Assembly (NCBI RefSeq): GCF_002946835.1
Contig: NZ_CP026652.1
Location: 8,308,001-8,372,000, forward strand
Length of the DNA stretch: 64,000 bases
Source of the DNA: Streptomyces dengpaensis
Lineage (GTDB): Bacteria; Actinomycetota; Actinomycetes; Streptomycetales; Streptomycetaceae
Reading direction: 5' to 3'
Part shown: one piece after another, positions 1-64,000 of the stretch
How positions within the stretch are numbered: the first letter of the stretch is position 1
How the letters are laid out: each line of letters begins with the position of its first letter
The notes under the pieces: generated by a model
Seen by the model: the letters and a program-made list of their open reading frames with translations, nothing else
Told to the model about the DNA's origin: nothing
The model's database searches: none
Made by a program: the position numbers and the translations under genes

Positions 1-2768
1 TCGTCCAGCGCGGTCAGCGCGTCGCGCAGCGCCGCCCGCGTGGTGATCCCGAGTTTCGGATACATCTTGTACAGGTGAGCGCCGACGGTCCGGTGCGAAA
101 GGTAGAGCCGCTCCCCGATCTGCTTGTTGCTCAGGCCGGACGCCGCCAGGTGCGCGATCTCCAGTTCCTGCGGCGTCAGCAGGGACGGTGTGGTCTGGGG
201 TCGGCTCGTCTGACCGGCCGCGCGCAGCTCCTTGCGGGCCCGCTCCGCCCACGGTGCGGCCCCCAGCCGGGAGAAGAGGTCCAAGGCAGCCGTCAGCGGC
301 TCGCGGGCCGGGCCCTTGGCGCCGGTACGCCGCAGCCGCTCACCGAGGGCCAGACGGATCCGCGCCGCCTCGAAGACCCAGCGGTCCGCGCCCGGAACCG
401 ACAACGCGTGCTCGAAGTGCGCGATCGCCTCCTCGTCCGGAGCGCACAGGCCGGCAGCGCCCGAGACGAGCATCGCGTACCGGTCGGACAGTCGGGTGAT
501 CCCGAGCTCGTGCAGGGCCCGGACGTGCGCGGCGGCCTCCGTGTCGCGGCCGGTGCGCACGGCCGCCTCGACCAGGTCGTAGGCGCCCCACAGCGCGTGC
601 GCCACGTACGGGGCCACACTCCCGGCCGGGGTGAGGGCGGTCGCGTGGCGGTAGGCGGCCTCGTAGTCGCCGCCGCCGAGGCAGACCAGGGTCCGTGCCT
701 GGTGGGCGAAGGCCGCGGCCGTGCCGACGCCGCGGCGCGTCCCCCAGCGCACCATCCGTTCGGCCAGGGCGTCCCCCGCTTCCGTTTCCCCTCGTGCCCC
801 GTGCAGCAGCACCTGGTTGTACTGGAAGTACCAGGCGAAGAAGGGATACCCGGTGTCGCACAACGCCGCTCCCTCGTCGGCCAGTTGCTGTGCTTCCTCC
901 CATTCGCCGGTCAGGAAGTCGTCCATGCACAGGTGCACCAGAGCCCCGAGGTGCCGACGGACCTGTCCGCCGCCGTCACGGCCCAGACGGACCAACTCCC
1001 AGAGCCGGTCGCGCAGTTCGCCGACCCGGTCGAGATAGACCGTCGCGGTCGCGCCGCGAACCAGCACCGTCGGATCAGGTGTTCGACGCAGCACCTCACG
1101 GACCTCGTCGAGGCGGGACAGGGCCGCGACGCCAGTGCGCGCCGGGTCGGGGAACGTCCGTGCGGCCAGTGCCAGCACTGGCGGCGGGGCCGGTTTCAGC
1201 CGGCCCACCGTCTCGACGAACGGCGCCCACAGCTCCTCGCGACCGCTCCACCAACAGACCAACTGCAAGGTGTGCAGCGCGTCGACAAGAGCCCGGTCAC
1301 CGACGTCGTAAACCGGTCCGGCCGCTTCGATCGCGCCGACCAGCAGCTGGTGCGCGGTGCCGAGGTCGGCTTCGGTGTTGACGAGGACGTACACCGCGGC
1401 GGCTGCCGCGTACAGGGCGGCGCCTCCGCCGGGATCGGCGTGCTGCGCCCGCCGCAGCAGTTCCGACGCGCCCGCGATGTCGCCGGTCGCCTCCGCGCTG
1501 AGGTAGGCCGCCTCGGCCAGCCGCCGGCTGCGGTCGCCGCCCGAAGGACTCAGATCGGCGGCCCGGGTCAGCGCGGTGACCGCGCCGGCCGCGTCACCGC
1601 GCCGCAGCGCCGAGTGCCCGGCGTCCTGGAGCAGCTGGGCCACCTGTTCGTCCGGCTTGATCGCCGCCTCGGCCAGGTGCCAGGCCTGGCGCTCCGGCCG
1701 GTCGGCCAGTGCGTCGGCCAGCGCCAGGTGCGCGGCACGGCGCTCGGCCAGGGTGGAGGCCGCCACGACCGCCGAGCGGATCAGCGGGTGACGGAACGTC
1801 AGGCGCCGGGCGGCGGTGTCCATCCGGACCAGGCGCCCACGCTCGGCGGTGGCGAGGTCCGCCAGGATGGCGGTGTCCTGCCCGGCGGCGTGGTGCAGGA
1901 CTCCGAGATCGCCGGTGCTGTCCAGCGCGGCCAGCAACAGCAGCCGGCGTGCGGCCTCGGTGAGGACGGTGACGCGTGTGACGAACAGGGCACGCAGGCG
2001 TTCGCCCAGCGGCAGCACCGCCGGCAGTTCCTCCTGCGCGGTCTGCTGTGGTCCGGTAAGTTCTTCCGGCAGTTCCATCAGGGCCAGCGGATTGCCGCGA
2101 GCCTCGGCGACCACCCGTGCCCGGACCCGGGCGGCCAGCCCCGGGTAGCGGGCCGCGAGCAGCAGGTGCGCCGAGTCGTCGTCGAGCGGCGCCAGGTCGA
2201 TCTCGTACAGGCCGCTGCGGTCGAACATGTTCTCCCCGCCGGTCCGGGAGGCTGCCAGGAAGCCGATCTGGCTGCCGGACAGACGGCGGGCGACGAGTTT
2301 GAGGACCACGGCGCTGGCCCGGTCCAGCCACGGCAGGTCGTCGACGATCAGGAGGAGCGGAGCCTCGGCCGCTGTCTGCCGCAGCAGGGTCAGGGTGGCA
2401 TTGACCAGGAGAAGCTGGTCCGGAGCAGGACCGGTGCCGCAGCCGAGTGCGACCAGGAGTGCTTGGCGATACTCGGACGGTAGGTGCTCGACGTCGTCCA
2501 GCACCGGCATCAGGATCTGATGCAGTCCGGCGAACGAGATGTCCGCCTCGAACTCGACGCCGTCGGCGCGCAGTACCCGAGTGCCGGACGCCCTCACAGC
2601 CTCGGTGACCGCGTCGAGCAGTGTGGTCTTGCCGACGCCGGCCTCGCCGACCACGTGCAAGCCGCGGCCCCGGCTGGACTCGTCCTCGAAGAACGCGCAC
2701 ACCCACTGCACGTCCTGGATGCGGCCGACGATCTGCGACCGTCGGCTCCACGGTTCGCTCCCACTCAT
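1..2768 (-). CDS. LAL-type LuxR family transcriptional regulator (C-terminal end beyond the left edge)
   Basis: Large ATP-binding regulator of the LuxR family, a probable transcriptional activator. About 922 codons are in the window and the reading frame is still open at base 1. The protein opens with MSGSEPWSRRSQIVGR. A Walker A motif GEAGVGKTT lies near residues 41-49 and a Walker B-like LLLIVDD near residue 125. A long helical TPR-like middle follows, and a GerE/LuxR helix-turn-helix closes the protein (LTPQELEIAHLAASGLSNKQ, then HRTVGAHLYK). Only a few C-terminal residues can be missing. The start is the ATG at 2766-2768. Its target is unknown. The divergent neighbour is separated by several hundred bases that hold only a regulator fragment. 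Family identity is seen directly; the role is inferred from the family. Confidence 0.9.
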   Translation of the reverse strand, partial: MSGSEPWSRRSQIVGRIQDVQWVCAFFEDESSRGRGLHVVGEAGVGKTTLLDAVTEAVRASGTRVLRADGVEFEADISFAGLHQILMPVLDDVEHLPSEYRQALLVALGCGTGPAPDQLLLVNATLTLLRQTAAEAPLLLIVDDLPWLDRASAVVLKLVARRLSGSQIGFLAASRTGGENMFDRSGLYEIDLAPLDDDSAHLLLAARYPGLAARVRARVVAEARGNPLALMELPEELTGPQQTAQEELPAVLPLGERLRALFVTRVTVLTEAARRLLLLAALDSTGDLGVLHHAAGQDTAILADLATAERGRLVRMDTAARRLTFRHPLIRSAVVAASTLAERRAAHLALADALADRPERQAWHLAEAAIKPDEQVAQLLQDAGHSALRRGDAAGAVTALTRAADLSPSGGDRSRRLAEAAYLSAEATGDIAGASELLRRAQHADPGGGAALYAAAAAVYVLVNTEADLGTAHQLLVGAIEAAGPVYDVGDRALVDALHTLQLVCWWSGREELWAPFVETVGRLKPAPPPVLALAARTFPDPARTGVAALSRLDEVREVLRRTPDPTVLVRGATATVYLDRVGELRDRLWELVRLGRDGGGQVRRHLGALVHLCMDDFLTGEWEEAQQLADEGAALCDTGYPFFAWYFQYNQVLLHGARGETEAGDALAERMVRWGTRRGVGTAAAFAHQARTLVCLGGGDYEAAYRHATALTPAGSVAPYVAHALWGAYDLVEAAVRTGRDTEAAAHVRALHELGITRLSDRYAMLVSGAAGLCAPDEEAIAHFEHALSVPGADRWVFEAARIRLALGERLRRTGAKGPAREPLTAALDLFSRLGAAPWAERARKELRAAGQTSRPQTTPSLLTPQELEIAHLAASGLSNKQIGERLYLSHRTVGAHLYKMYPKLGITTRAALRDALTALD

Positions 2769-3249
2769 CGCTCTCGCCTCGCTTCCGTTGTTCGGCCCGG
2801 GGTGGGTTCTTCGCTGCTCATGAAGTGGAGGTCGGACGGTCGTGGACGAGCACGGCCATCCCGTCGCCCGGCAGGGCATTCGGGGACTGCCGCAGGGGCC
2901 GCACGTGCCGGGCGGAACCGAGCACGCAAAATTGCTACGTTAAGCAACTATTCAGTTTTGATCGTCTTCGCGTAGATGGTCCGACCGGCAGTGACCAGCG
3001 CCGCTGCCTGGTCGTGGGCCTGACGGACGGCGCAACTGCATTGACGCAGCCGTGATGAGGCCGCACTGGCGCCGGGTTCCTCGGGAACGGGCAGTAACCG
3101 CCTTCTTCGTTGAAGCGGCGGTGCCGAAGCCTGCTGCGAGGGAACGCCTGCCGTCCGACCGGCCACCGGGGCAGCGGGTCTGCCACCCCTGGGCCGGGGC
3201 GACTCACCATGGGCTCGGCGAGGGCACATGCGGAGAGTGTGCGCAGAGC
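2769..3249. other. Intergenic region with a possible operator palindrome
   Basis: No convincing gene is present. A locally AT-rich stretch contains an interrupted palindrome at 2932-2947 (TTGCT, six-base spacer, AGCAA), next to an ACTATTCAG motif. It could be an operator for the LAL gene or a relic of the regulator whose tail lies just to the right. This rests on inspection only. Confidence 0.3.
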
Positions 3250-3380
3250 GCAGGTCGCAACGTTCCGCAGGGCGGCGGCGAACTGCTTGAGATCCAGGCC
3301 GGACAAACGGTCGAGGAAGTGGCCGCGCATGGCAGCCAGATTCGCGCTGTGCTCCTGTGCGGTCGGCTGCGGGGCGCGGG
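3250..3380 (-). pseudogene. MarR-like regulator C-terminal fragment
   Basis: About 40 codons on the minus strand read like the tail of a MarR-family repressor, with the pattern AQEHSANLAAMRGHFLDRLS followed by LDLKQFAAALRNVAT. The DNA-binding winged helix is absent, because upstream on this strand is the 3' end of the SDR gene at 3436. I take it as a decayed remnant brought together with the SDR by rearrangement. Identity is moderate because the fragment is short. Confidence 0.35.
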
Positions 3381-3435
3381 GCGTGGTGGCGTCCCGCAGT
3401 CGGCTGGGTGTCCGGGAACGGGGAGTGGCGGCCGG

Positions 3436-4218
3436 TCAGCGGCGTCCGGCCCGGACGCCGCCGTCGACGTCCCAGATGGCGCCGGTGATCCAGCTGGCCT
3501 GGTCGGACAGGAGGAAAGCCACGGTGGGAGCGACGTCCTCGGGGGTTCCGATGCGGCCGAGAGGGTGGAGGTCGTTGAACGCCTCGAGCGCGGAGTCGAT
3601 GTCGTCCTTGGGGATGAACGCCTCGTAGATCGGGGTGCGGACCACGGCGGGGGCGACGGCGTTGACCCGGATGCCGTGCGGTGCAAGTTCCAGGGCCAGG
3701 TGCTGGGTGAGGGAGTGCACGCCGGCCTTGGCCACCGAGTAAGCCGAGGAGGGTGTCGCTGCCATGGCCTGATGCACCAGCATGCCTCCAATGTTGACGA
3801 CGGCTCCCTTGGTGCCGCGCGCGATCATGTTGCGGGCGACGGTCTGGGTCACGAAGTAGAAGGCCCGGGTGATGGCCTGGTAGCGGTCGTAGTCCTGTGG
3901 GGTGTGCTCCAGGAAGGACTTGGGCTCGAAGACGCCGGCGGCGTTGACGAGGAGGGTGGCGTCGGCGTGCTGTTCGGTGAGGGTGTCGCGCAGGCGGTCC
4001 ACGGCGGCGCGGTCGAACAGGTCGGCGGCCAGGCCGACGGCGTTGCCGAATTCGGCCAGCTCGGCTGCAGCCTTGGCGGCGCTGGCCTGCGTCCGGCCGG
4101 TGACGACGGCACTGCCGCCGCCCTGAAGGACACGGCGGGCGACGGCCAGTCCCATACCGCTGGTGCCGCCGATGACGACGACCTTCTGCCCGGTGAAGTC
4201 GAGAGAGTTGCTGGACAT
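3436..4218 (-). CDS. SDR family NAD(P)-dependent oxidoreductase
   Basis: Short-chain dehydrogenase/reductase of 260 residues, the usual length of a classical SDR. The Rossmann glycine motif is GGTSGMG near residue 16 and the structural NAAG motif is present (VNAAGVF). The catalytic YxxxK is YSVAK, and [12 protein letters not shown] is the usual proline-containing segment after it. The C-terminus [11 protein letters not shown] is the canonical SDR end. The start at 4218 was chosen because AGGAG precedes it by 8 bases. Upstream in-frame starts would give a poor, non-conserved extension. It is divergent from the LysR gene at 4573, the classical arrangement in which LysR controls the dehydrogenase. 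The substrate is unknown. A truncated second copy lies at 7621-7983. Confidence 0.93.
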
Positions 4219-4572
4219 GCGTGTGCTCCTGGATGCGTGTTCTGTGCGGGTTGCAGGGACCCGTATGGGCTCGCGTTTGGGTTGTATGTTGATAAAAGGG
4301 GATGTGCGGATATGAGCTACGCGCACGAGGGCGGGTACCCATCCTGAGCGCCAGAGATGTGCTCCTTGCTTGCTATTCGCGAGCAAAGCGTCAAAGGCGG
4401 CCGAGTCGCTTGCAACTCATGCAGAGGCTGGCTCGGGGCCTCGCGGTACTGGCCGGTCCCCGAATATCCGGGGAACGCCTCAGACTGTAGGGCGCTCCGC
4501 AAGGCTCCGGTAGAGGACCAGGGCGAATATGGATATAACGGACGACTATGCCGCAGAGGAGAGAGTCGAATC
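4219..4572. promoter_or_regulatory. Divergent SDR/LysR promoter region
   Basis: A 354-bp gap lies between the SDR start and the LysR GTG start. It is more AT-rich than its surroundings and contains short inverted repeats such as TTGCTATTCGCGAGCAA near 4368. Parts of it, including the CTCTACCGGAGC block, are conserved in inverted orientation near 7532-7560, beside the decayed copy. A LysR operator is expected here from the arrangement; the exact site is inferred. Confidence 0.5.
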
Positions 4573-5553
4573 GTGAACATCGAGGCGTTGCGCTACGCCC
4601 AGGCCGTGTCCCGGACGAAGTCCTTCAGTTCCGCCGCGCGGGCTTACGGGGTGACCCAGCCGGCCCTGTCGAACGGTGTCGCCCGGCTGGAGGAGGAGCT
4701 CGGCGTCAAGCTCTTCGACCGCTCACCGCGCGGAGTCAAGCCCACGGCACACGGCGCACGGATTCTGCCGCTGATCGACCGCGTCCTCGACGACCTCGAC
4801 ACGCTTCTCGCCGAGACCCAGCGGCTGGCCCGTCCGGTCACCGAAGCGATCCGCATGGGCGTTTCACCCCTGATCGGGGCCGACCTGGTCGGACGGGCGT
4901 TCCAGGCTGCCCGTACCTTGGAGCGTCCACGCGACCTGGTCCTGCGGGAGGCGGACCTCGAGCCCCTGCGCAGCGAACTCCAGACAGGCCGCCTGGACAT
5001 CGTCCTCGTCCCCGCCGTGTCCGGCATGCCCACGTTCCGGCACCGCGTCATCGCCCGCGAACCGGTGGTCGTGATCGACCCGGCCGCCTCCGGGGACGAC
5101 GGCCCGGTCGAGCTCAAGGCCGTAGCGGACGCCGCCTACATCCTCGGGCCCAGCACCTGCGGCCTGACCACCTTCACCACCGAACTCTTCCACAGCCACG
5201 ACCTGGCGCTGCGTACCTACCCCGGCGAAGCCGCCAGCTTCCGGGCGGTGGACGAGTGGGCAGCGATAGGCCTGGGCGCAGCACTCCTGCCCCGCTCCAA
5301 GGTCACACACGAGCACGCGAGCTGCCGCCCCCTTCTCCGGGCTGGGACACCCGTCGAGATCGCCTACGAGGCCGTCTGGGACTGCGACACCCCTCTTGGA
5401 GCCGACCTGGAGGAATTGGTCACGGCGCTTACCGTGGCCGGAGAGGCCCCACTGGTCGGACCCGACCCCGCACCCCGGGGGCGGGAGATGAGCGAAGGTC
5501 ACGGACGCCAGACTCAGCCGTTGGGCAAGCAGCAGGGCCGCCACTCCGGCTGA
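4573..5553 (+). CDS. LysR family transcriptional regulator
   Basis: 326-residue LysR regulator. The N-terminal winged helix-turn-helix reads NIEALRYAQAVSRTKSFSSA, then GVTQPALSNGVARLEEELGV and LFDRSPRGVKPT, a textbook LysR DNA-binding domain. The effector-binding domain follows from about residue 90. The GTG start at 4573 was chosen because AGAGGAG precedes it and translation from it starts exactly at the conserved domain; an upstream in-frame start would add about 70 unrelated residues. It is transcribed away from the SDR gene and probably regulates it and itself. The inducer is unknown. The last 35 residues are low-complexity and not conserved in the family. Confidence 0.92.
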   Translation: MNIEALRYAQAVSRTKSFSSAARAYGVTQPALSNGVARLEEELGVKLFDRSPRGVKPTAHGARILPLIDRVLDDLDTLLAETQRLARPVTEAIRMGVSPLIGADLVGRAFQAARTLERPRDLVLREADLEPLRSELQTGRLDIVLVPAVSGMPTFRHRVIAREPVVVIDPAASGDDGPVELKAVADAAYILGPSTCGLTTFTTELFHSHDLALRTYPGEAASFRAVDEWAAIGLGAALLPRSKVTHEHASCRPLLRAGTPVEIAYEAVWDCDTPLGADLEELVTALTVAGEAPLVGPDPAPRGREMSEGHGRQTQPLGKQQGRHSG

Positions 5554-5595
5554 TCCATACGAAAACGACCTCCGGCTGTGCTGTGAACCGCTTGC

Positions 5596-7035
5596 CTACC
5601 CGCGATAGGTCTCCAGCAGCCGTAGCCAGACCTCGCTGATCGTCGGGAAGGCGGGGACGGCGTGCCAGAGTCGTTCGACCGGCGCCTCGGTGGTGACCGC
5701 GATGGTTGCCGAGTGCAGCAGTTCTGCGACGCCTGGGCCGACGAAGGTGACTCCGGCCACGGTGCCGCGGTCGGTGTCGACCAGCATACGAGCCTTGCCG
5801 CGGTACCCCTTCGCGTACTGGGCGGCGCCGTCGACGCGGCCGATGTCGTAGTCCACCACCTTGACCCGGCGCCCGGTGCGCTCCGCTTCCCGCGTGGTCA
5901 GGCCGACGGCGGCGACCTCGGGGTCGGTGAAAATCACCTGCGGTACGGCTTCGCTGTCGGCGGTTGCGACGTGTGGGCCCCATTTGCTGTCGTCCACCGG
6001 TTCGCCGTGGGCGCGGGCGCCGATTACGGCGCCGGCAATCCGGGCCTGGTACTTACCCTGGTGGGTCAGCAGGGCGCGGTGGTTGACGTCGCCGACCGCG
6101 TAGAGCCATCCGTCCGTGACGGCGCTGACCCGGAAGGTGTCGTCGACGGTCAGCCAGTCGCCGGGAGTGAGCCCGATGGTCTCCAGGCCGATGTCGCCGG
6201 TACGCGGGGCCCGGCCGGTCGCGAACAGAATCTCCTCGGCGGTCAGCTGCCCGCCGTCCGCCAAGGTGATGCGTGCCTCCCCGTCGGCTCCTCCCTCTCG
6301 TGTCACGGACGTGACGGAGGCTCCGAATCGCAGGTCAACGCCAGCTTCACGCAATGCGTCCGCGACCATCTCGCCGGCGAACGGCTCCATGCGGGCAATC
6401 AGCCCGCTGCCTCGGACCAGCATGGTCACCTGGGCGCCGAGCGCACGCCAGGCGGTGGCCATTTCGACGGCCACCACTCCGCCGCCGACCACGGCGAGAC
6501 GACCGGGCACACGGTCGGCGCTGGTCGCCTCACGGTTGGTCCACGGACGAATGTCGTCCAAATGGGGGAGGTCCGGCATTGCCGGGCCAGTGCCAGTGCA
6601 GACAGCGACCGCGTGGCGGGCACTGAGCCGCACGGTCTCGCCGTCGGGGGTGGTCACCACGACCTGGCGGGGGCCGTCGAGGCGGCCGTGGCCGCGCATG
6701 AGGTCGACGGAGACCGACTCCAGCCAGGCGACGTGGTTGTCGTCCTGCCAGCGCCTGACGATGTCGTCGCGGTGTGCGAGGACGGCGGCCACATCGAGGG
6801 GTCGGTCCACCGCCCGTTTCAGTCCCGGCACGCGGAGGGCGTCGGCACGTGCCAGCGTCGGCCGCAGCAGCGCCTTGCTGGGCTCGCACGCCCAGTACGA
6901 ACACTCGCCGCCGAGTAGCTCGCGCTCCACGATGACGGTACTGAGTCCCGCGGCATGGGTCCGTTCGGCCACGTTCTCGCCCACGGGGCCCGCGCCGATG
7001 ACGACGACGTCGTAGGTGCGGTGAGTGTCGTTCAC
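5596..7035 (-). CDS. FAD-dependent pyridine nucleotide-disulfide oxidoreductase
   Basis: 479-residue class I flavin disulfide reductase, related to dihydrolipoamide dehydrogenase and mercuric reductase. The FAD Rossmann motif is VVVIGAGPVGENVA near residue 10. The redox disulfide is GGECSYWACEPSK (Cys-x4-Cys). The NAD(P)H motif is VVGGGVVAVEMA, and a second FAD contact is YAVGDVN. The C-terminal dimerisation domain contains FTDPEVAAVG and HAVPAFPTISEVW. In the latter the usual active-site HxHPT is replaced by HAVPAFPT, so one His is in place and the family proton relay looks only partly conserved. The GTG start at 7035 is preceded by an AGGAAACAGCT ribosome site. The substrate cannot be deduced. 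It sits between the two copies of the SDR/LysR junction. Confidence 0.92.
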   Translation of the reverse strand: MNDTHRTYDVVVIGAGPVGENVAERTHAAGLSTVIVERELLGGECSYWACEPSKALLRPTLARADALRVPGLKRAVDRPLDVAAVLAHRDDIVRRWQDDNHVAWLESVSVDLMRGHGRLDGPRQVVVTTPDGETVRLSARHAVAVCTGTGPAMPDLPHLDDIRPWTNREATSADRVPGRLAVVGGGVVAVEMATAWRALGAQVTMLVRGSGLIARMEPFAGEMVADALREAGVDLRFGASVTSVTREGGADGEARITLADGGQLTAEEILFATGRAPRTGDIGLETIGLTPGDWLTVDDTFRVSAVTDGWLYAVGDVNHRALLTHQGKYQARIAGAVIGARAHGEPVDDSKWGPHVATADSEAVPQVIFTDPEVAAVGLTTREAERTGRRVKVVDYDIGRVDGAAQYAKGYRGKARMLVDTDRGTVAGVTFVGPGVAELLHSATIAVTTEAPVERLWHAVPAFPTISEVWLRLLETYRG

Positions 7036-7460
7036 AGCTGTTTCCTGTGTCTTTCTCGGTTTCGCGGGCTTGGATTCTGAAGCGAGGGCGCGCGCGGGCG
7101 TCCAGGCCCACTTCCCCGCGGCCCGCGGTGCTCGGCCGTTCCGGCTGGCCTGGGGGACCGAAGGCTGTCAGCCCCGCCGGGAACTGCGGCTTCACCGGAT
7201 GACTGCATTTCGATAGGGCAGACGAGCCTGAAGCGCCCAGCCATGCCGGCCGGTCGCTGAAGGTGACCGCATGGCGAACTCCGCGCGGGCGGTTTCGATG
7301 TCGGAGACCATTCACCTTCATAGATGCGGGTACCGCAACCCGATCTGCCCCAGTTGAGCAAGTGCCGGACTGCCACTTGATTCGCCACCCGTCAAGTAGG
7401 TGACGGTCATGTCTGCGCCGATTGGCCACGCCCAAAGAGGAGCTGAACGTGGCGAAGGTA
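7036..7460. other. Intergenic region, no gene seen
   Basis: About 425 bp between the flavoprotein start and the inverted duplication copy. No codon-biased frame or recognisable RNA is visible. Confidence 0.5.
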
Positions 7461-7943
7461 TAGCGCAACGCCTCGATGTTCACGGCTCCCTCCTCCTGGC
7501 TATAGCCACCCGCTATGCCCGCATTACTCATGATCCTCTACCGGAGCCGCGCGGAGCGATCTACGGTCCCTTCCGGCTTGCGATTCGCAAGCGGCTGAAC
7601 ACGCATCCAGGAGCACACGCATGTCCAGCAACACTCTCGACTTCACCGGGCAGAAGGTCGTCGTCATCGGCGGCACCAGCGGTATGGGACTGGCCGTCGC
7701 CCGCCGTGTCCTTCAGGGCGGCGGCAGTGCCGTCGTCACCGGCCGGACGCAGGCCAGCGCCGCCGAGGCTGCGGCCGAGCTGGCCGAATTCGGCAACGCC
7801 GTCGGCCTGGCCGCTGACCTGTTCGACTCCGCGCTCGAGGCGTTCAACGACCTCCACCCTCTCGGCCGCATCGGAACCCCCGAGGACGTCGCTCCCACCG
7901 TGGCTTTCCTCTCCTCCTGTCCGACCAGGCCGACTGGATCACC
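7461..7943. repeat. Inverted duplication, copy 2 (decayed SDR/LysR junction)
   Basis: Reduced and inverted copy of 3436-4595. At 7461-7483, on the minus strand, it keeps the first eight codons of LysR (VNIEALRY); the LysR frame diverges after that. A shortened promoter segment follows, then the truncated SDR. The intergenic part is about 138 bp against 354 bp in copy 1. Confidence 0.8.
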
Positions 7944-7983
7944 GCTGCAGCGGATCCTGCACAGGAGAGGTCAAGACTTGTGA
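7621..7983 (+). pseudogene. Truncated duplicate of the SDR gene at 3436-4218
   Basis: The first 75 codons are nearly identical to the intact SDR ([18 protein letters not shown], then [15 protein letters not shown]). The frame then jumps from LAADLFD directly to [15 protein letters not shown]. This removes about 139 codons, including the NAAG motif and the catalytic YxxxK. The junction carries the shared bases TCGAC, consistent with a microhomology deletion. A 5-base insertion (an extra TCTCC) near 7910 then shifts the frame, so the DVDGG terminus is lost. The ribosome site upstream is intact, so a 120-residue remnant could be translated, but it cannot be an active dehydrogenase. Confidence 0.85.
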
Positions 7984-8150
7984 TCTGGACCTCTTCAGGG
8001 GACTTTCTTTAAACGGCTTGACCTCAGGCCTTCCGCAGTCGGATAACAATCCGTGATTTCCCAAGGGAGGGCCTACGGCGCGCCCCAAAGGGGTCGAGCC
8101 TACTATTATGAGGAACGGCAAGGCTTCGAGACCCAGAAAGGCAAGTCGTC

Positions 8151-8384
8151 ATGCACTGCTTTGACTGCGTTCTCGAGAGTCGTGCTTCGACCGTCCCAGC
8201 AAGCCCGGCCGTCGCTGCAGCCGTTTGCGCTCGGTGCGGAGCCGGCATCTGTGGCAGGCATGCGCATGTCACTAGCGACCCGCTTCCCGGCCCGCCCATC
8301 TCCTCCACCCCGATGCCCGAAGCCAGACGACTGACGTGCGAACTCTGCTACGAAGCCGAGCGCGCTGCCGCCGGTCGTGCTTGA
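8151..8384 (+). CDS. DUF2180 family zinc-ribbon-like small protein
   Basis: 77-residue protein beginning MHCFDCVLESRAS. Two Cys-x2-Cys pairs lie in the N-terminal half (CFDC, CARCGAGIC) with GRHAH between them and the last pair, and CELC lies near the end. This cysteine/histidine spacing and size match the DUF2180 family common in Streptomyces, probably a small metal-binding protein of unknown function. AAAGGCA precedes the ATG. It stands alone, with no operon partner. Confidence 0.8.
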   Translation: MHCFDCVLESRASTVPASPAVAAAVCARCGAGICGRHAHVTSDPLPGPPISSTPMPEARRLTCELCYEAERAAAGRA

Positions 8385-9355
8385 GCGATGTGTCGCAGTT
8401 CTTACCCACCATCCGCGATGCGGCTGCTCTATGACGTCGTGTTGCGTCCGACGGAATTACCGCCGCTCTGTGCTGCCTCTACGAGGGCTGGAGCTTACCC
8501 TGCGGGTTTTGGGAGTCGGGTCGGGGCCGGGAGGCCACGGAGCAATACAACAAAGAAGTCAGCGTTGTGCGAGCGCGATGCGCAGTGACGCGGCACATTG
8601 GCCGGTGAGTCGCACTGCTGCGGCTGCTCCCTCACCGTCGCCCGGCTTAAGTGATCATTGGGGGACAGGCTTTAGTTAGGCGGCGAATCCGGGACACAGT
8701 GCGCGCCCCGGCTTCGGGCAACCGCCTGGCCATAACGGAGAGCCGGGCGGGGAAGACCGGGGCTTTTACCGCCTCTGCTGGTCCCAGCAGCAGCTGAACC
8801 CAGCCTGTGTGATCGCCCGGCCCAGGGTGGCCTCGACGCCTGTCTGTATGCCGCTGAGCCGACTGCGGATTCGCCCGAAGGTGGCGCCCTGCAGCGAGGG
8901 GCTCATGCCTACCGATCGCGGCTGCGGAAGTCCCGCCAGCCCGCCATGTGGCGATCGGCACCGTGAGCCGCAGACGCTGTCCATGAGGGCGACTTCAAGC
9001 AGTCATGGATCTTCACACCACGGGTCCAGGTTAAGCCGACATCGTGGGGCCGTGTAGGTGTCACACCCAACTGTTGTGTGCCGGAGCCGTGGGCCAGGTT
9101 TTCGGCGACACGCGCCCCGGCAGCGGTCGACACTTGGCTGCGGTCCTTCCGTTGGGGCTACCACCCACGGTCTCGCCCGGGCACGCCCCGCAGGCGAGGC
9201 TCATCCCCGGGCCCGGTGGACAAGGCGCTGTCCCCGGCGAGCTGACCGGCCTGGCTGGTGAGGGGGGCCGGAAGGCCGTCCCCTGCACCCTGTGTGCCGG
9301 CGGAGCAGGGTTGCCGGCCACCGGGGGACGAGGTGGAGGAGCATGGTGACGGTTG
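8385..9355. other. Gene-poor interval
   Basis: About 970 bp with no frame showing codon bias plus a recognisable start or family. Short open frames on both strands have proline/arginine-rich compositions typical of non-coding high-GC DNA. No RNA gene is recognised. Confidence 0.5.
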
Positions 9356-10144
9356 TCAGGGGATGCGTGCCACTCCGGTGTAGATACCGCTGCCCTCGGG
9401 CGCGGGTGCGGGGGCCGTCTTGAACCACTCGGGGGCGGTGACCAGGCCTGGGTCGAGAAGGTCCAGGCCGTCGAAGAAGCGGGTGACTTCCGGGCGGGTG
9501 CGGAAGCCGAGGCGGATGCCGCCCTTGGCGTATTCGGCGGTGACCTGTTCCGCCAGTTCCGGGTAGAGGTCGGAGGCGGCGTGCGACAGCACGAGGTGAC
9601 TGCCTGGCGGCAGAGTGGCGACCAGGCTGCGGACGATGCCGTGGGCGTCCTGCTCGTCCGTGATGAAGTGCATCAGTGCGATCAAGGACAGCGCGATCGG
9701 GCGGTTGAAGTCCAGTACGGCACGGGCGCGTTCGAGGATGGAGTCCGGCTGCCGTACATCGGCCTCGATGTAGTCCGTGACCCCTTCGGGATCGCTGATC
9801 AGCAGGGCTTCCGCATGCCGCAGCACGATCGGGTCGTTGTCGGTATAGACCACCTTCGCCGTCGGCGTGATCTGTTGGACGATCTGGTGCAGATTCGGCC
9901 GGGTGGGGATGCCGGTGCCGATGTCGAGGAACTGATCGGTGCCCTGTGCGGCGAGCCAGGCGGCCGCCCGGTGCATGAACTGACGGTTCTGCCGGGCCGC
10001 GTCACGTGCTTCGGGCGGTAGCTTCTCGCCCACTGCCTCGTCGACGGGGTAGTTGTCCTTGCCGCCCAGGAGCCAGTCATAGACCCTGGCGGGATGCGCC
10101 GTGTCCGTGGTGAAACGCAAGGGGCTGGGTATGTCGGGCGTCAT
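9356..10144 (-). CDS. SAM-dependent methyltransferase (DUF574 / Methyltransf_19)
   Basis: 262-residue protein of the actinomycete DUF574 family of putative S-adenosylmethionine methyltransferases. The N-terminal signature HPARVYDWLLGGKDNYPVD is nearly invariant in this family. The SAM-binding motif I is FLDIGTGIPT and the acidic post-motif is VYTDNDPIVL. Motif LSLIALMHFI and the C-terminal ARPEV-like segment (FRTRPEVTRFFDGLDLLDPG) are typical. These genes are abundant in Streptomyces, often beside regulators, but their substrates are unknown. It is monocistronic here. Confidence 0.92.
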   Translation of the reverse strand: MTPDIPSPLRFTTDTAHPARVYDWLLGGKDNYPVDEAVGEKLPPEARDAARQNRQFMHRAAAWLAAQGTDQFLDIGTGIPTRPNLHQIVQQITPTAKVVYTDNDPIVLRHAEALLISDPEGVTDYIEADVRQPDSILERARAVLDFNRPIALSLIALMHFITDEQDAHGIVRSLVATLPPGSHLVLSHAASDLYPELAEQVTAEYAKGGIRLGFRTRPEVTRFFDGLDLLDPGLVTAPEWFKTAPAPAPEGSGIYTGVARIP

Positions 10145-10665
10145 GACGGGCTCCAGCGCGCGAGGCGGTCAGCGGTGTTTACGATCACCGTAGTCTGGCA
10201 CAGCATCTCGCCTGCCCGTAACGGGAGTTGGCGGTTGCCGGTCCTGTGATCGCTTGTCACAACCGGCGCGGGCGGCTTCCGGCGAGCCCGGCCGGGCCAG
10301 AGGGAACGGGGATCGCGTGACGGCATTGCAGGAATCGACGCCGGGTTGATGCGCCGCAGGGTTCCCTTCTTGACGAGGCGGCGGCCGATCGCGTCGACGC
10401 CAGGGCGGGTGCGCCTGCCGCCTGCCGCGTCGAGGCCGAGGGCTGCCCGGGACTCACGAGCGCCGTTGGTCGGGTGGGTGAGAATGCCGAGGGAGGTGGC
10501 GAGCTGGTTGCCCAGGTCGGACAGCACGGAGAAGGCCAACTCGCAATGCCGCCAGGCTACTCAGCACCGGGGATCAGACACGGCTGGTCCGTGTTCTGGG
10601 GTCCGTCGCGTTGTCGGCCGGGCAGCAGACGCCGCGGCGGCCGCGCACGGGGGCGGGCCCTGCGT
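10145..10665. other. Intergenic region with a possible peroxiredoxin remnant
   Basis: Mostly non-coding. On the minus strand at about 10440-10545 the translation FSVLSDLGNQLATSLGI followed by ALGLD resembles the middle of an AhpC/TSA-type redoxin. The cysteine-containing N-terminal part is missing and the following sequence is not redoxin-like. I regard it as a possible short relic. Confidence 0.3.
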
Positions 10666-11559
10666 TCAGCTCGGTGTGGCCTGGTGGATGAGGGTCTGCA
10701 GGTACAGGCCGCGGTGGGCATCGAGTTCGGTGGGGGTGTGCGTGCGCAGGGCGGTGGCGAACTCGCGTCGCAGAATAGGCCAGCACTGCTCGTGGTCGAT
10801 GCCGGCGGTGTCGTAGACGACGTTCGGCTGGGGGCCGAAGAGTTCGAGGCGGGTCAGGGCGCGCGGCACGTTGACCGAACCGGACAGTGATGCCTGGCTC
10901 ACGGCGCCGTTGGCGTGCTCGCAGGTCATCTCGACCCATCGGCGCGGGTCGCCGGCGGTGCGGATGTGTGTGATCGGGCCGATCGCGGCGTCGAGGAGGT
11001 CGAGCAGGTGGGGGCCGAGGTCGAGGAGTGCGCCGTGTTCGAGGCGCCAGCCGGTGGCGAAGTCGCCGCCGAGGAACGCCCCATGGAGGTAGCAGGAGCG
11101 GGCGCCGAGCACGTCGAGGGTGCGGGCGGTGTCGAGGAAGGCGCGTGTGGTGGGGTGATAGCGCTTGGTGAGGACGAGTTGGGAGATGACGCCTGCCTCG
11201 GCGACGGCCTCGGCGACGCGCTGTGCCGAGGGCAGGTCGGGGCCGAGCGGCTTTTCCAGCAGAAGGGCCTTGCCCTTCTTGGCCGCGAGCGGTGCCAGGT
11301 CGGCCTGGACGGCGGGCGGGACGGCGAAGGCGACGGCTTCGCAGTGGTCGAGGAGTTCGTCGAAGCTTGCTGCGACATGGGCCCCGTAGGGGGTTGCTGT
11401 CTGCTGGGCGGCTTCGGGGCGGCGAGCCCAGACGGCGGCCAGCCGGGTTTCCGGGCCGGCGGCCAGCATGCGGGCGTGCATGGCCCGGGCCCAGGGGCCG
11501 GCGCCCACGAGGCCGACCTCGACGGGCCGGTGGGTCCAGGCGGTGGGTATCTCGGTCAC
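10666..11559 (-). CDS. Gfo/Idh/MocA family oxidoreductase
   Basis: 297-residue NAD(P)-dependent sugar oxidoreductase. The N-terminal Rossmann motif is VGLVGAGPWARAMH near residues 14-27. The family EKP motif is present (LLLEKPLGPD). In the C-terminal sheet domain GALLDLGPHLLDLL is the conserved GG/DLGxH segment carrying the catalytic histidine. The length is slightly short for the family (usually 330-390). It lies downstream of the ROK gene on the same strand and presumably oxidises the sugar imported by the adjacent ABC transporter, or a derivative such as a 3-keto sugar. The exact substrate is inferred only from context. Confidence 0.9.
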   Translation of the reverse strand: MTEIPTAWTHRPVEVGLVGAGPWARAMHARMLAAGPETRLAAVWARRPEAAQQTATPYGAHVAASFDELLDHCEAVAFAVPPAVQADLAPLAAKKGKALLLEKPLGPDLPSAQRVAEAVAEAGVISQLVLTKRYHPTTRAFLDTARTLDVLGARSCYLHGAFLGGDFATGWRLEHGALLDLGPHLLDLLDAAIGPITHIRTAGDPRRWVEMTCEHANGAVSQASLSGSVNVPRALTRLELFGPQPNVVYDTAGIDHEQCWPILRREFATALRTHTPTELDAHRGLYLQTLIHQATPS

Positions 11560-11592
11560 GGGTTTCCTGTCTGCGTGCGGAGGCTTGCGCCG

Positions 11593-12792
11593 TCAGAGCG
11601 CGAGGCGATTGAGGCGGGCGTCGGCGCGGGCCGGGCAGTAGAGGCACTCCACGACCATGGTCGTGGCGCCGATCAGGCCGGCATGGTCGCCGAGGCGTGA
11701 AGTGACGATCTGCAGGTTGGCGGTGGTGCGGGGCATGGCGCGCTGATAGAGCAGCTCGCGCACGCCGGTCATGAACGGGACGCCGGAGAGTTCCCCGGCC
11801 AGCATCAGAACGCCGGGGTTGAGGAGGGTGACGACGGTGACGAGGACCTCGCCGATGCGTCGGCCGGCCTCCCGGGCCAGGCGAATGGCGTCGGGGTGGC
11901 CCTCGGTGAGCAGACGTTTGACATCGGATCCCGAGGTGATGTCGCCGCCGAGGCTGGAGAGTTCCTTGGCCAGTGCCCGGCCGCTGGCGACAGCGGCCAG
12001 GCAGCCGTGGGAGCCGCACATGCACAGCGCGTCCGGCCGGTCGTGGAGGCGGATGTGGCCGATGTCGCCGGCGCCCCCGTCGATGCCGCGGTAGACGCTG
12101 TTGCCGATGACGACTCCCGCGCCGATGCCGGTGGAGACCTTGACCAGGACGAAGGCTGAGCAGGACCGGTGGTTGGCCTGGTGCTCGGCCAGTGCCATGA
12201 GGTTGGCGTCGTTGTCGACGAAGACGGGCACAGGCCCGTCCTCCATGCTGGGCCCCACGTGATCGGCGTAGGCCTTCTGGAGGCGTTCGCGGATGGGGTA
12301 TTGGTCCCAGCCGGGCATGATGGGGGGTTCGACGACCCTGCCGGTCTCCCAGTCGACCGGGCCGGGCACCGACAGCCCGACGCCGCAGATGTGGGTGGCG
12401 TCCACACCGGCGGCGTCGATCAGGTCCGGGAACCACGAGGCCAGTTGGTCCAGCACCCACTCCGGGCCCTCGTTGATGTGGAGGGGTCCGGTGTGCTCGG
12501 CGAGGATCGTGCCGGCCAGGTCCAGGACGGCGATGCGGGCGTGCCTGGTCTCCAGGTCGACGGCGATGACCGAGGCGTGAGTGGGGTCGAAGGCGATGTG
12601 GTGGGAGGGACGTCCGCCGGTGGAGTTGCCGGTGCTGTGCCGCAGCCACCCGGCGCGGTTGAGGAGGTCCAGGCGCTGTCCGACGGTGGAGCGGGACAGG
12701 CCCGTGGCGCGTTGCAGGTCAGTTCGGGTGTTGGCGCGGCCGCTGCGGATCAGTTGCAGCAGCTCTCCCGCGCTGACCTGGTTCGGCGTCAT
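11593..12792 (-). CDS. ROK family transcriptional repressor
   Basis: About 399 residues. An N-terminal winged helix-turn-helix (LLQLIRSGRANTRTDLQRAT, then GLSRSTVGQRLDLLNRAGWL) precedes a ROK sugar-kinase-like domain. The ROK domain has the VDNDAN catalytic-type segment, the GAGVVIG phosphate loop, a GAGDIGHI motif, and the zinc site CMCGSHGCLAAVASG. The start at 12792 was chosen because AGGGA lies 7 bases upstream. ROK repressors of this build sense a sugar and control neighbouring transport genes, so it most likely represses the divergent transport and catabolism operons. The effector sugar is unknown. Confidence 0.92.
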   Translation of the reverse strand: MTPNQVSAGELLQLIRSGRANTRTDLQRATGLSRSTVGQRLDLLNRAGWLRHSTGNSTGGRPSHHIAFDPTHASVIAVDLETRHARIAVLDLAGTILAEHTGPLHINEGPEWVLDQLASWFPDLIDAAGVDATHICGVGLSVPGPVDWETGRVVEPPIMPGWDQYPIRERLQKAYADHVGPSMEDGPVPVFVDNDANLMALAEHQANHRSCSAFVLVKVSTGIGAGVVIGNSVYRGIDGGAGDIGHIRLHDRPDALCMCGSHGCLAAVASGRALAKELSSLGGDITSGSDVKRLLTEGHPDAIRLAREAGRRIGEVLVTVVTLLNPGVLMLAGELSGVPFMTGVRELLYQRAMPRTTANLQIVTSRLGDHAGLIGATTMVVECLYCPARADARLNRLAL

Positions 12793-12811
12793 CGAAGGTT
12801 CCCTCACGGTG

Positions 12812-13696
12812 TCAGCTCTTGTCGGCGCCGCTGGTCAGGCCCTCGGTGAGCAGGCGCTCGGCGGCGAAGAACAGAAGTACCACGGGGATCGTCAGCACCA
12901 CTGATCCCGCCATGAGGACGGTCTTGGAGACCTCGATGCCGTTGGAGAGCTGGGCCAGCCCGAGGGGGACGGTCCACTTGCCGGGCTCGGCGGCCAGGAA
13001 GAGCAGGGCGAACAGGAACTCGTTCCAGGCGATCATGAAGATGTACAGGCCGGTCGCCATGAGGGAGGGCAGGGCGAGCGGCAGGATCACCTTCCGGACG
13101 GTCTGCATCCGGCTGGCGCCGTCGAGTGCGGCCGCCTCCTCGATGGAGTAGGGAATGGTGACCAGGTAGTTGCGGAGCATGTAGATCGACACCGGCACGG
13201 TCTGGGCGACGTAGACGATGGCGAGTCCGACCAGGCTGGAGGACAGCCCCAGTTTGGCGAAGACGACGAACAGGGGGACGGCCAGCAGCGTCGCCGGGAA
13301 CATGTAGACGGCCAGGAAGAGCGCGCTGACCTGGCGGTGGCCGAAGAACTTCAGCCGGCTCACGGCGTAGGCGCCGGGCACGGCGGCCAGCATGGTCAGT
13401 GCGACCGTACCGAGCGAGACAAGTGCGGAGTTGAGCAGGAACTTCAAGAAGCCCTGGCCGCCGTCGTCGGTGGAGCGCAGCACGTCCCGGTACGTGGACA
13501 GGGTGAAGTCCTTGGCCGAGATCCACAGGGATCCGGGGTCGAGCAGCAGGGCGTCGATGGGCTTCAGCGACAGCAACAGCATGTAGTAGAAGGGCACCAC
13601 GGTGATCACCGCGAGGAACGCGATGACGATCCAGCGCAGGACTCCGAAGAGTCCGTCCTCGAATCGGGCCCGGGTCAGGGGGGCCTTGCGGGTCAC
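12812..13696 (-). CDS. Carbohydrate ABC transporter permease (MalG type)
   Basis: 294-residue inner-membrane permease with six predicted transmembrane segments. The EAA loop is EEAAALDGASRMQTVRKVIL, which docks the ATPase. The GTG start at 13696 overlaps the stop of the upstream permease by 4 bases (GTGA) and is preceded by AAGGAGGAA, giving translational coupling. With the MalF-type partner and the lipoprotein at 14744 it forms a CUT1 importer. No ATP-binding gene is nearby. In Streptomyces such systems share the MsiK ATPase, which is probably true here. Confidence 0.93.
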   Translation of the reverse strand: MTRKAPLTRARFEDGLFGVLRWIVIAFLAVITVVPFYYMLLLSLKPIDALLLDPGSLWISAKDFTLSTYRDVLRSTDDGGQGFLKFLLNSALVSLGTVALTMLAAVPGAYAVSRLKFFGHRQVSALFLAVYMFPATLLAVPLFVVFAKLGLSSSLVGLAIVYVAQTVPVSIYMLRNYLVTIPYSIEEAAALDGASRMQTVRKVILPLALPSLMATGLYIFMIAWNEFLFALLFLAAEPGKWTVPLGLAQLSNGIEVSKTVLMAGSVVLTIPVVLLFFAAERLLTEGLTSGADKS

Positions 13697-14712
13697 GATT
13701 CCTCCTTCACCTTGTTGCCGAAGAACTTGAAGTAGAGGCCCAGCAGGATCATGAGCACGACGGCCAGGACGAGCGCCTGGGCAGCCGCGGCACCCACGTC
13801 GTAGCGGGCTGTGAGGAAGTCGTAGACCCGGACGGCGGCCACGTCGGTGCCCGCGCCACCACCGGTCAGCAGGTAGACGTCGTCGAACTTGTTGAAGGTC
13901 AGGATGAACCGCAGCACGCACAACAGGGCGATGACCGGCATGAGCTGGGGCAGCAGGATGTGGCGGAAGCGCTGGGTGGGGGTGGCGCCGTCCACCAGGG
14001 CCGCCTCCTCCAGGCCGTCGGGGACCGCCTGCAGCCGGGCGAGGATGAACAGGAAGGCGAAGGGGAAGTAGCGCCAGCACTCGAAGGCGATGACGGTCAG
14101 CAGCGCCAGGGGGATGTCGAAGTGCAGGCCGAGCAGGTGGACTTCGTACTCGCGGGTGGAGAGGAAGGCGATGGGGTCGTCCCAGCCGAACAGGCGCCGG
14201 CCCCAGTCGTTGACCACGCCGTACTGAGGGCTGAGCGCGACCTCCCAGACGAAGGCCACGGCCACGACGGGGGCGACATACGGCAGCAGCATCGCGGCGC
14301 GCAGCAGACCGCGGCCGCGGAAGGGCTTGCGCAGCGCGAGCGCGGCGATGAGTCCGAGGGTGACGGAGCCGATCGTGGCACCCGCGGTGTAGATGAGGGT
14401 GGTGGTCAGGCTGGACCAGAAGCCGGCGGAGTCGAAGACCTCGGCGAAGTTGTCCAGGGACCAGTTGCCGAAGAGGCCCATGCCCTGGATGTCGACGAGC
14501 TTGGCGTCCTGGAACGCGAGCAGCACGGTCCACAGGATGGGCAGGATGACCACCACGAGGACCACGAGGAAGGTGGGTGAGACGAACGCGAGCCCCGCGC
14601 GGTTCTCGCGACGGCTGGCGGTCATCGGGCGGCGGCCCGGGGGAGCGGGCCGGTCGGCCGGCCCGGGGCTGGTGTCCCGGCGCTGCGGCGCGCCGGCTGG
14701 AGCTGTAGTCAT
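13693..14712 (-). CDS. Carbohydrate ABC transporter permease (MalF type)
   Basis: 339-residue permease with a hydrophilic, proline-rich N-terminal tail of about 35 residues followed by six transmembrane stretches, starting LAFVSPTFLVVLVVVILPIL. The EAA motif is EEAALVDGATPTQRFRHILL. It precedes the MalG-type permease with a 4-base overlap and follows the lipoprotein gene by 31 bases, so the three form one operon. The imported sugar is unknown. Confidence 0.93.
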   Translation of the reverse strand: MTTAPAGAPQRRDTSPGPADRPAPPGRRPMTASRRENRAGLAFVSPTFLVVLVVVILPILWTVLLAFQDAKLVDIQGMGLFGNWSLDNFAEVFDSAGFWSSLTTTLIYTAGATIGSVTLGLIAALALRKPFRGRGLLRAAMLLPYVAPVVAVAFVWEVALSPQYGVVNDWGRRLFGWDDPIAFLSTREYEVHLLGLHFDIPLALLTVIAFECWRYFPFAFLFILARLQAVPDGLEEAALVDGATPTQRFRHILLPQLMPVIALLCVLRFILTFNKFDDVYLLTGGGAGTDVAAVRVYDFLTARYDVGAAAAQALVLAVVLMILLGLYFKFFGNKVKEES

Positions 14713-14743
14713 GAGGGGACCTTCGTGACGTGCAGGCGGGCGG

Positions 14744-16150
14744 CTACTGCAGGGACTTCTTGAGGGCGGCGACCTCGTCGCCGGCTTCGCGTGCCGCCTC
14801 CGAGGGGGAGGTCTGGCCGGTGGTCATGGCGCCGATGGCCTTGGGCACGGGCAGTTCACCGTTGGTGGCGCCGACGAGCGCGCCTTCGCCCTGGGTGATG
14901 CCCCAGCGACGCATGTTGCTGACGCCGTCGGCGAGTTGGTTGAGCAGGCTCGCGGGGAAGACCTGGTCGAAGGGCTTCTTGGTGTCGACGCCGATCTCGC
15001 TGTGCCGCCACGCGTTGATGTAGCGCTCGGGCTGTGTGGCCGTGCCCTGCCGGACGGGGATCTTGCCCTCGGGCGCCATGCCGAACCAGGACTCGTAACC
15101 GGTGCCCATCATGTACTCGATGAACTCGCGGGAGGCGGCGGTCTCGGCGGTCTTCGTGGTCACCCAGGAGGTGATCTCGCCGAACTGCGCCGCCTCGCTG
15201 GCGTCCGGACCCTTCATCGCGGTGACGATGCCGCTGTTGGACGCGAGGTACTCCGGGTCCTTGCGGCACTCGGGGCAGCTGGGCAGGGCGTCCTTGCGCA
15301 GACCGGCGAGTTCGTCGAGCAGGAACGACGACCAGATGATCATCGAGGACTGGCCCGCGAAGTAGGTGGCCCGGGTGGAGTCCACGGTCTGGGTGCCCGG
15401 GGCGCCGTAGGTGCGGGCGAGCTCGTCGTAGGTCTTGAAGGCGGTCTCGCACTGCGGGGATTCGAGGGCGACCTCGTGGCTGGTGTCGACCAGCTGGCAG
15501 TCGTTGGCCAGGGCCAGGCTCTCGAAGCTCTGCGAGGTGAAGACGTCACCGGGGTCGGTGGCGGCCGATATGCCGTCGTGGCCCTTGGTGGTGAGCGCCT
15601 TGGCGGCGCCCAGGGCCCGATCGTAGGTGTCGGGGGCCGCCAGCTGCTTCTGGTCGAACTGGTCCTTGCGGTAGACCAGCAGCTGGAGCCAGGCGTCGGA
15701 GGGCACTCCGAGGCTGGTTTTCCCGTCGGAGGTCAGGTCCAGGGCGTTGGCGTTGAAGGTGCCGCTCCCCAGCTCGCTGATGATCTCCTTCGGGATGCTC
15801 GTGTTGAGCAGGCCGTTGGTGTACATCTGCCAGACCTGGCCCATCGGGGCCGCGCCGATGACGTCCGGCAGCGTGCCGGAGGCCGCCGCCGACATGATCA
15901 GCTGAGGCATCTGTCCCTCGTCGACCCCGACGAGACGGACCTTGACCCCCGTCTCCTTCTCGAACCCGTCGATGATCTTCTGTTGGGCCGCGACGCGGTC
16001 CGGCAGGTTCTCCTGGGACCAGACCGTGATCTCACGGTCCGGCTTTCCGGGCCCGGTGCTGCCGCTGGAGCAGCCCGACAGCAGCCCGATCCCCAGGGCT
16101 GCTGTGATGCCCACCGCGATCGTCGTCGATCGCCGGCTCTTGGTGCGCAT
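14744..16150 (-). CDS. Extracellular solute-binding lipoprotein of a sugar ABC transporter
   Basis: 468-residue family 1 solute-binding protein. The signal peptide begins MRTKSRRSTTIAVGITAALG and ends at a lipobox LLSGC, so the mature protein is a lipoprotein anchored by its N-terminal Cys. The domain begins EITVWSQENL and shows the typical KETGVKVR and AFxTYDELA-like segments. The ATG at 16150 was chosen because GAGGAC lies 7 bases upstream and the signal peptide starts there. It is the first gene of the minus-strand transport operon and is divergent from the catabolic operon at 16277. Confidence 0.93.
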   Translation of the reverse strand: MRTKSRRSTTIAVGITAALGIGLLSGCSSGSTGPGKPDREITVWSQENLPDRVAAQQKIIDGFEKETGVKVRLVGVDEGQMPQLIMSAAASGTLPDVIGAAPMGQVWQMYTNGLLNTSIPKEIISELGSGTFNANALDLTSDGKTSLGVPSDAWLQLLVYRKDQFDQKQLAAPDTYDRALGAAKALTTKGHDGISAATDPGDVFTSQSFESLALANDCQLVDTSHEVALESPQCETAFKTYDELARTYGAPGTQTVDSTRATYFAGQSSMIIWSSFLLDELAGLRKDALPSCPECRKDPEYLASNSGIVTAMKGPDASEAAQFGEITSWVTTKTAETAASREFIEYMMGTGYESWFGMAPEGKIPVRQGTATQPERYINAWRHSEIGVDTKKPFDQVFPASLLNQLADGVSNMRRWGITQGEGALVGATNGELPVPKAIGAMTTGQTSPSEAAREAGDEVAALKKSLQ

Positions 16151-16276
16151 TGCATGTCCTCGTTCCGACTTACGTCTACTGAGCACGCATCACAGCATCA
16201 GTTTTGCTTATTGACAAGACATAAGTTGGAGTTATTGTCGACGCAACCGAAACCCGCAACCCTTCCGGAGCCCTCC
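16151..16276. promoter_or_regulatory. Divergent promoter/operator between transport and catabolic operons
   Basis: 126-bp AT-rich gap between two divergent starts. It contains GACAA and TTGTC half-sites about 18 bp apart (around 16213-16241) and two TTATTG repeats. This is a likely site for the ROK repressor encoded at 11593 and for back-to-back promoters. The placement is inferred from arrangement and base composition. Confidence 0.5.
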
Positions 16277-17323
16277 GTGGAACGCGTCGTCCAATTCACC
16301 GGCCCCCGCCAGGTGGAGGTAGCCGAGCAGGTCAGAGCCGATCTGCCGCCCGGACACCTCCGAGTCCGCACCCGCTACTCAGGCATCTCGGCCGGCACCG
16401 AGCTCACGGCCTACCGCGGCACCAACCCGTACCTGACGCGAACCTGGGACCCCGAGGCGCGGCTGTTCCGCGACGGCGCGGCCGGCATGGAGTACCCCGT
16501 GGCCGGCTGGGGCTACTCGGAGGTGGGCGAGGTCGTCGAGGTCTCCCCGGAACTGGCGGGCACCCCGGGGCTGCCCCAGCCCGGCGACCTGGTCTGGGGC
16601 ATATGGGGCCACCGCAGCGAGGGCATCGTCCCGGCCGAGCGGATGATCGGTCACACCCTGCCCGCGGGGCTGGAGCCACTGGCGGGCGCCTTCGCCCGGG
16701 TCGGCGCCATCGCGTACAACGCCGTGCTGGCCGGAGACATCCACCTCGGGGAGGACGTCGCCGTGTTCGGGCAGGGCGTCATCGGCCTGCTCACCACCCG
16801 CCTCGCCCAGCTCAACGGCGCCCGCGTCACCGCCGTCGACGCCCTCGACGGCCGCCTGGAGACCGCCAAGCGTTACGGCGCCCACCACACCCTCAACGCC
16901 CGCACGGACACCGTCGCCGAACGCATCCGCGAGGCCACCGCCGGCCTCGGCGCCGACCTCGCCATCGAGATCAGCGGTGTCTACCCCGCCCTGCACGATG
17001 CCCTGCGTTCGGTCGCCGTCGGCGGCCGCGTGGTGGCGTCCGGCTTCTACCAGGGCGACGGCATCGGCCTGCGCCTGGGCGACGAGTTCCACCACAACCG
17101 CGTGCAGCTCATCTGCTCCCAGATCGGCGGCGTCCCCCCGCAGCTGTCGAACCGCTGGAGTGTCGAGCGCCTCCAGCAGACCTTCCTGCGGCTGGTCGCC
17201 GAGGGACAGGTGGACGTCACCTCCCTGGTGAGCCACGTCATCCCGGCCGCCGACGCCGCCAACGCCTATGTACTGCTGGACGAGCGCCCCGCCGAGGCGC
17301 TGCAGGTCGTCCTGGAATTCTGA
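16277..17323 (+). CDS. Zinc-type medium-chain alcohol/polyol dehydrogenase
   Basis: 348-residue MDR-superfamily dehydrogenase. It has a GroES-like N-terminal half (SGISAGTELTAYRG) and the NAD-binding motif VAVFGQGVIGLLTTRLA near residue 160. The end is HVIPAADAANAYVLLDERP. The usual catalytic-zinc Cys in GICGTD is replaced by GISAGTEL and the four-Cys structural zinc lobe is missing, as in a sugar-active subgroup annotated as zinc-binding dehydrogenases. The GTG at 16277 follows GGAG by six bases; longer in-frame extensions would cross into the opposite-strand lipoprotein gene. It is first in a four-gene catabolic operon. It may oxidise or reduce a sugar or keto-sugar intermediate. Confidence 0.88.
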   Translation: MERVVQFTGPRQVEVAEQVRADLPPGHLRVRTRYSGISAGTELTAYRGTNPYLTRTWDPEARLFRDGAAGMEYPVAGWGYSEVGEVVEVSPELAGTPGLPQPGDLVWGIWGHRSEGIVPAERMIGHTLPAGLEPLAGAFARVGAIAYNAVLAGDIHLGEDVAVFGQGVIGLLTTRLAQLNGARVTAVDALDGRLETAKRYGAHHTLNARTDTVAERIREATAGLGADLAIEISGVYPALHDALRSVAVGGRVVASGFYQGDGIGLRLGDEFHHNRVQLICSQIGGVPPQLSNRWSVERLQQTFLRLVAEGQVDVTSLVSHVIPAADAANAYVLLDERPAEALQVVLEF

Positions 17324-17335
17324 AAGGCCACTGTC

Positions 17336-18136
17336 ATGCTCAAGACCGCGGTTCAGGAACAACTCCTGCCCGGAGACACCCTGCAGGCCAAATGGGACTT
17401 CGCCCAGGAGGCCGGCTACGACGCCATCGAACTGCGTGGCAGGGGCGACCTCCACTTCGCCTCCCGCCTCGACGAACTCAAGCAGGCCCGCAAGGACGGC
17501 GTGGTCATGCCCACAGTGTGCGTCGACATGCTGCACTTCCTCGGCGCCTTCGACGACGACCAACGCCGCGACGCAGTCGCCCAGATGAAGTCCCAGCTCA
17601 CCGTGATCGCCGAGATCGGCGGCCTGGGCGCCCAGACCCCAGCTTCCTACGGCATGTTCTCGCGCCGCCTGCCGCCCTTCGAGCCGCCCCGCTCCGAGGA
17701 GGGAGACCGCGAGATCCTGCTCGCCGGACTGACCGAACTGGGCGAGCACGCACGCAAGGAGGGCGTCACCCTCTTCCTGGAGCCCCTCAACCGCTACGAG
17801 GACCACATGGTCAACCGGCTGGAACAGGCCGCCGACCTGATCCGCGAGACCGGCCTCGGCTCCCTGAAGATCGGCATCGACAGCTACCACATGAACATCG
17901 AGGAGAGCGACCCGGCCGCCGCGATCGTCGCCCACGCCGACGTCATCGGCCACGCCCAGGTCTCCGACTCCAACCGCTTCCAGCCCGGTGCCGGACACCT
18001 CGACTGGCCCGCCTGGCTCGGTGCCCTGCACACCATCGGCTACGACGGCTACCTGGCCCTCGAGTGCCGTCTGACCGGCGACCCCCTCGACGCCGTCCGT
18101 ACCGTCCCCGCCTTCCTCAAGAGGTCCGGCGCGTGA
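17336..18136 (+). CDS. Sugar phosphate isomerase/epimerase (xylose-isomerase-like TIM barrel)
   Basis: 266-residue AP-endonuclease-2/xylose-isomerase-like TIM barrel. Recognisable strands are the N-terminal AQEAGYDAIELRGRGD, a metal-site segment TLFLEPLNRYEDHMVN (Glu ligand), IGIDSYHMNIEE (Asp/His ligands), HAQVSDSNRFQPGAGHLDW (His/Asp/Arg region), and a final ALECRLTG (Glu). The metal-binding residues are therefore complete. It follows the dehydrogenase by 12 bases and overlaps the next gene by 4 bases. Members act as isomerases, epimerases or 3-keto-glycoside lyases; the latter would fit with the oxidoreductases here but is not proven. Confidence 0.9.
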   Translation: MLKTAVQEQLLPGDTLQAKWDFAQEAGYDAIELRGRGDLHFASRLDELKQARKDGVVMPTVCVDMLHFLGAFDDDQRRDAVAQMKSQLTVIAEIGGLGAQTPASYGMFSRRLPPFEPPRSEEGDREILLAGLTELGEHARKEGVTLFLEPLNRYEDHMVNRLEQAADLIRETGLGSLKIGIDSYHMNIEESDPAAAIVAHADVIGHAQVSDSNRFQPGAGHLDWPAWLGALHTIGYDGYLALECRLTGDPLDAVRTVPAFLKRSGA

Positions 18137-19488
18137 CCTTCCTCCTGGACCGGCCCGCGCCCACCGCCACCGCATCCCTGACACTGCGGCGCGGTGCGGC
18201 GCGGGTCCTCATCGACAACTGGACCGGCACCTCCACCGTCCCCTCCCGCACCCTCTACCCCCACCAGTGGAGCTGGGACTCCGCCTTCATCGCCATCGGG
18301 CTGCGCCACCTCTCGGTGCGCCGCGCCCAGCAGGAGCTCGAGTCGCTGCTGGCCGGGCAGTGGGCCGACGGACGCATCCCGCACATCGTCTTCAACCCCG
18401 CCGTGCCGCACGACGCCTACTTCCCAAGCCCCGACTTCTGGCGGTCCTCCCTCGCCGGCCGTGCGGCCGGAGCACCGGCGAGTGCCGAGACCTCGGGCAT
18501 CGTCCAGCCTCCGGTGCACGCGCTGGCGGCCTGGCTCGTGCACCAGGCCGATCCCGAGCAGTCCCGGCGCCGGGGTTTCCTCACCCGCCTCTACCCCCGG
18601 CTCGCCGCCTGGCACGACTACCTCCTCACCCGCCGCGACCTCGGCGGCGGGGGACTGGCGGCCATCGTCCACCCATGGGAGCCGGGCATGGACAACAGCC
18701 CCTGCTGGGACCAGGCCCTCCAGCGCGTCGAACCCGCCGCAGCAGGCGAATTCCACCGTGCCGACCTCGATCACGGCCACCCTGTCGACCGGCCCACCGA
18801 CCTGGACTACGGCCGCTACGTCCGCCTGGCGACCGACTACCGCGACGCAGGTTACGACGACCGCGTCGCACGGCACGGCTTCGCCGTCGAGGACCCCTGC
18901 TTCAACGCCCTGCTGATCGTGAGCGAGCGGGCCCTGGCCGCCATGGCACAGGAACTGGGGAAGGACCCCACGCCGCACACGGCGCGCTCCGAGGAGCTCA
19001 CCCGCCGGCTGGTGACCCGGCTGTGGGACGACGAGGCCGGCCTGTTCCGCGTCCGCGACCTGCACACCGACACCCTGGTCGACGAGCGGAGCGTCAGCGG
19101 CCTGGTCCCGCTCATCGTTCCGCACCTGCCGCACGACACCGTCCAGCGCCTGCACCAGACACTGGACGGGCCGCAGTTCAGGGCGCCGGCCACGGCACTG
19201 GTCCCCAGCTACGACCTGACCGGCCACGCCTTCGACGCCAAGCGCTACTGGCGCGGCCCGGCCTGGTTCAACACGGCCTGGCTGATCCAGCGCGGACTGC
19301 GTGCCCACGGCCTCCACGACAACGCCGAACGACTCCGCAACGGATTCCTCGAAGAGGCAGGCCGATCGGACTTCGCCGAATACGTCGACCCCTGCACAGG
19401 TGCCGCCCGCGGCGCCCGGCACTTCTCCTGGACCGCGGCACTCACCCTCGACCTGCTGCGTGCCCACCCGAAGGAGCCCATGCCATGA
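18133..19488 (+). CDS. MGH1-like / GH63-type glycoside hydrolase
   Basis: 451-residue (alpha/alpha)6-barrel glycosidase similar to mannosylglycerate/glucosylglycerate hydrolases and GH63 C-terminal domains. Diagnostic segments are LYPHQWSWDSAFIAIGLRHL, a WEPGMDNSP motif (Asp in the catalytic region), LDYGRYVRLATDYRDAGYDD, and near the end YWRGPAWFNTAWLIQRGL with a FSWTAAL terminus. The GTG start overlaps the upstream stop (GTGA), and its stop overlaps the next start (ATGA). It probably cleaves an alpha-glucosyl or alpha-mannosyl compound such as a compatible-solute glycoside; the exact substrate is inferred from family resemblance. Confidence 0.88.
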   Translation: MTFLLDRPAPTATASLTLRRGAARVLIDNWTGTSTVPSRTLYPHQWSWDSAFIAIGLRHLSVRRAQQELESLLAGQWADGRIPHIVFNPAVPHDAYFPSPDFWRSSLAGRAAGAPASAETSGIVQPPVHALAAWLVHQADPEQSRRRGFLTRLYPRLAAWHDYLLTRRDLGGGGLAAIVHPWEPGMDNSPCWDQALQRVEPAAAGEFHRADLDHGHPVDRPTDLDYGRYVRLATDYRDAGYDDRVARHGFAVEDPCFNALLIVSERALAAMAQELGKDPTPHTARSEELTRRLVTRLWDDEAGLFRVRDLHTDTLVDERSVSGLVPLIVPHLPHDTVQRLHQTLDGPQFRAPATALVPSYDLTGHAFDAKRYWRGPAWFNTAWLIQRGLRAHGLHDNAERLRNGFLEEAGRSDFAEYVDPCTGAARGARHFSWTAALTLDLLRAHPKEPMP

Positions 19489-21416
19489 CCGCGGCCGACA
19501 ACCGCGTACAGCTGGTACGCGACGCCACCTTCGTCCGCCTCGACGCCGACGGGGAGATCAGCGGGACGCACGGCAGCACACCCGACGGGCTGTTCTCCCA
19601 GGACGCCCGTCACCTCAGCCGCTGGCAGCTCACGGTCGACGGCACCAGCCCCACGGCCCTGGTGCCGGCCGCGGCGGAGACGGACGACACGGCCGCGTGC
19701 GTGCTGACCCCCCAGGGCACACGGGACAACCCGCCCGCCTACACCGTCTTCCGCCGGCAGACCGTCGCCGCGGGCACGCTCACCGAACACCTGCGCCTGG
19801 TCAGCAACCGCCCCGACCCGGTGACCGCCCGCCTCGAGCTCACCGTCGATGCCGACTTCGCCGACCTGTTCGAACTGCGTGCCGACGACCGCCGCTACCC
19901 CAAGCCCGACGGACGGCACGCGACCCACAGCACACCCGACGGCCTGCGCCTCGAGTACCGACGAGCCGACTGGCACGCACGCACCACCCTCACCTGCCGC
20001 CCCGCCCCGGACGCCGTAAACACGCCAGACGACTCACAGCCCACCGCACGGACGCTCAGCTGGGAACTGCCGCTCGACGGCCATGGACAGGCCGACCTGC
20101 ACCTGACCGTCCGCGCCCACCCGCACGCGGCACCGCCGCACCCCGTGGCCGTGCCGCGGCCGCACCTGCAGACGACCAGGGCCAAGAACGAGCAGACGCC
20201 CAAGGCGAAGGACAACCTCACACGCACCTGCGAGCGGGGCCTGGCCGACGTGGACCTGCTGACCATCCCGGTCACGGGCGTAGACGGCGACCACGTCCAC
20301 ATCCCGGCCGCCGGCATCCCGTGGTTCCTCACCCTGTTCGGCCGCGATTCCCTGCTGACGTCCTACTTCCTGCTGCCCTACCGGCCCGGGACGGCAGCAG
20401 GCACCCTGAGCGCACTTGCCGCCACCCAAGGGCAGCGCTATGACACCTTCAGCGGCGAACAGCCGGGACGCATCGTCCACGAGACCCGTCACGGCGAACT
20501 CGCCCACTTCCGGCAGGTCCCCTACGGCCGTTACTACGGTGCCGTGGACGCCACGCCCCTCTTCCTGATCCTGCTCCACGCCCACTTCGAGACCACCGGC
20601 GACCGCTCCCTGGCACTACGCCTGGAGCAGCACGCCCGGCACGCCGTGGACTGGATGCTCACCGACGGCGGCCTGGACAAACACGGTTACCTCGTCTACA
20701 CCCCGGACCCGGGCGGCCTGATCAACCAGAACTGGAAGGACTCCGAGGGCGCCATCTGCTTCACCGACGGCACCCAGGCCCAGGGCCCCATCGCGGTGTC
20801 AGAAGCCCAGGGCTACGCATACGACGCCCTCGTGCGCACGGCCGAACTCGCCGACGGCGTCTGGCAGGACGAACCGTACGCGCACCGCCTCCGCGAGACA
20901 GCCGACCGGCTGCGCGGCCGGTTCCTCACGGACTTCTGGATGCCAGAAGCCGACTTCCCGGCCCTCGCGCTGGACGGCGACGGCCGCCAGGTCGACGCCC
21001 TGGCCTCGGACGCCGGCCACCTGCTGTGGTCCGGGATCCTCGACGCGGAACGTGCCCGAAGGGTGGGCCGACGCCTACTGGAGCCGGACTTCTTCTCCGG
21101 CTGGGCCATCCGCACCCTGGCCGCAGGCCAGAAGCCCTACCACCCGCTGTCGTACCACCGTGGCAGCGCCTGGCCGCACGACAACGCCGTCATCACCCTG
21201 GGCCTCGCCCGCTACGGGCTTGCCGACGAAGTCACCGCCGTCGCCGAAGGACTTACCGCAGCAGCAGCGCACCACGGCTACCGCCTGCCCGAGGTCATCG
21301 CCGGCTACGCCCGCTCCACCACCGGCGGCCCCGTGCCCTACCCCCACGCGTGCTCGCCCCAGGCATGGGCAGCCGCCACACCGCTGGCGTTGCGTACTGC
21401 GCTGGAGCAGGTGTGA
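19485..21416 (+). CDS. Glycogen-debranching-like protein (amylo-alpha-1,6-glucosidase family)
   Basis: 643 residues. The N-terminal glycogen-debranching beta domain has VRDATFVRLDADGEISGTHG and GLFSQDARHLSRW. The C-terminal alpha/alpha-barrel includes AAGIPWFLTLFGRDSLLTSY, a FGRDS motif typical of the family, then YYGAVDATPLFLILL, NQNWKDSEGAI, and the terminal HRGSAWPHDNAVI. Its start overlaps the previous stop by 4 bases, and it is last in the operon. Family members hydrolyse alpha-glucosidic or related bonds in oligosaccharides. Two hydrolases in tandem suggest a branched or conjugated glycoside as substrate. About 120 bp follow before the IS630 element. Confidence 0.9.
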   Translation: MTAADNRVQLVRDATFVRLDADGEISGTHGSTPDGLFSQDARHLSRWQLTVDGTSPTALVPAAAETDDTAACVLTPQGTRDNPPAYTVFRRQTVAAGTLTEHLRLVSNRPDPVTARLELTVDADFADLFELRADDRRYPKPDGRHATHSTPDGLRLEYRRADWHARTTLTCRPAPDAVNTPDDSQPTARTLSWELPLDGHGQADLHLTVRAHPHAAPPHPVAVPRPHLQTTRAKNEQTPKAKDNLTRTCERGLADVDLLTIPVTGVDGDHVHIPAAGIPWFLTLFGRDSLLTSYFLLPYRPGTAAGTLSALAATQGQRYDTFSGEQPGRIVHETRHGELAHFRQVPYGRYYGAVDATPLFLILLHAHFETTGDRSLALRLEQHARHAVDWMLTDGGLDKHGYLVYTPDPGGLINQNWKDSEGAICFTDGTQAQGPIAVSEAQGYAYDALVRTAELADGVWQDEPYAHRLRETADRLRGRFLTDFWMPEADFPALALDGDGRQVDALASDAGHLLWSGILDAERARRVGRRLLEPDFFSGWAIRTLAAGQKPYHPLSYHRGSAWPHDNAVITLGLARYGLADEVTAVAEGLTAAAAHHGYRLPEVIAGYARSTTGGPVPYPHACSPQAWAAATPLALRTALEQV

Positions 21417-21538
21417 GCGGCACATCGCCCGCAGTTGCCGGCCGGAAGGAGCGTACCGCCGCCTGATGTCGTTTCAGGGGGCGTAGATCGAATAGGGGAA
21501 GCTGCACCGACGGCCCGCCCGGGGTCACCCGGCGACTA

Positions 21539-22775
21539 GTGCTGTGACCGCATAGGTTCGCCGGTTGGGTCAGGCCGCGTCGGCGAGGGCGCGTCCGCCC
21601 CAGCGGATGCCTTTCTCGCTGCGGATGCGGGCGCGTTCTTTGCGTTGGGCGGCCAGGACGTCGGGGTGGCGGGCGTTGGTGTTGCGCCAGCGCAGGTATG
21701 CGTGCAGCTCACGGGTCTGGACTGTGTGGTTCGGATGGTGGGAGTTGGCGAGGGTGAACTGCCGCAGTGGCCCGAAGTGCGCCTCGATCGGGTTGGCCCA
21801 GGAGGCGTTGGTCGGGGTGAAGCACAGCTCGACCTTGTTCTTCTGCGCCCACCGGCGGATCTTCGTGCCCTTGTGCGCGGAGAGGTTGTCCAGGATCACG
21901 TAGATCGGGGCGCCGTCCGGGCGGGCGGCCCGGACGGACTTGAGTGCGGCCAGGCTGTTGGCCGCTCCCTTGCGACGGCGGTTGACGCCCCACAAGGTGT
22001 CGTCGCCGATCGAGTAGCAGCCGTGGAAGTAGGTGACGCCGTGGGTGCGGTGGTAGGTCGCCGGGACTCGGTCGGGGCGGCCCTGCCCGGCCCAGCAGGC
22101 TCCCCCGGTGGGGCGGATGCCCAGCGGGCCGAACTCGTCAAAAGCGAATACGCGGTCGGGGAAGTTCTCCAGGACGTACTCGATCCGGTCGAGCTTGGCG
22201 TCGCGCTCAGGGTCGGTGGACTCCTTCCAGGTCTTGGTCCGCTGGAAGGTCACGCCGCGGCGGGCGAGCAGGCCGCGTAAGGTCTCGCGGCCGATTCGGA
22301 TCACCCGGCCGTGGACTTTGCGCAGGTAGGCGACGAGTTTGCGCAGCGACCAGCGGGTGAAGGGCTGGCCGAGCTTGGCGGGGCGGGTGGTGGCCGTCTG
22401 GATGACGAAGTTCTCGTCGTCAGGGCTGAGCAGGCGGGGACGGCCTCCCGCCCATTGAGGGTCCAGGCAGGCCAGGCCGATCTCGTTGAACCGGTGGATC
22501 ACATCGCGCACGGTGTCGTCGTCGGCCTGCACCAGCTGGGCGATCACCGGCACACGGTTCCCGCCGGCCGAGGCCAGCAGCATCATCGCCCGCCGATAGC
22601 GCACCGAACTCGTACTGCCACGGCGCACGATCTGCTGCAGACGCCGCCCCTCCTGGTCGGTCAGTCTGCGCACACGGACAGGCTCAGCCACCACGCCTCC
22701 AGCGATCAGATCGGATGTCACCGCACATCCAACCGCCACGACCACCAACCCGGCGAACCTATGCGGTCACAGCAC
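21539..22775. mobile_element. Complete IS630-family insertion sequence
   Basis: 1,237-bp element bounded by perfect 26-bp terminal inverted repeats, with outer ends GTGCTGTGACCGCATAGG, at 21539-21564 and 22750-22775. The dinucleotide TA flanks both ends (21537-21538 and 22776-22777), the expected IS630 target duplication. It encodes one transposase on the minus strand. Identical ends and an intact gene suggest a recent insertion. Confidence 0.93.
21570..22748 (-). CDS. IS630 family transposase
   Basis: DDE transposase of up to 392 residues. The N-terminal helix-turn-helix region begins AEPVRVRRLTDQEGRRLQQI and continues RYRRAMMLLASAGGNRVPVI. The catalytic triad segments are FAFDEFGPLGI (first Asp), IYVILDNLSAHKG (second Asp) and TPTNASWANPIEAHFG (Glu), all intact. 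The frame is open to a TTG at 22748. A GTG at 22691 (VAEPV) matches the usual N-terminus better and may be the true start. It appears functional. Confidence 0.93.
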   Translation of the reverse strand: MVVVAVGCAVTSDLIAGGVVAEPVRVRRLTDQEGRRLQQIVRRGSTSSVRYRRAMMLLASAGGNRVPVIAQLVQADDDTVRDVIHRFNEIGLACLDPQWAGGRPRLLSPDDENFVIQTATTRPAKLGQPFTRWSLRKLVAYLRKVHGRVIRIGRETLRGLLARRGVTFQRTKTWKESTDPERDAKLDRIEYVLENFPDRVFAFDEFGPLGIRPTGGACWAGQGRPDRVPATYHRTHGVTYFHGCYSIGDDTLWGVNRRRKGAANSLAALKSVRAARPDGAPIYVILDNLSAHKGTKIRRWAQKNKVELCFTPTNASWANPIEAHFGPLRQFTLANSHHPNHTVQTRELHAYLRWRNTNARHPDVLAAQRKERARIRSEKGIRWGGRALADAA

Positions 22776-23359
22776 TAGCAACGATCCGGCGAACGACGCC
22801 GCCGCCACGGCGAGTGCCTGGCCGGCGTGGCGCTGGATCGGCCCCGGCTTCAGCGGCGCCTCGCGGGCAGGCGCCGCCGCGCGGTGGGCCGCGGTCGCGG
22901 CGCTGCCCGCGAGGCGTGGCTCAGCCGCGGTCCAGGCGGCGGCCTCCGCGTCGGCCTTCCATCGCGCGCAGGGCGTGCCGGAGGATGTCCACGCCGATCC
23001 CGGCGAGATGCGCCCTCGTACGCGCAGCCCGCATCGCGGATTGTGTCGTCCCATGTTCCGGCAACGAGCGGCCGGCGGGGGGCAGTTATCCGCCAAGCCA
23101 GGTTCCTCTGCCGTGCCTGTGCGGTCGCTCTCCGGCCGCATTGCTCCGACGACGCGGGCAGCACGCGCGCCCGCTGGCCGCCTGGAAGCGAGGTCGACCG
23201 GCTCGCCGCCCGCACGCTCCGCTCCTCCGTCATCGTCGCCCGCCCCGACCGCCAACTGGTTGCCCCGCACCAGGGGTTCACTGCACGCTGCTGACGCACG
23301 AGACCGAATCCGAGCCGGACGCGGTCACTTGGTCGACCGGACAGCTCCTCGCTGACGCG
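22776..23359 (-). other. Possible gene remnant interrupted by the IS630 element
   Basis: On the minus strand the sequence next to the insertion reads QALAVAAASFAGSLL, a hydrophobic helix-like stretch. If the IS and one TA copy are removed, the frame continues across the site as FAGSLLVAG and stops, so the IS may have landed in the last codons of a gene. Upstream of that (22850-23270) no family is recognisable and more than one frame is open, so the host gene is uncertain. Confidence 0.3.
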
Positions 23360-23557
23360 TCACTTCTCAGCAGGCGAGAAATGGCGGATGACGGTGTCTG
23401 GGCCTGGAGACATCACCGTCTCGTGCCCGTCCTCGAAACGGACGCGATAGGGCGGAGAACCGTCCTCACCGAGCACCTCGATGACCTCTGCCGTCCGGTC
23501 GTGCTGTCCCACGATCCTGCCGTGAACGAGGAGCCTGTCCCCAACCCTGGCCTGCAT
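23360..23557 (-). CDS. DUF1918 domain-containing protein
   Basis: 65-residue protein with the DUF1918 pattern: MQARVGDRLLVHGRIVGQHD, followed by EVIEVLGEDGSPPYRVRFED and the terminal MSPGPDTVIRHF. This is a small beta-barrel family widespread in actinobacteria, often near stress genes, with no proven function. GGGAAG precedes the ATG. It lies between the IS630 site and a broken methyltransferase gene, and appears intact. Confidence 0.85.
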   Translation of the reverse strand: MQARVGDRLLVHGRIVGQHDRTAEVIEVLGEDGSPPYRVRFEDGHETVMSPGPDTVIRHFSPAEK

Positions 23558-23635
23558 TCAGCTTCCCTTCGTCTGGACTGGATGCTGACGCCGTAGTCGG
23601 AATCGGGGAGTTCGGTTCCCTGCCCCTGGCGCAGG

Positions 23636-24149
23636 TCAGGGCTCTGCCACTAGTAGCCGATAGCCGACGTCGATGGTGTCGAGCCCGAGCAGGTCGGCGT
23701 GACGGTGGTGCGGGTGTCGTCGAAGGTGGCGGCCTGCGGGAGGTACGCGCGTACGAGCCGAAACTGCTCGCGGAAGATGTGCTGGTCTGAGGTCAGGATG
23801 ACGACGCGGCGGCGGGCGATCCGGCGGAGTTGGGCGATTCCGGCTGTCAGGTCGGGCCAGTGGTGGACGGTCAGCACTGCCATGACGGCGTCGGCAGTGT
23901 TGTCGCGCAGCGGAGGGTGTTCGGCGACCGCGCGCACGGCGGGCGCGGCCCGTGGTGGGCGTTGGGCAAGCATGACCTGGCTGGGCTCGATGGCAGGCAC
24001 CGTCTGCGGTGGCTCGTAGGAGCCGGTACCCGCTCCTACGTTGATCACGTCCGCGGCGTCCCCAGCGCGGCGTGAATCTGCGCGGCGATCCGCGAATCTG
24101 GGCGCCGGGTCCGGACCTACGTCGCACCGAGCGTGTCATAGATGGCCAT
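23636..24149 (-). pseudogene. Broken class I SAM methyltransferase
   Basis: The minus-strand sequence starts MAIYDTLGAT, then hits an in-frame TAG at about 24119. It continues VRTRRPDSRIAAQIHAALG, loses one base, and resumes in another frame with the SAM motif VINVGAGTGSYEPP and then AVMAVLTVHHWPDLTAGIA. A further shift near 23690 is needed to reach DVGYRLLVAEP. At least one nonsense and two frameshift lesions are therefore visible, and the central-to-C-terminal part is shorter than a complete member of this methyltransferase group. It cannot give an active enzyme. Confidence 0.8.
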
Positions 24150-24373
24150 GCCTCTCACTATGCGGCCAAATGGGCGCATCTCGTCAGTGCCGAGGTGGAG
24201 TCAGCCGTGCGAGACGCAGTGAGCAGTCTCGCGCTCGAAGAGTTCGGCGGACCGTCGCATGTGCGACTGCGCCGTCGTCGCCGGTCCCGCCGCGGGACAT
24301 CGGCGAGTCAGCCGGGGTGTGATCAAGCCCGCCCGGAGAATTGCGGTAAGGCTACGACAGAAGGGATGAAGCG

Positions 24374-24799
24374 ATGAATGATCTGCCACGCGAGCTTCGA
24401 GAGTTGATCGATTCCGGCCCCATGGCCCATCTGAGTACCATCAGTGCCGATGGGAGTCCTCACGTGACTGTCATCTGGATCGGCCTGGACGGCGATGACG
24501 TCGTCAGCGGTCATATGTCGCGGCACGTGAAGCTGCGCAACATCGAGCGGGACCCGCGCGTCGTGCTGTCGTTCGACGCGCCGCGGGAACCCGGTGTCTT
24601 CCTGAACCCGTACGCCGTGCTGAGAGCGCGGGCCACCGTGCAGCCGAGTGACGGCACATGGGATCTGCTCAACCGGCTCGCGAAGGTCTATGTGTCCCCT
24701 GACGCTGAATTCCCAGCGCCGAAGGGCCCCGGCTACGTCGTGCGCTACTCCATCGAACGCATCGGCGGGGTCGGCCCCTGGGCCTTGGAGTCGCCCTGA
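24374..24799 (+). CDS. PPOX-class F420/FMN-dependent oxidoreductase
   Basis: 141-residue split-barrel flavin/F420 protein of the pyridoxamine 5'-phosphate oxidase superfamily. The pattern is LIDSGPMAHLSTISADGSPH, then VIWIGLDGDDVVSGHM, RNIERDPRVVLSFD, and a terminal RYSIERIGGVGPW. This matches PPOX-class TIGR03618-like actinobacterial proteins that reduce small molecules with F420H2. AAGGGA precedes the ATG by 8 bases. The gene is intact; its 3' end abuts the IS5 remnant. Confidence 0.88.
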   Translation: MNDLPRELRELIDSGPMAHLSTISADGSPHVTVIWIGLDGDDVVSGHMSRHVKLRNIERDPRVVLSFDAPREPGVFLNPYAVLRARATVQPSDGTWDLLNRLAKVYVSPDAEFPAPKGPGYVVRYSIERIGGVGPWALESP

Positions 24800-24937
24800 G
24801 CTCGCTTCGCCTGTCAACAAGTCATCGCATTCGGCGAGTCTGCGGTAGCAGATGAGGGTGCAGGCGATGCTGGTGAAGGCCAGGAAGTGGCTGGCTTTGC
24901 GTTCGTAGCGTCGGTGGAGGCATCGGCATCCGGCGAG

Positions 24938-25099
24938 TCAGGTCCTGTTCCGCGCGGCCTCCCGCCGAACCGGACATGACGGTTTCCCAGTCATCCGGCT
25001 CTCCAGTGACTACTGCGTGTCTGTTTTGGCAGGCCGTTTTGAGTGGATTCGGTCATGGCAGGTGTCGCAGGCCACGACGGTCTTGCGACGCCGATGCAA
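24938..25099 (-). mobile_element. 5'-truncated group II intron (IEP tail plus domains V-VI)
   Basis: Read on the minus strand, the insert starts with LHRRRKTVVACDTCHDRIHS and ends TDTQ-stop (25010-25099). This is the C-terminal HNH part (CxxCHDRIH) of a group II intron reverse transcriptase/maturase. It is followed by a domain V hairpin (24967-25001), a domain VI-like G/C-rich tail, and then the resumed IS5 transposase. The rest of the intron, including domains I-IV and the reverse transcriptase, is absent. Loss of the 5' side with an intact 3' end is what incomplete target-primed reverse transcription would leave. Confidence 0.75.
24967..25001 (-). ncRNA. Group II intron domain V
   Basis: 35-nt hairpin on the minus strand opening GAGCCGGATGAC, with a GGGAAAC tetraloop-like tip and closing GTCATGTCCGGTTC. 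The AGC catalytic-triad position, the asymmetric bulge and the terminal CGGTTC are characteristic of domain V. It is the most conserved part of the intron and identifies the fragment. Confidence 0.75.
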
Positions 25100-25833
25100 C
25101 GTGCGTTCGATGGTCCAGCGGTGCCGACCGAGCCGTTGGCTGGAGACTGTTGCCTTGCGTGCGATTCGGGGTGTGATGCCCCGGCTGCGTAACCATCGCC
25201 GCAGGTGGCCTTAGTCGTACCCCTTGTCGCCATGGAGCTTGCCCGGCCTGCGGCGTCGCCTGCCGCGTCGGGAGCGGATCGGCGGGATGCCCTGCACGAG
25301 CGGGATCAGAGCCTGGCTGTCGTGGACGTTGGCACCGGAGATGCCGACCGAGAGGGGAAGACCAGTACGTTCGGTGATCAAGTGGATTTTCGAGCCGTGC
25401 TTGCCCCGGTCTACAGGATTCGGGCCTGCCAGCTCCCCCCTTTTCAGGGCCCGCATGTTCACCGAGTCGACCGCGCAGCGGGACCAGTCCAGCTCGCCGC
25501 GGGCACCGAGCTCGTCGAGGACCAGGCGGTGGAGCTTCGCCCACACCCTGGCCCTCGACCACTCCGCGAACCGCCGGTGGGCTGTGGCGCCCGAAGGTTC
25601 GAACGAGGCGGACGGCAACTGCTGCCACGTGCAGCCCGACGTGGCCACCAACACGATCGCGGTCAGTACTTCACGGTCGCCGTGCCGGCGCCGGCCGCCA
25701 CCTTGCGGACGGGTCGGCGCCTCCGGCACCACGCGCTGGAACAACTCCCAAAGCTCATCCGGCACCAGCCGCTCAACGATCCCCACCCCGAGGGGTTATC
25801 GAGCAAGCCAAATGACATGGCCTGTAAGTCGGT

Positions 25834-26358
25834 TCAGGAAACTTCCGGAAGATTGATCACCTTCGTCAGCTCGGCCATCTTTTCGTACCGCGCGATCTGC
25901 TCGTCGTCGATCTGTGACGGCGGCGCCTCCCCGGGCCGGGCAGGTTGGGCATGGTCGGCGATGATCTGCTCCAGCCCGGCAGGCGTGAACATAAAGATCA
26001 TCTTGGCAGCGTGGTTGCCCTTGTTCGTGAAGCGGTGGCGAACCCCCCGGGGGATGTGGATGAAGTCACCGGCCACGGCTGTGAAGACGTGGTCGCCGTC
26101 CAGGAACTCCAATTCCCCATCCAGGATGTAGAACGTCTCTTCCTCCCCGGGGTGGACATGGGCCAGCGGTCCGCCGCCGGCCGGAACCGTGGCCTCAATG
26201 AAGCCGAACCCGCCGTTCGTCTGCGCGCCCGTCGCCTTGATCGTGTAGACGTCACCTGCGGCCCACACCGTGGGCCCCTTGCCGGAAGGCACGTAGAGCG
26301 CACCGCGCTGGTACCAGCGCGGGTCATCAAGGGGCAGGTCAGGCAGTATAAAGGTCAT
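25834..26358 (-). CDS. Cupin domain-containing protein (quercetin 2,3-dioxygenase-like)
   Basis: 174-residue single-cupin protein. Metal-binding motif 1 is HVHPGEEETFYILDGELEF, with His, His, Glu and a later His, and motif 2 is GDFIHIPRGVRHRF. All four usual metal ligands are visible. Family members include dioxygenases and isomerases; the substrate is unknown. The gene lies just upstream of an alpha/beta hydrolase gene on the same strand, 77 bases from the end of that gene, so the two may be co-transcribed as a small oxidative/hydrolytic pair. Confidence 0.88.
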   Translation of the reverse strand: MTFILPDLPLDDPRWYQRGALYVPSGKGPTVWAAGDVYTIKATGAQTNGGFGFIEATVPAGGGPLAHVHPGEEETFYILDGELEFLDGDHVFTAVAGDFIHIPRGVRHRFTNKGNHAAKMIFMFTPAGLEQIIADHAQPARPGEAPPSQIDDEQIARYEKMAELTKVINLPEVS

Positions 26359-26434
26359 GGGATCCCAATTCTGAGAGGATGTACTGTGTTACGCACTGAT
26401 GCCATGTCAGCGGCAAGTCCGGCAACGCCGGTGG

Positions 26435-27277
26435 TCAGCCGAAGAACTTCTCCAGTTCGGCGGCGAGCGCTTCCGGCTGCTCTTCAGCTACGTAATGGCC
26501 GCTGTCCTTGATCGTGCGGTATCGGATGTCGGTGGCCTTGCCGTCCATCATTGCCTGCACCGCGGCAACGTACTGAGCGCCCAGCCCCAGGACCGGCATG
26601 GTCAACGGCGGGTAGGCGTTGTTGTCGGCGAGGTCCTGATGGAAGGTCTTGTACACGCCGAAAGCCGCGGCCAGCGCGTCGGGATCGTTGTACGCCGCGG
26701 CGTAGATGGCTCGGCTTTCCTCGCCGATCCGCTCCGGGTGGACCGCAAAATGGTCGATCGACCAATCGATCACATGCCGGAAGCGCCCGGCAAGTAGCTT
26801 CGCGGGCAGGCCCTCGATCTGGCTCAGCGGATACCACCATGCGTTCGGCTCGCCGGGCTTAGGAAAGGGACCGACGATGTCCAGGAATATCTGGGAGAAG
26901 GGTCCGCCTTCCCACAGCGCCAGCTTCTTGGTGGCCTGCGGATAATTCGCTGCGAAAGCATACGCGACCATCGCACCGACGTCCCCGCCGGCGATGTTCA
27001 CCTGCGCATAGCCCAGGCTGCGAACCAGTTTGTAGACGTCCTTCGCCATGGTCTTCTTGTCGTAGCCGTCTGCGGGCTTGTCCGAATCACCCTGACCGCG
27101 GTAGTCCACGGCGATGACGCGGAAGCGCTTCGCCAGCAAGGGCAGGATTTTGATGAGGCCGTGCCATGTGCGCGGCCATCCGTCCATGAGGACGAGCGGC
27201 TCGCCTTCACCCCCGACAACGTAATGAAGTCGGGTTCCGTTCACCTCGGCGTACCGGTCTTCGAATCCGTCAAGCAT
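26435..27277 (-). CDS. Alpha/beta hydrolase (epoxide hydrolase-like)
   Basis: 280-residue alpha/beta-hydrolase with the epoxide-hydrolase/dehalogenase layout. The oxyanion region is LVLMDGWPRTWHGL, where the usual His of HGxP is Asp. The nucleophile elbow GGDVGAMVAYAF carries an Asp rather than Ser. The catalytic His is in KDSGHYVAEEQPEAL. The start at 27277 was chosen because AGGAGAACC lies upstream and it begins just before the domain (MLDGFEDRYAEVNGTRLHYV). A longer upstream frame lacks similarity. The AT-rich stretch at about 27465-27495 is a likely promoter. The substrate is unknown. Confidence 0.88.
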   Translation of the reverse strand: MLDGFEDRYAEVNGTRLHYVVGGEGEPLVLMDGWPRTWHGLIKILPLLAKRFRVIAVDYRGQGDSDKPADGYDKKTMAKDVYKLVRSLGYAQVNIAGGDVGAMVAYAFAANYPQATKKLALWEGGPFSQIFLDIVGPFPKPGEPNAWWYPLSQIEGLPAKLLAGRFRHVIDWSIDHFAVHPERIGEESRAIYAAAYNDPDALAAAFGVYKTFHQDLADNNAYPPLTMPVLGLGAQYVAAVQAMMDGKATDIRYRTIKDSGHYVAEEQPEALAAELEKFFG

Positions 27278-27679
27278 GCATGGTTCTCCTGTTTCTGCGC
27301 CGGCCTCGACCAACTGCTGCAGCTGCTTGTTCAGGTAGGACGCCGACAGGTCATGACCGACGGCCACAGGTGCGCTGCTGGGTGTGCGCGCATCCCCGGC
27401 AACGGGTGCCCCGCGACGGAACGTTGGTGCCGCCGGCCCCTTGAGCCGAGGTCCAACCGCAAATTGATTAAAGCATCGACTATTCAATAGGGCAACCTAT
27501 GACCAGTCCCGCCGTTTCGGTTGGGGTGATGAGACGTCACTGATCGTCTGCAGTCAGGTGGGCGGGGTGATTTCGCTGCTTGGGCATGGCGAAGTCCCGG
27601 CGCGGTGGTCGGGTTCTCCAAGGTCTTTCGGGTTGTGGGCGGGCAGGGGTTTGTCGGTCGGCCGGCGGGACGGGCAGTG

Positions 27680-28262
27680 CGGTGAGACGGCGGAAAGCCG
27701 TGGTCGGTTCGTGTCTCCAGGGCCAGGTCTCCGGTATCCGTAAGCGCAGGCGTCGGCCGCCGCGGGTGAGGCGGGCGGCGACGTGCCGCAGCCGGTAGCG
27801 GAGTTTCTTCGGTTCGGCGGCGGCCGGCTCCCCCATCCAGCAGCAGGACACGGGTCCAGGCCGGCAGGTCGATTGCCGCGAGGCTGAGTTCGAACCAGGC
27901 GGCATTAACGCCGCAGTCGCGGGAGGGGAAGCGGCCGAAGCCGGTGGCCTTGCCGCAACGGATGTGGTCCTCGACGCATGCATGCCCGCGGTGACGGACC
28001 TCCAGGAACTGGGGGACCCGCCGCCGGAGTAGGGAGTGTCGGTGAGGAACACCTGATGGCGCAGGCCCTCGTCCTGGTCGAACAGGGACAGTTGGGCTCC
28101 GAGGTGCGAGCGCTCACGGCGCACGATGATGCGGGTGCCGGCCGGACAGCCGTTCAGATCGACCATGCCGGTCAGCTCGACGACCTCGGCCCCGGCAGGC
28201 AGCGTGCCGTCCTGGTTCAGGAAGGCGCCATCCCGACGGATTTGAAAGCGGCGGGGACGGGA
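27680..28262 (-). pseudogene. IS1380-family transposase remnant (C-terminal, frameshifted)
   Basis: The minus-strand translation reads RRDGAFLNQDGTLPAGAEVV, then RRERSHLGAQLSLFDQDEGL and RHQVFLTDTP. It then switches frames through the segment corresponding to VRHRGHACVEDHIRCGKATG and returns as AEPKKLRYRLRHVAARLTRG. These are hallmark IS1380 transposase segments. The N-terminal two-thirds is missing and at least two frameshifts are present, so this is a dead fragment. Confidence 0.75.
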
Positions 28263-28674
28263 AACGGAGCGTCAGCCACCGCGCCAGTCCCCGACCCTAC
28301 GAGGAGGTCGCCTCCCTGGGTGTGCGGAGCGGTTCGTCGATTTTCCGCGGCCTGTCGGACCCGTTCTCGCGGCGGTGAAGCGGGGTCGGCGAGAGCGCGT
28401 TGGCCGGCGCAGGGTTCCAAACGGCCACAGGTCATCCGACGGAAGCATTCGGGGTGGGCGGCGAAGCAGTCGTGGGCGCTCGCCAGCAGCTTTCTGTGTC
28501 CTGCCCGATGATCCAAACGCAAGGCCTCAGGTGACCAAGCTCCGTAAAAACAGGCGTAGTTGGCTGCCTCCGGCCCGACCGCTACCAGTAAATTCCGACA
28601 AATGCGAGTAAACGTGACGTATCTGGCAGGGCATTGCCTTTGCTCGCACCTCCTGTCTACAGTCTCGCCCATCA
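28263..28674. other. Intergenic region upstream of the LacI operators
   Basis: About 410 bp with several short open frames but no recognisable gene. It presumably contains the far end of the IS1380 remnant and the promoter region of the LacI gene. Confidence 0.4.
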
Positions 28675-28688
28675 TCGAATCGATTCGA
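28675..28688. promoter_or_regulatory. LacI-type operator 1 (14-bp palindrome)
   Basis: Perfect palindrome TCGAATCGATTCGA with a central CG, the form expected for LacI-family repressors. It lies 79 bp upstream of the LacI start and shares its whole core with operator 2. Confidence 0.75.
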
Positions 28689-28703
28689 CGTCCGTCGTGA
28701 TGT

Positions 28704-28729
28704 CGATTGTCGAATCGATTCGACAATCG
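28704..28729. promoter_or_regulatory. LacI-type operator 2 (26-bp perfect palindrome)
   Basis: Perfect 26-bp palindrome with outer arms CGATTG and the same TCGAATCGATTCGA core. It ends 37 bp upstream of the LacI ATG. Two sites 29 bp apart, centre to centre close to three helical turns, suggest cooperative autorepression. Confidence 0.8.
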
Positions 28730-28766
28730 AACCGGGCAGAACTGAGACGGGCAGACAGGGGCGAGG

Positions 28767-29840
28767 ATGGCCACGATCAAGGACGTTGCCGAACGGGCGG
28801 GTGTGGCGCCGAGCACCGTCTCCTACGTCCTGAGCGGCTCCCGCAAGATCTCCGAGGACACCCGACGGGCAGTTCAGGCCGCCATCGCGGAGCTCGGCTA
28901 TCACCCGCGTGCCAGCGCCCGCACTCTGCGCAGTGCCCGTACCCACGTGCTCGCGCTGGCTGTGCCGCGCGTGCCCGGCGAGTACCGCGCGATCGACGGC
29001 AGGTTCGCCGTCGACGTCACCGACGCCGCCCGCGGCCACGACCACGACGTCCTCCTCATCACCGATGAGGACGGCGTCGGCGGCCTGCGCCGGGTGGCCC
29101 GCAGCGGACTCGCGGACGCGGCGGTGCTGATGGCGGTCGAGGAGCGCGATCCCCGCATAGAGGTCCTGCACGAGCTGGGCTTTCCCGCGGCGCTGCTCGG
29201 CCATGACGGCCATGCCGGGCTTCCCTGGACCGATCTCGACTGGGAGGCCGCGGTCGCCCTCGCGCTGCGCGAGACCGCGGCGGCCGGCCACCGGCGGATC
29301 GTCTTCCTGTCGTCTGCCGAGCACGAGATCGCCGCCCGCCGTGGTTACGCGCTGCACGGTCTCGACGGCGCCCGGCGCGCGGCCCACGAGACCGGCGCGG
29401 AGGTGCGCGTGGTCTCCTCCCACCGCGACCCGGACGTCCTCGGGCGCCGGCTGCGCGAGGCGTTGACCACCAGTCCTGCGCCGACCGCTCTGGTCGTCCA
29501 GCACCTGATCCTCCTCCCTCACCTGCTGGACGCGGTGGCCTCGGCCGGGCGGCGGGTCCCCGACGACCTGTCCGTCGTCCTCGTCGGCAGCCTCCCCGAC
29601 GAGCTGGGCATCCGGCATCTGCCCCGGATCGACCTGCCCGTCGCCGAGATGTCCGCGGCCGTGGCCCGACTCGCCATCGAGGCGGTCGAGCTCGGCTGCG
29701 GCACCACAGAGTCCTCCTCTGCCCCGCTCCGCACGAAGACACGCGAGGCACGCGCCTCGAACGCGTCCCCCGGAGCGCCGTACCACCCGATCCAGCCGCG
29801 TATGGCCGGGCCCACCATCGCCCCGCCGGCCGGCGACTGA
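28767..29840 (+). CDS. LacI family transcriptional repressor
   Basis: 357-residue repressor. The N-terminal LacI helix-turn-helix reads ATIKDVAERAGVAPSTVSYV, then LSGSRKISEDTRRAVQAAI. A periplasmic-binding-protein-like effector domain follows, with LITDEDGVGGLRRV and VVLVGSLPDELG. The extreme C-terminus from about residue 310 is unusual: an Ser/Arg/Pro-rich stretch interrupts before a family-like ending RMAGPTIAPPAG, perhaps from compensating frameshifts. Two matching palindromic operators lie just upstream. It heads an apparent operon with an ABC importer, a GH1 and a GH31 enzyme, so the inducer is probably a beta-glucoside or xyloglucan-type oligosaccharide. Confidence 0.92.
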   Translation: MATIKDVAERAGVAPSTVSYVLSGSRKISEDTRRAVQAAIAELGYHPRASARTLRSARTHVLALAVPRVPGEYRAIDGRFAVDVTDAARGHDHDVLLITDEDGVGGLRRVARSGLADAAVLMAVEERDPRIEVLHELGFPAALLGHDGHAGLPWTDLDWEAAVALALRETAAAGHRRIVFLSSAEHEIAARRGYALHGLDGARRAAHETGAEVRVVSSHRDPDVLGRRLREALTTSPAPTALVVQHLILLPHLLDAVASAGRRVPDDLSVVLVGSLPDELGIRHLPRIDLPVAEMSAAVARLAIEAVELGCGTTESSSAPLRTKTREARASNASPGAPYHPIQPRMAGPTIAPPAGD

Positions 29841-29934
29841 GCAGGCCGGGCCGCCCGTACGCAGCGGGACCGCCCACCCAGCCTGCGCCAGATCACTGCA
29901 TGTTCAGAGACGCACATGTAAGGGAGAAACGACC

Positions 29935-31203
29935 ATGCCGTCCCTAGCAGGACGCATCAGAGCAGGAGCCGCAAGAGCCGGAGGCGCGCGGGTTCCCGTG
30001 CTCGCCGCGACCCTCGCGTGCGCCACCGCCGCGCTGGGCCTGACCGGCTGCGCCGCGGAGCCCGACCCGGGCACCGTCACCGTGCTCAACTCGGCGACCG
30101 ACACCGCCGAGCACACCGCCAACCAGCGGTTCTTCGACCGATGCGCCAAGCCGCTGGGCGTGAGGGTCGAGCAGGTCAGTGTGCCCGCCGACCAGATCGC
30201 GTCGAAGGTGCTGCGGATGGCGTCGTCCGACTCGCTCACCGACATCCTGGAGCTCGACGGCTCGGAGCTGCCGCAGTTCGCGCAGACCGAAGGACTGCGC
30301 CCCCTGGCGGAGGCCGGCGTCGACACGTCGGGCTTCTCCGCGAGCGCCACCTCCCTCGGCTCCTACGACGGCGTCCAGTACGGCATCGCCCGTTCCGTCA
30401 ACTCGCTCGCCCTGATCTACAACACCAAGCTCCTCAAGGACGCGGGCATCGATCCGCCGCGAACCTGGGCCGAGCTGCGGGAGGCCGCGAAGAAGCTGAC
30501 CGCGGGCGACACGTACGGGATGGCCTTCAGCGCGAGCCCCAACGCGGACGGCGTGTACCAGTTCCTGCCCTTCTTCTGGTCCGCCGGCGGCGACGAGGCG
30601 AAGCTCGACAACGGCAAGGGCGAGGCCGCGCTCCAGCTCTGGAAGGACCTCGTGGCGGACGGCTCCGCGTCGAGGTCGGTCGTCAACTGGAACCAGCAGG
30701 ACGTCAACGACCAGTTCATGGCGGGCCGCGCCGCCATGATGATCAACGGCCCGTGGCAGGTGCCGGTCCTCAGCGCCCAGAAGAACGTGGACTGGGCGGT
30801 CGCGAGCATCCCGGTCCCCGAGGCAGGCAGGGCCGCGGTACCGCCCATCGGCGGCACCGTCATGGCCGTACCGAAGAACGAGGACGATCCGGCCCGCGAG
30901 AAGAAGGCCGGCGAGCTGCTCAACTGCCTCAACTCCGAGCAGAACCAGCTCCAGTGGGGCGAGTCCGTGAACAACGTGCCCACGCGCGCCGCGGCCGCCC
31001 AGGCGTACGCCACCCAGAACCCGAAGCTCGCCGCCTTCGCCGACCTGGTCACCACGGCCCGTTCCCGCACCGCGCAGGTCGGGACCGGATGGCCCGTCGT
31101 CGGTGACGCGCTGGCCGGCGCCTTCCAGTCCGTGCTGACCGGGCGTACCAGCCCGGAACAGGCCATGCACCGGGCGCAGCAGCAGGCCTCGGCAGGGAAG
31201 TGA
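29935..31203 (+). CDS. Sugar ABC transporter substrate-binding lipoprotein
   Basis: 422 residues. The signal sequence has an Arg/Ala-rich start and ends with lipobox LTGC, giving a lipoprotein. The family 1 solute-binding fold follows: TVTVLNSATDTAEHTANQRF, then MASSDSLTDILELDGSELPQ, MINGPWQVP and QQASAGK at the end. AAGGGAGAAA precedes the ATG. The gap to the LacI gene is 94 bp, so the operon may be read from the LacI promoter or from a weak promoter in the gap. It captures the oligosaccharide for the two permeases downstream. Confidence 0.92.
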   Translation: MPSLAGRIRAGAARAGGARVPVLAATLACATAALGLTGCAAEPDPGTVTVLNSATDTAEHTANQRFFDRCAKPLGVRVEQVSVPADQIASKVLRMASSDSLTDILELDGSELPQFAQTEGLRPLAEAGVDTSGFSASATSLGSYDGVQYGIARSVNSLALIYNTKLLKDAGIDPPRTWAELREAAKKLTAGDTYGMAFSASPNADGVYQFLPFFWSAGGDEAKLDNGKGEAALQLWKDLVADGSASRSVVNWNQQDVNDQFMAGRAAMMINGPWQVPVLSAQKNVDWAVASIPVPEAGRAAVPPIGGTVMAVPKNEDDPAREKKAGELLNCLNSEQNQLQWGESVNNVPTRAAAAQAYATQNPKLAAFADLVTTARSRTAQVGTGWPVVGDALAGAFQSVLTGRTSPEQAMHRAQQQASAGK

Positions 31204-31213
31204 GGAGCCGGCC

Positions 31214-32173
31214 ATGACCACCATCACCTCGATCGCGCCCGCCAACGCCACAGGTAAGACGCACACGCGCACGCACCGAGCGCCCAGGCGCCAGCGGCTG
31301 CTGCGCTGGCTCTTCGTCGCCCCGGCACTCGCCTACATGGCGCTGTTCTTCGGTTATCCGCTCGTCAACAACATCGTGATGAGCTTCCAGCGCTACACAC
31401 CGAAGACGTACTTCACCGGCGAGGCCCCGTTCAACGGCCTCGACAACTGGCGAGCCGTCTTCGCCAACGAGCTGTTCACCGACGCCGTGTGGCACACGAT
31501 GCTCTTCACCGTCGGCTCGTTGCTCGGCCAGTTCACCATCGGTCTCGCCCTCGCCGTCTTCTTCTCCCGGCGTTTCCGGCTCTCCGGGATGGTCCGTGCC
31601 GTCCTGCTGCTGCCCTGGCTCGTGCCCATGGTGGTGTCCGCCGTCGTCTGGCGCCGCATCCTCGACCAGGAGCACGGCATGCTCAACACCGTGCTGCACG
31701 CGGTCGGCCTGGTACCCGCGGACGGTGTCCCGTGGCTCAGCAGTCCGAGTGTGGCGCTGCTGTCCGCGGTCCTGGTCAATATCTGGATCGGCATTCCGTT
31801 CAACATGGTGATCCTCTACGGCGGGCTCCAGGAGATACCGCGCGACGTGTACGAGGCCGCGGCGCTGGACGGCTCCGGCCCGTGGCGGACGTTCCGCAGC
31901 ATCACCCTGCCGATGCTCCGGCCGGTGATCACCGTCGTGCTGGTGCTGGGCTTCATGTCGACGGTGAAGATCCTCGACCTGATCCTGGCGCTCACCTCCG
32001 GCGGCCCCGCGGACTCCACGCAGACGCTGGGCACGGTGACATACCAGCTGTCCTTCCTGCAGCTCGACTTCGGCCAGGGCGCCGTCGTGGGCAATGTCCT
32101 GATCCTCATCAGCGCGGTCTTCGCCGTGCTGTACCTGCGGGCCAACCGCGCCGACTTCGGCAAGGGGAAGTGA
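31214..32173 (+). CDS. Sugar ABC transporter permease (MalF type)
   Basis: 319-residue permease with six transmembrane segments, beginning LLRWLFVAPALAYMALFFGY. The EAA motif is YEAAALDGSGPWRTFRSITL. It starts 10 bases after the lipoprotein gene with GAGGAG upstream, and ends 6 bases before the next permease. It is part of a CUT1 importer without its own ATPase. Confidence 0.93.
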   Translation: MTTITSIAPANATGKTHTRTHRAPRRQRLLRWLFVAPALAYMALFFGYPLVNNIVMSFQRYTPKTYFTGEAPFNGLDNWRAVFANELFTDAVWHTMLFTVGSLLGQFTIGLALAVFFSRRFRLSGMVRAVLLLPWLVPMVVSAVVWRRILDQEHGMLNTVLHAVGLVPADGVPWLSSPSVALLSAVLVNIWIGIPFNMVILYGGLQEIPRDVYEAAALDGSGPWRTFRSITLPMLRPVITVVLVLGFMSTVKILDLILALTSGGPADSTQTLGTVTYQLSFLQLDFGQGAVVGNVLILISAVFAVLYLRANRADFGKGK

Positions 32174-32179
32174 CTGACG

Positions 32180-33031
32180 ATGAAGCAACCCATGAGCGTG
32201 CCGGCGAACCGGCCCACCCGCTCTGCCCGTCTGCGCTCGGCCTGGAACACCACCGCCGCGCTGCTGATCCTGGCCGTCCTGCTCTTCCCGGTGTACTGGA
32301 TGCTCAACACCGCGCTCCAGCCGGAGTCGAGCATCGCCGCCACGCAGTGGTTCCCCACCGCGCCGAGCCTGAAGAACTTCGACACGGCGATCAGCACCCA
32401 GGGCGGCTCGCTGCTCACCAGCCTCGGTGTCGCGCTCGGCGCCGTCGTCGTCTGCCTGGCGCTGGCCGCGCCCGCCGCGTACGGGCTCGCCCAGTTCGGC
32501 CTGCGCGGCGGCCAGGGCATCGTCTTCACCACGCTCATCACGCAGATGGTGCCGGGCATCGTCATCGCCAACGCCATGTACAGCGCGTACGCGGAGCTGG
32601 GGCTGGTCAACTCCTACCTGGGACTGATCCTCGCGGACGCCTCGCTCGGGCTGCCGTTCGCGATCGTGCTGCTGCGGGCGTTCATGGTCTCGATCCCCAC
32701 CGAGGTGGTGGAGGCGGCGATGGTGGACGGGGCGAACCGGTTCACCGCGTTCGTCCGGATCGTGCTGCCGATGAGCCGCAACTCACTGATCACGGCGGGT
32801 CTGTTCACCTTCCTCTTCGCCTGGTCGGACTTCATCTTCGCGCTGACGCTCAACACCACGGACGACGTCAAGCCGATCACCCTCGGCATCTACCAGTTCG
32901 TGGGCGCCCACGTCAGCGACTGGGGCGCGGTGATGGCGACCGCCGTGCTCTCCGCGGTGCCGGCCGCGGTGCTGCTCGTCGTCGCTCAGAAGTACATCGC
33001 CGCCGGCATCACCGGCGGATCGGTCAAGTAG
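32180..33031 (+). CDS. Sugar ABC transporter permease (MalG type)
   Basis: 283-residue permease with an N-terminal transmembrane segment (ALLILAVLLFPVYWML) and five more. The EAA motif reads VEAAMVDGANRFTAFVRIVL. It pairs with the MalF-type protein. No ATP-binding subunit follows; the next gene, 12 bases on, is a beta-glucosidase. The transport ATPase is presumably the shared MsiK encoded elsewhere, as known for other Streptomyces CUT1 systems. Confidence 0.93.
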   Translation: MKQPMSVPANRPTRSARLRSAWNTTAALLILAVLLFPVYWMLNTALQPESSIAATQWFPTAPSLKNFDTAISTQGGSLLTSLGVALGAVVVCLALAAPAAYGLAQFGLRGGQGIVFTTLITQMVPGIVIANAMYSAYAELGLVNSYLGLILADASLGLPFAIVLLRAFMVSIPTEVVEAAMVDGANRFTAFVRIVLPMSRNSLITAGLFTFLFAWSDFIFALTLNTTDDVKPITLGIYQFVGAHVSDWGAVMATAVLSAVPAAVLLVVAQKYIAAGITGGSVK

Positions 33032-33043
33032 GGCGGTTTTCCC

Positions 33044-34474
33044 GTGAGCATTCCTGAGTTGCCTGAGTCCTCCGGTTTCCCCGGCTTCCCCGACGGCTTC
33101 CTCTTCGGCGCCGCCACGGCCAGTTACCAGATCGAGGGCGCGTACGACGAGGACGGCAGAGGCCCGTCCATCTGGGACACCTTCAGCCGTGAACCCGGCC
33201 GCGTCGCCCAGGGCGCCACCGGCGACATCGCCTGCGACCACTACCACCGCTACCGCGAGGACGTCGCCCTCCTGCGCGATCTGGGCGTGGACAGCTACCG
33301 CTTCTCCATCGCCTGGCCGCGCGTCCAGCCGACCGGCTCGGGCCCGGCGAACACGGCGGGACTGGACTTCTACGACCGGCTCGTCGACAAACTGCTCGCC
33401 GCCGGGATCTCCCCAGCCGCCACGCTCTACCACTGGGACCTGCCACAGGCTCTTGAGGACCGGGGCGGCTGGCGGGTGCGCGAGACCGCGGAGCGCTTCG
33501 CCGAGTACACGGCGATCGCGGCGGACCGGCTCGGCGACCGGGTGGACCGCTGGATCACCCTCAACGAGCCATTCTGCAGCGCCTTCATCGGCTACGCGGC
33601 GGGCGGGCACGCCCCGGGTGCCCGCGAGGGCCGCGGCGCGCTCGCCGCCGCCCACCATCTCCTCGTCGGCCACGGACTCGCCGTGCGCGCGCTGCGGGCC
33701 GCGGGCGTCAAGGAGGTCGGGATCACGCTCAACCCCGACCGGCTGCTGCCGGCCACAAAGTCGCCGGCCGACCTGGCCGCCGTACGCCGCGTCGAGACGC
33801 TGCACAACGACGTGTGGTTCGAGCCGCTGTTCGCCGGACGCTATCCGGCGCACGAGACCGAGACCTGGGGCGAGCTCCTGGAGTCGGAAGAATCGTTTCG
33901 GCATGACGGCGACCTCGACCTGATCGGCGCGCCGCTCGACTTCGTGGGCATCAACTACTACCGGCCGATCACCGTCGCCGACGCCCCCCACGAGGACCCG
34001 GACCCGGCCACGCGTACGGCCGTCGACGTCCGGGCGACGGAGATGTGGCGCGACGACGTGCGGCACACCACCATGGGCTGGCCCGTCGTCCCGCACACCT
34101 TCACGGACCTCCTGGTCGACCTGGCCAAGCGCTATCCCACACTCCCACCGGTGCTGATCACCGAGAACGGCTCGGCGGAGGCCGACACCGTCGATGCCGA
34201 GGGCCGCGTCCGCGACACCGACCGGGTCGAGTACCTGCGCAGCCACCTGGAAGCCCTCGCGGCCGCCATGCGCGCCGGCGTGGACGTCCGCGGCTACTAC
34301 GTGTGGTCGCTGCTCGACAACTTCGAGTGGGCCCGCGGCTATGAGCAGAGCTTCGGCATCGTCCGTGTCGACTACGACACGCAACAGCGCATCCCCAAGG
34401 ACAGCTACCACTGGTACCGGCGGCTGATCGCCGCCCACCGCGCTCGTACCGGCACTCCCGGCACGGCCACGTGA
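33044..34474 (+). CDS. Family 1 beta-glucosidase
   Basis: 476-residue GH1 enzyme. The N-terminus FLFGAATASYQIEGAYDEDG is diagnostic. The acid/base is Glu175 in TLNEP and the nucleophile is Glu374 in ITENG. YYVWSLLDNFEWARGYEQSF near the end is the family's aglycone-site signature. There is no signal peptide, so it is cytoplasmic and acts on imported oligosaccharides, releasing beta-linked glucose. It is in the operon after the permeases (12-base gap) and precedes the GH31 gene. Confidence 0.95.
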   Translation: MSIPELPESSGFPGFPDGFLFGAATASYQIEGAYDEDGRGPSIWDTFSREPGRVAQGATGDIACDHYHRYREDVALLRDLGVDSYRFSIAWPRVQPTGSGPANTAGLDFYDRLVDKLLAAGISPAATLYHWDLPQALEDRGGWRVRETAERFAEYTAIAADRLGDRVDRWITLNEPFCSAFIGYAAGGHAPGAREGRGALAAAHHLLVGHGLAVRALRAAGVKEVGITLNPDRLLPATKSPADLAAVRRVETLHNDVWFEPLFAGRYPAHETETWGELLESEESFRHDGDLDLIGAPLDFVGINYYRPITVADAPHEDPDPATRTAVDVRATEMWRDDVRHTTMGWPVVPHTFTDLLVDLAKRYPTLPPVLITENGSAEADTVDAEGRVRDTDRVEYLRSHLEALAAAMRAGVDVRGYYVWSLLDNFEWARGYEQSFGIVRVDYDTQQRIPKDSYHWYRRLIAAHRARTGTPGTAT

Positions 34475-34595
34475 GCGGGGGTCCGGCCGGTCCCGTCGTG
34501 CCACCCCGACCAGCACTTCCGTGTGCGAGGCACCGACAGCAGGTCTCGCCGCACCCGGTCCTCGCGGACCGCCAACCCCCCACAAGGAACACCCG

Positions 34596-36935
34596 ATGAA
34601 GTTCACCGACGGCTACTGGCTGATGCGTGACGGCGTCCTCGCCTCGTACGCGGCGGAGGTCGCCGACGTCCAGGCCACCGACGACCGGTTCACCCTCTAC
34701 GCGCCCGTCCGCCATGTGACCGACCGCGGCCACACCCTCAACAGCCCCCTGCTGACCGTCGAATGCTGGTCGCCGGCCGAGGGCGTGATCGGCATCCGCT
34801 CCACCCATCACGCCGGCGCCGCGGAGCGCGGCCCGGACTTCACGCTGCACGCCGAACCCGGCCATGAGGCCAAGGTCACCCGCGACGGCGCGCTGCTGGA
34901 ACTGACGGCCGGTGACCTGTCCCTGCGCATGGACACCTCCGCCCCTTGGCGGCTCGACTTCACCGCGGGCGGCCGGGTCCTGACCTCGGTCGAGGCCCGC
35001 GGTACCGGCTTCGCGGTCACCGGTGACGGCGCCCACCACTCGCTGGCCCAGCTCTCGCTCGGCGTCGGCGAGCTGGTGTACGGGCTCGGCGAGCGCTTCA
35101 CGCCGTTCGTCAAGAACGGCCAGACCGTCGACATCTGGCAGGCGGACGGCGGCACGGCGAGCGAGCAGGCCTACAAGAACGTTCCGTTCCATCTGACCAA
35201 CCGGGGCTACGGCGTCTTCGTCAACCACCCGGGCAAGGTCAGCTACGAAATCGGCTCCGAGGCCGTCGGGCGGGTGCAGTTCAGCGTCGAGGACCAGTCG
35301 CTGGAGTACTTCGTCGTCCACGGCCCGACGCCCAAGGAGATCCTCGACCGCTACACGGCGCTGACCGGCCGCCCGGCACTGCCGCCCGCCTGGTCGTTCG
35401 GCCTGTGGCTGTCGACATCGTTCACGACCTCGTACGACGAGGAGACCGTCAACCGGTTCGTGCGCGGCATGGCCGAACGCGACATCCCGCTCGGCGTTTT
35501 CCACTTCGACTGCTTCTGGATGCGCGAGTACCAGTGGTGCGACTTCGTCTGGGACCCGGACGTCTTCCCGGACCCCGAGGGCATGCTGCGGCGCCTGAAG
35601 GACGAGCACGATCTGCGCATCTCCGTGTGGATCAACCCCTACATCGCCCAGAAGTCCCCGCTGTTCGCGGAGGCCAAGCGCCACGGCTATCTGGTGCGCA
35701 GGGCGGGCGGCGACGTGTGGCAGTGGGACCTGTGGCAGGCGGGCATGGCCCTGGTCGACTTCACCAACCCCGACGCGCGGCAGTGGTACGCCGACAAGCT
35801 GCGGGTGCTGGCCGCGCAGGGCGTCGACTGCTTCAAGACCGACTTCGGCGAGCGCATCCCGACCGATGTGGTCTGGCACGACGGCTCCGACCCGGAGCGG
35901 ATGCACAACTACTACACGCAGCTGTACAACGAGACCGTCTTCGACGTGCTCACCGAGGCCAGGGGCGCGGGCGAGGCCGTGCTCTTCGCCCGCTCGGCGA
36001 CGGCCGGGGGCCAGCAGTTCCCCGTGCACTGGGGCGGCGACTGCGAGTCCCACTTCGGCGCGATGGCCGAGTCGCTGCGCGGCGGACTCTCGCTGGGCCT
36101 GTCCGGCTTCGGCTTCTGGAGCCATGACATCGGCGGATTCGAGGGCACGCCGACGCCCGAGGTGTTCAAGCGGTGGGTGCAGTTCGGGCTGCTGTCGTCG
36201 CACAGCCGACTGCACGGCAGCAAGTCGTACCGGGTGCCGTGGGACTACGACGACGAGGCGGTCGCGGTCACACGCGACTTCACGCGCCTGAAGCACCGGC
36301 TGATGCCGTACCTGTACCGCGCGGCCCGGCAGGCCGCCGAGCACGGGACGCCGGTGATGCGCGCCATGGTGCTGGAGTTTCCCGACGATCCGGCCTGCCA
36401 CACGCTGGACCGGCAGTACATCCTGGGCGACGATCTGCTCGTCGCGCCCGTCTTCTCGGCCGAGGGGGAGGTCGAGTACTACGTGCCTGCGGGCACCTGG
36501 ACCCACCTGCTCTCCGGCGAGAGGATCCAGGGCCCCGGGTGGCGGCGCGAGCGCTACGGCTTCGACAGCCTGCCGCTGCTCGCCCGCCCCGGGTCGGTGA
36601 TCCCGTTCGGCGCGAGCGACGACTCGGCCGTCTACGACTGGGCGGACGGTGTGACACTGCGCGTGCACGCGCCGGCCGACGGCGTCTCGACGCTCACCAC
36701 GATCCCGGCCACGGACGGCTCGGCGGACGCCGTGTTCCGTACCCGCCGGGACGGTGACGTGGTCAGCGTCGTGGCGGAGGGCGTGCCGGGGGCGTGGCGG
36801 GTCCTTCTGGTCGGCGCAGAGGCGCGGCTCGACGCCGGGTCGCCGTCGTCCGCCGCTGCGACGGAACTCGGCACGCTCCTCAGCGTCCCGCCGAGCACGA
36901 CCGAGATCTCGGCACGCCTGACGGGTAGTCGGTGA
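34596..36935 (+). CDS. yicI: Family 31 alpha-xylosidase (YicI type)
   Basis: 779 residues, close to Escherichia coli YicI (772). It starts MKFTDGYWLMRDGV, the YicI-type N-terminus. The nucleophile is Asp416 in FKTDFGERIP and the acid/base Asp482 in WGGDCESHF, the same residue numbers reported for YicI. Other marks are FHFDCFWMREYQWCDFVWDP and SHDIGGFEGTP. The ATG at 34596 follows AAGGAA. There is no secretion signal, so it is cytoplasmic. Together with the beta-glucosidase it can strip alpha-xylosyl and beta-glucosyl residues from xyloglucan-derived oligosaccharides such as isoprimeverose. It is last in the operon, with a 121-base gap before it. Confidence 0.93.
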   Translation: MKFTDGYWLMRDGVLASYAAEVADVQATDDRFTLYAPVRHVTDRGHTLNSPLLTVECWSPAEGVIGIRSTHHAGAAERGPDFTLHAEPGHEAKVTRDGALLELTAGDLSLRMDTSAPWRLDFTAGGRVLTSVEARGTGFAVTGDGAHHSLAQLSLGVGELVYGLGERFTPFVKNGQTVDIWQADGGTASEQAYKNVPFHLTNRGYGVFVNHPGKVSYEIGSEAVGRVQFSVEDQSLEYFVVHGPTPKEILDRYTALTGRPALPPAWSFGLWLSTSFTTSYDEETVNRFVRGMAERDIPLGVFHFDCFWMREYQWCDFVWDPDVFPDPEGMLRRLKDEHDLRISVWINPYIAQKSPLFAEAKRHGYLVRRAGGDVWQWDLWQAGMALVDFTNPDARQWYADKLRVLAAQGVDCFKTDFGERIPTDVVWHDGSDPERMHNYYTQLYNETVFDVLTEARGAGEAVLFARSATAGGQQFPVHWGGDCESHFGAMAESLRGGLSLGLSGFGFWSHDIGGFEGTPTPEVFKRWVQFGLLSSHSRLHGSKSYRVPWDYDDEAVAVTRDFTRLKHRLMPYLYRAARQAAEHGTPVMRAMVLEFPDDPACHTLDRQYILGDDLLVAPVFSAEGEVEYYVPAGTWTHLLSGERIQGPGWRRERYGFDSLPLLARPGSVIPFGASDDSAVYDWADGVTLRVHAPADGVSTLTTIPATDGSADAVFRTRRDGDVVSVVAEGVPGAWRVLLVGAEARLDAGSPSSAAATELGTLLSVPPSTTEISARLTGSR

Positions 36936-36970
36936 GGGCCTCCGTTGTGACGTCGGCGCGTCGACGCTCA

Positions 36971-36988
36971 GCCCGGTCGAGGCCGGGC
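36971..36988 (+). terminator. Possible terminator hairpin after the GH31 gene
   Basis: Inverted repeat GCCCGG and CCGGGC separated by six bases, 36 bp past the GH31 stop codon. It has no T-run, which is common in Streptomyces terminators. It is short, so the call is weak. Confidence 0.35.
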
Positions 36989-37121
36989 GGGCGTCTGGGA
37001 TGCGGGGTCAGCAGCTGGTTGTGCCGAGGCCGCTGGGCAAGGAATCCCGCCAACAAGCCCGCCAAGCCGTAACTGCCGATGACTACTGGGACCTGTCCAC
37101 ACCAACGGGCATCATGAGCAG

Positions 37122-37300
37122 ATGCCCGAGCTGATCGATCCGACCGCCAGGCTGCGTGCGTCGTTCCCGGCGGCGGTGACCGAGTTCCGCCAAGACCACG
37201 ACAGCCCGGTTCCGTGGTCCGTCACCGCCGTCGGTCGCAGGCCCTGACCGACGCCACAGCTTTCGACTCCTCCGTGGCACGCGTTCCGGGCGAGTGGAGC
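37122..37300 (+). pseudogene. GNAT acetyltransferase remnant
   Basis: A 41-codon frame starts MPELIDPTARLRASFPAAVT and stops at about 37247. In another frame just beyond it the translation is TDATAFDSSVARVP, resembling the next conserved block of the same acetyltransferase subfamily. The remaining domain is absent. The region 36989-37611 otherwise shows no gene. Confidence 0.4.
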
Positions 37301-37611
37301 GAAGCCGCAGCACGCGCTGGGACGGGTTCGTGACGATGACGACGCTGTGCTGTGCCGAAGGCGACCAACTGCTCGGATGGCCGGCAAGGAGCGACTCATG
37401 ATGCGAGGACGCATCATCGCTGAAAGCCTGCGAGCCGGCGCGGACATTCAGATGGCCGAGCTCAGGCTCTCGCGGCAGGCCCGCACCCGGCACCGCTTTC
37501 TCCAGCACTGCCGCTGTGTCTCGATGCGGATGAGTTGGGGGAGGTTGTGTCGGTTCCGGACGGCAATTTTTCGGATGCGGCAGGACGCCGCCCCGTGGTG
37601 GGATGCGCCGC

Positions 37612-38460
37612 ATGAGCGACCTATCGCTGCGAGCCCGTATCGAGCAGTACTACGCCACAGTGCCCCTGCTGTTCGCCGACGCCGAAGAGTTCGGCCCGTT
37701 GCGGCTGTTTGTCCGCAAGGAACCAGGAACGCCGTACTACGGCGGTCCGAGCCACGCTCAGCCCACCCGAGAGGGCTCAGCAGTCGTCACCGCCGCCGAC
37801 ATCGCCCGGGTGCGCGGCCGGCAGCGCGAACTCGGCGTGCCGGAAGCCTTCGAGTGGCTCGCGGAGGCACAGCCGATGCTGCGCGCCCGTATCGAGGCCG
37901 TCGGCCTCCCGGTGGAAGAACGCCCGCTGATGGCCCTCGACCCGCACCACGCGATGCCCGCGCAGCCCCTGCCGGACGGCGTCACGATCCGCGCACTGAC
38001 GGCCGACGACCCGGCCCTGCCCGCAGCCCTTGCCCTTCCCCGCCTGGCCTTCGCCGAGGCGGGCACCGCGGTGGGCTCGGCGGGCCGCGCGGAACTGGCG
38101 GTGGTGGCCAAGGAACTGGCCGCGGACGGCACGGCCGCAACGACCCGCCCCGCTATCCGCGCCGGACACAAGACACTCATTGCTGCCCTCGCCCCGGACG
38201 GCACCCCGCTCGCCGCCGGCCACTACCACCCGGCGAACGGCACCACCGAGATCGGCGGCGTCGGCACCCTGCCCACCGCCCGCCGCCAAGGCCTGGCCGC
38301 CGCCATCACGGCGGCCCTGGCCACCCACGCCCGCGACCACGGGGTGCACACCGTCTTCCTCGCCTACGCGGAGGAAGTCGTCGCCCGTATCTACGCCCGC
38401 TTGGGCTTCCGCCCTGCCGACACCACCCTTCTGATCGCCAACCAACCCGCACGGTCGTAA
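37612..38460 (+). CDS. GNAT family N-acetyltransferase
   Basis: About 282 residues. The N-terminal half (LRARIEQYYATVPLLFADAE) is poorly characterised. The C-terminal half is a GNAT fold: a beta-strand IGGVGTLPTARRQGLAAAIT contains the acetyl-CoA loop (RRQGLA), and VFLAYAEEVVARIYARLGFR is the closing segment. The second ATG at 37612 was chosen because GGTGGGATG lies just upstream; an ATG at 37603 is also possible. The substrate is unknown. It stands alone between remnants. Confidence 0.88.
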   Translation: MSDLSLRARIEQYYATVPLLFADAEEFGPLRLFVRKEPGTPYYGGPSHAQPTREGSAVVTAADIARVRGRQRELGVPEAFEWLAEAQPMLRARIEAVGLPVEERPLMALDPHHAMPAQPLPDGVTIRALTADDPALPAALALPRLAFAEAGTAVGSAGRAELAVVAKELAADGTAATTRPAIRAGHKTLIAALAPDGTPLAAGHYHPANGTTEIGGVGTLPTARRQGLAAAITAALATHARDHGVHTVFLAYAEEVVARIYARLGFRPADTTLLIANQPARS

Positions 38461-38796
38461 GCTCGCAAGCTGGAGGCAGGGATCAGTCACCACAAGACCC
38501 TCGCCGCCCAGGCCGGGGTGAACCGCCCGGGCCTCTATCCCAAGGAAGGACGTCCGGGTCCCTTCCAGCACCTGGCCGAGGTATTCGCTGCCGTCACCTT
38601 CGCCGCTGGCATCAAAGGACCACCGCACCCACGGCACAACCGCGGCCCGGCGTCGTCCTCCGCAATCACGACCAGCCCCATTCGGGGCACCCCGTCCCTG
38701 CCCACGGAGGCAACGCTAAGAGTCGGCGTGTGATCACGTCACCCGGGCCGCCGGTGTCCCTGACACGAGGCGGATCACCTCGCAGCAGCTCACTCT
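38461..38796. other. Intergenic region, nothing recognised
   Basis: 336 bp between convergent genes. No clear terminator, repeat or small gene is visible. Confidence 0.5.
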
Positions 38797-39237
38797 TCAG
38801 CGCTGTGCCGACTCAGCCCGATAGCGTTCGATCCACTGATCGTTGAGTTCGTCCGCCTGACGCTTGTGCCTGGGCACGATCGCGCGCCCGTCGGGTGAAC
38901 TGAGCCCGAGGAAGGTGAGGATGCCTTCCGTGACACCGGCCATGTCGGTATCGAGTTCCTCGTAGCGCACCCGGAGCGGACTGATACCGCACGTGGCGAA
39001 CCAGGCCTCCCACGCCGCGTTGTGCTCATCGATGATCTGCACCAGCTCGCCGATGCGGTCCGCGTCGAAGACGGGCAGCTGCCCCCTGCCGCCGTTACCG
39101 CCGATCTCTCCGTTGCCGCCGATGTACCAGGTATCGGTCTGCTCGGCTCGCAGCCAGGACACGGCCTGCGCCAGGACATCCTCACGACGCAGACAGACGA
39201 AGCGCGTGCGGCCGAAGGCCAGGTTCAGCAAGGCCAT
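38797..39237 (-). pseudogene. Stf0-type sulfotransferase, N-terminally truncated
   Basis: The minus-strand translation MALLNLAFGRTRFVCLRRED, then VLAQAVSWLRAEQTDTWYIG and AWEAWFATCGISPLRVRYEE matches the C-terminal two-thirds of Stf0-family sulfotransferases, the trehalose 2-sulfotransferase group. The N-terminal PAPS 5'-phosphosulfate loop is missing because the sequence upstream runs into the TetR gene after fewer than 50 bp. An insert GGNGEIGGNGGRGQ is low in complexity. It is probably a rearrangement product and not active. Confidence 0.7.
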
Positions 39238-39286
39238 GTTGGCTGGCGTCGGCACCGTCCGCCTCCGCGGGCATGCGCGGCGAGTG

Positions 39287-39856
39287 TCAGCCGGCCGCGG
39301 CGACCGCGTGCTTGATGAGGCGGCGAGCGGCCGCGTCGGTACGGGCGGCGTCATGGGTCACCAAGCGGTCCTGGCACAATCCGCGCAGGCCGGAGGCGAG
39401 CAGCGTAGCCGCTGCCCGCGCCTGCTGTGGCGGGTGACCCAGCCGGGCGTAAGCGGCGGCGATTGGGCCCATCATGAGTTCGACGGAGTCGGCGGCGAGG
39501 CTGCCGTACTGCTCCGGATCGGTGGCGGCCAGGCTGAGCAACTGCAGCAGCATGCGGATCGCCCCGGACTGCTCCCCGACGGTGATCGCTTCCCACAGGG
39601 CGTGGGCGGCCTTGCGTAGGCCAGCGGTGTCGTGGACGTCGTCGAATATCGCGTGGGTGTCGGGGAGGCTGGCGGCCATTGCCTGAGCCAACAAGTTCTC
39701 GCGGCTGCCGAAGTAGTACAGAAGCATGCGTTTGGTGGTGCCGATGGCCTCGCCGAGCGGGCTCAGCGACATCTGCGCGAGACCGTGGTGCTGCAGGTGG
39801 TACACAACCTGCTTCAGCAGATCGGCACGCTTTTCGGCATTGACGGGGCGAGGCAC
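39287..39856 (-). CDS. TetR family transcriptional regulator
   Basis: 189 residues. The helix-turn-helix domain reads LLKQVVYHLQHHGLAQMSLS, then IGTTKRMLLYYFGSRENLL, followed by a helical ligand domain. The GTG at 39856 was chosen to give normal TetR length and placement of the domain. It is divergent from a small gene and a membrane protein gene, and two matching palindromes lie in the gap between them. It is therefore a likely local repressor of that operon. Confidence 0.9.
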   Translation of the reverse strand: MPRPVNAEKRADLLKQVVYHLQHHGLAQMSLSPLGEAIGTTKRMLLYYFGSRENLLAQAMAASLPDTHAIFDDVHDTAGLRKAAHALWEAITVGEQSGAIRMLLQLLSLAATDPEQYGSLAADSVELMMGPIAAAYARLGHPPQQARAAATLLASGLRGLCQDRLVTHDAARTDAAARRLIKHAVAAAG

Positions 39857-39865
39857 GTTTTGACT

Positions 39866-39879
39866 GTACCGGTCGGTAC
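39866..39879. promoter_or_regulatory. TetR-type operator 1
   Basis: GTACCGGTCGGTAC, an imperfect palindrome 10 bp upstream of the TetR GTG. It is nearly identical to a second copy 38 bp away, so it is a likely autoregulatory site. Confidence 0.65.
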
Positions 39880-39903
39880 GCGTAAGGTCCACAAGGCGTA
39901 GAT

Positions 39904-39917
39904 GTGCCGATCGGTAC
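39904..39917. promoter_or_regulatory. TetR-type operator 2
   Basis: GTGCCGATCGGTAC, sharing the pattern GTRCCGRTCGGTAC with operator 1. It is placed so that it could overlap a promoter for the plus-strand operon starting at 39972. Confidence 0.65.
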
Positions 39918-39971
39918 ATTAACGGAATATGCAATGGCAACGGCCAGGTGCAAAGAACGGAGAGGGGTGCC

Positions 39972-40283
39972 ATGGAGCTGGCTGCACCGCGAATGATGAT
40001 CGCGGAACGTAGCGTCGGAGGACTTGGTCCCGCGGTCTCCCTGCGGAGGCCCGGCAACAACTCCGAGATCTCCGCGCAGGCCGTGGAGGCAGAGAACGTC
40101 GGCGCCGTGATGGCGCTACCCGCCCGCGACACGCGGCCGCTAGAGGAGCGCGGCTTGGGTACCGACGACCTGGTCCACCGGCACTGGCGCGGCGGCCGCG
40201 GCATCGCCGCGCATCCGGTCGGCGGCCTGTCCCACGTGCACTACGGCGTGGCTCACTGTGGCGTCCAAAGGGTGGGTCTGTGA
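39972..40283 (+). CDS. Small protein of unknown function, coupled to the next gene
   Basis: 103-residue reading frame starting MELAAPRMMIAERSVGGLGP. It has a strong GGAGAGGGG ribosome site, and its TGA stop overlaps the GTG start of the membrane protein (GTGA at 40280-40283). No family is recognised and there is no membrane segment. The overlap and ribosome site argue that it is translated, at least as a leader for the downstream gene. Confidence 0.45.
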   Translation: MELAAPRMMIAERSVGGLGPAVSLRRPGNNSEISAQAVEAENVGAVMALPARDTRPLEERGLGTDDLVHRHWRGGRGIAAHPVGGLSHVHYGVAHCGVQRVGL

Positions 40284-41683
40284 AACACCGGATCTCGCGC
40301 CCTCGGCGCATACCCCTGGCCAGGACTCTGGCCGAGACCCTGATGTTCCCGGCGGTACTCTTCCTCGGCCTCCTGTTCTGTTTCGCCCCGGCCTTTCACG
40401 CGCCTCAGCCGCACCACGCGAAGGTCGTGGTCGCTCAAGGCGCAATGGAACGCGAGGTCGACACCGCTCTGCGGCGGCAGCATCCCGGTGGATTCGATGT
40501 CACCTCCGTGGCAGACACCGGAGAAGCCCGCCGGGCGGTGCTGGACCGGGACGCCGTGGCGGGCTACGTCGACGAGGGCAGACACAGTGTGCTGTACGTG
40601 GCCCAGGCCAACGGGAAGCCCCTCAAGCAGGCGCTGACCAAGGGCTTCACCGAGCTTGCAGCGCACAACCACCAGAGGCTCACGGTCACGGACGTGGCGC
40701 CCGCCGTGAGCAAGGACCAGAATGGCACGACCCTGGTCTACTTCGGAGTCGCCTGGAGCGTCCCCGGCTACATACTCGCGACGACCCTGCTGCGGGCGGT
40801 GACCTTCAACCGCCGCAGGAAACTGATGACGATCGCGGGCGTCGCTGCCCTCTTCAGCGTCGTCGGCTTCCTCGTCGGCGTATGGCTGGACTACTTCCCC
40901 AACGACCCCTCGGCCCTGGCGATCGCCTTCTTGCTCACCACGGCGGTGGCCACGTTCGCCGCCGGCGTGGCGCCTTTCACCAAACAGTTCTTCCCTCTAG
41001 TGGGTATGGGGCTGTTCATCGTGCTGAGCGTTCCCTCCAGCGGCTTGGCTCCCGTCCCGCTGCTGCCGACGTTCTTCCAGGACCTGCACGCCGTCATGCC
41101 GCTGGGCAACGCGGTGGACGCCCTGACGGGAGTCCTGTACTTCAACGATGCGGGGGTACTCAAGCCGGTCCTCGTACTGTGCGCGTGGATCACGGCGGGT
41201 TTGGCCCTGCTGGGCCTCGACGCGTGGCGGCACCACCGCATGGCCGCACGACGGGGCGCGGAGGACGAGCAGGAGGACATTCCGGAGCCGCCGGTGGAGG
41301 ACCCGTCCGTGGAGGCGCCCACGCCTACCGCGCTTCCGGTCCACCGCCACCACTTCGGCGAGCCGTTGCCCATGCTGGAGGGCATCGTCTGCGACGACGA
41401 GCAGCAGCCCGTGCGCCATGCCGCGGTGACCGTCATGGACGCCAGCGGCCGGCAGTTGGTGCGGACCAAGACGAACGCGCAGGGCCAGTACGCCGTGACT
41501 GGTCTACCCGAGGGATATATGAGCGTTGTGGTCTCCTACCCCGGCCGAAATCCGGTGGTTCACCAGAAGCTGCTGCAGTCCGGTGTGGCCGTCCGGACCG
41601 ACTTCACCATGCATAACCGGCTCCACGGGGCGTCACCTCGACTGCTGTCCAACGGGACTGACACGAAAATGTTTCGGTGGTGA
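40280..41683 (+). CDS. ABC-2/DUF3533-like membrane protein with a C-terminal carboxypeptidase-regulatory-like domain
   Basis: 467 residues. An N-terminal transmembrane anchor (AETLMFPAVLFLGLLFCF) is followed by an extracellular domain to about residue 150. Five further transmembrane segments follow (for example SVPGYILATTLLRAV and ALLGLDAW), a layout like YhgE/Pip or ABC-2 permeases. A Glu/Pro linker (EDEQEDIPEPPVED) leads to an 85-residue C-terminal beta-sandwich, LEGIVCDDEQQPVRHAAVTV then DASGRQLVRTKTNAQGQYAV, typical of the CarboxypepD_reg/transthyretin-like family. It may export or present something under TetR control. The combination is uncommon and the substrate is unknown. Confidence 0.75.
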   Translation: MKHRISRPRRIPLARTLAETLMFPAVLFLGLLFCFAPAFHAPQPHHAKVVVAQGAMEREVDTALRRQHPGGFDVTSVADTGEARRAVLDRDAVAGYVDEGRHSVLYVAQANGKPLKQALTKGFTELAAHNHQRLTVTDVAPAVSKDQNGTTLVYFGVAWSVPGYILATTLLRAVTFNRRRKLMTIAGVAALFSVVGFLVGVWLDYFPNDPSALAIAFLLTTAVATFAAGVAPFTKQFFPLVGMGLFIVLSVPSSGLAPVPLLPTFFQDLHAVMPLGNAVDALTGVLYFNDAGVLKPVLVLCAWITAGLALLGLDAWRHHRMAARRGAEDEQEDIPEPPVEDPSVEAPTPTALPVHRHHFGEPLPMLEGIVCDDEQQPVRHAAVTVMDASGRQLVRTKTNAQGQYAVTGLPEGYMSVVVSYPGRNPVVHQKLLQSGVAVRTDFTMHNRLHGASPRLLSNGTDTKMFRW

Positions 41684-41870
41684 GTCAGTCGGTCAGGCAG
41701 TGATGGGTTCGAAGCGCATGGTCAGGCCCAGGCTGTTGGCTTCCTTGCAAGCCGGCGTCTGGCTCGCGACTACGAGACCCTCCCCGCCAGCTCCGAAACC
41801 GTGATCCACACAGCCTCGACCGACAACCTCGCCAAGCGCATAACGGACGAGAACACCCCCAGCCAGGACG

Positions 41871-42387
41871 TCAGCTTCGGCGGGCGTACGCCTCCAGGTC
41901 CGCGTCCAGGTCGCGGGCGAGCTGGAGCGCCTGTCCGTAGTGCACGCCCCAGGAGCCGGCGGTGTGCTCGTCGACGGCATCAGCGGCGAGCAGGTCGCGG
42001 AAGTCCTCGTGGTGGCCGGCAAGTGCCTGCAGAGCCTGCCAGGCCTGCAAGCGTTCGCAACAGGCCGGCCTGTGCTTCCAGTCGGCTGACCAACTGGTCC
42101 AGGGTCGCTTGTTCGCGCTCCAGGGCGTGGGCGGACTCGCCGATGGCGTCGGGCCGAAGGTGGCCGCCCGGAGCCTTGCTCAGGACCTGGTGTCGCAGGC
42201 GGTGCAGTCGGGACCATTCTGCGGCGCGCCGCGAAGGTCCACAGTTCTTCGGCGAGTTCGGCACGCAGTCGTTCCGGTTGGGGAAGCTGCGCGGCGAGGG
42301 CGTACGTGGCGGCCCGGATCGTGTCTGCGCGGTGAGTGCGCGCTGGGCCAGCCGCCCGGCGTAGAGGTTCAGTTCGGTGCCGCGCAC
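41871..42387 (-). pseudogene. Frameshifted hypothetical gene (Streptomyces-type)
   Basis: Coherent coding segments appear in different frames of the minus strand: LNLYAGRLAQRALTAQT, then RAELAEELWTFAARR, AIGESAHALEREQATLDQLV with SRLEAQAGLLRTLAGLAG, and finally TAGSWGVHYGQALQLARDLD, ending DLEAYARRS-stop. At least two or three frameshifts separate them. The composition suggests a helical coiled-coil protein. No function is known. Confidence 0.5.
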
Positions 42388-43003
42388 GAAGTGCCGTTAG
42401 ACCTGGTGGCGCAGGGCTGCGTCGTCGCCGTACCTGAACTCGTCGCCCGGCTGCGGGACGCAGTGACCAGCACCGAGCCGGGCCACGTGGTGGTCACCGA
42501 GTCGGGCGATGAGTGCGAGCGGATCTGATCGCCTGCGTTGGTGAGGGCGAAGACTTCGCCGGGCCCGAGCCCTTCCGGTGTCGGCGGCTCACCGGCGGTG
42601 TCCGCCCCGCCGTGCCCGGGCAGGTGATCGGCCTGGACCAGTGCCAGCACGGCGGGGAGACCGGCATCGGTGGCGGGGCGGATGGAGAAGCTGCCCGAGC
42701 CTTTGGCCTGCCCCTGCGCATCTGCCAGCTTCCTCACACCCGCGCTCCGCTCCCGGATCACCGCCGGACGGCCCTCATGCCGCCGCATCGTGGGCCGCCG
42801 TATCCCTGCTGGTGGGTGAGGCGCGGGCCGGGCGCCGCTCCGTCTCTCAAGGCCTGAGCGACACCCCCGGGCAGAAGACGCTGTATCGAGCGGGACAGGG
42901 GTAAGGTCGCAGACGAGACGTGCCCCGTCGCGTGATGAACTGTCAGCGCTCGCGGCGAGGACACCCTGGCTGGACCGAACTCCCGTGGTGACAGCCGGAG
43001 CAG
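42388..43003. other. Gene-poor interval before the tRNA
   Basis: No intact gene. A short minus-strand stretch near 42650-42700 (FSIRPATDAGLPAVLALVQA) resembles a GNAT N-terminus but breaks off. No other features are visible. Confidence 0.4.
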
Positions 43004-43075
43004 TGGGATATGGGGTAATTGGCAGCCCGACGGTTTCTGGTTCCGTTAGTTCAGGTTCGAGTCCTGGTATCCCAG
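43004..43075 (+). tRNA. tRNA-Gln (anticodon CUG)
   Basis: A cloverleaf can be folded: acceptor arms TGGGATA and TATCCCA, D arm GGGT/GCCC, anticodon loop TTCTGGT with anticodon CTG, T arm TCAGG-TTCGAGT-CCTGG, and discriminator G followed by an encoded CCA (43076-43078). Glutamine identity follows from the CUG anticodon. It is the only RNA gene I recognise apart from the intron fragment. It lies in the middle of the remnant-rich zone, where tRNA genes often serve as integration sites. Confidence 0.93.
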
Positions 43076-43078
43076 CCA

Positions 43079-43330
43079 AGCACGGAATGCCAAGGGCCCA
43101 GGATTCAGCAGGGGTGAGGTTCCACGACCTGGATGACGGTGCGGCGCCGGCCCTGCCGGCCGTCTGCACGTCGGCGTCATCGTGGCGCCAGGCGCTGAGC
43201 ACTCACGTCGTGATCTCCTCTCGCTCGCGCCGCGCCCTTGCGGCCTCCGCCCGGCGGCCTCACGCCGCCGGGCAGGGACGCGACCTGACCATCCACCACT
43301 GGCGTAATGGGGCCGGACAACCCCCGTGGG
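43079..43330. other. Interval after tRNA-Gln, nothing recognised
   Basis: About 250 bp between the tRNA and the ligase remnant without a convincing gene or attachment-site repeat. Confidence 0.4.
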
Positions 43331-43981
43331 CTACGTCCCCGACGCCCCCAGGGGCTTGATCTTGATCCAGTCGCGGGTGCGGCGTCCGGGCAGGTAGGTG
43401 CTGGCGAGGCGTTTGGCGACGACGCCGTCGAAGCCCTCTTCGAGACTCTGCTGAAGGGCCTGGGCAGCGAGTGCGGGCAAGGCCGCGGGCACCGCGAGGC
43501 CGGACCCTGCGAGGGCGAGGTCGTCGAGGAGGTCTCGGCGGGCGGCGTAGGGAAGCTACACGGTCGGTTCGCCGAGGTAGAGGATGTCGTAGAGCATCAG
43601 CCGGACGGGCAGATCCTCGAGGGCGTGGCTGACTGCCTCGGGGTGGTGCAGGCTCATCCGCTGCTGCAGCCGCTCCTCCGACGGACGCCCGGCGCCGTCG
43701 AGGGTGATGATCTCCCCGTCGAGCACCGCCTGAGGTCGGGGCAGCAGCGAGGCGAGCGCCGTGAGTTCGGGGTACTGGGCGGTGACATCCATCCCGGCGT
43801 GGGACAGCAGCCGCATGCTTGCGTCCCCGGGCAGGTGGGCGATGACCCGGGCGCCGTTGAAGGGCGTTTCGTAGGCGTACTCGGCCTCGGTCTCCGGCCT
43901 GGGCGGCGGGCCGATCACCGCGAGCATCGGCGCGAGCAACGGCAGTGCACCATGAGCGCCTCGGGAGGGGTCCACGCTCAT
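43331..43981 (-). pseudogene. ATP-dependent DNA ligase (LigD-ligase-domain type), inactivated
   Basis: The minus strand starts MSVDPSRGAHGALPLLAPML. It continues through a nucleotidyltransferase domain (EAEYAYETPFNGARVIAHLP; VLDGEIITLDGAGRPS; DILYLGEPTV) and then meets an in-frame TAG at about 43556. After the stop the same frame continues LPYAARRDLLDDL and QSLEEGFDGVVAKRLASTYL, then RRTRDWIKIKPLG to about 43331. In the catalytic KxDG motif the expected Lys is Pro and the Asp is Asn (ETPFNGAR), so adenylation would fail even without the stop. The OB domain is missing. It is a double-inactivated relic. Confidence 0.8.
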
Positions 43982-44235
43982 GGTTCCAGCCTGCGCCCGG
44001 CGGCCTGTCCAGGCCAATCGCCCACTCTCCCCGGTGCCGTCGCCCCGCTCGTGTGCAGAGCGGATGCCGTGACTGCGGCGATCGTCAGCGCGACCGTGAC
44101 CTGGCTCCGCCGCTTGGCGGTATGTCCCGGAATGTGTTCTTGGTCGGTTAGTGGTTTGCTGCTCGGTGGCGGTGGCCGGGCTGTCCGGCGCACCGTTCGT
44201 CCGTGCATTCCGGAGAGCTCAAGGAGGAGTTCCGC

Positions 44236-44778
44236 ATGTCCGTGTACACCCCCCAGCAGATCAGCCAGCCGCAGACCCAGCAGCCGTACCAGCAACAGCC
44301 GTTCGGCCAGCCCCCGATCACACAGCAGCCGTTCGGCCAGCAGATCGCCGGGTCGCAGCAGCAGATCGCGCAGGTGGTCCAGCAGTCGATCCAGCAGGCC
44401 TGCCAGCAGGCGAGCCAGCAGGTGGCGCAGCGCCTGCAGCAGACGCTGCAGCAGATCCAGCAGGTCCAGCAGCAGCTGCAGCAGCAGGGCTTGGCCCACC
44501 AGGCGCACCCGTACCTGGCTGTCGCGCTGCACCACACCCTGCGCCAGGGCGTGCGCAGCGCTGTGGAGCAGTCCGTGCAGCAGGCGCTGCCTATGGCGAT
44601 CCTGATGCTGGTGCAGCAGAGCCAGCAGGGCCAGCAGGGCCAGCAGCAGTTCGGCCAGTTCCCGGGCATGCAGCCGCAGGGCCAGCTCTGGGGTCAGGGT
44701 CAGCTCGGCCAGTTCCCGGGCCAGGGCGCCTTCGGGCAGCAGCCGCAGTACGGGCAGCTGTCGCCTCTGGGTATGTGA
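44236..44778 (+). CDS. Glutamine-rich small protein of unknown function
   Basis: 180 residues, extremely rich in Gln. It starts MSVYTPQQISQPQTQQPYQQ, has a central helical region with Gln at many positions (QQIAQVVQQSIQQACQQASQ) and a more ordinary segment HPYLAVALHHTLRQGVRSAV. The C-terminal tail carries Gly-Gln-Phe-Pro repeats (GQFPGMQPQGQLWGQGQLGQ). The start was chosen because AAGGAGGAG precedes it. There is no signal peptide. Low-complexity Gln tracts of this kind tend to form coiled coils or condensates. It is followed by a strong hairpin and then by a subtilisin-like gene. No family is recognised. Confidence 0.8.
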   Translation: MSVYTPQQISQPQTQQPYQQQPFGQPPITQQPFGQQIAGSQQQIAQVVQQSIQQACQQASQQVAQRLQQTLQQIQQVQQQLQQQGLAHQAHPYLAVALHHTLRQGVRSAVEQSVQQALPMAILMLVQQSQQGQQGQQQFGQFPGMQPQGQLWGQGQLGQFPGQGAFGQQPQYGQLSPLGM

Positions 44779-44787
44779 GACACCCGC

Positions 44788-44839
44788 CCGGGCAGCACCC
44801 GTTCCCTTTTCTCCCTGTGGGGGAGCGGGGTCTGCCCGG
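44788..44839 (+). terminator. Hairpin terminator after the glutamine-rich gene
   Basis: The arms CCGGGCAG and CTGCCCGG pair perfectly, and partly complementary CACCCGTTCCC and GGGAGCGGGGT segments inside extend the stem. It begins 9 bp after the stop codon. A TTTTCTCCC stretch lies in the loop. Confidence 0.6.
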
Positions 44840-44972
44840 CCGGATGCCGCCGGCGCGAGGCAAAGGCGCGGCGGCCCGCTGGCCGGGGAGCTCATGGACG
44901 CCCGCTTCCCGGCCAGCCACTGAAGATCCAGGGCGTACGACGACGCTTTACGTTGAGATGGCGGTTGGCTGA

Positions 44973-46745
44973 ATGAGTGAGCAGGGCGGCAACGGTGTGA
45001 AGCCGGGCAATGGCAAGGGCGGGAAGACCCCGCATGTGCAGGGCGCGGCGCGTGAGGCCGGGCAGTCGCCGGCGGCCGCGGGCGGGGCAGGTGGGCCGGC
45101 CGGACGGATGGGCGGGGAGGCGCAGGCGCTGGGGTACCAGGGCCGGCGTGTGCGGGCGGGGTGGGGCCGCTATCTGGTCGCTCCCCGGCCCTTGGGGCTG
45201 CTTCCGAGCGGGGTGCCGCCGATCGAGGCCTCCGCGCTGTTCAAGCTGCTGGAGGAAGACCCCGATGTGGAACCCGTGGCGCAGGTGCAGCCGTCGCGGT
45301 CGCGCGGGTTGGGGGCGATCGCGGAGCCGCACCCGGCCTGCCCGCCCATCGCCGTCGTGAAGATGCCCCAGGAGCGGGCCCGCGCTCTGGCCGGGAACCC
45401 GCAGGTGGTCGTGGAGATCGACCAGCCGCTCTCCTACACCCCCACACCATCCGTGGGTGTCGGCCCGGTGCCGGTGATCGACCCCATGCTAGCCATCACC
45501 CTCGAGGAGCCCGAACACCTCACCCTGCGCGTGGTGGGCAGTGACGGGGAAGCGGTGGCCGGGGCGCACGTGTGGGCGATCGGCACCGGCGGCCCGGTCC
45601 ACGGCACCACCGGCCCGGACGGACGCGTCACCATGACACTGGCCGCCGACACCCCGGACACCCTGCAGGCCCTCTACGTGCGCCCGGTGGCCGGCTACTG
45701 GCCGGCCCGCACCGGCATCCCTCAACCCGCCGAGGGGCAGGAGGCGGTGGTGATGGTGCAGGCGTTGTCGGAGACGTTCGAGGGCTTCCCGGGCCGGGCG
45801 CTCACCGGCTGGGGCGTGGAGGCGATGCGGCTCCACCAGATCCCACCCACCTACCGCGGCCACGGCATCAAGATCGCGCTGCTGGACTCCGGGGTGAACA
45901 CCGCCCACCCGGACCTGAAGGACACCGTCAAGCACGGGCACGACTTCACCGGCGTCATCAACAGCACCTGGGGCCTCGATGCGACCGGGCACGGCACCTG
46001 GTGCGCCGGGGCCATCGCCGCGGCCGACAACAACGCCGGCATCGCCGGGATCGCGGCGGAGGCCGAGGTGCACGCGCTGAAGCTGTTCCCCGGCGGGCAC
46101 CTCAGCGACCTGCTCGAGGCGGTCGACCACTGCATCACCCACGACATCGACATCGCCCAGATCAGCCTCGCCTACCCCGTACGCTCCCAGCTGGCCGCCT
46201 GGAAACTCGCCGACGCACACGCCGCCGGCATCACCGTCATCGCCCCGGCGGGGGACACCGCCGGGCCCCTCACCCAGGTCGCCACCCTGCCGGGGGTGCT
46301 GGCGGTGGGGGCGATCGCGCACACCGGCACCTACCCCGCCACCAGCCCGCTCACCCAGGTGCAGCCGCCGTGGCCCGGCCCCTATCCGGCCCCGTTCACT
46401 CCCACCGGCCCCGGCGTGGACCTGGTCGCGCCCGGCGCGGCAGTCATCACCACCGCACTCGGTGACGGCTACGCCGCGGTGGACGGCACGGCGATCGCCG
46501 CCGCCCACGTCACCGGACTGGCGGCGCTGCTGCTCGCCCACCACGACCACCTGCGCACCCAGGCGGTGCCGCGGACCGCGGACCGTGCCGACCGCCTCTA
46601 CCTGCTGGTGCGCACCGCCTGCCGGCCCCTGCCCGGCGCCGACCCCCGCCTGGGCGCGGGGATCGCGGACGCCCCCACCGCGCTGGGTATCCCCGCGAGC
46701 TGGCAGCAGACCGAGCAGTACACGGCCACCGAACGGCGGGGCTGA
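44973..46745 (+). CDS. Subtilisin-fold (S8) protein lacking the catalytic serine: probable pseudoprotease
   Basis: 590 residues with no secretion signal. Roughly residues 1-165 are a Gly-rich tail and an uncharacterised N-domain. Residues 170-265 look like a beta-sandwich (LTLRVVGSDGEAVAGAHVWA). The subtilase domain spans about 270-580. The catalytic Asp305 (LLDSGVNTAHPDL) and His340 (GHGTWCAGAIAA) are present. However, the Ser motif GTSMAxPH is GTAIAAAHVTG, with Ala507 in the Ser position. The oxyanion Asn is Asp428 (APAGDTAG). The reading frame is intact and well codon-biased, so this looks like a conserved non-catalytic protein, perhaps binding or scaffolding. It lies 194 bp downstream of the glutamine-rich gene. 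Confidence 0.85.
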   Translation: MSEQGGNGVKPGNGKGGKTPHVQGAAREAGQSPAAAGGAGGPAGRMGGEAQALGYQGRRVRAGWGRYLVAPRPLGLLPSGVPPIEASALFKLLEEDPDVEPVAQVQPSRSRGLGAIAEPHPACPPIAVVKMPQERARALAGNPQVVVEIDQPLSYTPTPSVGVGPVPVIDPMLAITLEEPEHLTLRVVGSDGEAVAGAHVWAIGTGGPVHGTTGPDGRVTMTLAADTPDTLQALYVRPVAGYWPARTGIPQPAEGQEAVVMVQALSETFEGFPGRALTGWGVEAMRLHQIPPTYRGHGIKIALLDSGVNTAHPDLKDTVKHGHDFTGVINSTWGLDATGHGTWCAGAIAAADNNAGIAGIAAEAEVHALKLFPGGHLSDLLEAVDHCITHDIDIAQISLAYPVRSQLAAWKLADAHAAGITVIAPAGDTAGPLTQVATLPGVLAVGAIAHTGTYPATSPLTQVQPPWPGPYPAPFTPTGPGVDLVAPGAAVITTALGDGYAAVDGTAIAAAHVTGLAALLLAHHDHLRTQAVPRTADRADRLYLLVRTACRPLPGADPRLGAGIADAPTALGIPASWQQTEQYTATERRG

Positions 46746-46832
46746 CGGCTCGAGCCATTCACAGACCTCCGCCCCCTCCTGCCGCCCTGCCACCATCGGG
46801 CGGTGGGGGCGGAGACGGCGGCCGGGCCCGTA

Positions 46833-47077
46833 TCAGCCGAACAGGTCGCGCACCCTGATCGTGCGCACTTCAGCCAGCAGGCCCGGCGCGCCGGCAGCCG
46901 CTCACGCGCCGCGGCGAGCGTGACGTCCTTCGGCGGCTGCCACTCAGCGTGGACGGCGTTGCAGAAGTCCAGCCAGGCATCCGCCTCACTCCGGCCGCGA
47001 CCGACCGCATCGGTGCCCGGACAGGTGACGACGTAGCCCTCGGCGGTCAGCTCGATGGACACCACCTTGTGCTTCAC
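46833..47077 (-). pseudogene. Small HicB-like protein with a frameshift
   Basis: The minus strand starts MKHKVVSIELTAEGYVVTCP, then GTDAVGRGRSEADAWLDFCN, a pattern reminiscent of HicB-type antitoxins (GYVVxCPxxD). After about 65 codons (ARERLPARRA) the most natural continuation, LLAEVRTIRVRDLFG-stop, lies in another frame, ending at 46833. Without the frame change the frame runs antisense into the S8 gene to 46598, which is less plausible. A single-base indel, real or from sequencing, would explain this. Function is inferred only from resemblance. Confidence 0.45.
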
Positions 47078-47179
47078 GAGATCACCACCACCTCATGGGG
47101 GCAGAACGGGGCAGAGGGGATTAGCCGGGATGGGCGACCCGCGTCAGTCCGTGTCGGCGGGCGCCTGGCGAGGTGGCGG

Positions 47180-47619
47180 AACGCGGTCCCCTGCAGAGTT
47201 ACCGACCGGGAATGGAGCCGGTTGCTGTGCTTGCATCCCTTCCGACAGCAGCTGTGGCTGTACTACCCGGCGGCCGGCGAGGGGGACTTTCAGGTCCTGT
47301 GCGTGTGCGACCGGACGGGCTGGGATGCGGCGGTACTGTCGTGGCACACCTGCTCTGAGTGTCGCCGCGGCCACATCGCGAAGATCTCCATCGCGGACCA
47401 CTGGCAGCGTCAGGGCTTGGGTCGGCGCCTGGTGCTGCGCGCGATGCGGGGTGCGGAGGACTTCCACTGGACGACGACCGGCCAGTCACCCAAGCCCAGC
47501 GCTTCTTCCCTGTCCTCGCCCGCGAGACCGGTACCGCCTTCACGCAGCGGGAGCCCGTCTGCGACCACATGAAAGCCGCCGACTACGGCCACCCGAAACC
47601 CCGGTTCGAGCGCCACTGA
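47180..47619 (+). pseudogene. GNAT-like acetyltransferase with a frameshift
   Basis: The first part reads REWSRLLCLHPFRQQLWLYY, then ISIADHWQRQGLGRRLVLRA, with an acetyl-CoA loop QRQGLGRR. After GQSP, near 47490, one base is missing. The rest, AQRFFPVLARETGTAFTQRE ending YGHPKPRFERH-stop at 47619, is in the neighbouring frame. Apart from that single lesion both halves are coherent. Confidence 0.6.
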
Positions 47620-47732
47620 CCCGCCGCCGGGCAGGCCTTCGGGATCCAGGGCCATCTTTCGTCCAGACCGGAGGTCAGACCGGCCCGGCGGGCGCTACCG
47701 TGAATCCCAAGCAAGAGAGCAGGAGTCTCACG

Positions 47733-47969
47733 ATGAGCGAGCACGACACCTTGCAGCCGGCACCGGGCCGCGAGCCGCTTACCCCTGAGGGCGCGGACGC
47801 ACTACGCGCGTACGCGGCGCGCAAGCGTGAGCAGGCTGACCAGGTCGCCGCCGTCCTGGAGGACATCGCCGCCAACGGTCTGCCCGCGATCGACGACTGC
47901 GTGCCGTGGGAGGAGCTGCGCGAGGCCAAGCTCGCCCAGCTGCACGCCCAGCGCGGCGACGTCGCCTAA
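47733..47969 (+). CDS. Putative antitoxin of a RelE/ParE-type pair
   Basis: 78-residue acidic, helical protein (MSEHDTLQPAPGREPLTPEG ... LREAKLAQLHAQRGDVA). AGGAG lies 8 bases before the ATG. Its stop codon overlaps the start of the RelE-like gene by one base (TAATG), the standard antitoxin-toxin order. It resembles Streptomyces antitoxins paired with RelE-like toxins. Such proteins neutralise the partner and repress the shared promoter. Confidence 0.7.
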   Translation: MSEHDTLQPAPGREPLTPEGADALRAYAARKREQADQVAAVLEDIAANGLPAIDDCVPWEELREAKLAQLHAQRGDVA

Positions 47970-48232
47970 TGGCCAAGCACGCCCGCGGCCGCGCACGGAT
48001 CTTCTTCTCAGACTCCGCCGCCAAGCAGATCGAAGCCATCACTGACGAAGCCGAGATCCACGCCCTGGACCGCGCACTGACCGCGCTGTCCGTCGCCCCG
48101 GACCTCGGCAGCCCGATCCCTGGCTCCCACCCTGAACTGCGCGATTACGCGGACGACGTCGACGACGTCCGCGTCATCTACTACGTCAGTGCGTTGCGCA
48201 CCGTAGTCGTCGTCGCGTACGTGGAAGCCTGA
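47969..48232 (+). CDS. RelE/ParE family toxin
   Basis: 87-residue basic protein: MAKHARGRARIFFSDSAAKQ, then DDVDDVRVIYYVSALRTVVV and VAYVEA at the end. The C-terminal strand pattern RVIYYVSALRTVVVVAYVE is the RelE/ParE hairpin. RelE members cleave mRNA on ribosomes and ParE members target gyrase; which applies here is not visible. It is translationally coupled to the upstream antitoxin. Confidence 0.75.
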   Translation: MAKHARGRARIFFSDSAAKQIEAITDEAEIHALDRALTALSVAPDLGSPIPGSHPELRDYADDVDDVRVIYYVSALRTVVVVAYVEA

Positions 48233-48489
48233 CGCCGCAGAAGAACGCGCCCGGTCCCCGGCATTGCAGCCCTCGGGACGGGCCGTTCGCATCGTGTGGA
48301 CGGCGGCCATCCCCAAGGCGGGGCGGTGATCTGCATGTTGGTCCTGCCGACCTGCCAACTGCTCGGCGCTGCCTGGTGGAAGGCCGGGAAGCGGTGCAAC
48401 AGCCGTCCCAGCCCGTCCATCTGCCGGCGGTGCGGTTCCTGCGCCCACACAGGGAGGGCCGCGAGGATGTCGGTGCGCGTCATCGGCTC

Positions 48490-48615
48490 GGCCAGGATCG
48501 AGGACGGCCGGCCCCGCTTCAGCGCTGCGGTGATGTCCTGGGTGAGCACCGAGGTGTCGAAGACTCCGAGCCGGAAGCTGCCGGTCAACGGGCGGGGGTG
48601 GGTGCTGCTGTGCAT
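48490..48615 (-). pseudogene. PIN-domain protein N-terminal fragment
   Basis: The minus-strand translation FRLGVFDTSVLTQDITAALK, then RGRPSSIL matches the first strand of a PIN ribonuclease domain, with the first catalytic Asp (FDTSVL). Downstream the sequence no longer resembles PIN and lacks the other acidic residues. It is a fragment beside the toxin-antitoxin genes. Confidence 0.4.
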
Positions 48616-48632
48616 GACGGGAGCGGCAGGGC

Positions 48633-48824
48633 ACCGGTTACGCCGACGGCCTTCTGAACCTGCCCTCCGGGAAGCCCGACGAGGGCGAGGACGTGTTCGA
48701 CGCCGTGATCCGGGAGGCGCGGGAGGAGATCGGCGTCATCGTCGACCGGAACGCCCTTCGGGTCGTGCGGGGGGTCATCCACCCCGGCTGGGACAAGCGG
48801 CTGCTGGGCTGCTCTTGGCCGACT
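48633..48824 (+). pseudogene. Nudix hydrolase fragment
   Basis: One frame reads TGYADGLLNLPSGKPDEGED and VFDAVIREAREEIGVIVDRN, a complete Nudix box (Gx5Ex7REAREEIGV). The preceding first strand is in another frame and the sequence diverges after GWDKRLLG. Both ends of the domain are damaged, so it is a relic even though the catalytic box itself is intact. Confidence 0.6.
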
Positions 48825-49519
48825 ACGTCGGCGTCGCCCAGCTGCTCTTCGGCGCCGCCACCACGAAGAACGGGCGTTTCGATCCGCAGAGGGCCAGTGC
48901 GTCCTCCCGGTAGGACGCGACCGTCCGATCCAAGGGTTCCGTAAGACGGGACGCGCTCGGCCAGCCCCAGCCATGACGTCTCTGGTCATGTATGCGTCAG
49001 ATGCAGCTTCTTAGCCATTCCTGGACCTCTGCCGTGTGAGGGCTGGCGAGGTTGCGGAGCCGTTCGAGGGCGTCGATGCCCAGTGCGCGAGCGCTCTGTG
49101 GGTTTCCGGCGGTTGCGACCGCGCGAGCCGCTCCGGCCAAGCTCAAGGCGGCGCGTTCCTCCTGGCCTGTTCGCTCGGCCCGATGTTGAGTTCGCACGGG
49201 GACGCCTACTCATCCACCGAAAGACCCGGCCTTAACATCGTCCTCCTCGACGAGGTCACCGAGTCCCTGCCGGACACTCGGCTGCGGCACCGGCATCGCA
49301 GATGGCCCATCACCGGCAATTCATACCCGTTCATCAACCGGCAGGCCAAGGCCGACTCGTCGCCGGTCACTCCGCTCTATGTAGAGCTCCTCTTGGAGGC
49401 GCTGGGGGCACCGGCATCGAACACTTCGGGTTCTCCGTCGCCGCCGCGCTGAAGTACGCGCACCCCGATCGAGGGTCGGTCATACCGAGGTAGTGAGCCG
49501 CAGCTGCGAGCGGTGGCAT
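48825..49519. other. Gene-poor interval left of the NRPS cluster
   Basis: No intact gene. At 48997-49197 on the minus strand the translation AGNPQSARALGIDALERLRN, then LASPHTAEVQEWL looks like the tail of an actinomycete helix-turn-helix regulator without its DNA-binding part. This region separates the remnant-rich zone from the actinomycin-type genes. Confidence 0.4.
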
Positions 49520-50152
49520 TTACGACGAATAGCGGTAAGCCTGCTCGCTCTCCCGGTAACGCTCCACCAGGAGCGGATCCATCAGGGTGGACTCTGGTCC
49601 GAAGAACTTGCCAAACTTCTCCCGGTATTTCTGGAACCAGTGCGGCCGTTCGGACAGGAAGAAGACATCGTGGAGGGCGATTGCGCGGATCGCGAGGACG
49701 GGCACCGGCGCCCTGCTCACCACGAAACGGGGGTTGCGCGCCGCCGTCACCTCGCAGTTCTCATGGAACTGGCCGATCATGAGGCCCTGCGCTACGAAGT
49801 CGTCCTTCACGTGTGCCTGGGCCTGGTCGAGTAGTTCGGTGTCCTCGCTGCAGAGATCGGGGAGGACGATCACCATGGCCTGCAGCATGGGATTCCTGCC
49901 CTGCCAGGTCGTCAGCTCGTACTCTCGCAGACTGCTCCGCGCGATCTCCTCGACCAGTTCGAGGCTCGGCGCGTGCCCGACCAGCCGTAAGCGGATCTCC
50001 AACGTCCGATTCTTGCGGGAGGGTGACACGAACGGGCAGATCGGCCCCGTGCGGCCGATCTCCGGATGGCTCGCCGATATGTACTCGGTTAGCCACGAGT
50101 CGACCGACTCCAGCGCGGACTCGAAGTCGACGACGGATGCCTTGGGCGTCAT
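49520..50152 (-). CDS. DUF6875-like protein, last gene of the NRPS-associated operon
   Basis: 210 residues starting MTPKASVVDFESALESVDSW. A block GRTGPICPFVSPSRKNRTLE and a later HENCEVTAARNPRFVVSRAP resemble the uncharacterised DUF6875 group found in biosynthetic clusters. Its start overlaps the previous stop (ATGA). Leu55 is encoded by TTA (49988-49990), a rare codon in this GC-rich genome that depends on the bldA tRNA. It is the last gene of a five-gene minus-strand operon with the 4-MHA ligase homologue. Its function in actinomycin-type synthesis is unknown. Confidence 0.75.
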   Translation of the reverse strand: MTPKASVVDFESALESVDSWLTEYISASHPEIGRTGPICPFVSPSRKNRTLEIRLRLVGHAPSLELVEEIARSSLREYELTTWQGRNPMLQAMVIVLPDLCSEDTELLDQAQAHVKDDFVAQGLMIGQFHENCEVTAARNPRFVVSRAPVPVLAIRAIALHDVFFLSERPHWFQKYREKFGKFFGPESTLMDPLLVERYRESEQAYRYSS

Positions 50153-50712
50153 GACGTACCCGTCAGGTTGGCGACGCGATCGATGGCGATGCGGGCGAGC
50201 CGATGGATCTCGGACCCGTCCGGAATGCGGGTGTTGATGAAGTTGAGGATGCCGTCCTTCGGCACGATCACCCACGCGGTCTCGATACGGAAGTGGTCGA
50301 CGGTGGACAGCCAGCGCACCACGAAACCGCCGTCCCCCAACTCGACCGGCCCCAGATCCACTCTCGTGATGTCGAGCTGTACGCCGTCGTTCAGCCCCAT
50401 CCGGTAGTGCGCGCAGTCGCGCACCGCGTCGAAGAGCTCCTGGTACACCTGCCGGCAAGCTCCGTTGCCGAACTGCGCGACGTGGTGGAACACCACCGAA
50501 CCCACGATATTCGTGAACAGTGCGGAGGCATGATGCGTCGTCTCTGGGTGCGTACCATGCGTGAGCATGTTCGTCAGGTCGACGATGGCCTGCCCTGACT
50601 CGTCGCCGGAGACGAAGACGGGATCGTAGGCGGCACTCGGCTCCTCGCCGTAGAACGACTCTTCCAGATCCTCCTCGTTCAGCAGCAGTTGTGGGAAAGC
50701 GGCGTCGTCCAT
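50149..50712 (-). CDS. Uncharacterised protein in the NRPS-associated operon
   Basis: 187 residues, acidic at the N-terminus (MDDAAFPQLLLNEEDLEESF), with an all-alpha-plus-beta look and no transmembrane segment or known motif. GGAGAA precedes the ATG. It lies 9 bases after the MbtH gene and overlaps the next start by 4 bases. I do not recognise a family. Position suggests an accessory role in starter-unit handling or regulation. Confidence 0.75.
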   Translation of the reverse strand: MDDAAFPQLLLNEEDLEESFYGEEPSAAYDPVFVSGDESGQAIVDLTNMLTHGTHPETTHHASALFTNIVGSVVFHHVAQFGNGACRQVYQELFDAVRDCAHYRMGLNDGVQLDITRVDLGPVELGDGGFVVRWLSTVDHFRIETAWVIVPKDGILNFINTRIPDGSEIHRLARIAIDRVANLTGTS

Positions 50713-50721
50713 CGCGTTCTC

Positions 50722-50922
50722 CTATCGGCGTACGAGGCTCAGCGGTCGCATGTCGGTCCAGTGCTCCTCGACGTAGGCGAGGCAGGTCTGGCGGTCGGTC
50801 TCGGCGAGCGCGACGGTCCAGCCCGCAGGCACCTCGGCGAACGCGGGCCACAGCGAATGCTGGCCCTCGTCGTTGACGAGCACGAGGAAGGTGCCGTCGG
50901 GGTTCTCGAAGGGGTTGCTCAT
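50722..50922 (-). CDS. MbtH family protein
   Basis: 66 residues, [20 protein letters not shown], then [20 protein letters not shown], with the three conserved Trp and the NxExQxSLWP-type motif. MbtH proteins bind NRPS adenylation domains and are needed for their activity or solubility. The start at 50922 gives better spacing from GGGAG than the ATG one codon upstream. It presumably serves the A domains of the divergent NRPS genes. A homologue is known beside the actinomycin synthetase I gene. Confidence 0.95.
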
Positions 50923-50965
50923 CATTGCTCCCTGCGTAAAACAGTCGAGGTGGGGGACGGGTTCG

Positions 50966-51202
50966 TCACTTCTCTTCCAGAACCGTCGTCACGTACTTGT
51001 GGATGCCGTTGATTGAGGTGAACAGCGCCATGTCCTCGAAGTGCGGGTCGATGACCACGCCGTGCCGCTCCTCCAGCTCGTGCTGGAGGACGACCAGGGT
51101 GAACGAGTCGATCACCAGCTCGGCGTCGTCCGGTAGCTCCTCGGGCGGTCCGAGCCCCGCGCTCTGGGTCAAGATCGCTCTGATGTCGTCTTTTGAGATC
51201 AC
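50966..51202 (-). CDS. acmD: Free aryl carrier protein (4-MHA carrier protein homologue)
   Basis: About 78 residues, matching the size reported for the actinomycin 4-MHA carrier protein. The phosphopantetheine site is Ser33 in [20 protein letters not shown]. The GTG at 51202 sits a few bases after AGGGGGA; GTG at 51205 is an alternative. It follows the AMP ligase gene by 14 bases, so ligase and carrier are co-expressed. Expected role: to hold the activated aryl starter for transfer to Thr on the first NRPS module. Confidence 0.85.
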
Positions 51203-51216
51203 CACTCCCCCTATGT

Positions 51217-52602
51217 CTACGACGACGATTCCGACGTGATGCGCCCGTGCATCAGCGCACGGTCGCGGACCAGCTTTCCCATCGAGTTCCGCGGCAGCTG
51301 CCGCGTGACGAAGAACCGCTTGGGATTCTTGACCGGGCTCAGCCGCTCTCGACACCAGGCGACGAGCTCGTCCGCGGTAAGTGCCTGATCGGCGCCCACG
51401 AACGCCTCGATGACCTCCTCGTGGGTCACCACCGCCTCGGTCACCCGTGGATGACCCAGCAGGACGGTCTCCACTTCCGTGAGGTCGACCTTTAGTCCGC
51501 CCACTACGACCAGCGAGTCGGCCCGACCGAGCATGCTGAGAACTCCGGTCGCCGGGTCCTGGTGCACCCGGTCGTAGGTCCGCAGCCAACCGTCTGCGAA
51601 ACGATCGGTGTGCTCGCTGTACAGGTACGGCGAATGCTCCATCCGGACGAAGAGCTCCTCACCGAGCACCTTCACCTCGGCCCCCGGTACCGGGGGCCCC
51701 AACTGAGGCGGCACGGAGGTGCCAGACAGGTCGCCCGCAATCAACCCGATCTCGGTCACGCCATAAACCGGACTGATCGGCAGGCCGAAGTGCGCGCGGA
51801 ACCGCTCATAGGTGTCCTGCGGCACCCGTTCACCGCCGGACACCGCGAGCCGCAGCGCGGGCAGTTCGGGCCGACCCCCGATCCGGGCCAGCAGGTCGTA
51901 GTGAACGGGGGTTCCGTACACGGCAGATGCCTCGGCCCGCGCCATAAGCCTCACCACTTCGGCCGGGCGGAGCGTCGGTGGGACGATCAGGGTCGCCCCG
52001 GCCGCGAGGGCGTGCAGCACGCCGCTGACCAGGCCCATGTTGTGCATGACCGAGTTCAGCAGCACTACCCGCTCGCCCCTACCGGGGATTCCGGGTAGTG
52101 CGCTGTGCCGGTCGAGTTCGGCCAGCACGGAGTCGGCCGGCCGACCGATCACCTTGGGCCGGCCTGTCGAGCCCGAGCTGAACTGCACCAGGCGGATGCC
52201 GTCGGCGGCCGGTCGGCCGCTCGGCAGTCGCTGGACCGAGAAGCCGGACTCCTGCCGGAACCCGACTACCGGCCCGTCGGCCCCGGTCGCGACGACGAGG
52301 TACTGCGGACGGACCAGGTCGACCAGCGGTTCGTATTCGGCCGGTTTCAGCCGGAAGTCGACCAGAACCACCTGTGCGCCACGGCTCCACAGGGCCAACA
52401 GTACTTGCAGATAGGTGAAACTCGGCTTCATCCTCAGGAGAACCGAGCTGCCCTCCGTAATACCCTGCTTCCGAAAGTGCTCTCCGAGATCAGTGACCGC
52501 TGTACGTAACTGCCCCCGAGTGACCGGCGCACTGGAAATGGCCCACAGCTCGTCGTCCGCGCCCCGGCTCAGCAGATGGCTTCCCCACCATGTATTTGCC
52601 AT
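51217..52602 (-). CDS. acmA: Aryl-AMP ligase (4-MHA activating enzyme, ACMS I homologue)
   Basis: 461-residue stand-alone adenylate-forming enzyme. The P-loop is [12 protein letters not shown] near residue 145, the A5-like motif is [13 protein letters not shown], the A7/A8 hinge is [20 protein letters not shown], and the A10 lysine is in [13 protein letters not shown]. There is no fused carrier domain; the carrier is the next gene. It is shorter than typical acyl-CoA ligases, in the size range of ACMS I. The predicted reaction is activation of 4-methyl-3-hydroxyanthranilate and loading on the carrier protein. The substrate is inferred from cluster identity, not from a specificity code. Confidence 0.85.
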
Positions 52603-53174
52603 ACACGCTTCCTTTTGCGAAAACAGGTCCGCGAAACGTTCGATCCGGCATTTAGTGAGGGTGAAACTAGCACTACCGTGAAACGTCGGGCAAGCACTCC
52701 GCGATCAATGTGGTCCTACGCTGGCAAAGATGAGGCGCCCCGGCCGGACGTTCCTTCGGCTGGGGTAGTCCGTCCCTCGCCATAGGTTCTCCACGCCCCG
52801 CCCGCAAGGGAGTCCATGGGGCTGCTGCCTGCTTCGATCGCCGTATTGGCGTGCTGCGGGCCACCGTGCCGCGCGGGTTTTCGGTCCTCGCTGGTCGATC
52901 TCGTTGTCCCGCCGGCGGGACATGGACGGGACATGCGCATGGAATAGCCGATTGATCTCCTTGACCCTCCGGGACTCCCGAGTTAGGTTGCCCTTGATTG
53001 TGTTTCCGGGCCGTTGCGCCCGATTCCGGTGCGTACGGCGAGATCCGTCGCTCCGATGGTCGCCGTGTTTATCTATTGCCCGGTCGAATTTCGGACGCTT
53101 TTTCTGGGCCGTTGTGAGCTTTTCATTCTTGTCTCTCCGGCCATCCGTGCGGGGGAAACTTCGGAGGTGGAGAC
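52603..53174. promoter_or_regulatory. Divergent promoter region of the actinomycin-type operons
   Basis: 572 bp between the ligase ATG and the NRPS TTG start. No open frame with convincing codon bias is present. Relatively AT-rich stretches at about 52610-52690 and 52970-53130 are the likeliest promoters. The strong GGAGG at 53163-53167, seven bases from TTG, fixes the NRPS start. Confidence 0.6.
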
Positions 53175-56100
53175 TTGTTCGTCAGTGCTGGCACCACGCT
53201 GCCCCTCACGGTTGCACAACGCGAAATATGGATCGCCGAGCAGCGGCTGGGGGAAGCGAATCGGGTTTTCCGGGTGGGCGAATACCTGGAGATCAACGGA
53301 CGGGTGGATCCGGTACTGTTCGAGCAGGCATTGTTGCTGGTCGTCGCCGAAGCGGACGCTCTGCACGTCAGCTTCGTCGAGGAACGAGGCGAGGTCCGGC
53401 AGGTCGTCCACGAGCTCGGCGACTGGTCACCTTCTTTGGTCGATCTCAGCGCGGAGCCGGACCCCGAACGGGCCGCCCGCGACTGGCTGGACGCTGCGGT
53501 CGCCCGGCCGATGGACCTCGCCGAGGACCGACTGTTCGAGTACGCGCTCCTGCGTCTGGACGCCGACCGCTTCTACTGGTACCAGGGCTACCACCACGCC
53601 GTGATGGACGCCTTCGGGTCACTCCTGATCACACGCCGGGTCGCCGACGTCTACACCGCACTCGCCCAGGGCCGCCCGGTGGCGCCGAGCCCGTTCGGAT
53701 CCCTGTCCGACTTGCTGGCCGCCGAACAGGAGTATCGCGATTCGGAACGATTCACCGAAGACCGGGCGTACTGGACGGAACGCTTCGCCGACCGTCCCGA
53801 GTCGACCGGGATCGTCGGTCGCCCGTCCACCACCCCCGAGCACTACCTTCGGCACACCGCTGGCCTGGACCCCGACGGGCTGACGGAGCTGCGCGAGGCG
53901 GCCCGCCGGGCACGGGTTCCCTGGTCGTACCTGGTCGTCATCGCCACAGCTGTTTATCTGCATCGGATGACCGGTGCGTCGACCGTGGTGCTTGGCCTTC
54001 CGGTGACGGCTCGCCTGAACCAGGTCCAGCGCCGCACACCCGGCACGGCTGCCAACGTCCTTCCGCTCAGGCTCTCGCTCCGGCCAGACATGGCACTGCG
54101 CGAACTTCTCGCCCAGGTGGGGGAGAGGGTGCTCGAACTGGGCAACCACCAGCGCTACCGCGCCGAGGAACTCCAGCGCGACCTCGATCTGCCTGGCCAT
54201 GCGGGGACTTGGTACGCACCGGTCGTCAACATCATGTCCTTCGACTACGCGGTGACCCTCGCCGGCCTGCCGACCACCGCGCACAACCTCTCCTCGGGCC
54301 TGGTGGGCGACCTCACGCTCGCCGTGTGGGACCGACGCGACGGCACTGGACTGACCGTCGACCTCAACGCCCACCCCGAAATCTGCGCGGACCACGAACT
54401 GGCCGCACACCAAAGGCGTTTACTCGCCGTGCTGCGCGCCGTCACGGCGACGGAGCCTTCCCTGCCGATCGGCCGGATCGACCTGCTCACCGAGGAGGAG
54501 CGGGCCGCCTTCCTGGCCGTCCCCGACGACGTCCCTCCGATGACGGAGGCCACGCTGACGGGGCTGTTCGAGGCGCAGGTCGGCAAGACTCCCGACGCGG
54601 CGGCTGTGACCTGCGGCGATCTGACCTTGACGTACCGGGACCTGAATGAGCGGGCGAATCGGCTGGCCCATCGGCTGGTGGCCCGGGGTATGGGTCCCGA
54701 ACATGTCGTCGCGCTGGCCCTGGAGCGCTCCGCCGATCTGGTCGTGGCGATCCTGGCGACGCTCAAAGCGGGCGCGGCCTATCTTCCCCTCGATCCCGAA
54801 TACCCGCCGGCCCGTCTGGCCCACATGGTCACCGACGCCCGCCCCGGCCTTCTCCTCACGACCACGGCGGCGCAGGCCAACCTCCCCGCCGCACACGGCA
54901 CTCCGGTCCTCCTCCTGGACGCCCCGGACACCACCACCGACCTCACGCACAACCCCACTCCGGCCCTCGCACCCGACCACCCCGCTTACGTCATCTACAC
55001 CTCCGGCTCCACCGGACAGCCCAAAGGCGTCGTCAACACCCACCGGAACGTGGTGCGGCTGTTCGACGCCACCCGGAAGTGGTTCGGCTTCGGCCCAGAC
55101 GACGTCTGGACGCTGTTCCACTCGTACGCCTTCGACTTCTCCGTCTGGGAGCTGTGGGGAGCGCTGCTGCATGGCGGGCGGCTGGTCGTGGTGCCCTACG
55201 AGGTCAGCCGGACACCGGGCGCCTTCCTGGACCTGCTGGCCGACGAGGGCGTCACCGTCCTCAACCAAACCCCGTCGGCCTTCTACCAGTTGGCGCAGGC
55301 CGATGCGGATGCCGAGGCCGACGCCTCTCGGCCGGCTCGCCGGCTTGGCCTGCGGACTGTGGTGTTCGGCGGTGAGGCGCTGCAGCCGTCTCGCCTCGCC
55401 GACTGGTACGAGCGGCATCCCGATGACGTGCCGATGCTGGTCAACATGTACGGCATCACCGAGACCACGGTGCATGTGACGTACCAGCCGCTGAACCGCT
55501 ACCGGGCCACCGCCGCGGCGGCCAGTGTGATCGGTCTTGGCATCCCTGATCTGCGCACCTATGTACTGGACGGCGGACTGCAGTTGGTGGTGCCTGGGGT
55601 GGTGGGTGAGCTGTACGTCGCGGGGGGCGGCGTGGCTCGCGGCTATCTGGGCCGACCGGGTCTGACGGCCGAACGCTTCGTCGCGGATCCGTACGCCGCC
55701 CAACCCGGCGCCCGTATGTATCGCACAGGCGACCTGGTGCGCCAAAATCCGGACGGTGAACTGGAGTTCGTAGGCCGTGCCGACCATCAGGTCAAGATCC
55801 GCGGGTTCCGTATCGAACCCGGCGAGATCGAGGCCAGGTTGACCGACCACCCGTGCGTTGCCGAGGCGACCGTGGTGGTCCGCCAGGAGCAGTCCGGTGA
55901 CGGCCGCTTGGTGGCCTACGTGGTCGCGCGGGACGTTCTCCGGGCCGAGGACGTACGGGAGTTCGCGCGGGACCGGCTGCCCGAGTACATGGTGCCAGCC
56001 GCCGTCGTCCTGCTGGACCGCATGCCCCTGACGGCCAACGGCAAGCTGGACAAGGCGGTGCTCCCGGAGCCGGACTTCTCGGTGTCGGCTGCGGGGCGGG

Positions 56101-59100
56101 AGGCACGTACGCCGCAGGAGCAGATCGTGTGCGATCTGTTCGCGCAGGTCCTCGGGCTGCCGCGGGTCGGGGTCGACGACCATTTCTTCGAGCTGGGCGG
56201 GCACTCCTTGCTGGCCACTCGTCTGATCGCGCGGATCCGTGCCGCCTTCGGGGTCGAGCTGGAACTGCGTCTGCTGTTCGAGGGCCCGACCCCGGCCGCG
56301 GTGGCCGCCCACCTCGACACCGCCGGACCCGGGCGCCTCGCGCTTGCGCCGCGGCAGCGGCCGCCGGTCATTCCACTCTCCTCGGCCCAGCGGCGGCTCT
56401 GGTTCCTGGACCGGATGGAGGGGCCGAGCGCCACCTACAACATCCCGCTCGTCGTACGGCTGTCCGGCGAGTTGGACCACGACGCGCTGCGAGCTGCCCT
56501 CAGTGACGTGGTGGCCCGGCATGAGAGTCTGCGGACGGTGTTCCCGGAGGCCGAGGGCGTGCCGTGCCAGCAGGTGCTGGCACCCGAGGCGGTCGTGCCG
56601 CGTCTGACCGTCACCCCGACCACCGAGACCGAACTGCCGGCCGCGCTGGAGGCGGGCGCCCGGTACGCCTTCGACCTCGCGACCGAACCTCCGCTGCGGG
56701 CCGAGTTGTTCGCGCTGTCGGCGCGGGAACACGCGCTTCTGGTCGTGGTGCACCACATCGCCGGTGACGGCTGGTCGATGGGTCCGCTGTCACGGGAGCT
56801 GACGGAGGCGTACACGGAACGTGCGCGGGGTCAGGCGCCGGAATGGCCTGTGCTGCCGGTCCAGTACGCCGACTACACCCTGTGGCAGAACGAACTCCTC
56901 GGTGACCAGAACGACCCTGACAGCCTCTTCGCCACTCAGATCAACTACTGGACCCGCGCCCTCGCCGACCTGCCCGACCAGCTCACCCTGCCCACGGCCC
57001 GCCCTCGCCCGGCTGTCATGACCTACCGTGGCGACTACCTCACCGTCGACATCGACCCCGTACTCCACCAACGCCTCGCCGACCTCGCACGGTCGACCGG
57101 CGCCAGCCTCTTCATGGTCCTCCAAGCAGGACTCGCCGCTCTCCTCACCCGCCTCGGCGCAGGAGAGGACATTCCCCTCGGCAGTCCCATCGCGGGCCGC
57201 ACCGACCAAAACCTCGACCACCTCGTCGGCTTCTTCGTCAACACCCTCGTCCTGCGCACCGACACCACAGGCAACCCCACCTTCGCCCAGCTCATCACCC
57301 GTGTCCGCGAAACCTCCCTCGCCGCCTACACCCACCAGGACGTCCCCTTCGAATTCCTCGTCGAGCACCTCAACCCCACGCGCACCCTCGCCCACCACCC
57401 CCTCTTCCAAATCATGCTCGCCCTCCAGAACGCTCCCGAGAGCGAGTTCGAACTGCCTGGACTCCAAGCCGGTGTCGAGCTGGGCAGGACGGGCACGGCG
57501 AAGTTCGACCTGTTCTTCAGCCTCGCCGAGCGGCGCGGCGAAAGCGGCGAACCCCAGGGCATCACCGGCGCCGTCGAGTACTCCAGTGACCTGTACGACG
57601 CACCCGCCGTCCGAGCCCTCTTCGACCGCTGGATCCGCCTGCTGGACGCGGCCACTTCCGACCCCGACCGCCCGCTCAGCGGCCTCGGCATCCTCTCCGG
57701 CGAGGAACACCGGGAGATCGTCGGCGACTTCAACGACACGGCCATGCCCCTGCCGGGCGTCTCCCTGGGCGAACTCTTCACACGACAGGCGGCCAGGACG
57801 CCGGACGCCCCCGCCGTCACGGACGGGGAGACCTCCCTGACGTACGCGGAACTCGACGCCCGCGCCGACCGGCTCGCCCACGAGCTGATCTCCCGCGGTA
57901 TCCGCCCTGGCGACGCCGTCGCCGTCCTCCTCCGGCGATCCCCGGAGACCGTTACCGCCGTACTCGGGCTGATGAAGGCAGGCGCCGTCTACATCCCGCT
58001 CGACGACCGTTACCCACCCGAGCGCATTCGCCACGTCCTCACCGACACCGGCGTCTCACTCATCGTGACCGACGAGGCCTCGCAGACGGAACTCATGGCG
58101 CTGACAACGGACTTGCTCGTCATCGGCGCCGCCGCCTGGGAGGACGAGTACGAGGCGCCGAACGTGGCTGTCGCCCCGGAGGCCGCGGCGTATGTGATGT
58201 ACACCTCCGGATCGACCGGCACCCCCAAGGGCATCGTGGTCACCCACCACAACGTCACCGCCCTCGCCCTCGACCCCCGCTTCGACCCCCACGTCCACCG
58301 ACGCGTCCTCCTCCACTCGCCCACCGCGTTCGATGCCTCCACCTACGAACTGTGGGTGCCTCTCCTCAACGGCGGAACCGTCGTGGTCGCCCCCGCCGGC
58401 GACCTCGATGTCCCCACCCTCCACCACGTCATCACCGAGCAGCGCGTCACCGCACTGTGGCTGACCAGCTCCCTGTTCAACGTGGTCGCCGACCACGCCC
58501 CCGAGTGCCTGGCCGGAGTGCGCCAGGTGTGGACCGGCGGAGAAGCCGTCTCCGGCACGTCCGTCCGACGCGTTCAGGAAGCCTGCCCGTCCCTGACCGT
58601 CGTGGACGGATACGGACCCACCGAGACGACCACCTTCGCCACCTGCCACCCCGTCACCACTCGCTACGACGGCGGCCCGGTCGTGCCCATTGGCCGCCCC
58701 ATGGCCAACATGCGCACCTACGTCCTCGATGCTGGACTGCAACCCGTCCCACCTGGCGTCATCGGTGAACTCCACATCGCGGGCACGGGCCTGGCCCGCG
58801 GCTACCTGCACCGCCCCGGCTTGACCTCTGAGCGCTTCGTCGCCGACCCGTACGGCAGCGAGCCCGGCGCCCGCATGTACCGCACCGGCGACCTCGTACG
58901 CCAAAACCCGCACGGCGTACTGGAGTTCATGGGCCGTGCCGACCATCAGGTCAAGATCCGCGGGTTCCGTATCGAACCCGGCGAGATCGAGTCCGTGCTG
59001 GCCGACCACCCCGACATCGCCCAGGCCGCCGTCCTCGTTCACGAGGACCGACCCGGCAACACCCGCCTCATCGCCTACGTCGTCGCGGACACCGACGTGA

Positions 59101-61019
59101 CGCCGGAAGACCTGCGTGAGTTCGCGCGGCGACGGCTGCCGGACTACATGCTGCCGTCCGCGTTCGTCACGCTGGACCGCTTGCCGTTGACGGCCAACGG
59201 CAAGCTCGACAACGCCGCGCTGCCCGCCCCCGGCCCGGCCGTGCGGGCGGATGCGGGGAGCCGTGAGCCGCGCACCGCGCGCGAGCGGCTGCTCAGGGAG
59301 TTGTTCGCACAGGCGCTGGGGGTGGACCGGGTCGGGTGCGACGACGACTTCTTCGTTCTCGGCGGGGACAGTATCGTCTCGATCCGCCTGGTCAGCCTGG
59401 CGCGTTCGGCGGGTGTCGGATTCGCGGTCCGGGACGTCTTCGAGCAGCGGACGGTGGCCGGACTCGCCGAGGTCGCCGACGAACTGGCCCTGTCGATCCC
59501 GGAGTCCGACGACTCCGGCACCGGGACGGTGGAACCGACTCCGATCATGCGTTGGTTCGACGCGCGTGGCGGTGGAATCGACGAGTTCCACCAGGCCATG
59601 TTGCTGGAGGTGCCGGCTGATCTGGGCGAGGGCCGCCTCACCTCGGCCGTGCAGGCGCTCGTGGACCACCATGACGCGCTGCGACTGACCCGGACGCCGG
59701 GCGGCCCGGACGGCCGGTCGTGGTTGCTGGAGGTCGGACCGGTGGGTTCCGTGACGGCCGCCGACCTGGTGCACGTCGTGGACCTCGGCGGCGCCGACAT
59801 CGACGAGGCCCTGATCCGAGACCAGGCGAAGGCGGCGGCCGCCCGCCTGTCGGCCGAGCGGGGGCCGCTGCTCCAGGCGGTCTGGTTCGACGCCGGCCCG
59901 GTCCGTCCCGGCAGGCTGCTGTTCCTTGTCAACCATCTCGTGGTGGACGGGGTGTCCTGGCGAATTCTTCTTCCGGATCTCATCGCCGCCTGGGAGGCGG
60001 TCGGGCTCGGCCGCCCGCCCCGGCTGGATCCGGTGGGCACCTCGCTGCGCCGCTGGTCGGGGCTGCTGGCCGCGGAGGCCCGGCAGCCGGCCCGCGCCGC
60101 GGAGGCGACGCTGTGGGCCGACCTGCTCACCGCCGGCGACCCGCCGCTGACAGCCGGCCGGCTGGATCCCGTACGGGACACCGTGGGCCGGGCCCGTGAA
60201 CTCACGCTCTCCCTCCCGCCCGACGTCACCACCCCGCTCCTGACAACGGTGCCGACGGCCTTCCACGCCGGGGTGAACGACGTCCTGCTGACCGCCCTCG
60301 GCCTGGCGGTCGCCCAGTGGCGCCGGGGTCATGCCCGCGGGCGGCACACGGCGGTGCTGGTGGACGTGGAGGGGCACGGGCGCGAGGAGATCGTCGAGGG
60401 TGCGGACCTGTCGCGCACCGTGGGCTGGTTCACCTCGCTATATCCCGTCCGAGTCGATCCGGGCCCACTCGTCTGGGAGGAGGTCGTCGACGGCGGGCCG
60501 GCTCTCGGACAGGCGCTGAAACGGGTCAAGGAGCAGCTACGGGCACTGCCCGACCGGGGTATGGGCTTCGGTCTGCTGCGCCACCTCAATTCCGAGACCG
60601 GGCCGGAGCTGGCCAGGCTCGCCGTGCCCCAACTTGGATTCAACTACCTCGGCCGATTCCCGTCCGCGGGGACACCGGTGGTTCCCGGTAGTCCGGGGTG
60701 GACCGTGGCGTCGGAGACGGGCCTGCTGAGTGGTGCCGATCCGGCGACCGCCCTGGCGCACGGGCTGGAGGTCAACTCCATCGTCCGCGACACCCCGGAC
60801 GGGCCGTGGCTGGAGGCCGTCTGGGCGTGGGCCCCTGATCTCTGGCCCGAACAGCACGTCCGTGTCCTCGCCGAGCAGTGGTTCCAGGCGATCCGAGGCC
60901 TGGTCCGGCACGTCGACCGGTCCGGCACGGGCGGCCACACACCCTCGGACTTCCCCCTGACCGAACTCAGCCAACACGACATCGAACAGCTCGAAGCCGC
61001 GTGGAGGATTCAGAAATGA
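53175..61019 (+). CDS. acmB: Two-module NRPS, actinomycin synthetase II homologue (C-A-T-C-A-T-E)
   Basis: 2,614 residues; ACMS II is reported at about the same size. Domains: C1 about 8-430 with HHAVMDA at 140-146; A1 about 455-960 ([10 protein letters not shown] near 610), code D-F-W-N-V-G-M-V-H-K, the Thr code; T1 Ser1011 ([10 protein letters not shown]); C2 about 1055-1490, HHIAGDGWS from His1193; A2 about 1520-2010, code D-A-Y-W-W-G-G-T-F-K, closest to Val-type codes; T2 Ser2066 ([10 protein letters not shown]); E about 2110-2590 with NHLVVDG at 2253-2259. The predicted product is aryl-Thr-D-Val on T2. The TTG start has GGAGG upstream. Leu416 is a TTA codon (54420-54422). The stop overlaps the next start (ATGA). 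Confidence 0.9.
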
Positions 61020-64000
61020 CGCCGTCGGGCCTGGAAGACATCCTTCCCCTCTCCCCCATGCAGGAGGGGCTGCTGTTTCACTCCCGCTACGAGCAGGACG
61101 GCGCCGACGTCTATGCGGTGCAACACGTCTTCGACATCGAGGGCACCCTCGACGGGGTGCTGCTACGGGCGGCGGTCCGCGCCCTCGTCCAGCGGCACCC
61201 GAACCTGCGCGCCGGTTTCCGGCAGATGGATTCGGGACAGACCGTACAGCTGATTCCGCGTCAGGTGGACATTCCATGGGAGGAGTTCGACCTCTCGTCG
61301 CTGCCTGCCACCGAGGCGGAGGCGGAGCTGGCCCGGCTCGCCGCCAAGGAGCACGGCCGCCGCTTCGACCTGGCCGAGCCGCCGCTGCTGCGCTTCTCCC
61401 TGGTGCGGCTGGCCAGCGAACACCAACGTCTGATCATGACCACCCACCACATCCTGCTCGACGGCTGGTCGATGCCCATCCTCGTCCGCGAGCTGATCAC
61501 GCTGTACGGCAGCCATGGCGATGTCGCCACGCTCCCCCGGGTGACCCCGTACCGGCAGTACCTGGGCTGGCTTGCGCAGCAGGACCGGCCGGCGGCGGAG
61601 GCTGCCTGGCGCGAGGCGCTCGTCGGCCTGGAGCAGCCGACCCTGGTCACTCCGGTGGATCCGGCGCGGGCCGCACTGATGCCGGAGCGGATCACCGTCG
61701 AGATGGACGAGGACCGCACGGCGGCGCTCGCCGACTGGGCACGCAGGCAGGGCGTGACCATGAACACCGTTCTGCAGGCCGCCTGGGGTCTGGTGCTGAG
61801 CCGGCGCACGGGGCAAGACGACGTGGTGTTCGGGGCCGTCGTGGCAGGACGGGACCCGCAACTGCCCGGAGTCGAGGCCATGGTGGGCCTGTTTATCAAC
61901 ATGGTGCCCGTCCGGCTCGCGCTGGACCCGGCGCAGTCGTTGCTGTCCACCGTCGTGCGACTCCAAGACGAACAGTCGCGGCTGACCGCGCACCACCATC
62001 TCGGGCTGGCTCGCATCCAGCAGCTGGCCGGTCTTGGCGACCTCTTCGACACGTCCCTGGTGTTCGAGAACTACCCCTGGGACGACCCCGCCGAGCTGGC
62101 GGACCCCGGGCTGCGGATCACCCCAGACCTCGGCCATGGGCGGGACGCGACCCACTATCCGCTCACCCTGATCGCTGCCCCGGGGCGGCGTCTCTACCTC
62201 CGCCTCGACTACCGCGACGACCTCGTCGACCAGGCCACGGCCGCCGGATTCCTCGACCGGCTGACCCAGGTGCTCGACTTCGTCGTCACCGACGCCGATC
62301 GGCCGATCGGCCGGATCGACCTCATTACCGGCGAAGAGCGCCGGAACCTGCTCGTCACCCGCAACGACACGGTCAGGGAGACGAGCGGGACGACCCTGCC
62401 GGGGTTGTTCGAGGCACGGGCCGCCGAAACGCCGGACACACCCGCAGTGGTCTGCGATGAGACCACCCTGACCTACCAGAAGCTCAACGAGCGGGCAAAC
62501 CAGCTGGCCCACCTGCTCACGACCCGCGGCATCGGACCCGAACGCATCGTCGCCCTCGCCCTGCCCCGTTCCACCGACCTCGTCATCGCCGTCCTCGCCG
62601 TCCTCAAAGCCGGCGCCGCCTACCTCCCCCTCGACCCCGAATACCCCCACGCCCGCCTGACCCACATGGTCACCGACGCCCACCCCGCCCTCCTCCTCAC
62701 CACCACAGCCACCCAGTCCAACCTCCCCACCACACAAGACACCCCCGTCCTCCTCCTCGACACCCCGGACACCACCACCGGCCTCGCCAACCACCCCACC
62801 CACAACCCCACCCCCGCCCTCGCACCCGACCACCCCGCCTATGTCATCTACACCTCCGGTTCCACCGGACGACCCAAAGGCATCGTCATGCCCGCGGGCG
62901 CACTGCTGAACCTCCTGGAGTGGCACCACAGAGCGGTCGGCGGCGAACCGGGTACCAGGACCGCGCAGTTCACGGCGATCAGCTTCGACGTGTCCGCGCA
63001 GGAGGTGCTGTCGGCCCTGCTCTTCGGTAAGACGCTGGTGGTCCCCGCTGAGGACGTCCGGCGTGACGCGGCCCGGTTCGCCGCGTGGCTGGACGACCAC
63101 CGGGTGGAGGAGTTGTTCGCGCCGAACCTGGTGCTGGAGGCCCTCGCCGAGGCCGCCGTCGAGCAGGGCCGTACGCTGCCGCGGCTGCGTACCGTCGCGC
63201 AGGCCGGTGAGGCGCTGACGCCGAGCCGCCTGGTCCGTGAGTTCCACCGGTCGGCGCCGGGCCGCGCCCTGCACAACCACTACGGCCCCACCGAGACGCA
63301 CGTGGTCACGGCCCACACCCTGGGTGAGGACCCTGACGACTGGCCGTTGTCCGCGCCGATCGGCCGGCCGATCGCCAACACCCGTGCCTATGTACTGGGT
63401 TCCGGGCTTCAGTTGGTAGCGCCGGGTGTGGTGGGGGAGCTGTACATCGCGGGTGCGGGCGTGGCCCGCGGCTATCTGCACCGCCCCGGTCTCACCGCCG
63501 AGCGTTTCGTCGCTGACCCCTACGCGCCCGAACCCGGCGCCCGCATGTACCGCACCGGCGACCTCGTACGCCGGAACCGGGACGGCGACCTCGAATTCAT
63601 CGGCCGCGCCGACCATCAGGTCAAGATCCGTGGGTTCCGTATCGAACCCGGCGAGATCGAGGCCGTGCTGGCCGACCACCCCGACATCGCCCAGGCCGCC
63701 GTGGTCGCTCGCGAGGACGAGCCCGGCAGGGCCCGGCTGGTGGCCTACGTGGTGGCGCGGGAGGCGCTACGGCCCGACGACGTAAGGGAGTTCACACGGG
63801 ACCGGCTGCCTGAGCACATGGTGCCGTCGGCCGTCGTACTCCTGGAACACCTTCCGTTGACGGCCAATGGCAAGCTGGACCGTGCGGCGTTGCCGGCGCC
63901 CGAGTTCACGTCGGGTGGGGCGGGGCGGGAGGCGCGTACGCCGCAGGAGCAGATCGTGTGCGATCTGTTCGCGCAGGTGCTCGGGCTGCCGCGGGTCGGG
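61016..64000 (+). CDS. acmC: NRPS, actinomycin synthetase III homologue, first module (continues past the right edge)
   Basis: 995 codons are in the window with no stop. It starts [21 protein letters not shown] domain about 8-430 with [11 protein letters not shown] (His144, His145, Asp149) has the [13 protein letters not shown] opening of C domains that accept a D-configured upstream residue, as expected after the E domain of the previous protein. A domain about 460-960 ([10 protein letters not shown] near 615) has code D-V-Q-F-A-A-H-V-V-K, closely matching known Pro codes (DVQLIAHVVK). The carrier domain begins but its Ser lies beyond 64000. Translation is coupled to the upstream NRPS. ACMS III normally adds Pro, sarcosine and N-methyl-Val and then closes the lactone; only Pro is visible here. 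Confidence 0.9.

What the first reader, a model, noticed from the sequence alone, without database searches (positions are those of the whole stretch)
49520..64000. Left end of an actinomycin-type biosynthetic cluster
Seen: a stand-alone AMP ligase, a 78-residue free carrier protein and an MbtH protein diverge from a 2,614-residue C-A-T-C-A-T-E NRPS, which is coupled to a C-A-T... NRPS. The code readings give Thr, Val-like plus epimerase, then Pro. Known: actinomycin half-molecules are 4-MHA-Thr-D-Val-Pro-Sar-N-MeVal, made by ACMS I, carrier protein, ACMS II and ACMS III of matching sizes. Inference: this strain makes an actinomycin or close relative.
Basis: partly seen in the sequence, partly recalled or inferred. 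Interest (0 to 1): 0.85.

Follow-up and report, generated by a model that had tools for sequence, protein, structure and literature searches.

The report
Actinomycin gene cluster, missing hydroxylase proposed
This Streptomyces carries a full gene set for the anticancer antibiotic actinomycin, and comparing it with relatives suggests which small, unassigned protein adds the oxygen for which no enzyme had been assigned in a studied cluster.

Summary
Beyond the window edge the second NRPS has 4,247 residues, two methyltransferase inserts and a thioesterase, followed by arylformamidase-like, tryptophan dioxygenase (TDO), kynureninase, methyltransferase and P450 genes. Gene order matches the studied acn cluster of S. 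costaricanus. This is one more actinomycin cluster.

The new part is mechanistic. Liu et al. found no kynurenine 3-monooxygenase (KMO) in acn. I find none here and none in 18 of 19 other actinomycin genomes searched. All 20 carry at least two DUF6875 genes, one at window 49520-50152. The copy corresponding to acnF, essential with role unknown, lies 35 bp before the arylformamidase gene. DUF6875 proteins are reported as heme enzymes oxidising L-Trp, some at C-7; Trp C-7 becomes kynurenine C-3. DUF6875 directly precedes TDO in 5 of 40 other Streptomyces regions. The linked TDOs share an active-site pattern (7 of 7) that is rare elsewhere (1 of 28). I infer hydroxylation on tryptophan, before ring opening. 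No biochemistry was run, and the key preprint could not be read.

The parts
49520..50152 (-). DUF6875 gene, U3 copy (place and size of acnU3): predicted member of the reported heme, Trp-oxidising family, 210 aa
   Evidence: PF21780 E=4.5e-51; 72-95% identical in 20 of 20 named actinomycin loci
50149..50712 (-). acnU4-like gene, 187 aa, function unknown
   Evidence: no Pfam or NCBIfam match; same place in 20 of 20 loci; same size and place as acnU4
50722..50922 (-). MbtH-like protein, 66 aa
   Evidence: PF03621 E=1.8e-29
50966..51205 (-). free 4-MHA carrier protein (acnE/AcmD type)
   Evidence: DSF site in the translation; same place in 20 of 20 loci
51217..52602 (-). 4-MHA adenylate ligase (AcmA/acnN1 type), 461 aa
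   Evidence: PF00501; 74-92% identity to 20 named Streptomyces loci
53175..61019 (+). ACMS II-type NRPS, C-A(Thr)-T-C-A(Val)-T-E, 2,614 aa
61016..64000 (+). ACMS III-type NRPS, first part; the gene runs on to G000:C1:8381759 (window position 73759), 4,247 aa in all: C-A(Pro)-T-C-A(Gly)-MT-T-C-A(Val)-MT-T-TE

Best explanation
A complete actinomycin cluster (about 0.97 sure). The ligase loads 4-methyl-3-hydroxyanthranilate (4-MHA) on the carrier protein; NRPS 1 adds Thr and D-Val, NRPS 2 adds Pro, Sar and N-MeVal and closes the lactone; two halves couple oxidatively to the phenoxazinone (established for the family). The 3-hydroxyl of 4-MHA is most likely put on tryptophan, not on kynurenine (about 0.75). 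The DUF6875 protein F (G000:C1:8381831-8382463) makes 7-hydroxy-Trp; the cluster's divergent TDO opens it to N-formyl-3-hydroxykynurenine; arylformamidase, C-methyltransferase and kynureninase then give 4-MHA. Shown here: gene content, KMO absence, universal presence of two DUF6875 genes, operon linkage, TDO pattern. From papers: essentiality of acnF, Trp C-7 activity of DUF6875 relatives. Inferred: the reaction of F, the order of steps, heme binding of these two proteins.
For: Cluster. KMO: true KMOs (178 bits or more, 17 of 392 genus genomes) stand clear of all other listed matches (77 bits or less) (at most 4 candidates scored per genome); with all candidates scored, G000 reaches 28 bits and 1 of 20 actinomycin genomes has a KMO, on another contig. 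DUF6875: at least two in 20 of 20 actinomycin genomes, F and U3 types. F-AF-TDO order in 20 of 20 F loci; here F ends 35 bp before AF, which overlaps TDO. In S. costaricanus acnF deletion abolished production while acnP, acnQ, acnC, acnU3 and phs deletions did not abolish actinomycin D, so acnF is the gene found essential there that has neither an assigned biosynthetic nor a proposed regulatory role. DUF6875 proteins are described as heme proteins oxidising L-Trp, including C-7 hydroxylases. Outside actinomycin clusters DUF6875 abuts TDO in L148, L149, L150, L152, L154 and kynureninase in L156 (6 of 40 regions); none of those six genomes shows a KMO. TDO positions 55, 58, 61 (Xc numbering): S/G, K, L in 7 of 7 DUF6875-linked TDOs, in 0 of 11 that I labelled housekeeping and 1 of 17 other copies. 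One more of the 17 has G and L but Q at 58 and lies beside a Trp halogenase gene, which fits a pattern for ring-substituted Trp.
Against: No enzyme was assayed; structure prediction was off, so heme binding is untested. Another DUF6875 division sits beside a KMO in 5 of 40 genus regions and 3 of 18 further regions, so the family as a whole does not simply replace KMO. One TDO with the full pattern (L238) is in a genome without a DUF6875 match, and no Trp-modifying gene was seen around it. The pattern could also mark common descent. The authors of the acnF knockout proposed dimerisation. A review passage draws hydroxylation on kynurenine for the same 4-MHA unit in pyrrolobenzodiazepines. U3 was dispensable although conserved. 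acnF and acnU3 were matched by order and size, not by sequence.
Confidence: 0.75

Rival explanations
1. Protein F catalyses the final oxidative coupling of two 4-MHA-pentapeptide lactones, as the S. costaricanus authors proposed; hydroxylation is done elsewhere.
For: acnF deletion abolishes production, and the phenoxazinone synthase gene phs is dispensable, so the coupling enzyme is also open.
Against: DUF6875 genes sit next to TDO, kynureninase or C-methyltransferase in regions with no close relative of the actinomycin ligase; coupling would not explain that. Relatives oxidise Trp. It leaves the hydroxylase missing.
Confidence: 0.12
2. A flavin or P450 enzyme encoded outside the cluster hydroxylates kynurenine, and DUF6875 does something else.
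For: G000 has 33 FAD_binding_3 matches, and Liu et al. ascribe the step to a KMO not found in the cluster.
Against: No recognisable KMO in 19 of 20 actinomycin genomes. The clusters carry genes for the other 4-MHA steps.
Confidence: 0.12
3. The cluster is silent or makes no actinomycin, for example because the UvrA-like gene at its right end is split by an IS110 element.
For: UvrA-like pieces of 312 and 452 aa flank an IS110 transposase gene.
Against: The corresponding acnT3 was dispensable in S. costaricanus; the NRPS, ligase and 4-MHA genes are open frames.
Confidence: 0.1

Closest known systems
acn cluster, Streptomyces costaricanus SCSIO ZS0073 (PMC6521150: abstract, Results section and Table 1 read)
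   Same: Order U3-U4-MbtH-carrier-ligase / N2-N3-F-AF-TDO-kynureninase-MT-P450-LmbU-TetR-SIP-ABC-ABC-UvrA, sizes mostly close
   Different: Here the UvrA-like gene is split by IS110; TetR (212 against 282 aa) and AF (292 against 326 aa) differ in called size; no acyl-CoA dehydrogenase among six frames scanned left of the DUF6875 gene. acnW, A, B, U1 and U2 counterparts were not searched for
Actinomycin clusters of S. chrysomallus and S. antibioticus (recalled; the Keller 2010 paper was not held)
   Same: ACMS I/II/III, free carrier, 4-MHA genes (recalled)
   Different: No gene-by-gene comparison made
DUF6875 / cytochrome P422 Trp oxidases (ZigI of zigralone, PMC13307353: first third and passages read; the source preprint seen only as a reference entry)
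   Same: Same Pfam family PF21780
   Different: Here two paralogues, tied to TDO and 4-MHA formation rather than to an intact indole

Membership tests
Actinomycin biosynthetic cluster | stand-alone 4-MHA ligase and free carrier protein | tested here: met
Actinomycin biosynthetic cluster | two-module NRPS for Thr and D-Val with epimerase | tested here: met
   codes read by hand
Actinomycin biosynthetic cluster | three-module NRPS Pro, N-Me-Gly, N-Me-Val with thioesterase | tested here: met
   3 C, 3 A, 3 T, 2 methyltransferase stretches, 1 TE; codes
Actinomycin biosynthetic cluster | TDO, arylformamidase, kynureninase and C-methyltransferase genes | tested here: met
   arylformamidase and C-methyltransferase assigned by fold family and place only
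Actinomycin biosynthetic cluster | phenoxazinone chromopeptide product | not testable with these tools
   needs LC-MS
DUF6875 heme Trp oxidase (P422) | PF21780 domain | tested here: met
   E=4.5e-51 (U3) and 6.1e-52 (F)
DUF6875 heme Trp oxidase (P422) | conserved heme-binding motif of the C-7 hydroxylases | tested here: inconclusive
   Motif not given in the passages I read; R34, G36, C39, P40, R156, D162, F165 invariant in 92 of 92 rows (duplicates included), H130 in 87, H161 in 70
DUF6875 heme Trp oxidase (P422) | heme binding and Trp C-7 hydroxylation | not testable with these tools
   needs protein
Kynurenine 3-monooxygenase | KMO orthologue in the genome | tested here: not met
   best match in G000 28 bits against 178 or more for true KMOs

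The most novel reading that the evidence does not exclude
The two DUF6875 paralogues divide the oxidative work of actinomycin: F hydroxylates tryptophan at C-7, so kynurenine is never hydroxylated, and U3, split off by duplication and kept in every cluster seen, catalyses a second oxidation such as closing the phenoxazinone, a step that may also proceed spontaneously and so hide in single knockouts.
Probability: 0.12. Interest if true: 0.8.

Novelty: new member of a known kind. Interest (0 to 1): 0.55.

Why it matters
The cluster itself is one more actinomycin cluster. What could matter is that a step described as not encoded in the cluster of this well-studied drug gets a concrete, cheap test: one small protein, one feeding experiment. 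If right, hydroxylation precedes ring opening, and DUF6875 next to TDO becomes a genome-mining flag for 3-hydroxyanthranilate-type building blocks, including cassettes outside actinomycin such as L150 and L154.

Tried and rejected
A His55 reading of TDO specificity: I first thought Ser at Xc position 55 was special to the actinomycin TDO, but Streptomyces housekeeping TDOs also lack His there (Thr). The combined S/G55-K58-L61 pattern separates the groups better, but a control on 17 further TDO copies that I picked gave one full match without DUF6875 (L238) and one partial match beside a Trp halogenase (L231); the other 15 have W61, with H55 in 9 and T55 in 6. So the pattern is not exclusive to DUF6875 linkage; I left the odds as they were. 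ResE of the 7-hydroxy-Trp lasso peptide RES-701-4 (209 aa, no known domain in 2020; passages read) looked like a DUF6875 protein, but core patterns recalled from memory gave no match in the fetched regions, so this stays a lead. MymH of mycemycin (220 aa, table read) was not compared, as its sequence was not at hand. DUF6875 as a plain KMO substitute across the family is rejected: one division sits next to KMO. Protein F has no relative among solved structures at a meaningful E-value (best 0.5). Literature searches listed no paper whose title, abstract or read passages link actinomycin with DUF6875, 7-hydroxy-Trp or P422; most listed papers were seen only as listings. The one paper holding DUF6875 does not mention actinomycin. 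The library holds no preprints, and the preprint cited there may already contain the assignment.
Full report
WHAT IS THERE. The window is G000:C1:8308001-8372000 of an 8.7-Mb genome. The genus is Streptomyces: the named close relatives of its ligase are, and the same-genus sample holds a row with the same contig coordinates as the S. parvulus locus (G200, L024). I took 76 kb to the right and 20 kb to the left and called genes with a simple codon-usage script. Leftward from 52602 run the ligase, the carrier protein, MbtH, a 187-aa gene and a 210-aa DUF6875 gene. Rightward run the 2,614-aa and 4,247-aa NRPSs, overlapping by four bases. NRPS 1 has three condensation-type domains (the last an epimerase), two A and two T domains; NRPS 2 has three C, three A and three T domains, two methyltransferase stretches and one thioesterase. 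Code residues, read by hand, give Thr, Val / Pro, Gly, Val.

REST OF THE CLUSTER (positions in window numbering, beyond 64000). DUF6875 copy F 73831-74463; arylformamidase-like hydrolase 74499-75377; TDO 75374-76228; kynureninase 76300-77562; methyltransferase 77628-78668; P450 78695-79987; LmbU-family regulator 80310-80957(-) (NF038070); TetR-like 81186-81824(-); siderophore-interacting protein 82149-83036; DrrA/DrrB-type transporter 83116-84856; a UvrA-like gene in two pieces, 84930-85868 and 87373-88731, with an IS110 transposase gene between them. This order, and most sizes, match Table 1 of the acn cluster of S. costaricanus. The P450 corresponds in place to acnP, whose deletion removed the proline-hydroxylated X form, so X-type actinomycins are likely here.

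RELATIVES. A scan of the genome collection gave 21 ligase loci: 20 Streptomyces at 74-92% identity and one distant bacterium at 27%. All 20 Streptomyces loci have ligase, carrier, MbtH, U4 and U3 side by side; the distant one has the ligase alone. In a sample of 392 genomes of the genus, 52 have a ligase match at E <= 1e-60, but only 6, own genome included, are at 74% identity or more.

THE MISSING STEP. 4-MHA needs a hydroxyl at kynurenine C-3. Liu et al. state that the kynurenine 3-monooxygenase gene is not in the acn cluster. I searched for it with the P. fluorescens KMO. In the genus, true KMOs stand out: 17 of 392 genomes at 178 bits or more, every other listed match at 77 bits or less (at most 4 candidates scored per genome). 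Among 20 actinomycin genomes, with all candidates scored, one has a KMO (S. lichenis, on another contig) and 19, this one included, have none. The genome of L023 was not held and not searched.

THE CANDIDATE. All 20 actinomycin genomes searched have at least two DUF6875 genes; three have a third match (one of them below the cut-off), and the distant genome has none. The paired copies fall into two types, F (79-96% identical to the F here) and U3 (72-95% to the U3 here), about 47% identical to each other. In the acn paper deletion of acnF abolished production and its function was left open, with dimerisation suggested; deletion of acnU3 had no effect (matched to the genes here by order and size). 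[quoted passage not shown] Carbon 7 of tryptophan becomes carbon 3 of kynurenine on ring opening (textbook numbering), so a Trp C-7 hydroxylase in front of TDO removes the need for a KMO.

INDEPENDENT TESTS. (a) Context: 56 of 392 genus genomes have a DUF6875 match, 72 rows, 12 of them the paired copies of six actinomycin genomes. I fetched 40 of the 60 other rows, as 20-kb regions except two that were cut short by contig ends. In five (L148, L149, L150, L152, L154) the TDO match starts within 200 bases on the same strand, and in L156 kynureninase follows directly with TDO 5 kb on. TDO occurs in 100 of 101 sampled genomes at roughly one to a few genes each, so about 0.1-0.3 such meetings would be expected by chance (my estimate). 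L150 and L154 hold DUF6875, TDO, methyltransferase (54-55%), kynureninase and arylformamidase together, without KMO in the region (L150). Of 18 further regions, L209 has DUF6875 with arylformamidase and kynureninase, and L204 has DUF6875 beside a methyltransferase 60% identical to the one here. (b) Tree of 81 rows: F, U3 and all six linked copies lie in one division; the copies beside KMO form a clade (100/97) in the other. F, U3 and L156 form a clade (100/97), but L156 and U3 are long branches that the tool warns about, and F alone has weak support (77/31), so the order of the duplication is open. (c) TDO: the seven DUF6875-linked TDOs, one of them the TDO here, have S or G, K and L at Xc positions 55, 58 and 61; eleven that I labelled housekeeping have M58 and W61, with T55 in ten and S55 in one. 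In the Xanthomonas enzyme residue 55 contacts the indole nitrogen, next to C-7 (recalled); a small residue would leave room for a 7-hydroxyl. Control: of 17 other TDO copies picked, 15 have W61; L231 has G55-Q58-L61 and lies beside a Trp halogenase, arylformamidase and kynureninase; L238 has the full pattern although its genome shows no DUF6875. The pattern thus seems to go with ring-substituted tryptophan in one further case, with one case unexplained; common descent is a further possibility.

AGAINST. DUF6875 sits beside a KMO in 5 of 40 genus regions and in 3 of 18 others, so the family does more than replace KMO. A review passage draws the hydroxylation on kynurenine for the related pyrrolobenzodiazepines. 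Nothing was assayed. The axial heme ligand is unknown: Cys39 is invariant in 92 of 92 rows (duplicates included), His130 in 87 and His161 in 70. The preprint behind the DUF6875 claim could not be read and may already name actinomycin.

VERDICT. The added value is an assignment, about three in four in my view, of its missing hydroxylase to the DUF6875 gene F, with U3, at the left edge of the reported interval, as a conserved paralogue of unknown use.

Noticed in passing
L010:4930-8731 (window numbering 84930-88731): The UvrA-like putative self-resistance gene of the cluster is split into two frames by an IS110-family transposase gene; described only.
   Followed up: partly
L134, L135, L136, L139, L140, L194, L195, L197: A second division of DUF6875 lies directly beside a true kynurenine 3-monooxygenase gene, mostly with a methyltransferase and a weak ligase-like match in the region; product unknown.
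   Followed up: partly
L150:9765-14549 and L154:5431-10242: Five-gene cassette of DUF6875, TDO, methyltransferase, kynureninase and arylformamidase with no close actinomycin ligase: a possible 4-MHA cassette for another product.
   Followed up: partly
L242:5397-12740: TDO with the small-residue pattern next to a Trp halogenase, arylformamidase, kynureninase and an adenylation-carrier protein: a likely halo-anthranilate pathway without DUF6875 in the region.
   Followed up: partly
L204:9720-11771: DUF6875 next to a methyltransferase 60% identical to the actinomycin one, in a genome of another family of the class.
   Followed up: no
G129, G199, G300: Two equally scoring DUF6875 copies near opposite ends of the large contig, as if in terminal inverted repeats.
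   Followed up: no
rows at 39-50% identity: 46 of 392 Streptomyces genomes have only more distant AcmA-like ligases; their clusters were not examined.
   Followed up: no
L148: The region also holds a second TDO reading frame with the housekeeping-type motif.
   Followed up: no
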